28,371 nt of DNA from a virus: positions 1-28,371 of the IMG/VR virus record IMGVR_UViG_3300025085_003399. The stretch is one strand, 5' to 3'. Positions within the stretch are counted from its first letter, which is position 1. Each line of letters starts with the position of its first letter. The notes under the pieces were generated by a model. That model was not told where the DNA came from. It worked only from the letters and a program-made list of their open reading frames with translations, and ran no database searches. This document shows positions 1 through 28,371 of this stretch, piece after piece. The translations under genes and the position numbers were made by a program.

Positions 1-221
1 GTAAAGATCAAGTAGCAGAACTAAGAGAAGATATAAGACGTCTAAATCAGACTATAATTAGTGAGTGTAAGGATATTCATAACAGAATTAATCCTGTCGC
101 TGAGGATTTAAAGGTTGTAGTAGATAAAACTAATAGACATGACAAGATTATATGGGCTACCGTAGTAGGTATTGTAACTGTATCTGGTATGTTTGCTAAA
201 CTTTTACTTTTACCATCATGA
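1..221 (+). CDS. Partial small membrane protein (C-terminal end only)
   Basis: An open frame runs in from the left edge (first full codon at 3) and ends in TGA at 219-221, giving 72 visible residues; the true start lies outside the window. The first 45 or so residues are charged and heptad-like (KDQVAELREDIRRL), as in a short coiled coil. Residues 49-70 (IIWATVVGIVTVSGMFAKLLLL) form one hydrophobic membrane segment, followed by only two residues. Such a coiled coil plus C-terminal membrane anchor occurs in small phage membrane proteins, including some lysis-associated ones, but nothing here proves that role. The stop overlaps the next start codon as ATGA, so the two genes are translationally coupled. 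Confidence 0.6.
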   Translation, partial: KDQVAELREDIRRLNQTIISECKDIHNRINPVAEDLKVVVDKTNRHDKIIWATVVGIVTVSGMFAKLLLLPS

Positions 222-811
222 AGACGTTTAAAGAGTATTTCGAGCAAGAGGAGGTTAGGGATACTGTTGGTATACTACCAGGTGGATTTAAGCCACCTAC
301 TCTAGGACACTTTTTAGCCTTAAAAGATTTGCTCGAAAAAGCTGATCGAGGTATTGTTTACGTAGGTACAGGAGCGCGACCGCTTGTAGCAGATGATCCA
401 AGTAAAGGATCTATCACACAACAGCAATCAAAAGCTATATGGGATATTTATAAAAATCATTTTAATAAACCTGTAGAGATTATTGAATCCCCTATTTCCC
501 CAGTGAAAGATACTTATGATTTTGCTTTAGATAATGATGATGTAAATATTATTGTAGGTGCTGGGGGCCCTCGTAAGCTTAAGGGTGGTGGTTTTACGGA
601 TGGTGATATGAAAAGGTATGAATCATTTACTAAGAATAAAGAAAAGTATCCACATGTCGCTCTAAAAGAAATTGAATCTAAACAAGATATTAAGGGTGAA
701 GTTGTAAGAAAGGCAATAGTGGATGATATTGATCTAGCAATAGAGAACTACTTTCCAGATGTACTTAACGAGACAGATAAAGATACCATAAAGTCAATAC
801 TTCAAGCATAA
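218..811 (+). CDS. Cytidylyltransferase-like nucleotidyltransferase with capsid-targeting-like N-terminus
   Basis: The 197-aa product has a nucleotidyltransferase-fold signature: GGFKPPTLGH at residues 22-31 corresponds to the (H/T)xGH nucleotide-binding motif, and IKGEVVRKAI near residue 160 resembles the ISxTxxR motif of the NMNAT/FAD synthetase/PPAT superfamily. Such enzymes transfer a nucleotide to a phosphorylated acceptor and release pyrophosphate; the substrate cannot be told. The first ten residues, MKTFKEYFEQ, align position by position with the T4 internal-protein capsid-targeting sequence MKTYQEFIAE, which suggests (inference) packaging inside the head. The start codon overlaps the preceding stop as ATGA. 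The next gene starts 8 nt after the stop. Confidence 0.75.
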   Translation: MKTFKEYFEQEEVRDTVGILPGGFKPPTLGHFLALKDLLEKADRGIVYVGTGARPLVADDPSKGSITQQQSKAIWDIYKNHFNKPVEIIESPISPVKDTYDFALDNDDVNIIVGAGGPRKLKGGGFTDGDMKRYESFTKNKEKYPHVALKEIESKQDIKGEVVRKAIVDDIDLAIENYFPDVLNETDKDTIKSILQA

Positions 812-814
812 ATA
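807..814 (+). promoter_or_regulatory. T4-type late promoter box CATAAATA
   Basis: CATAAATA lies 5 nt before the ATG at 820 and matches the NATAAATA box of T4-like marine phages. No TTG hexamer sits 16 bp upstream, unlike the early-type promoters in this window. The box overlaps the stop codon of the preceding gene. The flanking sequence (AAGCATAAATAT) is identical to that before the gene at 2522. Confidence 0.6.
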
Positions 815-819
815 TACAC

Positions 820-1242
820 ATGAGTAAGAGACAGGATAGAGCTAGCTTACAAGAGGCTTATGAATCTGTAAACGAGATGGTTGGTGGAGCTCCTATTATA
901 GCTGTAACTGGTCTTGATCCACAACAAACTAATAAATGTGGTTGTGGAAGCAATGAATGTGACTGTGATAGTCATGGTCATGGTGGTGAGGAACATGATA
1001 ATTCCGAAATTCACATGGCAAAAGCAGAACTTAAAAAAGCTGCTGATTATGCTACTCAACTTTCAGCTATATTAGATAATTTAGATGGACTGGAAGGCTG
1101 GACAGCTTCAAAAATCACTAAAGCCGCTGACTACCTATCGTCTGTGTATCACTGGTTGGATTATGATGCTAACCAATCTCAAGACCCTGGTATGTTTAAC
1201 GTAGGCTGTGAGCACAGCCCTGAGTATCAAGATAGGCCGTAA
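820..1242 (+). CDS. Putative virion-associated protein with Cys/His-rich segment
   Basis: 140-aa protein with three parts. The N-terminus MSKRQDRASLQEAYESV contains an LxE|A site (LQE at 10-12) of the kind cut by T4-type prohead proteases. A middle segment has Cys40, 42, 47 and 49 and His52, 54, 59 and 65, a plausible metal-binding patch. A C-terminal helical domain (about 66-115: MAKAELKKAADYATQLSAIL, then GWTASKITKAADYLSSVYHW) resembles a domain I associate with head or virion proteins of T4-like cyanophages. The gene sits between two other genes with capsid-targeting-like N-termini and has its own late-type promoter box. Function is not established; virion association is an inference. Confidence 0.65.
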   Translation: MSKRQDRASLQEAYESVNEMVGGAPIIAVTGLDPQQTNKCGCGSNECDCDSHGHGGEEHDNSEIHMAKAELKKAADYATQLSAILDNLDGLEGWTASKITKAADYLSSVYHWLDYDANQSQDPGMFNVGCEHSPEYQDRP

Positions 1243-1256
1243 TACACTATATTAAA

Positions 1257-1697
1257 ATGAAAAGCTTTCTACAGTATATACAAGAAAAATCAGTTGTTGG
1301 TTTAATTGAGTTCTTTGATATTGACGGTGTAGGTAAAACACCTGCTAAGCTAGACTCGGGTAACGGTGCATATAATGTATTACACGGTGAAGATATTCAA
1401 GAACAAGGTAATAAGGTGTTCTTTAGAACTGTTAACGGTAAGACCTTACTTAAAGATAAAAAGGGTGAGATAACTATTAACGTTGGAGCAGGTAATTCAG
1501 AGCATAGACCTGTAGTTAATTTCGATTTTAAGATAGGTAATAAGGAATTTAAAGATATTCCTTTCTCTATAGGTAATAGATCGACTAACTTATATAAAAT
1601 ACTTGTAGGTAAGGATTTTATTGAGAATAAACTCGATGCGCTAATTGACGTCAGTAAGGAAAATATAGCCGACGACGATTTAGAGGTTAAGTATTAA
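1257..1697 (+). CDS. Retropepsin-like aspartic protease (RimB/DUF785-like) with capsid-targeting-like N-terminus
   Basis: 146-aa protein. VGKTPAKLDSGNGAYNVLHG, with Asp33-Ser34-Gly35, matches the AKxD(T/S)GAxxSALH motif of the RimB/DUF785 family (once called ATP-dependent zinc protease), which has a retropepsin-like fold with an Asp-Thr/Ser-Gly active site. A later beta-strand segment (VVNFDFKIGNKEFKDIPFSI, then LVGKDFIEN) fits the rest of that fold. Such proteases normally work as dimers. The N-terminus MKSFLQYIQE aligns with the T4 capsid-targeting peptide MKTYQEFIAE, including the I-x-E cleavage site, so the enzyme may be packaged in the head. Its 3' end overlaps the convergent gene by 4 nt. 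Confidence 0.7.
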   Translation: MKSFLQYIQEKSVVGLIEFFDIDGVGKTPAKLDSGNGAYNVLHGEDIQEQGNKVFFRTVNGKTLLKDKKGEITINVGAGNSEHRPVVNFDFKIGNKEFKDIPFSIGNRSTNLYKILVGKDFIENKLDALIDVSKENIADDDLEVKY

Positions 1698-2230
1698 TAA
1701 TACCAAGCTGGTATATTTCTTTTAGTCCAGAGAGCGAATGGCTTATCATGGATAATATACTGCCTATACTGTTCAATAACAGGTAAGTTGTTAAAGTCTT
1801 TATTTAACTTTCTACAATCACAGTCTGCATTAATAGCTACTGCATATTCTGTTAAACCCTCTCTAGACATAATGGTATTATGAACATTATCTAGACACCA
1901 TTGAATAAATGTCTTTGTAAAGTGCTCATTAGAGTCTGGCCAGCGAAACATACGCTCAGTGAACATTTCTAAGGTATGCTCCGCTAACCAAGTGAAGTTA
2001 TCTTTTGTCTCTCTAGCCCATATTGAGCATTGATGCTTAAAATAACCTTTACCTCTTCGACGCGGCTTACCTGTTGATGTACGTGGTGTAGATGGGTGAT
2101 CTAAAACTTCTTGTGGAAACGCATGTGCTAACATAATTGCTCCTTCAATCTGCATTTTAGATCTTACATGCTTATCACAAAGCTCGCGCGCTGATTGTAT
2201 AGGGTCATCATCAGTTACAAAAATATTCAT
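1694..2230 (-). CDS. Conserved phage protein of the CDKHV family, function unknown
   Basis: 178-aa protein beginning MNIFVTDDDPIQSARELCDKHVRSKM. The D-x-DP, CDKHV and C-terminal YRQY...K..ALWTKRNIPAWYY elements are the hallmarks of a family common in phages (usually MNIFVLDxDPxxAAxxxCDKHVVKM at the start and WKKRxxPxWW at the end). The family is often annotated hypothetical and sometimes, without good support, as a pyrimidine-dimer glycosylase. The conserved Cys, Asp, Lys and His in CDKHV could form a catalytic or metal site. It lies 20 nt downstream of the thioredoxin gene on the same strand, so the two may be cotranscribed. A TATAAT also sits 5 nt before its ATG, but without a TTG box at 16 bp. 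Confidence 0.65.
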   Translation of the reverse strand: MNIFVTDDDPIQSARELCDKHVRSKMQIEGAIMLAHAFPQEVLDHPSTPRTSTGKPRRRGKGYFKHQCSIWARETKDNFTWLAEHTLEMFTERMFRWPDSNEHFTKTFIQWCLDNVHNTIMSREGLTEYAVAINADCDCRKLNKDFNNLPVIEQYRQYIIHDKPFALWTKRNIPAWYY

Positions 2231-2250
2231 AACTAATTATATGATAGTTC

Positions 2251-2487
2251 CTATTTATTAGTCTCAATAGCTTCTACTATTTCCTCAAAACCTTTAACTA
2301 ACTCGAAATCATCTTTAGATCTTTTAATTAATAAGGTAGGTACAGATTTAACACCAAATTCTTTAAGAAGCTCTGGTTCATCATCTACATCGATCATGTC
2401 TACCTTTAAACTTTTCTGCTCTAGCATATTCTTTAACATGTGACAAGGGCCGCACCACTCAGCAGTGAATAATTTTATTGAAACCAT
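2251..2487 (-). CDS. Thioredoxin
   Basis: 78-aa protein with the classical active site WCGPC (AEWCGPCHML, about residues 9-18), the beta strand VDMIDVDDE and the cis-proline element VKSVPTLLI. It is a reduced single-domain thioredoxin, close in size to T4 NrdC (87 aa), and would supply electrons, for instance to ribonucleotide reductase. I take the start at MVSIKLF (2487) because the 12 in-frame residues upstream are hydrophobic and non-homologous, and because an early-type promoter sits just before this ATG. It is divergent from the virion-type gene at 2522 with only 34 bp between them. Confidence 0.85.
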   Translation of the reverse strand: MVSIKLFTAEWCGPCHMLKNMLEQKSLKVDMIDVDDEPELLKEFGVKSVPTLLIKRSKDDFELVKGFEEIVEAIETNK

Positions 2488-2492
2488 ATACA

Positions 2493-2520
2493 ATATTATA
2501 ATAATAAGCATAAATATCAA
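2493..2520 (-). promoter_or_regulatory. Early-type promoter for thioredoxin gene (TTGATA-16-TAATAT)
   Basis: On the minus strand TTGATA (2520-2515) is followed by 16 bp and TAATAT (2498-2493), then 5 nt to the ATG at 2487. A TATAAT at 2500-2495 gives an alternative with a 14-bp spacer. The promoter physically overlaps the late box of the divergent gene (2509-2516). Confidence 0.5.
2509..2516 (+). promoter_or_regulatory. T4-type late promoter box CATAAATA
   Basis: CATAAATA lies 5 nt before the ATG at 2522, with the same flanks and spacing as the box before the gene at 820. It lies inside the divergent early promoter of the thioredoxin gene. Confidence 0.6.
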
Positions 2521-2521
2521 C

Positions 2522-3040
2522 ATGAGAAAGTTATCTCAAAAAGAATTGGTACGAGAAGGAGTTGGTGACTTCATAAAGAATACTGTTAAAGGTTCAGCTG
2601 TTCTAGGTGGTAGAGTACTTAAAGGGTTAGCGAAAGCTGCTTCACCAACAGCTACTGATCAGCTTCGTAAATTCGGTAAAGCATTTAAGGATACAGATAA
2701 AGCAGTAATTGCAGCGACTACACCAATAGATCAAAGAATAGATAAGTACTTTAAAGATATGGGGTATAACGTTAATCGTACAACTGCAGGTGCAGATAAA
2801 GGTATATATGTTGTACAGGTAAGTGAGATAGGATACGACGACGATGGAAGTGAGGTTAACAATATAATAAAAAAACCGTATGTTATTAGAGTTGAAAAAA
2901 GTGGAATTAAGATCTTAAGAGGGCCTAGAACACCAGTAAGTAGTAAAGGTCATGCCCGCTCACAAGATTCAGCTGCACAAGATTCAGCTGCACAAACGCA
3001 AGGTGAACGGCCGCAACCTGCAGCTGCTAATGGCCAATAA
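2522..3040 (+). CDS. Putative virion protein, unknown function
   Basis: 172-aa protein. I take the start at MRKLSQKELVREG because the in-frame extension upstream (to 2465) runs through the promoter region and the thioredoxin start. The N-terminus contains ELVRE|G, a possible prohead-protease (L/V)xE site. Residues 14-50 form a Gly/Ala/Lys-rich amphipathic stretch (DFIKNTVKGSAVLGGRVLKG). The central part is alpha/beta (VVQVSEIGYDDDGSE, PYVIRVEKSGIKILRG). The tail is Ala/Gln-rich and carries a duplicated QDSAA encoded by a 15-bp tandem repeat. I do not recognise the family. Its late-type promoter and N-terminal motif suggest a head-associated protein. Confidence 0.55.
   Translation: MRKLSQKELVREGVGDFIKNTVKGSAVLGGRVLKGLAKAASPTATDQLRKFGKAFKDTDKAVIAATTPIDQRIDKYFKDMGYNVNRTTAGADKGIYVVQVSEIGYDDDGSEVNNIIKKPYVIRVEKSGIKILRGPRTPVSSKGHARSQDSAAQDSAAQTQGERPQPAAANGQ
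2961..2995 (+). repeat. 15-bp tandem repeat in coding sequence
   Basis: CACAAGATTCAGCTG occurs twice in a row (2961-2975, 2976-2990), followed by a partial third copy (CACAA, 2991-2995). It keeps the reading frame and encodes QDSAA twice in the low-complexity C-terminal tail, as expected of replication slippage. Confidence 0.9.
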
Positions 3041-3166
3041 TAAAGAAAGTTAAAAAAGTTTGCTGAAACACTTGCATTCCGGTTCTCAAATGAATAAGTG
3101 GTTAGTAGAGCGCTAAAAGAAACCTATATCTCTAAATCTAAAGCTCTATATTTAATATAATTTCAG

Positions 3167-3194
3167 TTGACTTTCTTCTTGCACCTGCTATAAT
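3167..3194 (+). promoter_or_regulatory. Early-type promoter for queD (TTGACT-16-TATAAT)
   Basis: TTGACT (3167-3172), 16 bp, TATAAT (3189-3194), then 8 nt to the ATG at 3203. There is no Shine-Dalgarno sequence in those 8 nt. The predicted transcript start falls within about 2 nt of the ATG. The rest of the 3041-3202 intergenic stretch shows no gene, tRNA or clear terminator. Confidence 0.7.
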
Positions 3195-3202
3195 TATATT
3201 GT

Positions 3203-3838
3203 ATGAGGTTCACAAGCAATAAAGTAATTAATTTAGGATCTGCAGCTTTCAGGCAATGGAGATCAACTCACAGTCACTGTCAATTTATTCACGGTTATAA
3301 TATTACAGCTGATATAACGTTCGAGTGTGATGGATTGGATGAACGAAATTGGGTTATGGATTTTGGAGGTCTAAAAGATCTTAAGAAAACTCTAGAGCAT
3401 ACATTTGATCATAAATTAGTTGTTGCATCAGATGATCCACAACTTGAATTAATCAAACAGCTAGATGCAGCTGGCGTAGCAGAAGTTGTTGTTCTAGATG
3501 GTGGTGTTGGCTGTGAGCGATTTGCAGAATTTGTATTAAAGACGTCTGATACTTATGTTGATGAGGCAACAAGTGGTAGAGTGAGAGTACAGAGTGTACA
3601 AATTAATGAGCATGGTAGTAACTATGCTACTTGTTATAGAGGTAATAAGCAGACAGTTACACAACAAGAGTTTGTAACCGGTGCAACTAACTCTATAGAT
3701 GTCAAATTTGAAGAAGCTTCGGAGCAAAGTGATACAACTACCACTACTACAGGTAATATAGCTGGAGCAGCTAGAGTAGGACCAGCTCCTAAATCAAACA
3801 GTATGGGTAATCCTTTCGCTGGTACTTCATGGGGTTAA
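3203..3838 (+). CDS. queD: QueD-like 6-carboxy-5,6,7,8-tetrahydropterin synthase with altered zinc ligands and C-terminal tail
   Basis: 211-aa member of the QueD/PTPS family, which turns dihydroneopterin triphosphate into 6-carboxytetrahydropterin, step two of 7-deazaguanine synthesis. Recognisable parts are HCQFIHGYN (Cys26, His30), NWVMDFGGLKDL (50-60), FDHKL (Asp69-His70) and a late Glu (INEHG, Glu136). Two of the three usual zinc histidines are changed: AAH is AAF (Phe16) and HGH is HGY (Tyr32); nearby His23 and His25 might compensate. Residues after about 150 form a tail absent from cellular QueD (120-140 aa), with a run of six Thr, a Gly/Pro stretch and the end NPFAGTSWG. The gene overlaps convergent phoH by 4 nt. 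The call is firm at family level; activity is less certain because of the ligand changes. Confidence 0.8.
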   Translation: MRFTSNKVINLGSAAFRQWRSTHSHCQFIHGYNITADITFECDGLDERNWVMDFGGLKDLKKTLEHTFDHKLVVASDDPQLELIKQLDAAGVAEVVVLDGGVGCERFAEFVLKTSDTYVDEATSGRVRVQSVQINEHGSNYATCYRGNKQTVTQQEFVTGATNSIDVKFEEASEQSDTTTTTTGNIAGAARVGPAPKSNSMGNPFAGTSWG

Positions 3839-4551
3839 CTATCAAGGATACCACATATAAACCGTAGTATCTTACTACGTACAATCTCTTTGATACCGAA
3901 TTTATATGCATAAATTCCATTATCTATACATTTTTCTGTATCAAACTTTTTAAAGGTATCTTCAAATCCCGTTTTACGTACATCAGATTGCTTACAATCA
4001 CCAGCAACTATATATTTTGAGTTACGACCGAACCTTGTTAAGATAGTAGTAAGTTCACCTTGAGATAAGTTCTGTGATTCATCTACAATAATAATACTAT
4101 TGTTAAATGTTAGACCTCTAACGAAGTTAACAGGTATCGCATCTATTAAACCTTTTTGTTTAAGCATAGAACATGCACCTTCACCAGCAATCTCTCTTAC
4201 TTTCTCTAATAAAGGCATTGCATAAGGTGAAAATTTATCATCAACCTCACCTGGTAACGATCCGAGACTTCTTTCTGCTGACTCTACTACAGATCTAATA
4301 TAGATAATTTTCTCTATTTCACCCTCTTTAAGTAGTTCTAATGCAGCGTATACAGCTATATATGTTTTAGCGGTACCGGCCGGTCCATCAACAAAAGATA
4401 TCTTTGTATTAGTATCAATAATACTTTCATAAAATTCCTTATGTTTAGGGTTAAAATAAAAAGGTCTCTTTATCTTAAAATTAAGTAACCAATTGGTACT
4501 AAATTCCTCTTCTAATATCTCGACAGGTTTTCGAGCAGTTTTTCGACTCAT
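3835..4551 (-). CDS. phoH: PhoH-like P-loop ATPase
   Basis: 238-aa single-domain PhoH protein. It has Walker A GPAGTAKT (56-63), SVVESAERSLGSLPGEVDDK (the SLGxLPG signature of the family), Walker B IIIVDESQN and a sensor-like stretch GDCKQSD. PhoH-like ATPases are very common in marine phages; a role in phosphate stress or RNA metabolism is proposed but not proven. The ATG at 4551 follows a perfect TATAAATA box by 7 nt, which suggests late expression. It is convergent with queD and divergent from queE. Confidence 0.9.
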   Translation of the reverse strand: MSRKTARKPVEILEEEFSTNWLLNFKIKRPFYFNPKHKEFYESIIDTNTKISFVDGPAGTAKTYIAVYAALELLKEGEIEKIIYIRSVVESAERSLGSLPGEVDDKFSPYAMPLLEKVREIAGEGACSMLKQKGLIDAIPVNFVRGLTFNNSIIIVDESQNLSQGELTTILTRFGRNSKYIVAGDCKQSDVRKTGFEDTFKKFDTEKCIDNGIYAYKFGIKEIVRSKILRFICGILDS

Positions 4552-4558
4552 TCTAAAA

Positions 4559-4566
4559 TATTTATA
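4559..4566 (-). promoter_or_regulatory. T4 late promoter box TATAAATA for phoH
   Basis: A perfect TATAAATA on the minus strand, 7 nt before the phoH ATG. It directly abuts the -35 hexamer of the queE promoter, so the two promoters stand back to back. Confidence 0.65.
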
Positions 4567-4594
4567 TTGTAATCCGGAAATGCTATACTATAAT
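4567..4594 (+). promoter_or_regulatory. Early-type promoter for queE (TTGTAA-16-TATAAT)
   Basis: TTGTAA (4567-4572), 16 bp, TATAAT (4589-4594), 6 nt to the ATG at 4601. This fixes the start of queE at 4601 rather than at in-frame codons further upstream inside phoH. Confidence 0.65.
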
Positions 4595-4600
4595 AGGTAT

Positions 4601-5359
4601 ATGGACTTAGATAAAGAGACTTTGATCTTGTCAGATGATAAGATTTTCTATACTATAGAAGGGGAAGGTGAATATGTCGGGCAGCGTTCACTGTTTATGA
4701 GGATGGCGATGTGTAACCTAACTTGTATTGGGTTTGCATCTGAAGACTCTCCTCACGGTTGTGACTCTTATGTCTCTTGGACTGTGAAGAATAAGATGAC
4801 CTTCAATGAGATCTTTAAGATGATGGAAGACAATAACTGGATTGAGAAGCTCGAGAAGGGTACGATCTGGAAACTCACTGGAGGTGAGCCTCTTATTCAA
4901 CAAAAGCAATTGCTTAAGCTTGTAGATGAGTTTATCTATCGATATGCATTTGAACCTAAGATTGACTTTGAGACTAATGCTACTCTTATGCCTGATCCAA
5001 GATGGCATGATGAGCTTGGTGCTACCTTTACTACTTCACCTAAGCTAACTACTAATGGTGATCCTGAGTCAAAGACTTATAAGCCAGAGGTACTTAAGTA
5101 TCATAGAGAGATTGGTTCAGGCTTTAAGTTTGTTATCAATGACCCTGATGCTGATATCAAAGAGATTTGGAATAAGTATGTTGAAGATGAGCATGGCATT
5201 AATGTTCCTCGCGAGCGTATTTGGTTTATGCCTTGTGCTGGTTCTCGAGAAGAACATATTGAGAATGCTATAGCTGTTGTTGAGTATGCTAAAGCAATGC
5301 ATGTACATTTCTCACCTCGACTACATCTCCTAGTTTGGAATATGGCGTTGAAGGTTTAA
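4601..5359 (+). CDS. queE: QueE, 7-carboxy-7-deazaguanine synthase (radical SAM)
   Basis: 252-aa radical SAM enzyme converting 6-carboxytetrahydropterin to 7-carboxy-7-deazaguanine, the third step of preQ0 synthesis. Seen: FYTIEGEGEYVGQRSLFMRM (substrate-binding start typical of QueE), cluster cysteines Cys38, Cys42 and Cys54, the SAM-binding LTGGEPLIQ, and FETNAT and FTTSPKL typical of the family. The Cys spacing is CX3CX11C rather than the common CX3CX2C, an insertion seen in some QueE proteins. The start is chosen from the promoter 6 nt upstream; in-frame codons back to 4493 lie within phoH. Neighbours queD and folE2 complete the GTP-to-CDG route; QueC is not in the window. Confidence 0.9.
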   Translation: MDLDKETLILSDDKIFYTIEGEGEYVGQRSLFMRMAMCNLTCIGFASEDSPHGCDSYVSWTVKNKMTFNEIFKMMEDNNWIEKLEKGTIWKLTGGEPLIQQKQLLKLVDEFIYRYAFEPKIDFETNATLMPDPRWHDELGATFTTSPKLTTNGDPESKTYKPEVLKYHREIGSGFKFVINDPDADIKEIWNKYVEDEHGINVPRERIWFMPCAGSREEHIENAIAVVEYAKAMHVHFSPRLHLLVWNMALKV

Positions 5360-5370
5360 TAAATAAATAG

Positions 5371-5398
5371 TTGATAAACTCTACATTAATTTTATAAT
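5371..5398 (+). promoter_or_regulatory. Early-type promoter for folE2 (TTGATA-16-TATAAT)
   Basis: TTGATA (5371-5376), 16 bp, TATAAT (5393-5398), then 8 nt to the ATG at 5407, again without a Shine-Dalgarno sequence. Confidence 0.65.
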
Positions 5399-5406
5399 AT
5401 ATTTGT

Positions 5407-6447
5407 ATGTCAGATAACAATAATAGCTACGAGTGGCTTGGTGATGATGAGCTTTCCGGTGAGAAAGATCAAATTGCTAGGGAAATTATGGGCAGTGAAT
5501 CCGCAGGTGGGTATGTTCCACCTTTACGAGTGTATGATAATACTGTACAGGCGGATAAGAAGTATATTTCTTCACTACCCGATTTACAAAACGGTCCATC
5601 TAGTCTAATTCAAGGATCAGCTGTACCTATTCAGCAGGTGGGTATCCATAACTTTAGATTACCACTTACGTATAAAAAGCGTAATGGTGATACAATTACA
5701 TTAGAAACCTCTGTAACCGGTAGTGTTAGCTTAGAGGCTCATAAAAAGGGTATTAACATGTCACGTGTGATGCGGTCTTTTTATGATCATAAGGATGAAG
5801 TATTTTCTATTGGTAAAATCAAAGAAGTATTAGAGTCATATAAGAATAACTTAGAGTGTTTTGACTCACGTATTATGCTTAAGATATCTTACCCTATTAA
5901 ACAGACAAGTTTGCGAAGTGGTTTAGAGGGTTATCAATACTACGATGTAGTATTTGAAGGTGATTTAACTAAAGACGGTGAATTTAAAAAGTATATTCAC
6001 TTCGATTTTGTCTATTCATCTGCATGCCCTTGTTCTTTTGAGCTTAGTGAGCACGCTGAAAAATACCGTAACCGTGCAACCGTACCTCACTCGCAACGTT
6101 CTGTAGCTCGTGTTAGTGTAAAGTTTGATGATATGCTTTGGGTAGAAGATATTCAAGAGTTATGTTTAGCTGCACTACGAACTGAGACGCAAGTTATGGT
6201 TAAGCGGGAAGATGAGCAAGCTTTTGCCGAGATGAACGGAGCATATCTTAAATTCGTAGAAGATGCAGTTCGACTTCTGTATCAGAACCTTTCAAATGAT
6301 AAGCGTATTACTGACTTTAAAGTAGTTGCATCCCATAATGAATCGCTTCATAGTCACAATGCCGTTTCTGTAATTGTGAAAGGTGTACCTGGAGGATTCA
6401 CAGCAGGAGTTGCCCGTGATGTATTTGAGTCTACTGGCTTGAGGTAA
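5407..6447 (+). CDS. folE2: GTP cyclohydrolase IB (FolE2)
   Basis: 346-aa protein of the COG1469/FolE2 family, which hydrolyses GTP to 7,8-dihydroneopterin triphosphate, the first step of both folate and 7-deazaguanine synthesis. Diagnostic motifs: VGIHNFRLPL (78-87), KGINMSR (114-120, usually KGxHMSR), ACPCSFELSEH (206-216, from the family's CPCS) and HSQRS (228-232, usually HNQRS), plus LKFVEDAVRLLYQNL near the end. QueF has the same T-fold but lacks CPCS and KGxxMSR. The first 60 or so residues are an acidic extension. FolE2 can use metals other than zinc, which may suit low-metal seawater (inference). It follows queE by 47 nt with its own promoter. Confidence 0.88.
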   Translation: MSDNNNSYEWLGDDELSGEKDQIAREIMGSESAGGYVPPLRVYDNTVQADKKYISSLPDLQNGPSSLIQGSAVPIQQVGIHNFRLPLTYKKRNGDTITLETSVTGSVSLEAHKKGINMSRVMRSFYDHKDEVFSIGKIKEVLESYKNNLECFDSRIMLKISYPIKQTSLRSGLEGYQYYDVVFEGDLTKDGEFKKYIHFDFVYSSACPCSFELSEHAEKYRNRATVPHSQRSVARVSVKFDDMLWVEDIQELCLAALRTETQVMVKREDEQAFAEMNGAYLKFVEDAVRLLYQNLSNDKRITDFKVVASHNESLHSHNAVSVIVKGVPGGFTAGVARDVFESTGLR

Positions 6448-6461
6448 CGCCAAAGCTGACT

Positions 6462-6836
6462 ATGACAACAGAAAAAACATGGATGGAAGAGGCTCGTCAG
6501 ATTGCAGCGCAATGCTGGTGCGACGAGGAAACGCAAGATCGTGAAATGGATGTTGTCCTCGCGGAAGCAGTGGCGAAACGGATCGCGGCTTGGATGGAAA
6601 CCGCCGCACAGAACCAGCGCAACACGGACTATTATCGTGGGTTGCTTGAGCGATGCGGGAAGGCAATCGGGGATCGCGCCTATACTCAGGACGATGGAGG
6701 GAAAACTGAGGATGTTCTGTGCGCCAAGATTCCTGAGATCGTGGAAACCGATTACGTCACGGTGGACAGTGAACGGCTCGCATTGATGTCCAGCGACTTG
6801 TTATCTAATTTTTATCATGAACATAGAAAGTCTTGA
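6462..6836 (+). CDS. GC-rich foreign gene, uncharacterised phage-type protein
   Basis: 124-aa protein encoded in DNA of about 55-60% G+C (by counting sample lines), against roughly 37% in a flanking line. Codon use (GCG, CGG, ACG, GCC) also differs from all neighbours. The stretch NTDYYRGLLERCGKAIGDRA, then YTQDDGGKTEDVLCAKIPEIV, resembles a small uncharacterised protein common in siphophages of Proteobacteria. The last residues (SNFYHEHRKS) fall where composition turns AT-rich again, and they overlap the next start by 20 nt, so the original C-terminus may have been altered. No T4-type promoter or strong ribosome site is seen. Function unknown. Confidence 0.6.
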   Translation: MTTEKTWMEEARQIAAQCWCDEETQDREMDVVLAEAVAKRIAAWMETAAQNQRNTDYYRGLLERCGKAIGDRAYTQDDGGKTEDVLCAKIPEIVETDYVTVDSERLALMSSDLLSNFYHEHRKS

Positions 6837-7035
6837 AATCACCGAAAAAGGCGTGGTTGTTATCTACCGCGAGCCATCCAACCAAATACTTCTCTGCATC
6901 CCTCCACGACCAGCACCGGACAGAGTGTGGAGGGAGGTTTGGGAAATTCGTGATGGCAAACTGGAAAAGACCTCTTCGGAAGAGGGGCGGCATACCCCAG
7001 CATCATCAGTAGCGGAATCTATTTCTTTTGGATAA
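6817..7035 (+). CDS. Small hypothetical protein in the GC-rich island
   Basis: 72-aa reading frame (MNIESLEITEKGVVVIYREP) overlapping the preceding gene by 20 nt in another frame. It has two beta-strand-like segments, a Pro-rich middle (IPPRPAPDRVWREVWEIRDG) and a Ser-rich end. Composition is GC-rich as in the gene before it, so both probably arrived together. I do not recognise a family. Coding is plausible from the conserved-looking N-terminal half but not certain. Confidence 0.45.
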   Translation: MNIESLEITEKGVVVIYREPSNQILLCIPPRPAPDRVWREVWEIRDGKLEKTSSEEGRHTPASSVAESISFG

Positions 7036-7057
7036 CATTAATTGTTATTAACATACC

Positions 7058-7091
7058 AAGCCTCTCTTTTGCTTAGGTGAGAGAGAGGCTT
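7058..7091 (+). terminator. Hairpin (possible terminator) between GC-rich island and HNH gene
   Basis: AAGCCTCTCT (7058-7067) pairs perfectly with AGAGAGGCTT (7082-7091) around a 14-nt loop. No long T run follows, so factor-independent termination is uncertain. The loop holds the TTGCTT hexamer of the HNH gene's putative promoter. The rest of 7036-7101 holds only a weak 6-bp inverted repeat (7032-7037/7043-7048). Confidence 0.5.
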
Positions 7092-7096
7092 ATGTT
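7069..7096 (+). promoter_or_regulatory. Early-type promoter for HNH gene (TTGCTT-16-TATGTT)
   Basis: TTGCTT (7069-7074), 16 bp, TATGTT (7091-7096), then 5 nt to the ATG at 7102. The -10 is weaker than the others, but spacer and start distance match the series. Confidence 0.45.
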
Positions 7097-7101
7097 TATA
7101 A

Positions 7102-7701
7102 ATGAAAGATCATACTCTTATTCTCAACAAATACTATTTTCCAATTAATGTGGATGACTATAAGCGTGTATTTACAAACATAGCAACAGGTTCACAACTC
7201 CCATTAGATATACACTACGAGGTAAATGAAGATGGGACTATTAACTTTGAAAATATTAACTTTTGGAATGTTATTAAGTCTATCGATGCCTGGATGGAGC
7301 TTCCCATTAGACCGTATGATAATTTTATTCATACTGTTAACGGTCCTATACGGCTTCCTACTGTAGTTATATGTTCTGCTTATAAAGGTATAATGCACAA
7401 GAAGGCTAAGTTTCCAACTAAGAAAAATATATGGGAGCGTGACAAATATACATGTGTATACACAGGCAAAAAATTACAAAAAACGGAACTTAGCGTCGAT
7501 CATGTATTTCCAAGGAGTAAAGGCGGGAAGGACACATGGGATAATTTGGTTACGTGTGATAAGATATTAAACTCTAAAAAAAGTAATAAGTTACTTTCTG
7601 AAACTAAATTAAAATTACGGTATAAACCTTTTAAGCCTGACGATGGTTATAAATTTGAAATATACAGAGAGGAGTGGCATTCCTTTCTTGCCAATTTTTA
7701 A
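7102..7701 (+). CDS. HNH endonuclease
   Basis: 199-aa protein. An N-terminal domain (MKDHTLILNKYYFPINVDDY...) resembles that of the common LNxxYxPLxV-type HNH proteins. The C-terminal HNH core is WERDKYTCVYTGKKLQKTEL, SVDHVFPRSKGGKDTWDNLV, TCDKILNSKKSNK (about residues 112-165), with His in DHV, the central Asn in WDNL and the last Asn in LNSKK. The two CxxC pairs that hold a structural zinc in relatives are each reduced to one Cys (CVYT, CDKIL). It could be a homing-type or a packaging/recombination nuclease; it follows a foreign island, but that is only suggestive. Confidence 0.85.
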   Translation: MKDHTLILNKYYFPINVDDYKRVFTNIATGSQLPLDIHYEVNEDGTINFENINFWNVIKSIDAWMELPIRPYDNFIHTVNGPIRLPTVVICSAYKGIMHKKAKFPTKKNIWERDKYTCVYTGKKLQKTELSVDHVFPRSKGGKDTWDNLVTCDKILNSKKSNKLLSETKLKLRYKPFKPDDGYKFEIYREEWHSFLANF

Positions 7702-7714
7702 AAACTAGTAAATA
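7688..7714 (+). promoter_or_regulatory. Possible promoter before P-loop gene (TTGCCA-15-TAAATA)
   Basis: TTGCCA (7688-7693), 15 bp, TAAATA (7709-7714), 5 nt to the ATG at 7720. The -10 is part of AGTAAATA, so a late-type box is an alternative reading. Less certain than the others because the spacer is one base short. Confidence 0.3.
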
Positions 7715-7719
7715 AATTT

Positions 7720-8487
7720 ATGAGAATAGCTTTTAGTGGTACTGCTAATTCAGGTAAAACAACTCTCTTGAAGAGTTTTCTCTATACGTGGAGTAATTTT
7801 TCAACTCCAGAAAAAACTTATAGAGACATGCTTGTTGAAAAGGAACTTGACCATTCATCTTCAACAACAACCGAAACACAAAGTCAGGTTATGGACTTTA
7901 TGGTTGATCAATTAATTGAGAATAGTAAGGATGACTGTGTAGTATATGATAGATGTCCATTAGATTCTGTAGCTTATACGTTATGGAGTAATGATAAAAA
8001 TAAAGAAGGCTTTACAAAAGAGTTTGTTACAGAACAAATTACACTATGTAAAGAATCATTAAGAAACTTAGATATAATTTTCCTGTGTAAGTTTGACGAA
8101 AAGGAAGGTGTAAAGGAAGACGGATCAAGAGAAGCAGATCTACAATATATCAAAGAGGTAGATAATATTTTTGATTCTTTATATCAACAGTATATGCAAA
8201 ATCCGCAAGCTGATGTTTTCTACCCTAAAGATGACTCACCAGCAGTTATATTATTACCTAACGGTACGCAAGAACGTATTGATCTACTTGCTGAGTATAT
8301 TACACCAGAAGGGGGAATGTATGGTGATGAACACTCTATTTTAAATCCTGATAATCTTGATGAATTAGAAGCTCTTGTTAAACAGCAACAATCAGCTCTA
8401 GATAAAGAAACAAAGGAAAAGGAACTATTTGCAAAATTTGGAATAAAAGATGATGATAGGGGTAGCAATTATAACCTGCAACCGTGA
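7720..8487 (+). CDS. P-loop ATPase/kinase-like protein (AAA_28 type)
   Basis: 255-aa protein with Walker A GTANSGKT (7-14), a DRCPLDSVAY segment resembling the DR(S/C)xxD signature of nucleoside-kinase-like and NadR/AAA_28 proteins, and NLDIIFLCKF as the Walker B strand. Residues 190-255 are a charged, Gln/Glu-rich tail predicted helical (DELEALVKQQQSALDKETKE). Substrate unknown: deoxynucleoside kinase-like or a regulatory ATPase are both possible. The 3' end overlaps the first glycosyltransferase gene by 38 nt, which ties it transcriptionally to the carbohydrate cluster. Confidence 0.7.
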   Translation: MRIAFSGTANSGKTTLLKSFLYTWSNFSTPEKTYRDMLVEKELDHSSSTTTETQSQVMDFMVDQLIENSKDDCVVYDRCPLDSVAYTLWSNDKNKEGFTKEFVTEQITLCKESLRNLDIIFLCKFDEKEGVKEDGSREADLQYIKEVDNIFDSLYQQYMQNPQADVFYPKDDSPAVILLPNGTQERIDLLAEYITPEGGMYGDEHSILNPDNLDELEALVKQQQSALDKETKEKELFAKFGIKDDDRGSNYNLQP

Positions 8488-9238
8488 AGACATGTATCGG
8501 GTTTGTATGGACTCGATACATGCTGATTGGTATGATGAACTCGTAACAGTTAATGACGGTGAACCGGTAAGGTGTACCAACGGGGAGTATATTGAAACTG
8601 GTGGTGTTGGGGTAGGTGTGGCTAAGAACACAGCTATGCAACATTTATTAGATAAGGGATGTGATTATATCATACTAGTTGAGGATGATATGCGCTTTAA
8701 GAAAGATATATTTAAAACATATATTACAGCTTCGAAAATTACCGGTATACAGCACTTTATGTTTGGTTATCACGGACCTGCTAACAAGGCTGGTATTAGT
8801 GGTGGTAAGCCTACACCACGTAAAGTTGTAGATTACGGTGATATAAAAATAGCTCTCAATCAACATTGTGTCGGTGCAGTTACCTTTTATACGAGAGAGT
8901 GCCTAGAAGATATTGGATTACATGATGAGAACTATACTAACGCATTTGAACATGTTGACCATTCTTATAGATTAGCTAAAGCAGGCTACAGTACCCCGTA
9001 TTGGTGGTGGTCTGATATAGCTAATAGTTTAGACTATGTAGAGGAGCAAGCATGTTCTGAAAATAACTCTTCTATAAGACCTCGCAGTGATTGGCAGTCG
9101 AATATCGAAAAGTCGGCAATATACTTCTTACATAGACATAATGTCCACCCTGTACAAGTGCCTGATGTACCTATCAGTGAAGTAATAGAACATCTTAAAA
9201 AATTAAAAAATGAAAAAAATAAGTTTACTAGTACCTAG
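8450..9238 (+). CDS. Glycosyltransferase, GT-A (family 2-like)
   Basis: 262 aa, starting MMIGVAIITCNREDMYRVCM (the second ATG at 8453 is equally possible). Features of a GT-A fold: the N-terminal nucleotide-binding strand with TCNR, a mid-domain VEDDMRF (DxD-like metal site, near residue 78) and FEHVDHSYR (acceptor/catalytic region as in GT2). It would add a sugar from a nucleotide donor to a glycan; substrate unknown. A Trp-rich patch (YWWWSD) follows. First of seven consecutive glycosyltransferase-like genes, overlapping its neighbours on both sides. Confidence 0.75.
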   Translation: MMIGVAIITCNREDMYRVCMDSIHADWYDELVTVNDGEPVRCTNGEYIETGGVGVGVAKNTAMQHLLDKGCDYIILVEDDMRFKKDIFKTYITASKITGIQHFMFGYHGPANKAGISGGKPTPRKVVDYGDIKIALNQHCVGAVTFYTRECLEDIGLHDENYTNAFEHVDHSYRLAKAGYSTPYWWWSDIANSLDYVEEQACSENNSSIRPRSDWQSNIEKSAIYFLHRHNVHPVQVPDVPISEVIEHLKKLKNEKNKFTST

Positions 9239-9971
9239 TCGCGAACGCTTAAATTTAAAACTTACTCTTATTAGTTCTATCATTACTTCTGTTAATGATA
9301 TTAATAATGTAGAGTTAATATTTGGAGTAGATGAAGATGATCCAGCAAGAGAAACAACTTATAAAATTGCTAATAGTATCCCATTCGTAAAGGTTGTAGA
9401 TATAAAAAATGATGGTAAGTTTATAGGTATAAATAAAATTTGGAACGAATTATATCCGCACGCTGAAGGGGATATTTTAGGTTACGTTGGTGATGATATG
9501 ATCTTTAAGACAAAGGATTGGGACGTAAAAATATTAGATGAATTTAACGAGGATAATTTACCAACAGACAAAATTAAATTAGTACATTGCTATGACGGGT
9601 TTAGAAAAAAAGATGAAATTTGTGTAAACGCGTTTATACATAAAAAATACACAGATGTTGTTGGTTATTTGTGTAGAGAGGAATTCTTAATTAATTGGTC
9701 TGATCAATGGCTTTATCAGACCTTTAAAGCTGTGGATAGGGTTAAGTGGCGTGAAGATATTTATATTCACCATAATCATTGGGTTTTCGGCAATAGGCAG
9801 AAAGATGAGGTTGCTGATAGAATGCTATCTGATAATAAGGATACTATTAGTGATCAACTATGGTTTGATTTAGCTCAGGAGAGAATTGATGATGTTAAGA
9901 AGATCGCAGATTATATTAATGTCGAACCGAATTGGGATGTAGTTGATACCGAGATTGGAGTAAAGGTATGA
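9210..9971 (+). CDS. Glycosyltransferase-like protein, GT-A
   Basis: 253 aa. MKKISLLVPSRERLNLKLTL is a GT2-like start, FGVDEDDP (near 40) and VGDDMIF (near 93) are acidic metal/nucleotide-site candidates, and FKAVDRVKWREDIYIHHNHW lies where the acceptor-binding His-rich loop would be. Donor and acceptor unknown. It overlaps the upstream gene by 29 nt and the downstream gene by ATGA. Confidence 0.65.
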   Translation: MKKISLLVPSRERLNLKLTLISSIITSVNDINNVELIFGVDEDDPARETTYKIANSIPFVKVVDIKNDGKFIGINKIWNELYPHAEGDILGYVGDDMIFKTKDWDVKILDEFNEDNLPTDKIKLVHCYDGFRKKDEICVNAFIHKKYTDVVGYLCREEFLINWSDQWLYQTFKAVDRVKWREDIYIHHNHWVFGNRQKDEVADRMLSDNKDTISDQLWFDLAQERIDDVKKIADYINVEPNWDVVDTEIGVKV

Positions 9972-10816
9972 AGGTAAACAATAAAGATTTAATACATAAA
10001 CATGATTTTTTTCAGAATGTTTTAGCTAAACTACATAAACTAATTAAGGATGATAATGTTATTTTTACTTTAGAGAACTTATCCGCGGAGCATACAGATC
10101 GTGGAAAAATAGAAGTAGATAAATCAAAGTTTAATGTACTATTAGGTATGTGGGATGAATATGATACAAAGTATCATAGAGAATTGATAGATAAATATGA
10201 TATAATATTCAATCAATATATTACTAAAGAAGAAGAAGAACTTTATGATAATTTATTCTCTCTACCACTCGGTTATAACGGTAATATAATTATAGAAAAT
10301 GAGCATGTTCAAGATATTAAAAAAATAACCGATAGATCGATAGATGTATTTTTTGCAGGGCATATGTCATCACAGAATAGGTATAATAGTATGATTAAAA
10401 ATATCGAATTCTTAACAAAGAGCGATAGCCGTAAAAAATATAATTTTGATTTTAATATAACAAGAGGGTTTATGCAGGGGTTTAAAGGTCCGCAATATTA
10501 TGATAAACTTTATAACAGTAAGATAGCCTTCTGTCCTCCTGGTAATATAAGTGCAGAGACATATAGATGGTATGAAGCGATGATGTGTGGTTGCGTTATT
10601 GTTTGTCCTAAACTACCAGAAACAGAAATATATAATGACTTACCAGTAATGCAGGTTACTAATTTTGAAACAGACGCGTCAAAGGTAGTCTTAGAGCTAC
10701 TTAATGATAAAACCCGTCTACAAGAATTACAGCAAGAAAATATAGAATACTGGAGTAAGCATTATGATCAGGAACTAGTCGCTGCATATATAACTTCTAA
10801 AATTAAAAGAAAATGA
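9968..10816 (+). CDS. Exostosin/GT-B-like glycosyltransferase
   Basis: 282 aa. The C-terminal half carries a GT-B signature: DVFFAGHMSS, YNSKIAFCPPGNISAETYRW, YEAMMCGCVIVCP, the E-x7-G/C nucleotide-sugar contact found in exostosin-like and family 1/4-like enzymes. The N-terminal half (to 110) has NVLLGMWDEYD and DIIFNQY strands. Donor unknown. ATGA overlap with both neighbours, so strict translational coupling. Confidence 0.65.
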   Translation: MKVNNKDLIHKHDFFQNVLAKLHKLIKDDNVIFTLENLSAEHTDRGKIEVDKSKFNVLLGMWDEYDTKYHRELIDKYDIIFNQYITKEEEELYDNLFSLPLGYNGNIIIENEHVQDIKKITDRSIDVFFAGHMSSQNRYNSMIKNIEFLTKSDSRKKYNFDFNITRGFMQGFKGPQYYDKLYNSKIAFCPPGNISAETYRWYEAMMCGCVIVCPKLPETEIYNDLPVMQVTNFETDASKVVLELLNDKTRLQELQQENIEYWSKHYDQELVAAYITSKIKRK

Positions 10817-11673
10817 TAGTACAAATTACTAGAACCAAAAATGAAGCATTCTTAATTAAGGAGATGTTACCGTTATGGTCAAAATATGCGGATGGCTTTG
10901 TTTTTTACGATGATGGGTCGACTGACGATACTGTTGATTTTTTAAAAGCTAATAAAGATAAGTATAATATATTAGAAATCATCGAAGGTAATAAAAAGGA
11001 AAATTACATTAAGGAGCTTAAGATGGAGACTGACGAAAGGCAGCCACTATATAACGCTGCATACAAGTACAGTAATAAAATTATATGTTGTGATTCGGAT
11101 GAATATCTAGATGGTAGCTTTACTAAGCAAGATTTAGAAAACTTACTAGAGAATAATCCGGATACAGTTTTTAATCTTCAATGGATACAGTATACCAGTC
11201 AAAACAATGTAAGAGTTGACGGACCGTGGGGAAATAATTTTAAAGTAAGAGCTGGTTCATATACATCACAAGGTGACTTCGGAACAGCTCAAATGCATTC
11301 TTTACATCTACCACCTGCATCTAAATCTAAAGCAATTAACCCGTCGCAATTATTCATAGCACACTTACAATGGTTGAGTAAGAGATGGGTGGGTGTTAAG
11401 CAATATTTTTGGAAAATTAACGACTATGTTAACAGGGAGATTCATGGTGCAGAAGTTATTGAGGCAAGCGCGTATGATGTATCAGTAAATAATTTTAATT
11501 GGAAATATTCCCAATACCCTATCAAGCTAAAAGTAGATGAGAAGATTTACGAAAGTCAGGATATGAAAACAAATTATAAGCTAGAGTATATTAAGAAATA
11601 TACAAAAGAATTGAACATACCTAACTTAGGTGATTGGGGAATGGGTATTCATGAGTTTTGCTTAAAAGAATAG
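10813..11673 (+). CDS. Glycosyltransferase family 2-like protein
   Basis: 286 aa. MIVQITRTKNEAFLIKEMLP, then YDDGSTDDTVDFLK (33-46), is the classic GT2 N-terminal nucleotide-binding motif with DDGSTDDT. CCDSDEYL (near 92) is the DxD metal site. The middle (HSLHLPPASKSKAI, HLQWLSKRWVGVKQYFW) resembles the long insert of GT2/GT92-like enzymes acting on glycoproteins or lipid-linked glycans. The next gene starts 38 nt downstream from its own promoter. Confidence 0.75.
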   Translation: MIVQITRTKNEAFLIKEMLPLWSKYADGFVFYDDGSTDDTVDFLKANKDKYNILEIIEGNKKENYIKELKMETDERQPLYNAAYKYSNKIICCDSDEYLDGSFTKQDLENLLENNPDTVFNLQWIQYTSQNNVRVDGPWGNNFKVRAGSYTSQGDFGTAQMHSLHLPPASKSKAINPSQLFIAHLQWLSKRWVGVKQYFWKINDYVNREIHGAEVIEASAYDVSVNNFNWKYSQYPIKLKVDEKIYESQDMKTNYKLEYIKKYTKELNIPNLGDWGMGIHEFCLKE

Positions 11674-11701
11674 TTGCATCATACTCTTAACATATTATAA
11701 T
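11674..11701 (+). promoter_or_regulatory. Internal early-type promoter (TTGCAT-16-TATAAT)
   Basis: TTGCAT (11674-11679), 16 bp, TATAAT (11696-11701), 10 nt to the ATG at 11712. A two-codon mini-frame (ATG GTA TAA, 11704) and a second TATAAT (11708-11713) lie between. It divides the carbohydrate cluster into two transcription units. Confidence 0.6.
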
Positions 11702-11711
11702 TTATGGTATA

Positions 11712-12377
11712 ATGTCTCTTAATTTAGATAATGTTACAATTATTTGTATAGATGGAGTTAATCCTAATGTAGGGGTAAAGGCTCTTAAATATAGTATGCA
11801 AGAAATTAATTTTGCTAAAAGCATTATTCTTTCTCATATAAAGCCAGACATTATTCCTGATGGTGTGGAGTATATAAAGATACCCGAGTTAACGCATCAC
11901 ACATATAGCTCTTTTTGTTTACATGAGTTATATAAATACTTTACAACAGATTTTGTCTTAATAATACATGACGACGGATTTGTAATAAATCCACATAAGT
12001 GGACTAATGAATTTTTAAATTATGATTACATAGGAGCTCCTTGGCGTGGAGAAGGAAATAATAGGGTTGGTAACGGGGGCTTTAGTTTGCGTAGTAAAAA
12101 ATTAGTAAATTTATGTCGTGCAATACAGTGGGGTGGAGGTCATGAAGATGGTGAAATTTGTATAACCCAAAGACAACACTTTGTAAATAATGGTTGCAAG
12201 TTTGCTCCAACAGAATTAGCTGCTCTGTTTTCATTAGAATCGAAGTTACATGATGTTGAGTATAATCTAGAAAATAGCTTCGGATTTCACGGTAAAGGTG
12301 TTGTTGAAACTGTTCACTATGGTGAAGGTCAGCAATTTAAAGATAAATTAAAACTAAGAGATGCAGTAATATTATGA
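11712..12377 (+). CDS. DUF5672-type glycosyltransferase-like protein
   Basis: 221 aa. IPELTHHTYSSFCLHELYKY, then FVLIIHDDGFVINPHKWTNE, YDYIGAPW and RVGNGGFSLRSKKL are the recognisable elements of DUF5672, a GT-A-fold family found in glycan gene clusters of bacteria, phages and giant viruses. HDDG is the likely metal site. Function within a specific glycan is unknown. It is first after the internal promoter and overlaps the next gene by ATGA. Confidence 0.75.
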   Translation: MSLNLDNVTIICIDGVNPNVGVKALKYSMQEINFAKSIILSHIKPDIIPDGVEYIKIPELTHHTYSSFCLHELYKYFTTDFVLIIHDDGFVINPHKWTNEFLNYDYIGAPWRGEGNNRVGNGGFSLRSKKLVNLCRAIQWGGGHEDGEICITQRQHFVNNGCKFAPTELAALFSLESKLHDVEYNLENSFGFHGKGVVETVHYGEGQQFKDKLKLRDAVIL

Positions 12378-13168
12378 AAGTTGTAGATACATTTACGTTT
12401 TTCAATGAACTAGAACTATTAGAGGTTAGGTTAAACACCTTAAATGACCACGTCGATAAATTCGTTTTAGTAGAATCAACAAGAAGTCATCAAAACAAAC
12501 CTAAACCGTTATTCTATCAAGAGAATAAACACCTATTTAAAAAGTTTAATTCTAAAATAGAACATATTATAGTAGATGATTTTCCTGAACATACTTATCA
12601 TTCTTTTGAGCATCATCAAAGGGACTGTATAGAACGTGGATTAGGACATTGCGAGGATGACGATATAGTTTTTATATCTGATATTGATGAAATATGGGAC
12701 CCTGCAAAGATAGATCTGAATATAGACGGTGAAAAAATCTATAAATGGGGATCTTTACTAGCATACTTTTACTTAAATTTAATAGCGCAACCTAACATGT
12801 GGTGGCAGCCTCTATTTTTAAAATATAGTCTTTTAAAGAGTCTTAGAGCTAAAAATTTTGAAATAACACGCCATATTCTTAGAAACGAGAGTAGGTCGCC
12901 AGAAATAATTTTCGAACATTTACCTGATTTGAGAGGTTGGCACTTTTCCTATATGGGAGATGTAGAGTATAAACTACAAAACTTTTTACATAGTGAACAT
13001 AGAGATAAAAAGAAATCCTATATACAACAATGTATAAAAGATAGAGTTAATCCCTTTCATCCGAGCGTAAAGATGCATAAATTAAAAGATGTCGGATTAG
13101 ATAATTACTTACCTAGCTATATATCTAATAATATTAGTAAATACGAGCATTTAATTTTGAATGAGTAA
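12374..13168 (+). CDS. Glycosyltransferase family 17 (MGAT3-like)
   Basis: 264 aa. VDTFTFFNELELLEVRLNTL, FVLVESTRSHQNKPKPLFY and DDIVFISDIDEIWDP are characteristic of GT17, whose founding member is the eukaryotic beta-1,4-N-acetylglucosaminyltransferase III. DIDEI is the DxD site. GT17 members occur in bacterial and viral glycan clusters; they probably transfer GlcNAc-type sugars, but the donor here is unproven. ATGA overlap upstream; its stop overlaps the next start by one base (TAATG). Confidence 0.85.
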   Translation: MKVVDTFTFFNELELLEVRLNTLNDHVDKFVLVESTRSHQNKPKPLFYQENKHLFKKFNSKIEHIIVDDFPEHTYHSFEHHQRDCIERGLGHCEDDDIVFISDIDEIWDPAKIDLNIDGEKIYKWGSLLAYFYLNLIAQPNMWWQPLFLKYSLLKSLRAKNFEITRHILRNESRSPEIIFEHLPDLRGWHFSYMGDVEYKLQNFLHSEHRDKKKSYIQQCIKDRVNPFHPSVKMHKLKDVGLDNYLPSYISNNISKYEHLILNE

Positions 13169-13932
13169 TGGTTGATGTTGAATTAATAGGTGGTTTAGGT
13201 AATAATATGTTCCAATATGCTCTAGGGCGTATAATTGCAGATAGTAAGGGCTATAATTTAGATACTACAAATTTAGATCAATTAGGTCAGTTTTTTAAAA
13301 ATGTTAAAAATATAACAGATAGAAAAAGCATAACCTCTCCAGTTTTACAAATAGGTTACGGTACCGAAGTAGGTCCACAAACTTATATAGAGCAAGAAGT
13401 TGCAGATTTTGAAGGTAACATAAAAGTTGAGGGATTTTTTCAAAGGCAAGAATTTTATAATGCACATAGAGATAAGCTATTAAAATGGTTTAAGACTGAT
13501 ATTAAACTTGAGAAAACACCAGGAAAAAATGATTTAGTATTACATGTAAGACTTGGTGATTATATGGGACTAGGTTGGCAATTAGATACAGATATCTTCA
13601 TTGATATATTAAAGAGAGAAAAATATAATAAGTATTTTATTGTAACAGATGATCCTGATAATACAATTATTGATGATATACTACAAGCAGTTGATGGAGG
13701 TGAAGTAGTGAGTACGGATAAAATATCCGATTTCGAATTTTTATGTAGAAGTAAACTTTTAGTGCTATCTCACTCATCATTTAGTTGGTGGGCAGCTTTT
13801 TTAGGTAATGCGAGAAAGGTAATAGTACCTTATAACAGTAATAAGGGATGGTGGAAGTTAACACCTTCACAAAATGACATTGATTTAATCGAAGACACGT
13901 CTAAATATTTTCGTTATGTTTATGACTCTTGA
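13168..13932 (+). CDS. Alpha-1,2-fucosyltransferase-like (GT11)
   Basis: 254 aa. IGGLGNNMFQYALGR is the N-terminal signature of GT11, LHVRLGDYM corresponds to the HxRRGDY donor-binding motif (with Leu for one Arg), and LSHSSFSWWAAFLGN is the C-terminal GT11 motif. The family moves fucose from GDP-fucose to a galactose or related acceptor; a different 6-deoxy sugar donor is possible given the neighbouring pathway. It overlaps the methyltransferase gene by 17 nt. Confidence 0.88.
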   Translation: MVDVELIGGLGNNMFQYALGRIIADSKGYNLDTTNLDQLGQFFKNVKNITDRKSITSPVLQIGYGTEVGPQTYIEQEVADFEGNIKVEGFFQRQEFYNAHRDKLLKWFKTDIKLEKTPGKNDLVLHVRLGDYMGLGWQLDTDIFIDILKREKYNKYFIVTDDPDNTIIDDILQAVDGGEVVSTDKISDFEFLCRSKLLVLSHSSFSWWAAFLGNARKVIVPYNSNKGWWKLTPSQNDIDLIEDTSKYFRYVYDS

Positions 13933-14542
13933 CCTGCTTAATCAAAAATTTGATCTCAATATAAAAGGAATTATTCATTGTGGTGCCCATCATGCTGAAG
14001 AAAGTGACGCTTATGAAAGGCATGGTATTAGTAAGGTTGTGTGGGTTGAAGGTAACTCAGAGTTAGTTCCGATAGTGGAGAGTAAGGTCGGTAATTTGCC
14101 AGAAAATAAAGTTTTTAATTATCTAGTTTATGATGAAGATGGTAAAGAGCTTGAATTTAAAATAACAAATAATACACAATCTTCTTCTGTACTAGAATTT
14201 GGTACACATAAGCGTTATTACCCCGGTGTTGATTTTATTAAATCGGAGGTTAAGAAGGCTTATACACTAAAATATATTATCGAAAAGGAAGATCTTAAAA
14301 TGGAAGATTATAATATGCTCAATTTAGATCTTCAAGGAGTCGAACTTAGAGCATTAAAAAGTATGGGTGACTATATCGATAACATTGATTATGTATATAC
14401 AGAAATTAACGATGATATGGTTTATGAAGGTAACGATCTCTTAGTAGATTTAGAAGAGTACTTATCTTCGAAAGGCTTACATAGAGCTGGTATACATTTA
14501 TTGAGTGAAAAATGGGGTGATGCTTTTTATGTTAGACGGTAG
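13916..14542 (+). CDS. FkbM-family SAM-dependent methyltransferase
   Basis: 208 aa. IIHCGAHHAEESDAYERHG (the GAxxG-like SAM loop of FkbM), VVWVEGNSELVPIV, LNLDLQGVELRALKSM and YVYTEIN match FkbM methyltransferases, which O-methylate sugars. In this context it probably methylates a sugar of the glycan made by the cluster. The first residues MFMTL leave two start choices: ATG at 13916 or at 13922. Confidence 0.85.
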   Translation: MFMTLDLLNQKFDLNIKGIIHCGAHHAEESDAYERHGISKVVWVEGNSELVPIVESKVGNLPENKVFNYLVYDEDGKELEFKITNNTQSSSVLEFGTHKRYYPGVDFIKSEVKKAYTLKYIIEKEDLKMEDYNMLNLDLQGVELRALKSMGDYIDNIDYVYTEINDDMVYEGNDLLVDLEEYLSSKGLHRAGIHLLSEKWGDAFYVRR

Positions 14543-14547
14543 GTATA

Positions 14548-15408
14548 ATGAATAGTGAGAAAAATAAATTATCTGTTTTTGGATCGAAGGGGTTTATAGG
14601 TAGTCGATTTACTGACTTATATCCTGATGATGTAATTGAAATAGACAGGGAAGACGACAAAGCTAAATCGAGTAATATTTTATATTTTATTAGTACAGTA
14701 GATAATTACAATATACATAACGATCTACATATTGATATAGAAACTAACTTAACAAAGTTAATGAAAGTTATCGAAGCTAATAAAAAGGAAGATCTCGTTT
14801 TTAATTTTATTAGCTCTTGGTTTGTTTATGGTCAAAATCCAAATATACCGTTTTCTGAAGATACTACGGAGTGTAACCCTACAGGATTTTACTCTATTAC
14901 TAAAAGATGCGCTGAAGAAATGTTAATATGCTTTTGCAATACATTTAACATACGCTATAGAATTTTTAGATTGGCGAATGTGCTCGGACCTGGTGATGGT
15001 AAGATTTCTAGAAAGAAAAATGCGTTACAATTTCTTATGAATGAAATGGTAAACGATCGCGACCTGCATTTATACTACGGTGGTGAAGTTTTAAGAGATT
15101 ATATTCACGTTGATGATGTATGTGATGCTTTAAAGCTTTGTACAGATACTGCACCCACAAATCAAATTATTAACATCGGTGCCGGTCGACCGTATAAGTT
15201 TTTAGATATTATAGAGAAGGGTATGGAGGTATCAAAATCTAAATCGAGGGTTATTAATATTGAGCCAACTAAATTTCATAATATAGTTCAAACAAAACAT
15301 TCATATTTAGATATTAAAAAGTTGAAATCTTACGGGTTTAAGCCAAAATATACAATAGACGATATAGTTACTAAATTAATTAATCACTATAAAAATATTA
15401 AAAAATGA
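14548..15408 (+). CDS. NAD-dependent sugar epimerase/dehydratase (extended SDR)
   Basis: 286 aa. N-terminal Rossmann motif VFGSKGFIGS (GxxGxxG), SSWFVYG in the place of the catalytic Ser region, FYSITKRCAEE as the YxxxK catalytic pair, and DYIHVDDVCDAL typical of extended SDRs acting on nucleotide sugars. It is probably an epimerase or reductase on a keto-deoxy sugar. The stop overlaps the next start (ATGA) of the RfbH-like dehydrase, suggesting action in the same pathway. Confidence 0.82.
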   Translation: MNSEKNKLSVFGSKGFIGSRFTDLYPDDVIEIDREDDKAKSSNILYFISTVDNYNIHNDLHIDIETNLTKLMKVIEANKKEDLVFNFISSWFVYGQNPNIPFSEDTTECNPTGFYSITKRCAEEMLICFCNTFNIRYRIFRLANVLGPGDGKISRKKNALQFLMNEMVNDRDLHLYYGGEVLRDYIHVDDVCDALKLCTDTAPTNQIINIGAGRPYKFLDIIEKGMEVSKSKSRVINIEPTKFHNIVQTKHSYLDIKKLKSYGFKPKYTIDDIVTKLINHYKNIKK

Positions 15409-16559
15409 AAGCTACAAAAAAAATATGGTACGCTCCTAATAAGTTTGAATCTTACGGTGAGGAAGAAATTAAATCAGTTGAAGAATGCTTGCGTGATGGT
15501 TGGATTGCTGGCTTCGGTAAACGGAGTAAGCAATTTGAAGAAGAAGTATCAGAATTTTTCGGAAAACAATATGGTGTCTTTGTAAATTCAGGTTCATCAG
15601 CTTGTTTACTTGCGTTAGCTTCTATTGACCTACCTAAAGGTAGCGAAGTTATTACACCCGCTTGTACATTTTCGACTACATTGGCTCCTATTATTCAACT
15701 CGGACTTACACCAGTGTTTGTAGATGTTAATCTTACCTCATATGTGGTTGATGTGCAAGATGTAGTTAATGCTGTAACAGCTAAAACCAAAGCATTAATG
15801 ATTCCTAACTTGATAGGCAACAAGCCTGATTGGAAATCTATAAAAGAAGAGTTAGTTAAGATAGGAAGAGATGATATTATTTTAATTGAGGATTCTGCTG
15901 ATACAGTAACTCATACATCAGAGACAGATATCTCTACAACAAGTTTTTACGCAAGTCATGTTATTACAGCTGGAGGTACTGGTGGTATGGTAATGTTTAA
16001 TAATAAGAAATATGAACAACGATGCTTACAGTATAGAGATTGGGGTAGAATAGGTGATAATAGTGAGGATATGTCAGATCGCTTTGCACATGAAGTAGAT
16101 GGTATTGCATATGATTATAAATTCTTATATGGTGTACTTGGATACAATATGAAATGTTCAGAGATGAACGCAGCTTTCGGTCTAGTGCAAGTCAAAAAAT
16201 TAGATACGTTTTTACGCAAGAGACGTGAGAACATTAAGCGTTATTTAGATAATCTAAAGGACGTTTCAGAGCTTATTTTACCTGACGATACTATCGAACC
16301 TAACTGGTTAGCAATTCCTCTACAGACGGAGAATAGATATGAGCTTCTTAATTTCTTAGAAGAAAACAATATACAAACACGCGTTACTTTTGCTGGTAAT
16401 GTTACACGTCACCCTGTATATAGGGAATATTTCCAAGAATTTGCTAATTCAGATACTATTATGGAGAATGGATTTCTTTTAGGAGCGCATCATGGAATGT
16501 CTGTTGAGGATGTCGATTACGTGTGCGATAAAATTAAAGAATTTTTTAATAATGAATAA
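15405..16559 (+). CDS. rfbH: RfbH/ColD-type PLP-dependent sugar 3-dehydrase lacking Fe-S ligands
   Basis: 384 aa, DegT/DnrJ/EryC1 fold (NSGSSACLLAL at 61-71, PACTFSTTLAPI, IEDSAD with Asp163). The residue that should be the PLP-binding Lys is His185 (SFYASHVITAGGTGGMV), as in the dehydrase branch (RfbH/E1, ColD), which removes the 3-OH of a 4-keto-6-deoxy sugar instead of transaminating it. RDWGR, YDYKFLYGVLGYNMKCSEMN and TRVTFAGNVTRHPVY follow the RfbH pattern. The Cys-rich loop that binds [2Fe-2S] in RfbH (after RDWGR) is here IGDNSEDMSD with no Cys. It therefore probably makes a 3,6-dideoxy or 3-deoxy keto sugar by a cluster-free route. It overlaps both neighbours. Confidence 0.85.
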   Translation: MKATKKIWYAPNKFESYGEEEIKSVEECLRDGWIAGFGKRSKQFEEEVSEFFGKQYGVFVNSGSSACLLALASIDLPKGSEVITPACTFSTTLAPIIQLGLTPVFVDVNLTSYVVDVQDVVNAVTAKTKALMIPNLIGNKPDWKSIKEELVKIGRDDIILIEDSADTVTHTSETDISTTSFYASHVITAGGTGGMVMFNNKKYEQRCLQYRDWGRIGDNSEDMSDRFAHEVDGIAYDYKFLYGVLGYNMKCSEMNAAFGLVQVKKLDTFLRKRRENIKRYLDNLKDVSELILPDDTIEPNWLAIPLQTENRYELLNFLEENNIQTRVTFAGNVTRHPVYREYFQEFANSDTIMENGFLLGAHHGMSVEDVDYVCDKIKEFFNNE

Positions 16560-17502
16560 AGTTGTTTATATTACAGGATGTTTAGGGTTTATAGGCTCTT
16601 ACGTTACACGGTCTTGTCTCAAGAAGGGCTGGCATGTACGTGGCGTTGATAAGATTACATATGCCTCAAATACTATTTTACTTGACGAGTTTGAAGGTTA
16701 TGATAATTTCGTATTTACTCATACAGATATTAATGACTTAAAATTTCTATATGACTGTGATTACATTATTAATGTAGCTGCAGAAACGCATGTAGGTAAT
16801 AGTATTGCCAATAGTGATGACTTTGTACACTCAAATATAAACGGGGTACATAATCTACTAGAGCTTTTAAAAAATCATAGAGGTGAGCATAGTCATAAGC
16901 CTGTATTCTTACATTTTAGTACAGATGAGGTTTATGGTGATATTGCTTCCGGAGCTCATACCGAGACTGACCTGCTTCATCCTAGTAATCCATACTCTGC
17001 AACTAAAGCTGCTGCAGATCAATTAGTACTAGCATGGGCTAGAACTTACGACCTACCTTATAACATTATTAGACCTACAAATAACTATGGAATAGGTCAA
17101 TATGTTGAAAAGCTTATTCCTAAGTCTTGCAAGTTCTTAGGATTGGGTAAAAAGATACCTATCCATAATGATGGCACTCCTATTAGAAATTGGTTACATG
17201 CTCAAGATACAGCCAATGCTATAATCACTATTATCGAGTCTGGTGAACAAAATGAAATTTACAATATCGCAGGAGATTTCGAACAGCAGAATATAACCAC
17301 AATACAGAAAATTATTAAGGAGTATCACGGAGATTCAGATGTATCATCATACATAGATAATACTTATAGTAGAAAAGGTCAAGATGTAAGATATGCTCTT
17401 GATGATTCTAAACTAAGAAAGTTAGGATGGTTACCAGAGAAAAAATTCGATCAAGAACTTCCTGATATTATTAGTTATTATAAGGGTAAGTTTATATGGT
17501 GA
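16552..17502 (+). CDS. rmlB: dTDP-glucose 4,6-dehydratase-like (RmlB family)
   Basis: 316 aa, start taken at MNKVVYITG (16552, overlapping the previous stop by 8 nt); in-frame codons further upstream lie inside the dehydrase gene. Rossmann TGCLGFIGS, AAETHVGNSI, FSTDEVYGD, YSATKAAADQ (YxxxK) and NNYGIGQYVEKLIPK, then IRNWLHAQDTANAI, are strong RmlB features. It would oxidise, dehydrate and reduce an NDP-hexose to the 4-keto-6-deoxy sugar, the substrate of the adjacent 3-dehydrase. A CDP- rather than dTDP-glucose preference cannot be excluded. Confidence 0.88.
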   Translation: MNKVVYITGCLGFIGSYVTRSCLKKGWHVRGVDKITYASNTILLDEFEGYDNFVFTHTDINDLKFLYDCDYIINVAAETHVGNSIANSDDFVHSNINGVHNLLELLKNHRGEHSHKPVFLHFSTDEVYGDIASGAHTETDLLHPSNPYSATKAAADQLVLAWARTYDLPYNIIRPTNNYGIGQYVEKLIPKSCKFLGLGKKIPIHNDGTPIRNWLHAQDTANAIITIIESGEQNEIYNIAGDFEQQNITTIQKIIKEYHGDSDVSSYIDNTYSRKGQDVRYALDDSKLRKLGWLPEKKFDQELPDIISYYKGKFIW

Positions 17503-18128
17503 AGGATCAGTACAGATTAAAAGAAAGAATTTTAAATATTGCTTATAAAAATAAACTTAGTCATTTAAGTAGCTATTTTACAAGCGTATCTATTATAGAC
17601 GACATATATAGCAGTATGGCTGAGGATGATATTTTTATCTTATCTTCCGGACATGCTGCACTCGCCCTTTATGCTTGTCTTGAGAAACATAAAGGTGTTG
17701 ATGCAGAACAATTGTTTTTAAAACATGGAGGGCATCCTCATAGAGATGAAGAAAACTTTTTGCACTGTTCAACAGGCAGTCTTGGATTAGGTATTACCAT
17801 AGCAATAGGTCGCGCGATTGCTAATCCCGAGAGGAAGGTTTATGTACTAATAAGTGATGGTGAGTGTGCAGAAGGTAGTGTTTGGGAGTCGCTTAAGACA
17901 ATAGTTGAGCAAAATATTAACAATATTGAGGTGCATGTTAATGTAAATGGATATGCCGCATACGATACTATTGATACTGAGTATCTTTCCAAAAGACTTC
18001 GAGCATTCTTACCTAATATTAAAATACATAAAACTAATTCGGAAGAGTTTTCATTTCTACATGATTTAAATGCTCACTATCATATAATGAGCGAAGACGA
18101 TTATTATAAAGCTTTATCGGAATTATGA
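17496..18128 (+). CDS. Transketolase-like protein, TPP-binding half
   Basis: 210 aa corresponding to the N-terminal (PP) domain of transketolase: SSGHAALALYACLE, KHGGHPHRD, STGSLGLGITIAIGRAIA (92-109) and the TPP/metal motif ISDGECAEGSVWE...N (from 119, with NVNGYAA as the distal Asn). The partner domain is encoded by the next gene (ATGA overlap), so the enzyme is a two-subunit transketolase. Such enzymes move a two-carbon ketol unit. Set next to a sugar dehydrase and reductases, a role in making a branched or extended deoxy sugar is plausible (inference). Confidence 0.82.
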   Translation: MVKDQYRLKERILNIAYKNKLSHLSSYFTSVSIIDDIYSSMAEDDIFILSSGHAALALYACLEKHKGVDAEQLFLKHGGHPHRDEENFLHCSTGSLGLGITIAIGRAIANPERKVYVLISDGECAEGSVWESLKTIVEQNINNIEVHVNVNGYAAYDTIDTEYLSKRLRAFLPNIKIHKTNSEEFSFLHDLNAHYHIMSEDDYYKALSEL

Positions 18129-18601
18129 GAAAGGATCTAGCAAAACTATTATTAGAGGAAATGCGTGTTAATGAAGATGTATATCTTATTACCGGCGATT
18201 TAGGTTATGGTCTTTGGGATGATATACGTGATACCTTCCCTGATAGATTTTTTAATGTAGGGTCGTCAGAAATGGTTATGATGGGCACTGCTATAGGGTT
18301 AGCTATGGAAGGTAAAGTACCTTTTGTTTACTCTATCACACCTTTTGCCTTATATAGACCTTATGAGATGATTCGTAATTATGTCAATCACGAAAAAATA
18401 CCGGTTAATATATTAGGCGGAGGTCGCGACCGTGATTACGGTTACTTAGGATTCTCACACTGGGCTGAGGATGATAAAGAGTTAATGAAACCGTTTAAAA
18501 ATATTAGCACCTACCATCCTACAAATATAAAAGAACTTACAAGCACCTTTAAAGTAATTATAAAAAATCAGTCTCCATCATACTTAAATTTAAAAAAATG
18601 A
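18125..18601 (+). CDS. Transketolase-like protein, pyrimidine-binding half
   Basis: 158 aa equivalent to the central (Pyr) domain: LITGDLGYG, FFNVGSSEMVMMGTAIGLAM with Glu49 as the TPP-activating Glu, and PFVYSITPFALYRPYEMIRN (cofactor-contact loop). The usual C-terminal third domain is absent, as in other split transketolase-like pairs. Must act with the 17496 product, since each half carries only part of the active site. ATGA overlaps on both sides. Confidence 0.8.
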   Translation: MRKDLAKLLLEEMRVNEDVYLITGDLGYGLWDDIRDTFPDRFFNVGSSEMVMMGTAIGLAMEGKVPFVYSITPFALYRPYEMIRNYVNHEKIPVNILGGGRDRDYGYLGFSHWAEDDKELMKPFKNISTYHPTNIKELTSTFKVIIKNQSPSYLNLKK

Positions 18602-19380
18602 ATATACTAATTACAGGAGGTAATGGGTATATTGCAACTTCGTTAAATAGAGCTTTTAGTGAGTATAAAATAACTACTATAACGAGAAAAGATTTTGACC
18701 TAACAAATAAAGAATTAACAGACAGATGGTTTAAAGGTAAGCATTTTGATGTAGTAGTTCATACAGCAACAGTTGGAGGTAGTAGATTAAAACAAGACAC
18801 GGGTGATGTGGTTTATAACAACTTAAAGATGGTATATAACTTGCTCGATAATAAGCAGCACTTTGATAAATTTATACAATTTGGATCAGGTGCAGAGCAA
18901 ACACAACCCAATCTACCATACGGGTTAAGTAAGAGAGTAATAAACGATGTTATAAAACAATATCCTAACTTTTATAACTTAAGAATATATGGTGTATTTG
19001 ATAGTAACGAGCTCAGCACCAGATTTATTAGAAGTAGTATAACTAATTATATTAACCATAAGCCAATTATAATTTATAAAGATAAATTTATGGATTTTAT
19101 CTTTATGAAGGATTTAGCTAATATAGTTAAAAGTTATATCGCAGGTACATTAGATTATGGTGAGTATAACTGTGTATATAAAAATAAATATAAACTTTCA
19201 GATATAGCCGGCTTAATTAATAATTTGTCCGATCACGAAGTTGATATTAAAATAGAGAATGAGGGATTAGATACAGCCTATATTGGTGACTATCTAAAAA
19301 GTGAGAGTACTATCGTAGGTATAGAAAAAGGCATTCAGGATACATTTTACAGCTTGAAAAGTAAAATCGAACATCTATAA
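18598..19380 (+). CDS. NAD(P)-dependent sugar reductase/epimerase (extended SDR)
   Basis: 260 aa. LITGGNGYIATSLNRAF is the Rossmann motif (GxxGxI), VVVHTAT and FIQFGSGAEQTQPNLPYGLS precede YGLSKRV (YxxxK), and FIFMKDLANIV matches the substrate-domain strand. It resembles GDP-fucose synthetase or sugar 4-reductases and may reduce the ketone left by the dehydrase/transketolase steps. Last gene of the cluster; the promoter of the next gene lies in its 3' end. Confidence 0.75.
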   Translation: MNILITGGNGYIATSLNRAFSEYKITTITRKDFDLTNKELTDRWFKGKHFDVVVHTATVGGSRLKQDTGDVVYNNLKMVYNLLDNKQHFDKFIQFGSGAEQTQPNLPYGLSKRVINDVIKQYPNFYNLRIYGVFDSNELSTRFIRSSITNYINHKPIIIYKDKFMDFIFMKDLANIVKSYIAGTLDYGEYNCVYKNKYKLSDIAGLINNLSDHEVDIKIENEGLDTAYIGDYLKSESTIVGIEKGIQDTFYSLKSKIEHL

Positions 19381-19381
19381 T
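19354..19381 (+). promoter_or_regulatory. Early-type promoter (TTGAAA-16-TATAAT)
   Basis: TTGAAA (19354-19359), 16 bp, TATAAT (19376-19381), 6 nt to the ATG at 19388. It lies within the end of the previous coding sequence. Confidence 0.65.
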
Positions 19382-19387
19382 AGTAGT

Positions 19388-19969
19388 ATGATTATTGATC
19401 AGCAAGTATATAATGGCGATCTCATTCACGATCGCTTCGCGTATAAGTTTTTTCGGAAAGAGGTCTCGCCTTACGGTAATATTGTAGCCTTTAGGGCTCC
19501 TATGTATGTAAGTGATAATTTAATTGATCTGGAAGATACACTAGCTAATGACTATATTTTTTCAGAGGATGCAATTAACTTCTGCTGGGAGATACCTAAT
19601 TTATGTCCATTAGGAGCGGTTGCTTTTCAACGTCTCTTCAATACTACTATCGCAGGTATGTTAGGTCAACTTATCCAGAGATCTATCAACATGGATGGTG
19701 ATGATATTATGGTATCTGACGAATTTATTGGTAGTGATAGTAAGAAGCGTTCGGAAGGTAAAGTAAGTGTTTCAATTACTTATAGTAAGGAAGATATTGC
19801 TTTAGGTCATACAGGTATCAACGTACAAGCGGGTAAGAAAGCTCCTGGATTTGCTTATTCAAGTAACTTAAATGATAGTCAGATAGAGGCATTTATGGAA
19901 GCCGTAATTAAAGCGTTTGAATTGGAAGTTAAAGATCAGTGGATTGCTACAACTAAAATAATTAGTTAA
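19388..19969 (+). CDS. DUF366-like conserved phage protein
   Basis: 193 aa. YNGDLIHDRFAYKFF, GNIVAFRAPMYV, LIDLEDTLANDYIFSEDAIN, VSVSITYSKEDIALGHTGIN and WIATTKII match what I recall of DUF366 (archaeal and bacterial proteins with HWAY, IVxFRG, DLED and xHxGIN elements). Function unknown. It heads a cluster with the gp62-like, GroES-like and WYL_2 genes and has its own early promoter, so it is probably part of the early/middle replication-associated block. Its stop overlaps the next ATG by one base. Confidence 0.6.
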   Translation: MIIDQQVYNGDLIHDRFAYKFFRKEVSPYGNIVAFRAPMYVSDNLIDLEDTLANDYIFSEDAINFCWEIPNLCPLGAVAFQRLFNTTIAGMLGQLIQRSINMDGDDIMVSDEFIGSDSKKRSEGKVSVSITYSKEDIALGHTGINVQAGKKAPGFAYSSNLNDSQIEAFMEAVIKAFELEVKDQWIATTKIIS

Positions 19970-20343
19970 TGAACTTCTTTCAGCTACAAAATAAGCTATT
20001 TTACTCTAAAAAGACTAATGCTGAGTTTTTAGACTCGGAAGGGGAGCAATCATTTGTACCGTTTATGTTTAATAGGTGGTTATCCTTTTACAGTAAAGGT
20101 ATGGCTTCTATTACTAACGAAACTTTAAATAGGTTTGGTAGTGTTTTTCAGGATAAGCAACAGCAATATAGACTTTACTATTACTTTATTCCGAGATTAA
20201 AGTTTAAGCGTATAGCGTATAATAAAAAAATTAAAAAAGAAGATAGTGAGGAAGATAATTTAGATCTTATTGCGCGAAATAAAAATATCTCTGTAAGAGA
20301 GTTAAAGTCGTATATTGATTTACAAGAAAACATTAGTAAATAA
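19969..20343 (+). CDS. Clamp-loader small subunit-like (T4 gp62 type)
   Basis: 124 aa. SFVPFMFNRWLSFYS, NETLNRFGSVFQDKQQQYRL, YYYFIPRLKFKRIAY and the C-terminal LIARNKNISVRELKSYIDL reproduce the order and spacing of motifs in T4 gp62 and marine relatives (DYVPFVxNRxLS..., MNR..., QYxxLxxxIRPRKRF..., then a short helical end). gp62 binds gp44 to load the sliding clamp. Size is smaller than T4 gp62 (187 aa), as in cyanophages. gp44/45 would lie outside this window. Confidence 0.6.
   Translation: MNFFQLQNKLFYSKKTNAEFLDSEGEQSFVPFMFNRWLSFYSKGMASITNETLNRFGSVFQDKQQQYRLYYYFIPRLKFKRIAYNKKIKKEDSEEDNLDLIARNKNISVRELKSYIDLQENISK
20315..20342 (+). promoter_or_regulatory. Early-type promoter for GroES-like gene (TTGATT-16-TAAATA)
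   Basis: TTGATT (20315-20320), 16 bp, TAAATA (20337-20342), 6 nt to the ATG at 20349. The -10 is within AGTAAATA, which resembles the late box, but the TTG hexamer at exactly 16 bp favours the early type. Confidence 0.5.
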
Positions 20344-20348
20344 ATTAT

Positions 20349-20768
20349 ATGGCAACGGCATCTATTGATAATCTGGCTCCTACAAGAAGTCTAATTGACT
20401 TAACACAAGGAGGTAGGGGTGATTTTGGGTTAGACGACTACCAGCTTAGTTTTGTTTTCGATGATATTCTCCTCGTTGAGTATGCTGATGAGTCAGCTAA
20501 CGGAGACGAGGTTTTACGGAATGGTATAGTTGTACCGACAAACGCAATGACTAAAGCGTGGCGTAAGGGCAGAGTGATTCTCGCAGGTCCTGATGCAAAG
20601 TACGCAAAAGAAGGAGATATAGTTATATTTCCAAATAATCTCGGAGTTACCATTTCCAATGTTGAGATTACGGGTAAAGGTAAAATTGCTAAAGGTGTTT
20701 TTCTAAACGAAGAAAGAATGTTTGGTATATGCAAACCAAAAAATGATAATACAGAGGTCAGCGCTTGA
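20349..20768 (+). CDS. GroES-like co-chaperonin (T4 gp31 analogue)
   Basis: 139 aa. The segment FDDILLVEYADES through RNGIVVPTNA, KGRVILAGPDAKYAKEGDIV, IFPNNLGVTISN and IAKGVFLNEERMFGICK has the GroES fold pattern: an N-terminal beta strand, a mobile loop rich in Asn/Gly (EVLRNGIVVP) and a closing strand. Phage GroES proteins replace host GroES so that GroEL can fold the major capsid protein. An N-terminal extension of about 30 residues is unlike GroES (95-100 aa). No GroEL gene is present. Confidence 0.78.
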   Translation: MATASIDNLAPTRSLIDLTQGGRGDFGLDDYQLSFVFDDILLVEYADESANGDEVLRNGIVVPTNAMTKAWRKGRVILAGPDAKYAKEGDIVIFPNNLGVTISNVEITGKGKIAKGVFLNEERMFGICKPKNDNTEVSA

Positions 20769-21120
20769 TTCTATTCTTTTAACGAATGTAGTGGACTTAA
20801 GATTTGCGCGCAGAATACCTAAAGCGGGTTTCCCTGCTACTCGCCGTATACTCTGCACAAAATCATACAACTTACTAAATTCTACAAATGGTAGAATTAC
20901 TCTAAACTACAAGCCGCCGAGAGGTCCGCATAAAGTAAATGAAGCAGCTGATAATTTACTTGTAGTATGGGATATTTTAATGCAAGGGTATAGAAATATT
21001 AATATGAATCAAGCTAATTTAATAACACAGTATCCGGCTGATGATTCATTTTGGACATATTTTAACGAGAGCGTATATCCTATGTCAGCAAACCAAAAAC
21101 TAGCTTTTATGAACTCATGA
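20743..21120 (+). CDS. WYL_2/DUF2693-type protein (Sm-like SH3 barrel)
   Basis: 125 aa from ATG 20743, overlapping the GroES-like gene by 26 nt (a TTG at 20722 is an alternative start). ILLTNVVDLRFARR, PATRRILCT and LLVVWDILMQGYRNINM fit the small Sm/SH3-like barrel family DUF2693 (WYL_2), frequent in T4-like marine phages next to clamp-loader and helicase genes. The end EYFNESVYPMSANQKLAFM-like pattern (FWTYFNESVYPMSANQ) is also typical. Nucleic-acid binding is likely but unproven. ATGA overlap with the next gene. Confidence 0.65.
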   Translation: MIIQRSALDSILLTNVVDLRFARRIPKAGFPATRRILCTKSYNLLNSTNGRITLNYKPPRGPHKVNEAADNLLVVWDILMQGYRNINMNQANLITQYPADDSFWTYFNESVYPMSANQKLAFMNS

Positions 21121-21455
21121 ATATAAATTTAGAAAGAGTAAATCAAAGCTTAAAGCCTTTTTTGCTACAAAATATAGTAATTAAGACTGATAAGAAGATC
21201 ATTAAAAAGGGTAAGCTTAAGCTTTTTAAAATTAAACAGTATAATATTGCTCTTTCACTAGAGATTGACGGTAAGATCAAAATCTACGAAATACCCTACC
21301 CGTTTAAAATTGAAGGTTCGTTAGATAAGTTAATATTTAACTACCGTATAAGTTCCTTTATACCTGAACAATACTCCCTGTTCATAAAATTATTAGATTG
21401 CAGCTCTAAATCAAAATTCTACGACAACCTGCTTTACATATTGCCTAATAAATGA
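21117..21455 (+). CDS. Small basic hypothetical protein
   Basis: 112 aa, Lys/Ile-rich, start overlapping the previous stop as ATGA. It has a run of beta-like strands (NIVIKTDKKIIKKGKLKLFK, YNIALSLEIDGKIKIYEIPY) and a helical end. No family recognised; the strand pattern (KxIKKGKLxLFxIK, then YEIPYPF) looks conserved-domain-like rather than random. Cotranscribed with the WYL_2 gene. Confidence 0.6.
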   Translation: MNINLERVNQSLKPFLLQNIVIKTDKKIIKKGKLKLFKIKQYNIALSLEIDGKIKIYEIPYPFKIEGSLDKLIFNYRISSFIPEQYSLFIKLLDCSSKSKFYDNLLYILPNK

Positions 21456-21468
21456 ACTATGTTATAAT
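21441..21468 (+). promoter_or_regulatory. Early-type promoter for helicase (TTGCCT-16-TATAAT)
   Basis: TTGCCT (21441-21446), 16 bp, TATAAT (21463-21468), 5 nt to the GTG at 21474. This supports GTG as the start; the same frame is closed upstream by TAA at 21465-21467. Confidence 0.65.
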
Positions 21469-21473
21469 TAGGT

Positions 21474-23108
21474 GTGCTAACTGGACTAATTAATAGCTTT
21501 CCATCTGGATATGATCCTAATCCAACTCAAGTAAAGCTTCTAAAGAATATTGAACAAGCGTTTACTGATGGCTATAAGTTTGTCATCTGTAACGCTCCTA
21601 CAGGATCAGGTAAATCTATGGTATCAAAAACCGTAGGCAATGTTGCTGATCAATGTACGAAGGAGTATCGCGATATAGTAACGAGTTACCTAGCATATAA
21701 GAGAACTCAGGGAGGTAATTATGCATACGAGGATGAGTGTAATGAGGAGAAGTCGTTTGGTTGTACAGCGCTAACAATTACCAAGGCTCTACAAGATCAA
21801 TATAAAGAGTTATTTAACGACGTTGAGGTATTAAAGGGTAAGTCTAACTACAGCTGCGTTGTAGACGAGGATTACTCGGTCGAGGTGGCGCCGTGTTTAC
21901 ATTTACCGAAACTTCGTGAAGAGTGCTGGAGTAAGAAGTGCTGCTCGTATTATGAGCAACGTAATAAAGCTCTAACTTCACGATTCAATACTCTTAACTA
22001 TAATATGTTCTTTGCATTACCTGAACATCTTAAAAAGCGTGAATATTTGATTTGCGATGAAGCATCGGAATTAGAAGACCAATTAGTTAAGGAGTTTAGC
22101 TGTACTATTAACCTTGAGTTTCTTTACAAAAATGAAGTTGAGGTTAAACCATTCTTAACTAAGAGTACTAACGTTGAAAAATGGATAAACCATTTAGTAC
22201 TATCACTAAAAGAACGTATCGATTGGTTAAAGGATGCAATCGGGAGTACCAGTAAGGTTAAAACTAAATATCTTATTCAAAAGAAGAACGAGTTAGTTGC
22301 TCTCGGTAATCTACACAGTAAGTTATCACTTATACTAGAAACTTGGTATGATAGTGAGTATATTTTTGAGAGAGATAGTAAGGCTATTACCTTTATGCCT
22401 CTTAAGGTAGACAAGCTATCGAATTATTTGTTTAAATATGCTGATAAGGTAATTCTTATGTCGGCAACTATTATTGATCCTAAGAATTTTTGTAAGTCGT
22501 TAGGTATTGATAACTATAAGTATATTGAGGCTGAGTCAACGTTTGATGCAAAGAATGCGCCGATTTATTGCAATACGAAGGTAAAGTTAAATTACTATAA
22601 TATGCAAAAGAACTTACCTAAGGTATGTAAACAGATAGCTCAAATTTGTGAGTTTCATAAAAACGAAAAGGGTATTATACATTCACAAAATAAGAGTATT
22701 ACTAACTTCTTATCAGAAAATCTCACAGATCGTAGATTCTTAATACGAGAGCCGGGTGTACGAAATGAAGTTATTTTGGAGCAGCATATGGAAACCGATG
22801 ATCCTACCGTTCTTATATCACCATCCATGTCTTATGGGGTTGATCTTAAGGATGATCTAGCTAGATTTCAAATTATTATTAAGGCGCCATATCTTCCTAC
22901 TAAAGATAAGCGTATTGAGAATCTAATGAAAGAGGATTTTGACTGGTATCAAAATAAAATGCTATGTTCATTAATTCAAGCTTGCGGTAGAGGTATACGA
23001 TCTCATAAAGATCACTGTATAACATATATACTAGATGCTGCAATTGTAGAGAGTATAGTAAAAAACAGACATAAGCTCCCTAAATACTATCTAGACCGAT
23101 TTGCGTAA
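21474..23108 (+). CDS. XPD/DinG-type superfamily 2 helicase with Fe-S cysteines
   Basis: 544 aa, GTG start. Walker A APTGSGKS (41-48), Walker B as DEAS (195-198, CDEASELED, variant of DEAH), a motif-III-like MSATII, motif V SPSMSYGVDLKDD and motif VI QACGRGIR (502-509). Between Walker A and B lie Cys128, 141, 151 and 156/157 (SNYSC, APC, EECWSKKCC), matching the four-Cys [4Fe-4S] domain of XPD/DinG helicases. Such helicases unwind DNA 5' to 3' or remove R-loops and could serve recombination or repair in place of T4 UvsW or Dda. Confidence 0.85.
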   Translation: MLTGLINSFPSGYDPNPTQVKLLKNIEQAFTDGYKFVICNAPTGSGKSMVSKTVGNVADQCTKEYRDIVTSYLAYKRTQGGNYAYEDECNEEKSFGCTALTITKALQDQYKELFNDVEVLKGKSNYSCVVDEDYSVEVAPCLHLPKLREECWSKKCCSYYEQRNKALTSRFNTLNYNMFFALPEHLKKREYLICDEASELEDQLVKEFSCTINLEFLYKNEVEVKPFLTKSTNVEKWINHLVLSLKERIDWLKDAIGSTSKVKTKYLIQKKNELVALGNLHSKLSLILETWYDSEYIFERDSKAITFMPLKVDKLSNYLFKYADKVILMSATIIDPKNFCKSLGIDNYKYIEAESTFDAKNAPIYCNTKVKLNYYNMQKNLPKVCKQIAQICEFHKNEKGIIHSQNKSITNFLSENLTDRRFLIREPGVRNEVILEQHMETDDPTVLISPSMSYGVDLKDDLARFQIIIKAPYLPTKDKRIENLMKEDFDWYQNKMLCSLIQACGRGIRSHKDHCITYILDAAIVESIVKNRHKLPKYYLDRFA

Positions 23109-23114
23109 TAAATA
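23107..23114 (+). promoter_or_regulatory. Late-type box AATAAATA before tail gene
   Basis: AATAAATA overlaps the helicase stop codon and lies 6 nt before the GTG at 23121. No TTG hexamer at 16 bp upstream. Confidence 0.5.
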
Positions 23115-23120
23115 TATATA

Positions 23121-24290
23121 GTGCGTAACAGGGCATACCATTTCGAGATTAAAGATCTTCTTACACAGTTTGTAGCTGCGTTTGATGATACGGTCATTTC
23201 GCGTTTCGATAAAGATCGTAATGCTAAGCAAAATATTGATGTAAGGTACGTCTTTGCTCCAAAGCAAAGAGTAATGTACGATATAGTTAATAAAGCACAA
23301 AATCTCACACTACCGGTAGTAGCAGTAAATCTAACCAGTGTTACTAGAGACGAATCTAGAGTTTTTAATAAACTTTCCCCTTCTTATCTACCAGGCCAAT
23401 TAGATGAAAATCCGAATAAGGCTTCTAAGTTCTTAATGCCAGTACCGGTGGATTTATCAGTTAGTATGTCAATAATGACACGTTATATGGCGGACGCTGA
23501 TCAAATTATATCAAATTTTGTCCCTTATAACAACCCATACATTATCTTATCTTGGAAGGTACCCGCTGACTTCGGTGCTGACTACGAGCAAGAAATAAGG
23601 TCCGAGGTATTATGGTCTGGTGACTTAAATTATAGTACACCTACAGATGTTACCTATTCAGATAAATTTAGAGTAGTTATTGATACATCATTTACAATCA
23701 AAGGTTGGTTATTTCCAGAGCCGAAAGATATACAGAAAACTATTTATAGAGTAGATAGTAATTTTATTAATGTTAATCTTGCTAACAGAATATACGACCC
23801 GGAAGGTAAAGAATTAGATTTCGCTACGTATGAGCAACAAGGTTATGCTACATTATCTGGAAATAATGATACATTACCAAAAACATATACAGAAACAGTC
23901 ACTATATCAGGTATCCCAGAGTTCACTAATATCTTCTATGCTACTACAGGGACCTTTAACGCTGCGCGTGGTTTAACTACTATATTGAGTAGCTATGATA
24001 ATAGCTTTATTCTTTATGGTAAAAGGTTTGACGCAAGTAACAGTTACTACCTCTCCTCCAATGTAGATAACTTTCATACCAATTATCAGGTAATTACATC
24101 TGCTAAATCCCCTACAATATCAGGTTACAAGTTGGATAGTTCGTATTATTCGTCCGGTAACGATAATATTGTTACCATGTATTTTCCTGCTTCGTCGCTC
24201 TCAACCTCAGGAGACTTTACTATCATAACAGCAAACGAAGCAGGATGGGCTACTACATATCAAGCCCAGTCATCAATTATTAGAATTTAA
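23121..24290 (+). CDS. Tail-completion/sheath-stabiliser-like structural protein (gp15-like)
   Basis: 389 aa, GTG start. The N-terminal 150 residues resemble T4 gp15-type tail sheath stabilisers: an N-terminal helix, VRYVFAPKQRVMYDIV (cf. VPLxYGPKQKF), LTLPVVAVNLTSVTRDESRV (cf. LPRMxFEMTxIxYDxxRK) and MPVPVDLSVSMSIMTRYMAD. The C-terminal 180 residues are Ser/Thr/Tyr-rich beta-type sequence (YYSSGNDNIVTMYFPASSLS) not found in the 272-aa T4 protein. Preceded by a late-type box, as expected of a structural gene; convergent with the GT9 gene (4 nt overlap). The structural role is likely; the gp15 equivalence is tentative. Confidence 0.6.
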   Translation: MRNRAYHFEIKDLLTQFVAAFDDTVISRFDKDRNAKQNIDVRYVFAPKQRVMYDIVNKAQNLTLPVVAVNLTSVTRDESRVFNKLSPSYLPGQLDENPNKASKFLMPVPVDLSVSMSIMTRYMADADQIISNFVPYNNPYIILSWKVPADFGADYEQEIRSEVLWSGDLNYSTPTDVTYSDKFRVVIDTSFTIKGWLFPEPKDIQKTIYRVDSNFINVNLANRIYDPEGKELDFATYEQQGYATLSGNNDTLPKTYTETVTISGIPEFTNIFYATTGTFNAARGLTTILSSYDNSFILYGKRFDASNSYYLSSNVDNFHTNYQVITSAKSPTISGYKLDSSYYSSGNDNIVTMYFPASSLSTSGDFTIITANEAGWATTYQAQSSIIRI

Positions 24291-25177
24291 AGACTCTTAA
24301 TAATACTATTCGCGGTATGAATTTCTTTAAATTCATCATATGGACACTCATGCACTGCACCGGTGAAGTTATAATCATAAAGATAACTATCTATATGACC
24401 TTCAGGAAACTCTGTTTTAGGTAATACATTTTTATGCATATCATAACCAAAGATTTTAGGTGAAGTACCTACCCATACCACTGTTGATGGCTTATCAAGA
24501 GCCGCGGCTGCATGTTGCAACGATGAATCAATGAGGAGTCTCTTATCAGAAAAATTAATAAGATTGAAAAGTTCCTTTTTAGATACCTGTTTTTCGAATC
24601 TAATAGCTCCTTCTAGCTTTGGATGAAAGTCGTAGCAAACATGTAAGATCATATACTTTTCTTTTAGCTTAGTCACGATCTCTTGAGCCACAGGCGGTGG
24701 GATATCACGCACCCACGAGTAAGGATGTTGCTGGTGCTCTTTACCCGGACCTCCAAACGGTTGAAAAAGTAGTAACGGTTTGGTTTTCTGTAAAGACGCG
24801 AGCTGTGGATCAATTAAGTCTCTCTCTCTTAAATTAAAATGTATATATGGCTTCTCGCTGTTATACTTAACGCCTATCATATCACACCACGATTTGATTA
24901 GATGCGTTTTTTTAGTAATATGACTTGTTTGCTTATAGGGCTCTTGCGCGAATACCTCCACATCTTTACCGTGTATATAATCTTGATAAAAATAAGGTAC
25001 GTTACCTAATCTAAAAACTCGGTGTATATCTTTATTATTAAGATACACCTCCGGCCACGCACAAACAACAATAATCTTACGATCTGGGTTTTGTTTTTTA
25101 TATGCTTTAACTACAGCTGTAGAGGCTACGTGTTTACCAATACCTCCTTCGATATGAAATATAGCGTGCTTTGACAT
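24287..25177 (-). CDS. Glycosyltransferase family 9-like (heptosyltransferase type)
   Basis: 296 aa. FHIEGGIGKHVASTAVVKAY is the N-terminal GT9 motif, DRKIIVVCAWPEVYLNNKDI follows, and LLFQPFGGPGKEHQ, LIDSSLQHAAAALDKPSTVV and WVGTSPKIFGY match the GT-B C-domain of ADP-heptose:LPS heptosyltransferases (D(S/T)xxxHxAAALxxP). Donor unproven. It lies apart from the main glycan cluster, opposite in strand, between tail genes, with an early-type promoter. Confidence 0.82.
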   Translation of the reverse strand: MSKHAIFHIEGGIGKHVASTAVVKAYKKQNPDRKIIVVCAWPEVYLNNKDIHRVFRLGNVPYFYQDYIHGKDVEVFAQEPYKQTSHITKKTHLIKSWCDMIGVKYNSEKPYIHFNLRERDLIDPQLASLQKTKPLLLFQPFGGPGKEHQQHPYSWVRDIPPPVAQEIVTKLKEKYMILHVCYDFHPKLEGAIRFEKQVSKKELFNLINFSDKRLLIDSSLQHAAAALDKPSTVVWVGTSPKIFGYDMHKNVLPKTEFPEGHIDSYLYDYNFTGAVHECPYDEFKEIHTANSIIKSL

Positions 25178-25184
25178 TACTATA

Positions 25185-25211
25185 ATTTAATAGCAAAATC
25201 GGAATTTTCAA
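25185..25211 (-). promoter_or_regulatory. Early-type promoter for GT9 gene (TTGAAA-16-TAAATT)
   Basis: On the minus strand TTGAAA is followed by 16 bp, TAAATT and 6 nt to the ATG at 25177; the block lies in the 41-bp gap after the tail-fibre gene. The -10 is less perfect than most. Confidence 0.5.
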
Positions 25212-25218
25212 CTAAAGC

Positions 25219-26178
25219 TTACGTGCAGCAAGATATTCTTAAAATATTCTCTCCTGGGCAATACCAAACTCCTCCTGCAATTAATGGATCAGTTGTTGGT
25301 AAGTTTGGTAGTATTAAGGTACCCATGCCTGTAATATTACCAGAATTAGATGACCCAGAGGTAGTTAGATCGCCACAAACTGTAAGATGTTTACTTGGGT
25401 TAACAGTATTAACACCAACATAACCAGTACACCCATCTACAAATAAAGCAGTTTGTGCCGAGGCAGCAGTCCTTACACATAAATCCAAATCTGGATCATT
25501 ATCTTCATTTATAGCAACATAACCTGACCCTATCTGTATACCTGGACCGCCATTTGTTTGTGTACCAGCGTAGAGATCCATAAGGCCATTGCGATATTCA
25601 ATATATGTAGTCGAATCACCTTTATGTGTAATTTTATCAGCAATTACTATGTCAGAAGCATCTACACTACCTGTAGCACTTAGATTACCTGTACCAGTAA
25701 TATTTCCATTAGCCGATAAATTCGAACCAATCACACTACCTCCTGCGATAGCTACCGTATCACAAATACTATCACCTAATATCGTATTACCTCGTACATT
25801 TAAATTGCTACATATATCAACTCCACCATAAGCAGATAACGGAACTGTAGTACAAATATAATCAGTTCCTGCACCTGTAACTGTTAAACTACCACCACAT
25901 ACCTTTGCATCGCCACAAGCTGTTACATCGGCAAATTCAACATTACTACAATTACTTAAACCTAAATCTACTGAACCGTTTCCTGCACCGGTAAATGCTA
26001 AGTATCCTTGAGTGGAGCAACTAAGGCCACAGACATAACGACCGTCGTTCTGTGAAGTTAGAGCTGTAAAAACAGAACTAACTGCTGTCTGTCTAGTCTC
26101 CGTAGATTGAACAAGTGGGGTTAATTCATTACCCGCAAGTGTACTAGCTGAAGTTAATTCGGTTATTTTAATACCCAT
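25219..26178 (-). CDS. Cys-rich tail-fibre/adhesin-like protein
   Basis: 319 aa from ATG 26178 (MGIKITELTSA); an upstream in-frame TTG at 26202 lies inside the promoter region. The start KITELTSASTLAGNELTPLV, then QSTETRQTAVSSVF, is the usual opening of marine phage fibre proteins. The body is a Gly/Ser/Thr/Asn-rich repeat of beta-type segments (GNITGTGNLSATGSVDASDI, GYVGVNTVNPSKHLTVCGDL), as in trimeric fibres. It carries 14 Cys, many in the pattern hydrophobic-C-(G/S/T), including a final ISCCT, which is exceptional for a fibre. Preceded by a late-type box 5 nt from the ATG. Confidence 0.72.
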   Translation of the reverse strand: MGIKITELTSASTLAGNELTPLVQSTETRQTAVSSVFTALTSQNDGRYVCGLSCSTQGYLAFTGAGNGSVDLGLSNCSNVEFADVTACGDAKVCGGSLTVTGAGTDYICTTVPLSAYGGVDICSNLNVRGNTILGDSICDTVAIAGGSVIGSNLSANGNITGTGNLSATGSVDASDIVIADKITHKGDSTTYIEYRNGLMDLYAGTQTNGGPGIQIGSGYVAINEDNDPDLDLCVRTAASAQTALFVDGCTGYVGVNTVNPSKHLTVCGDLTTSGSSNSGNITGMGTLILPNLPTTDPLIAGGVWYCPGENILRISCCT

Positions 26179-26183
26179 GTATA

Positions 26184-26191
26184 TATTTATT
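26184..26191 (-). promoter_or_regulatory. Late-type box AATAAATA for tail-fibre gene
   Basis: On the minus strand AATAAATA (26191-26184) is 5 nt before the ATG at 26178. It overlaps by 2 nt the TTGCAA hexamer of the divergent nuclease promoter. Confidence 0.55.
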
Positions 26192-26217
26192 GCAATTGAC
26201 AAAAATTACATTAAAAT
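26190..26217 (+). promoter_or_regulatory. Early-type promoter for nuclease (TTGCAA-16-TAAAAT)
   Basis: TTGCAA (26190-26195), 16 bp, TAAAAT (26212-26217), 6 nt to the GTG at 26224. A closer-to-consensus pair TTGACA (26196-26201)/TATAAT (26217-26222) exists with a 15-bp spacer, but its transcript would start downstream of the GTG. Confidence 0.5.
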
Positions 26218-26223
26218 ATAATT

Positions 26224-26910
26224 GTGAGAATTAAATTTGATGAAAAATCTCATACCTATACGCACACTGAAACGAAGGAAAAATTTATTTCAGTTACGAC
26301 GTTATTAGGTAAGTATAAAAAACCCTTTGATAAAGAATTTCACGCTAAGCGAGTAGCTAGTCGTGAAGGAGTACCTATCGAAATGGTGCTTGAGATGTGG
26401 GAAACTGAGAAGAATAAAGCTTGCGATAGAGGTACTAATATTCACAAGCTTCTCGAAGACTATATTGAGTATGGTGAGGTGAATGATACATTTAGCTGGT
26501 TATATAAATCATATGATAGGGCAGTCGAACGGCATGTTGATAATTTTAATAAAATATTAAGTGAGAGTGTACTTTACAATGAAGAGTTTAAAGTAGCTGG
26601 AATGGCTGACCTTATATACGAACATAAAAATGGTGAATTTACGGTAGGTGATTTTAAAACGAATAAGAAGTTTAGATTTAGTTCACCGTTTGGTGAAAGA
26701 ATGTTAGAACCAGTTGATCATCTACATAATTGTGAGTTTAACGTATACGCTTTACAGCTATCAATGTACGCGTATATGTATGAAAAGCAGACAGGTAAAA
26801 AATGTAGAAAATGTGTTATATTCTATTTAAAGGATGATGCATTTAGAGCATACCATGTTAACTACTTAAAATCAGATATTGAGGTTATACTTAACAGCTT
26901 TACCCAATAA
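26224..26910 (+). CDS. PD-(D/E)XK exonuclease-like protein
   Basis: 228 aa, GTG start. IKFDEKSHTYTHTETKEKFI, SVTTLL is the common opening of phage Cas4/RecB-like nucleases. RGTNIHKLLEDY (69-80) is the RGxxxH region, EEFKVAGMADLIYE contains Glu121 and Asp129, and FTVGDFKTNKK gives Asp143 and Lys145: together the E...D...DxK active site of PD-(D/E)XK nucleases. MYAYMYEKQTGKKCRKCVIF near the end resembles the QLxxYxxLxE motif. Likely DNA exonuclease in recombination or host-DNA breakdown. Confidence 0.82.
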   Translation: MRIKFDEKSHTYTHTETKEKFISVTTLLGKYKKPFDKEFHAKRVASREGVPIEMVLEMWETEKNKACDRGTNIHKLLEDYIEYGEVNDTFSWLYKSYDRAVERHVDNFNKILSESVLYNEEFKVAGMADLIYEHKNGEFTVGDFKTNKKFRFSSPFGERMLEPVDHLHNCEFNVYALQLSMYAYMYEKQTGKKCRKCVIFYLKDDAFRAYHVNYLKSDIEVILNSFTQ

Positions 26911-26913
26911 ATA
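26906..26913 (+). promoter_or_regulatory. Late-type box AATAAATA before small acidic gene
   Basis: AATAAATA overlaps the nuclease stop codon and lies 6 nt before the ATG at 26920; no TTG hexamer 16 bp upstream. Confidence 0.4.
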
Positions 26914-26919
26914 CCATAA

Positions 26920-27126
26920 ATGGCTAAGTTATCAAAGAAGTTTAATGAGAAGGTAGAACAACTATATGATTGTCTTTATGAAATGAAGAGTATCGCTTAT
27001 GAGGTTGAAGATGATTGTGAGTTAGAGGAACTTTTAGATGGATTTACCGAGCAAATAGAATATTCTATATCTGACGGGGATATAAATCTAGAACAAATTA
27101 TATCTCATATAAAACAAATAGAATAA
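26920..27126 (+). CDS. Small acidic hypothetical protein
   Basis: 68 aa, strongly acidic (about 18 Asp+Glu), predicted all-helical with a possible coiled coil (KKFNEKVEQLYDCLYEMKSI, CELEELLDGFTEQIE). No family recognised. Follows the nuclease by 9 nt and abuts the RmlD-like gene, so it is probably real although its role is unknown. Confidence 0.6.
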   Translation: MAKLSKKFNEKVEQLYDCLYEMKSIAYEVEDDCELEELLDGFTEQIEYSISDGDINLEQIISHIKQIE

Positions 27127-27975
27127 ATGAAGGCAGTAATAGTAGGTAAAGGTTATGTTGGTAATAATATCTTCAATCAGTTAACTCAAAATGATTATTT
27201 TGAAACTGTTGAGCTTTTTAGTAGGTCAGAGCTAGATTATTCTGATCCATTTGAGTTGAGACGTGTAGTGGATAGAGATACAGTTGTAATTAATGCAGCT
27301 GGGTTTACAGGAAGACCTAATGTTGATGAGGGAGAAATTAAGAAAGAGCTTTGCTGGGACTTGAATGTAAAGTTACCTCTTACTCTCAATAAGGTTTGTA
27401 GGGATATAGGTGCATCAATCATTCATATTACATCTGGTTGTATCTTTACAGGGTATGAAAAAGATTGGGAAGAAAGCGATGTGCCTAATTTTGGAATGTT
27501 TAGTAATGATTCTTCCTTCTACAGTAAGTCTAAACATGCCTTTGAAAGTATCTCAGATTATGGATTGCATTTAAGAGTAAGAATGCCTTTCTGCGATACT
27601 CTACATGAGAGATCTTTTCTAACTAAAATTCTTAACTACGATAACTTAGTTAATACTCTTAATTCTAAAACTTATGTACCTGAGTTATGTCGTTTTATTG
27701 AACACTATATTACTGAAGGTTACGATGGTTATGAGACTATTAATTTCTGCAATAGAGATCCTCTCAGTACAGAAGAAATTGTAGATATGATGAAAGATCG
27801 TGGTATACAAAACGATAATTGGAATTGGGAAAATTGGGATAAGATTCCAATTAAAGCAAATAGGTCTAATTGCGTGTTGGATACAACTAAAGTAGTTGAG
27901 CAGTATGAATTTAATATTATCTCTGAGTACGAGGCGTTATCAAGAGCTCTTGATAAAATTGCAGAGCGGTATTAA
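27127..27975 (+). CDS. RmlD-like NAD(P)-dependent sugar reductase
   Basis: 282 aa. VGKGYVGNNIFNQL (Rossmann GxGxxG), LDYSDPFELRRVV, TVVINAAGFTGRPNVDEGEI, DLNVKLPLTLNKVCRDIGAS, IIHITSGCIFTGYE and FYSKSKHAFE (YxxxK) follow the order of dTDP-4-dehydrorhamnose reductase (RmlD). The TSGCIFTG segment corresponds to the STDYVFDG motif. The downstream RmlB-like gene suggests a 6-deoxyhexose pathway. No clear promoter; starts immediately after the previous stop. Confidence 0.75.
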   Translation: MKAVIVGKGYVGNNIFNQLTQNDYFETVELFSRSELDYSDPFELRRVVDRDTVVINAAGFTGRPNVDEGEIKKELCWDLNVKLPLTLNKVCRDIGASIIHITSGCIFTGYEKDWEESDVPNFGMFSNDSSFYSKSKHAFESISDYGLHLRVRMPFCDTLHERSFLTKILNYDNLVNTLNSKTYVPELCRFIEHYITEGYDGYETINFCNRDPLSTEEIVDMMKDRGIQNDNWNWENWDKIPIKANRSNCVLDTTKVVEQYEFNIISEYEALSRALDKIAERY

Positions 27976-27983
27976 TATATAGG

Positions 27984-28371
27984 ATGAGTAAGACGTATTT
28001 AGTTACCGGGGGATGCGGCTTTATTGGCTCGTATGTTATCGAAGAGCTCCTAAAAGATAGAGACGCAGATATAAAGGTTGTATGTATCGATAAGATGGGT
28101 GTAGGGTCTGATCTTAAACACATACCGTTGAATGATGATAGATTAAAGCATATTGTACGAGATATATCAAGACCCGGGTTTAAGGATTTTATAGGAAAGA
28201 TAGATTATATTCTACATCTAGCAGCTGAGTCGCACGTAGATAGGTCCATTACTAACCCACTAGCGTTTATTGATAGTAACGTTGTAGGTACAGCAAATGT
28301 ACTTGAGCTATGCAAGCAGGATAATGCTAGAATGGTTCACGTCTCAACAGATGAAGTATACGGACATTTAC
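27984..28371 (+). CDS. rmlB: dTDP-glucose 4,6-dehydratase-like (RmlB family), 3' end outside window
   Basis: 129 codons visible. MSKTYLVTGGCGFIGSYVIE is the Rossmann start, LHLAAESHVDRSITNPLAFI is the RmlB signature with AAESHVDRSI, SNVVGTANVLEL follows, and VSTDEVYGHL holds the catalytic Thr-Asp-Glu stretch. The YxxxK residues lie beyond the window. A second RmlB homologue besides that at 16552; this one keeps the DRSI that the other has as GNSI. It starts 8 nt after the RmlD-like gene. Confidence 0.88.
   Translation, partial: MSKTYLVTGGCGFIGSYVIEELLKDRDADIKVVCIDKMGVGSDLKHIPLNDDRLKHIVRDISRPGFKDFIGKIDYILHLAAESHVDRSITNPLAFIDSNVVGTANVLELCKQDNARMVHVSTDEVYGHL

Follow-up and report, generated by a model that had tools for sequence, protein, structure and literature searches.

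The internal head proteins of bacteriophage T4 (IPI, IPII, IPIII and Alt), which gp21 processes, carry a 10-residue N-terminal leader with hydrophobic or aromatic residues at positions 4 and 7. In this capsid-targeting sequence (CTS) residues 4 and 7 are used for targeting and residues 8 and 10 for processing, and a leader with Asp at position 10 is blocked in processing with targeting unaffected (PMC9026906). A CTS-like leader is also present on the virion-associated cytidylyltransferases/NMNATs of T4-like cyanophages (S-CREM2 gp154, S-SCSM1 ORF91, S-SZBM1_140; T4-GC190 of S-SM1), and the papers on these cyanophages make no mention of a targeting leader.

The DNA analyzed here (the window) is a stretch of 28,371 nucleotides from a virus, in which an earlier note had pointed to T4-like capsid-targeting peptides on neighboring genes, named below by their start positions (leaders aligned with that of T4 on 218 and 1257, L/V-x-E sites on 820 and 2522), and had suggested that the four products may be packaged with the DNA and injected, to act on the host before phage expression. 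Genes 218 and 1257 resemble the T4 internal proteins in the leader; they differ from them in their bodies, which are a nucleotidyltransferase and a retropepsin, in the absence of the processing Glu from 218, and in that their place in the virion is a prediction.

Results

The positions of the four open reading frames were confirmed as first described (Table 1); the longest frame for 2522 opens at GTG 2465, and the start used by its relatives is the ATG. The earlier identification of 218 as a nucleotidyltransferase and of 1257 as an aspartic-protease-like protein is likewise supported, for the superfamily of the former and the retropepsin fold of the latter. For the products of 820 and 2522, searches of Pfam and PHROGs give weak matches only, and an AlphaFold2 model of the 820 product reaches a pLDDT of about 90 or more in the hairpin block, with low confidence in the leader. 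Profile comparison with three cyanophages found no homologues of the 820, 1257 and 2522 products there.

Table 1. Genes, leaders and sequence motifs at the left end of the window
Feature	Position	Strand	Remarks
Nucleotidyltransferase (GGFKPPTxGH family), N-terminal T4-CTS-like leader	218..811	+	197 aa; begins MKTFKEYFEQEEV
Leader MKTFKEYFEQ of 218 product	218..247	+	F4, Y7, F8 kept; residue 10 not Glu
ATAAATA box (T4-late-promoter-like)	808..814	+	12 bases upstream of 820 start
Protein without assigned function: a helix in the leader, then a disordered linker rich in Cys and His and a helical hairpin	820..1242	+	140 aa; begins MSKRQDRASLQEAYESV
Type-B leader MSKRQDRASLQEA of 820 product	820..858	+	possible gp21 site LQE/A
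Retropepsin-like aspartic peptidase (RimB/RloA type, PF05618), T4-CTS-like leader	1257..1697	+	146 aa; begins MKSFLQYIQEKSVVGL
Leader MKSFLQYIQE of 1257 product	1257..1286	+	fits T4 residues 4, 7, 8, 10
Catalytic motif D33-S-G of 1257	1353..1361	+	D33, G35 invariant; residue 34 Ser or Thr
ATAAATA box	2510..2516	+	12 bases upstream of 2522 start
Protein without assigned function, type-C leader	2522..3040	+	172 aa; begins MRKLSQKELVREGVG
Type-C leader MRKLSQKELVREG of 2522 product	within 2522..3040	+	possible site VRE/G

The leaders are real and exceed chance, and their conservation is stronger evidence for this than pattern counts. All 76 homologues of 1257 keep F4, F/Y7, F/I/Y8 and E10 (76/76 at each position), with drift at positions 2, 3, 5, 6 and 9. 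The 40 homologues of 218 keep F4, Y/F7 and F/Y8 without exception (40/40 each, so that 7 and 8 are always aromatic); E9 is found in 38/40, and position 10 is D, Q or N in 36/40 (D 20, Q 13, N 3). The first six residues of the 218 product, MKTFKE, are identical to those of T4 IPI and gp61.1. Judged from these alignments, the conserved leader positions in both families match the mutational map of targeting residues in T4, and the bodies have a higher pN/pS (0.32 and 0.45) than the leaders (0.25 for the 1257 family and 0.20 for the 218 family). The proposal of a T4-like leader on both genes thus stands for residues 4, 7 and 8, and for E10 in 1257, but E10 is absent in 218. Since the 218 leader keeps 4, 7 and 8 and has D/Q/N at position 10, targeting is predicted for it and gp21 cleavage at that site is not. 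The 1257 leader has residue 8 and E10, as processing by gp21 would have it, but Lys follows directly, which is unusual behind a cleavage site; in the alignment E10-K11 also falls where the RloA domain begins, so that E10 may be conserved for the fold.

A loose leader expression was dropped because about 3 chance matches per 191 genes were expected, and a fixed-position T4 pattern, M..[FYLI]..[FYLI][FYILMV].E, was used instead. It matches 1 of the 41 genes of the window, against 0.12 expected with shuffled N-termini; when position 10 is relaxed, 218 and 1257 match (0.10 expected). In T4, as a control, the fixed pattern matches five annotated genes, namely IPII, IPIII, Alt and gp24, which are established cleaved head proteins, and gp61.1. 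It counts against the pattern that gp24 is a shell protein and that in two relatives (G001 and G002) a UvsY-like gene is matched too.

The leaders of 820 and 2522 are of two other types, ..L-x-EAY..V.. and M.KLSQKEL..EG. In the 820 family column 10 of the alignment is L/I/M in 45/46, E12 is present in 34/46 and Y14 in 42/46; the 2522-type leader is retained across bodies belonging to 5 clusters. Patterns for the two types match those genes only (0.03 and 0.00 expected), a weak shuffle test in that the patterns were written from the families. Of their supposed likeness to T4 the conserved L/V-x-E sites remain, as the sole shared feature, but the T4 targeting residues 4 and 7 are lacking and the leader types differ from each other. 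Both products probably belong to the same head-internal set as 218 and 1257.

No gp21 homologue was found in the 28-kb window itself; one was found in near relatives, outside this fragment. The gp21 (S77) prohead protease is present in 15/18 relatives and gp23 in 14/18. Among those with gp21 is G013, in which positions 840-6208 are 99.9% identical to positions 1-5369 of the window. ATAAATA at -12, as upstream of 820 and 2522, also precedes gp21 in G013, G001 and G002; within the window 218 and 1257 have no such box of their own. In G001 and G002 a homologue of 218 lies near DUF6267, and in S-SZBM1 the cytidylyltransferase adjoins DUF6267. This protein has a leader of the type MK.FKLYFE..ELL.EA in eight records; in three cyanophages it is leaderless, and absent from the virion lists there. 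By sequence comparison the leader is a modular address, carried by several unrelated bodies and missing from homologues of the same body elsewhere.

The motif GGFKPPTxGH of the 218 family fits the nucleotide-binding motif GxxxPPxxGH, with G30 and H31 invariant, and the 218 product stays below the Pfam cut-off for PF01467 (13.4 of 21 bits). By profile it belongs to the same superfamily as the cyanophage cytidylyltransferases/NMNATs, from which it differs in being shorter, in having GGFKPPTxGH instead of GRxNPPHxGH, and in lacking E10. The best match of the 218-family profile in each of three cyanophages is a virion-detected cytidylyltransferase/NMNAT (E 1.7e-5 for the NMNAT of S-SCSM1, 0.03 and 0.09 for the others).

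PF05618 is found in 30/30 members of the 1257 family (best E 7.5e-12), the window's own protein scoring 22 bits, under the Pfam cut-off of 27; the fold match is RloA (9g58, E 4.6e-9). The fold and the DS/TG motif are shared with RimB/RloA, and the invariant K31, R84 and R108, which profile alignment places like RloA K46, R114 and R137, are predicted to resemble the polyglutamate-binding Lys/Arg residues of RloA (PMC12239564). Where RloA has a signal peptide, 1257 has a capsid-type leader. A related domain (27% identity) occurs in the RimK-retropepsin fusion of Pelagibacter phage Mosig EXVC030M, which has an N-terminal MQVQPFKNYLEEATG leader and, unlike the separate 1257 gene, joins ATP-grasp and retropepsin in a single protein. 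Only this fusion has a RimK-type ATP-grasp partner; none was found in 15 relatives of the window, mostly fragments. The Mosig genome has one leader protein only, with no leader cassette found around it.

In the published proteome of S-CREM2, 5/6 proteins fitting the T4 pattern were detected in purified virions (a SAM hydrolase, a kinase, a cytidylyltransferase and two of no assigned function), an enrichment, with the canonical structural genes set aside (Fisher p 0.0002), for a pattern composed after the S-CREM2 N-termini had been looked at. Out of sample its predictions are poorer, at 1/2 for S-SCSM1 and 0/3 for S-SZBM1; for the three cyanophages pooled, 6/11 fitting proteins were detected vs 130/719 in the background (stratified p 0.01). 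The S-SZBM1 cytidylyltransferase, which was detected, begins MRFRQFIIEA, its leader being shifted by one relative to the pattern. The NMNAT of S-SCSM1 (MKSFLQFLKE/A) is annotated as a virion protein, and F7, L8 and E10 are kept in 47/47 of its homologues. In S-CRM01 an adjacent kinase and nucleotidyltransferase-like protein, together with others, bear leaders of the form F/L..F-hydrophobic-x-E, and the kinase is reported in virions. Published proteomics of related phages thus suggests that tagged enzymes really are carried in the particle.

Discussion

The reading that we favor, and regard as probable, is that of a late head-internal cassette in which 218 and 1257 are T4-type-tagged and packaged, with 820 and 2522 probably included and delivery to the next host as the likeliest use. 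The window would be a portion of such a late-expressed cassette in a marine T4-like myovirus. The tag, hydrophobic or aromatic at 4, 7 and 8, would dock the 218 and 1257 proteins onto the scaffold core in the prohead, and they would remain in the mature head alongside the DNA. An L-x-E/A site for the gp21 protease closes the tag in related genes, namely those for DUF6267 and the cyanophage NMNATs. For the window phage's own proteins we infer packaging, cleavage, injection and an effect on the host, where NMN-adenylyltransferase-like and polyglutamate-directed protease activities may act early. A more specific proposal, that marine T4-like phages carry the retropepsin, an enzyme with the fold of HIV protease, in the head by means of the T4-type tag and deliver it to strip polyglutamate tails from host proteins (e.g. 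ribosomal protein S6) before phage expression, is offered as a speculation that we think unlikely to hold.

Docking to the core could also serve proteins that act inside the prohead, as scaffold, extra maturation protease or DNA-condensing proteins, with no host role. T4 IPIII influences head assembly (PMC9026906), Glu-rich scaffold is a possible substrate for a protease located in the prohead, and the small proteins of 820 and 2522 have no enzyme match; against this, the nucleotidyltransferase here and the kinase and SAM hydrolase of S-CREM2 have no evident assembly role, and the relatives already encode gp21, which makes a purely prohead function rather improbable in our judgment.

Far less credible is that the N-termini are amphipathic helices that bind a membrane or a partner, and that the enzymes in cyanophage virion preparations are abundant co-purifying proteins. 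The proteome authors themselves admit co-purification as a possibility (PMC10665884, PMC9602691), and some proteins are detected in virions without a leader while others with one are not; yet detection in S-CREM2 tracks the leader genes, replication and host-metabolism enzymes without leader are mostly absent from the virion lists, as is leaderless DUF6267 in three phages, and the conserved residues agree with the T4 targeting map. A further idea is that recombination, or a common signal for starting translation, left these N-termini alike as a by-product, the peptide itself being under no selection. This would fit the adjacent and partly overlapping leader genes, but is largely refuted by leader pN/pS: pN is only 0.22 and 0.15 (1257 and 218 families) at synonymous sites near saturation (pS 0.90 and 0.76), and we give this origin almost no weight.

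Whether the kinases, NMNAT-like enzymes and SAM hydrolase of cyanophage virions are cargo or contaminants has been left undecided by several groups. For a good part of these the T4 rule (residues 4, 7, 8 and 10), applied to N-termini, may provide a simple sequence answer, and the same rule flags new candidates in uncultured marine phages, including the retropepsin and DUF6267. If the cassette reading is true, the injected proteins of marine T4-like phages would be readable from sequence.

Leaders of the cassette genes

When the ORFs of the window, a fragment of 28,371 bases, were re-read, the four plus-strand genes at its left end (the cassette, each named by its start position) proved to be as described in the earlier note. 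Gene 218 encodes a nucleotidyltransferase with a GxxKPPTxGH motif, which is largely invariant in 21 aligned homologues; the matches of this protein to PF01467 and phrog_395 are weak. Gene 1257 encodes a retropepsin (PF05618 in 30/30 family members), whose AlphaFold2 model (mean pLDDT 79.5; leader residues 1-7 below 50) matches RloA, a bacterial aspartic peptidase (9g58, E 4.6e-9). For 820 the prediction gives a helical leader, a linker without order and a helical hairpin of high confidence; no useful match was found for 2522. The adjoining Que-like genes suggest 7-deazaguanine metabolism.

The earlier note had also proposed T4-type capsid-targeting (CTS) leaders on 218 and 1257. Their relatives in IMG/VR (20 loci for 218; 102 stretches for 1257, of which 80 were kept) nearly all have the leader. 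All 76 homologues of 1257 have F4, F/Y at position 7, F/I/Y at position 8 and E10, with positions 2, 3, 5, 6 and 9 variable; all 40 homologues of 218 have F4 and an aromatic residue at both 7 and 8, 38 of them have E9, and 36 have D, Q or N at position 10. In T4 IPIII residues 4 and 7 chiefly direct targeting and 8 and 10 processing, and Asp at position 10 stops processing but leaves targeting intact (PMC9026906). Read against this map, the targeting residues stand for both leaders, whereas the processing determinant is carried by 1257 and not by 218. Any cleavage of 218 is thus doubtful, as E10 is absent, and that of 1257 also calls for caution, as E10-K11 aligns with the RloA domain start as well. 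Synonymous sites of both leaders are close to saturated, and the pN/pS of the leaders falls below that of the bodies; selection therefore works on the leader peptide.

Prohead protease and late-type box

The prohead protease gp21 (S77) on which the proposed cleavage depends is absent, together with the major capsid protein gp23, from the 28,371 bases of the window, and is present in 15 of 18 related records (gp23 in 14 of 18). One of these, G013, matches window 1-5369 at 99.9% identity; at 5369 identity drops abruptly to about 70%, so that G013 is a near relative and not the same genome. About 2.3 kb of the window (the QueF-like gene, small ORFs, HNH) has no G013 counterpart. The break is a recombination boundary or an assembly chimaera.

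ATAAATA boxes, most naturally compared with the T4 late promoter TATAAATA, sit 12 bases upstream of the start of 820 and of 2522, and gp21 has one at the same distance in G013 and in two further relatives, G001 and G002; this placement suggests that the cassette is expressed together with the late structural genes. Many start codons in G001 and G002 have the box at position -12 or -13, and in G001 39/191 genes have it within 60 bases upstream versus 11 expected. So near to starts, it may mark near-leaderless late transcripts.

Coordinates and N-termini of the features
Feature	Coordinates	Annotation	N-terminus or motif	Virion
218	window 218..811 (+)	nucleotidyltransferase	MKTFKEYFEQ	
820	window 820..1242 (+)			
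1257	window 1257..1697 (+)	retropepsin	MKSFLQYIQE	
2522	window 2522..3040 (+)			
Boxes before 820, 2522	window 808-814, 2510-2516		ATAAATA	
Que-like genes	window 3203-6447	QueD-like (PTPS), QueE-like radical-SAM, QueF-like		
G013 gp21, gp23	27708-28373, from 29518			
G001 gene runs	84-94 kb (L134:4090-14124), 167-170 kb		short, L-x-E-ending	
T4 61.1	L184:8966-9130	hypothetical only	MKTFKEFIKEDMVAG	
Mosig EXVC030M	L099:7005-8396	RimK-type ATP-grasp fused to retropepsin domain	MQVQPFKNYLEEATG	
S-CREM2 gp6		SAM hydrolase	MKDFDSFLEE	detected
S-CREM2 gp13			MKDLHSFLTE	detected
S-CREM2 gp14		kinase	MKRFDAFLTE	detected
S-CREM2 gp136			MQTFSMFFSE	detected
S-CREM2 gp154		cytidylyltransferase	MKNFSSFLTE	detected
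S-CREM2 gp12	L171:7704-10313	Cas9/Csn1	RFASFMAEA (residues 18-26), CTS-like	reported, 28 peptides
S-SCSM1 ORF93	L174:41626-41835	small protein	RTFKEFLEYIE (C-terminal), CTS-like	annotated

Leaders and virion proteomes

The pattern M..[FYLI]..[FYLI][FYILMV].E matches five annotated genes in 150 kb of T4, namely the cleaved head proteins IPII, IPIII, Alt and gp24, and gp61.1, whose start fits an internal-protein leader; it does not catch IPI. In the cyanophage S-CREM2, whose N-termini had already been seen when the pattern was written from the T4 rule, 5/6 annotated proteins that fit are virion-detected (PMC10665884; Fisher p 0.003, and 0.0002 outside canonical structural genes). The pattern predicts less well out of sample: 1/2 fitting proteins is detected in S-SCSM1 (an NMNAT, MKSFLQFLKE/A, the slash marking the candidate gp21 cleavage point) and 0/3 in S-SZBM1, where the motif of the detected cytidylyltransferase is displaced by one position. 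Pooled over the three cyanophages, 6/11 fitting proteins are detected versus a background of 130/719 (stratified p 0.01).

All 47 homologues of the S-SCSM1 NMNAT share F7, L8 and E10, and 44 of them have Ala at residue 11; a similar SFLAE/A stretch lies at the expected propeptide end of the S-SCSM1 major capsid protein, which fits one common protease. The best match of the 218-family profile in S-SCSM1, S-CREM2 and S-SZBM1 is in each case the virion-detected cytidylyltransferase or NMNAT (E 1.7e-5, 0.03 and 0.09 across the three genomes). The N-terminus of the S-CRM01 kinase that is reported from virions reads MISFDQFLSE; neighbouring products start with MNFSEFLEA, with MKKLDQFLTE and, in the case of a nucleotidyltransferase-like protein, with MKLFNQFFKEAE. 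Proteins of S-CRM01, S-H34 and S-B68 with an N-terminus like that of S-CREM2 gp12 keep SFIKEA, SFLKEA and SFIAEA.

Such leaders occur in 2.06 Mb of related loci on 23 body clusters, some by chance; 7 clusters have at least 3 members. The clearest modular case is DUF6267, of which G013 has a homologue immediately ahead of its cassette: in eight related records it starts with the tag followed by an L-x-E/A-type site (e.g. MKKFKLYFEDYLELLEEAKANTHL), and in three cyanophages it begins at the domain (MAKNTHL.., MNKATKPL.., MQNKHQEH..) and is not among the listed virion proteins of any of them. The 820-type (LxEAY) and 2522-type (SQKEL..EG) leaders each occur on more than one body. Given the further L-x-E gene runs in G001, the candidate set exceeds the four of the window.

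Work on T4 has already shown that leaders of this type direct proteins to the capsid, a device that has likely spread among T4-like phages (PMC9026906), and proteomics has already found enzymes in cyanophage virions. Within the open-access papers searched, the tie between the two appears unreported, as that T4 review is the sole one to mention both capsid targeting and cyanophages.

Proposed route

Like RloA, in which Lys/Arg residues bind polyglutamate (PMC12239564), 1257 appears to keep these residues as K31, R84 and R108, and RimB, another bacterial retropepsin, takes polyglutamate off ribosomal protein S6 (RpsF; PMC11957791); a polyglutamate-directed activity of 1257 is therefore a fair guess. 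The leader would probably bring a protein to the scaffold core; the tagged protein would then probably stay in the head and, by analogy with T4 internal proteins and Alt (PMC9026906, PMC3012670), probably be delivered with the DNA.

Follow-up and report, generated by a model that had tools for sequence, protein, structure and literature searches.

The island behind folE2 and its empty site

The window, i.e., the whole stretch of DNA that was analysed, is an entire IMG/VR virus record (IMGVR_UViG_3300025085_003399) of 28,371 bases. It encodes folE2, a protein matching the tail sheath stabilizer family, QueD- and QueE-like proteins and PhoH, and we infer that the record is that of a T4-like phage. 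Directly behind folE2 lie the following features, where a slash marks the joined position.

6448..7035, plus strand: GC-rich foreign island, recognized by its composition and by its absence from nine of the ten relatives aligned on both sides
6443..6448, plus strand: left junction GGTAA/C, whose AAC is common to the right junction and to the left junction of the related contig L030
6448..6461, plus strand: proposed 5' arm of a putative attC-like site, CGCCAAAGCTGACT, based on likeness to a site of the phage record G008
6462..6836, plus strand: gene 1 (P0001, 124 aa), a phage protein family of unknown function with DNA matches in L001 and L002
6788..6806, plus strand: proposed 3' arm and end box of the putative site, GTCCAGCGACTTGTTATCT, based on likeness to the same G008 site
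6817..7035, plus strand: gene 2 (P0002, 72 aa), of no known family, with a single other copy found, in L008
7030..7036, plus strand: right end box GGATAAC, with six bases complementary to GTTATC at 6800 and also to GTTATC at 6859

The G+C content of the island (588 bp) was 51.0%, versus 34.2% in the rest of the window. The richest 582-bp stretch in the window started at 6431 (51.7%), and the best of the stretches starting before 5860 or after 7040 reached 40.9%. The original prediction had put the island at 55-60% G+C, which is true of its peak (up to 0.62 in 120-bp steps) but not of the whole. The very different codon use described there was borne out by the GC3 values, which were 0.55 and 0.44 for the two island genes versus 0.18-0.37 for the 38 other listed ORFs. 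The two genes expected in the island exist as overlapping ORFs (6462-6836 and 6817-7035).

In a scan for folE2, the best 80 of 197 loci were kept, and the junction was printed for 19 of those 80. For ten relatives among these best 80, both flanks of the site could be aligned in the right order. Nine of them (L031-L037, L039, and L040, of which L034 and L035 resemble the same phage) were without any insert, so that the junction lacking the island, which it had been proposed to seek in relatives, does exist; the tenth was L030. In L031-L036, the folE2 end TTGAGATAACATACTTGTTATTAACATACC runs straight into a hairpin-like repeat, and the window reads at the same place TTGAGGTAA/C, the island, and GGATAA/CATTAATTG. 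The island-free relatives thereby fixed both edges to the base, the left one (6447/6448) as ..TTGAGGTAA/CGCCAAAG and the right one (7035/7036) as ..TTTTGGATAA/CATTAATTG, and the sharpness claimed for them was confirmed. A pattern scan for the folE2 end followed by TAACG returned only the L030 contig and two others; those two read the same, and in one of them the G+C content behind the stop was 35.5%.

The hairpin-like inverted repeat (about 7058-7091) is also present in L031-L036, six relatives that lack the island, and it is therefore backbone. The HNH gene (7102-7701), which starts 66 bases past the island, was found in L034-L036 and was missing at the same place in L031-L033. The hairpin and the HNH gene had been counted as island cargo, but both are backbone outside the island and occur in island-free relatives. 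The presence of the HNH gene is thus a second insertion/deletion polymorphism within 70 bases of the island.

Intergenic HNH homing endonuclease loci are a known category, and the present locus resembles them in having an HNH gene beside a variable position. The neighbouring endonuclease could have cut nearby so that repair captured foreign DNA, or the island could have spread with the HNH gene by co-conversion. The closeness of the gene to the island, its variable presence among the relatives and the matches of its protein to homing-type HNH domains agree with such an origin. Nevertheless, L034-L036 carry the gene and no island; the two do not come and go together but vary independently, in which the locus differs from the known category. 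Moreover, random capture of DNA leaves the leader and box structure described below unexplained. We thus regard an origin through the HNH endonuclease as quite unlikely.

Copies of the island genes and a second insert at the same base

Gene 1 DNA was 88.0% identical in L001 (299 bases) and 86.5% identical in L002 (310 bases), two GC-rich phage records, and was the sole match of these loci to the window in that DNA search. Relatives of gene 1 were encoded at 12 viral loci and on one bacterial MAG contig; the GTDB scan with gene 1 relatives returned one locus, a Paraglaciecola MAG contig (62%). The resemblance to siphophage genes suggested by the original prediction found no support for either gene: P0001 and P0002 gave no match by tblastn in 50,697 GenBank phage records and no PHROGs family up to E 0.1. 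In Pfam, gene 2 was without a match and gene 1 had only two matches, both below the cut-off. Accessory functions in infection are likely for small phage genes of this kind.

Further pieces of the island were found in sample 3300025108. A 55-kb contig stops inside gene 1 (97.8% identity over 135 bases), and an 8.9-kb contig starts inside gene 2 (98.5% over 133 bases) and departs from the window sequence at the end of the island. The 55-kb record is a different phage, in which only two window proteins besides gene 1 found a match, at 34-37%. The 34 bases opening gene 2 in the window precede gene 1 in the 55-kb record, and the parts have therefore been reshuffled. In L004 (5053-5086, equal to L007 14495-14528), these 34 bases are fused to gene 1, with the leader MNIE and not MTTE. 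The end box of gene 2 reads GCAGAAC in L008, versus GGATAAC in the window.

The empty site in relatives, the foreign composition and the near-identical pieces elsewhere support a recent foreign acquisition of the island from a pool of unrelated GC-rich phages. In this respect the earlier interpretation stood, whereas its siphophage origin and its placing of the hairpin and the HNH gene did not.

Over 3.3 kb, the contig L030 shared 95% identity with the window; it carried a different insert of 317 bp (53.9% G+C) at the same TAA/C. Compared with the empty relatives, both islands are joined within TAAC (G/TT on the bottom strand), the exact joined base being placed to within AAC. The end boxes of the L030 insert, GTTCGCAA and TTGCGAAC, were complementary at 8 of 8 bases, which was reached by one of the four GTTs in the insert. 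The end box of the window gave a weak 6-base match (GTTATC/GATAAC) that was reached by two of seven GTTs. The 96-residue protein of L030 had 15 matching phage records, and every match started at query residue 25; the query used for the 15 loci started at the box, so the start of homology is readable only from the 96-residue search. Twelve of the 15 loci were inspected (left out were L180, which is the contig of L030 itself, and L184 and L186, whose scores equal those of L183 and L185), and in none of the twelve did the gene stand in an array. Boxes of 7-8 bases flanked the gene relative in L185, L188, and L189, about the chance rate, L185 and L189 having the same ORF.

The finding of L030 bears on two other explanations. 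An assembly chimera at 6448 and 7035 had been raised as a caution; the sharp composition edges would fit it, and both contigs of 3300025108 stop within the island, in the way that repeats interrupt an assembly. However, L030 is a separate contig with proper flanks whose insert is joined at the identical base, and another assembly contains island sequence at 98% identity, which makes an artefact very unlikely. A small non-autonomous transposon with a target duplication of 3-4 bases (TAAC) would account for the TAAC on both sides in the window, and the two ends look weakly alike by eye (CCAAA). Nevertheless, L030 has TAAC on the left but GAAC on the right, so the duplication is not constant, and no terminal repeat common to the two inserts was seen by eye. 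A transposon or MITE is therefore extremely improbable.

Other differences from L030 were observed. At 3174-3188 the window is without about 760 bases that are present in L030 (3012-3771), and L034 and L036 are also longer there; this looks like a deletion in the lineage of the window. At 591-840, L030 has an alanine-rich coding stretch of 65% G+C that is unmatched in the window's version of the gene. In a scan of 85 sources, nine GC-rich stretches (eight in relatives, one in the window) were inspected as further islands and rejected; they resembled proline-, glycine- or alanine-rich coding repeats.

Arrays of small units in phage records

A relative of gene 1 was located within a row of small genes in the GC-rich phage record G008 (41 kb); a similar arrangement, though less clear, was seen in G002 (18 kb). 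The array units in these records begin with GTT and several further bases and end with the complement and AAC, and hairpin sites lie between them. G002 is a phage by its DNA polymerase and terminase matches; G008 was taken as a phage because of two things, a DnaB-like helicase match and its IMG/VR membership, and two other large proteins gave no match.

Consecutive units with at least 7 complementary end-box bases were counted as a chain. G008 had 8 such units in succession, their boxes being 7-8 bases long and the gene 1 relative being unit 2, and the longest chain in 60 shuffles was 3. The chain of 3 in G002 was no longer than those in shuffles, and the gene 1 unit there had 9 complementary bases. 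Among the other records with gene 1 relatives, no chain above 2 was present in G001, G003, L020, L023, L024, L026, L028, and L029. Among 127 loci (some of them overlapping) from virus records and one MAG, the two from the G008 array, L021 and L022, reached 8, and the rest had at most 4. The box test recovered most of the chromosomal integrons tried, and 9 of 20 fetched regions gave chains of 4 to 35 (shuffles up to 5); of the controls, L162 was not above its own shuffles and L174 was above them by one. The phage TJE1 gave 3 units (shuffles up to 5) and P12002L gave 6 (shuffles up to 7). Therefore, the box count is convincing for G008 and not for G002. Like the chromosomal integron arrays (20 regions, Gammaproteobacteria), the phage arrays have complementary end boxes in successive units; unlike them, their boxes are mostly GTTC and not GTTRRRY, and a start codon and leader stand inside several sites.

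Two kinds of repeats were observed in these records. A 133-base element occurs three times in L022 (5291-5423, 6037-6169, and 8990-9122) and places a start codon and leader before different genes. In G001 (L011 4656-9430), which carries gene 1, a GC-rich repeat of 47-48 bases (..ACCCCGTGGCC..CTCACGGGGTG..) occurs nine times, at spacings of 335 to 1260 bases.

The start of the L030 island, comprising UTR, start codon and leader, matched the G008 site in L022 at 9392-9509 (nhmmer E 2.4e-7), and the alignment score was 105, while the best of 500 shuffles scored 43. The leaders of these homologous sites read TPTTPKAEQVGQHCLV and TPTPSAKQVGQHRLV. The homology ends at CTTG/TT and unlike gene bodies follow; thus, one site with its leader heads two unrelated gene bodies. 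Beyond CTTG/TT, G008 encodes a protein with a DNA_methylase match from residue 26 (E 9e-4, below the Pfam cut-off), and this methylase-like unit, the ninth, has the end boxes GTTCTGC and GCAGAAC.

For the window, the comparison was made with site 0 of G008, which had been picked by eye beforehand and which, of the nine G008 sites tried, was the sole one standing out for both ends. Two of 2000 shuffles scored as well as window 6441-6480, and none of 2000 as well as 6771-6815. A search by nhmmer with the two site ends of the window (including 6444-6475) found no G008 or other phage site.

The attC model, folding and recombinases

A covariance model of canonical attC (R1) was trained on 23 attC sites located next to gammaproteobacterial integron integrases; a variant rule had given 36 sites near chromosomal integrases, of which the 23 were used. 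A home-made first attC finder was too noisy on its own. Since the rule demanded an unpaired base in the 5' arm, the arm polarity of the canonical sites is not an independent result. In the control, 10 of 11 integron loci yielded R1 matches, 62 in total up to E 1 and counting the training sites, and R1 found three sites of 27.7-31.8 bits in TJE1, in gene direction. The model is not fully sensitive, because it missed P12002L, where Qi et al. report working sites.

Over 27 sources (the window, L030 and phage records), R1 returned three matches, of 18.2 and 15.3 bits in G008 and 16.3 bits in G004. With the filters off, the best match in the window was 9.1 bits (E 0.07 for 901 bases), short of a canonical attC, and it falls at 7030-7050 on the right junction and a backbone palindrome. 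R1 gave 3.0 bits at window 6772-6802 and, filters off, 0.9 bits at the L030 site and at best 10.0 in G002. By the R1 test, neither island holds a canonical attC. In the array stretch of G008, the filters-off scores were 15.3, 14.7, and 10.2 bits antisense to the genes, and the sense strand reached 7.1. Furthermore, the antisense strand of G008 site 0 aligned weakly (nhmmer E 0.06) with one of the chromosomal attC sites that R1 had detected (L167 519-617). Three G008/G002 sites folded on the sense strand into attC-like hairpins of -9.1 to -9.7 kcal/mol (z -2.3, -1.9, and -1.0), and the folding in antisense was slightly poorer (z -1.7, -0.4, and -0.8). If the sites are inverted, the gene strand is expected to be cut at AA/C, which is where the two islands are joined.

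No integron integrase (TIGR02249) was detected in 19 virus records, most of them fragments, and no Phage_integrase domain (PF00589) in 19 virus records of an overlapping set. The 41-kb record of G008 has neither, as would be expected of a cluster of attC sites lacking a nearby integrase (CALIN). The 28-kb record of the window, possibly a fragment, has neither as well and thus shows no complete integron.

Proposed entry as a gene-cassette unit

Two different GC-rich inserts stand behind folE2 in an AT-rich phage lineage, at the same base TAA/C. We favour the explanation that the island, as foreign DNA from a phage, came in as an integron-type gene-cassette unit, a reading that we hold to be somewhat more probable than its negation. 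Each unit would be a circle carrying an attC-like site, and an integron-type tyrosine recombinase, supplied in trans by the host or a co-infecting element, would join it at a lone position outside any array, like the attG sites described in bacteria. The sites would be inverted relative to the genes, with the start codon and leader inside, and the unit would therefore bring its own translation start. The case is good for L030, and it carries over to the window because the insertion position is shared. In its favour are the empty site with two fillings at one base, the homology of the L030 start to a G008 site, the complementary boxes of L030 and G008, and the antisense direction of the best R1 hits in the G008 array. 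Against it, gene 1 would occupy the loop, about 330 bases, of the site proposed in the window, whose box match is shared by a second GTT and whose ends found no G008 site by nhmmer; furthermore, R1 scores neither island nor G002, the end box of gene 2 is different in L008, most records with gene 1 relatives show no convincing chain, no relative of the L030 gene was found in an array at the 12 loci inspected, and the virus records searched gave no integron integrase.

The main rival to entry as a cassette is simple phage mosaicism, i.e., co-infection by a GC-rich phage with illegitimate or short-homology recombination and no site-specific recombinase, where the shared AAC would be microhomology and shared leaders would let homologous recombination swap gene bodies. 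AAC alone is common to the junctions, gene 1 stands in G001 without end-box units around it, and its leaders differ (MTTE versus MNIE); moreover, the virus records searched held no recombinase gene, and the attC model failed on both islands. However, two different inserts at exactly one base, and the exact stop of the L030/G008 homology at CTTG/TT, speak against mosaicism, and it does not predict that end boxes are complementary, as they are over 8 bases in L030 and along the G008 array. We consider mosaicism possible but doubtful.

According to Qi et al. 2023 (PMC9892861), phages contain 17 CALINs, and 5 of 6 tested phage sites work with IntI1. Arrays of the G008 type are like these in that small phage genes are split by attC-like hairpin sites with no integrase beside them. 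Compared with the phage CALINs as described there, the window island differs in being alone, no array having been found in its phage, and in having an empty-site relative and a second filling. In addition, no G008 site scores above 18.2 bits and the better-scoring sites lie opposite to the gene direction, whereas the TJE1 sites of Qi et al. match in gene direction. Bacterial genomes are also described as receiving integron cassettes at attG sites (Loot et al. 2024, as cited in PMC12901181 and PMC12444791). The likeness to that process, as described there, is that a cassette ends up at a position other than attC or attI; the difference is that the target here is a phage genome and that a recombinase is presumed to take part.

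Phage cassette clusters are thus already known, and a lone non-array insertion with inverted start-codon sites would be new. What the present analysis adds is the lone insertion in an unrelated phage with an empty site and a second filling at the same base, together with sites that hold a start codon and appear inverted. In the literature searched, where coverage of subscription papers was poor, no report of inverted attC sites with embedded start codons was found. Phage genomes are mosaic, yet the clean arrival of single genes between genes is mostly unexplained, and for the present locus there are relatives with an empty site, two different fillings joined at the same base, and an array of the donor type in which the same site and leader precede another gene. 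If the joining is integrase-driven, lytic phages would gain genes by a testable site-specific route, and integron cassettes would supply phages as well as bacteria. We tentatively propose, as a view that may well prove wrong, that phages share a cassette economy of their own: inverted attC-like sites with start codon and leader would make self-starting units. GC-rich phages would exchange these units with one another, and single units would end up in unrelated AT-rich T4-like phages, where an attG-like hotspot behind folE2 would receive them, with the recombinase in trans.

Elsewhere in the window, a long gene run (8450-19380) contains genes that by eye resemble sugar, glycosyltransferase and epimerase genes. 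Two transketolase-like pieces lie within it at 17496-18601, of which the analysis covered 17496-18128.
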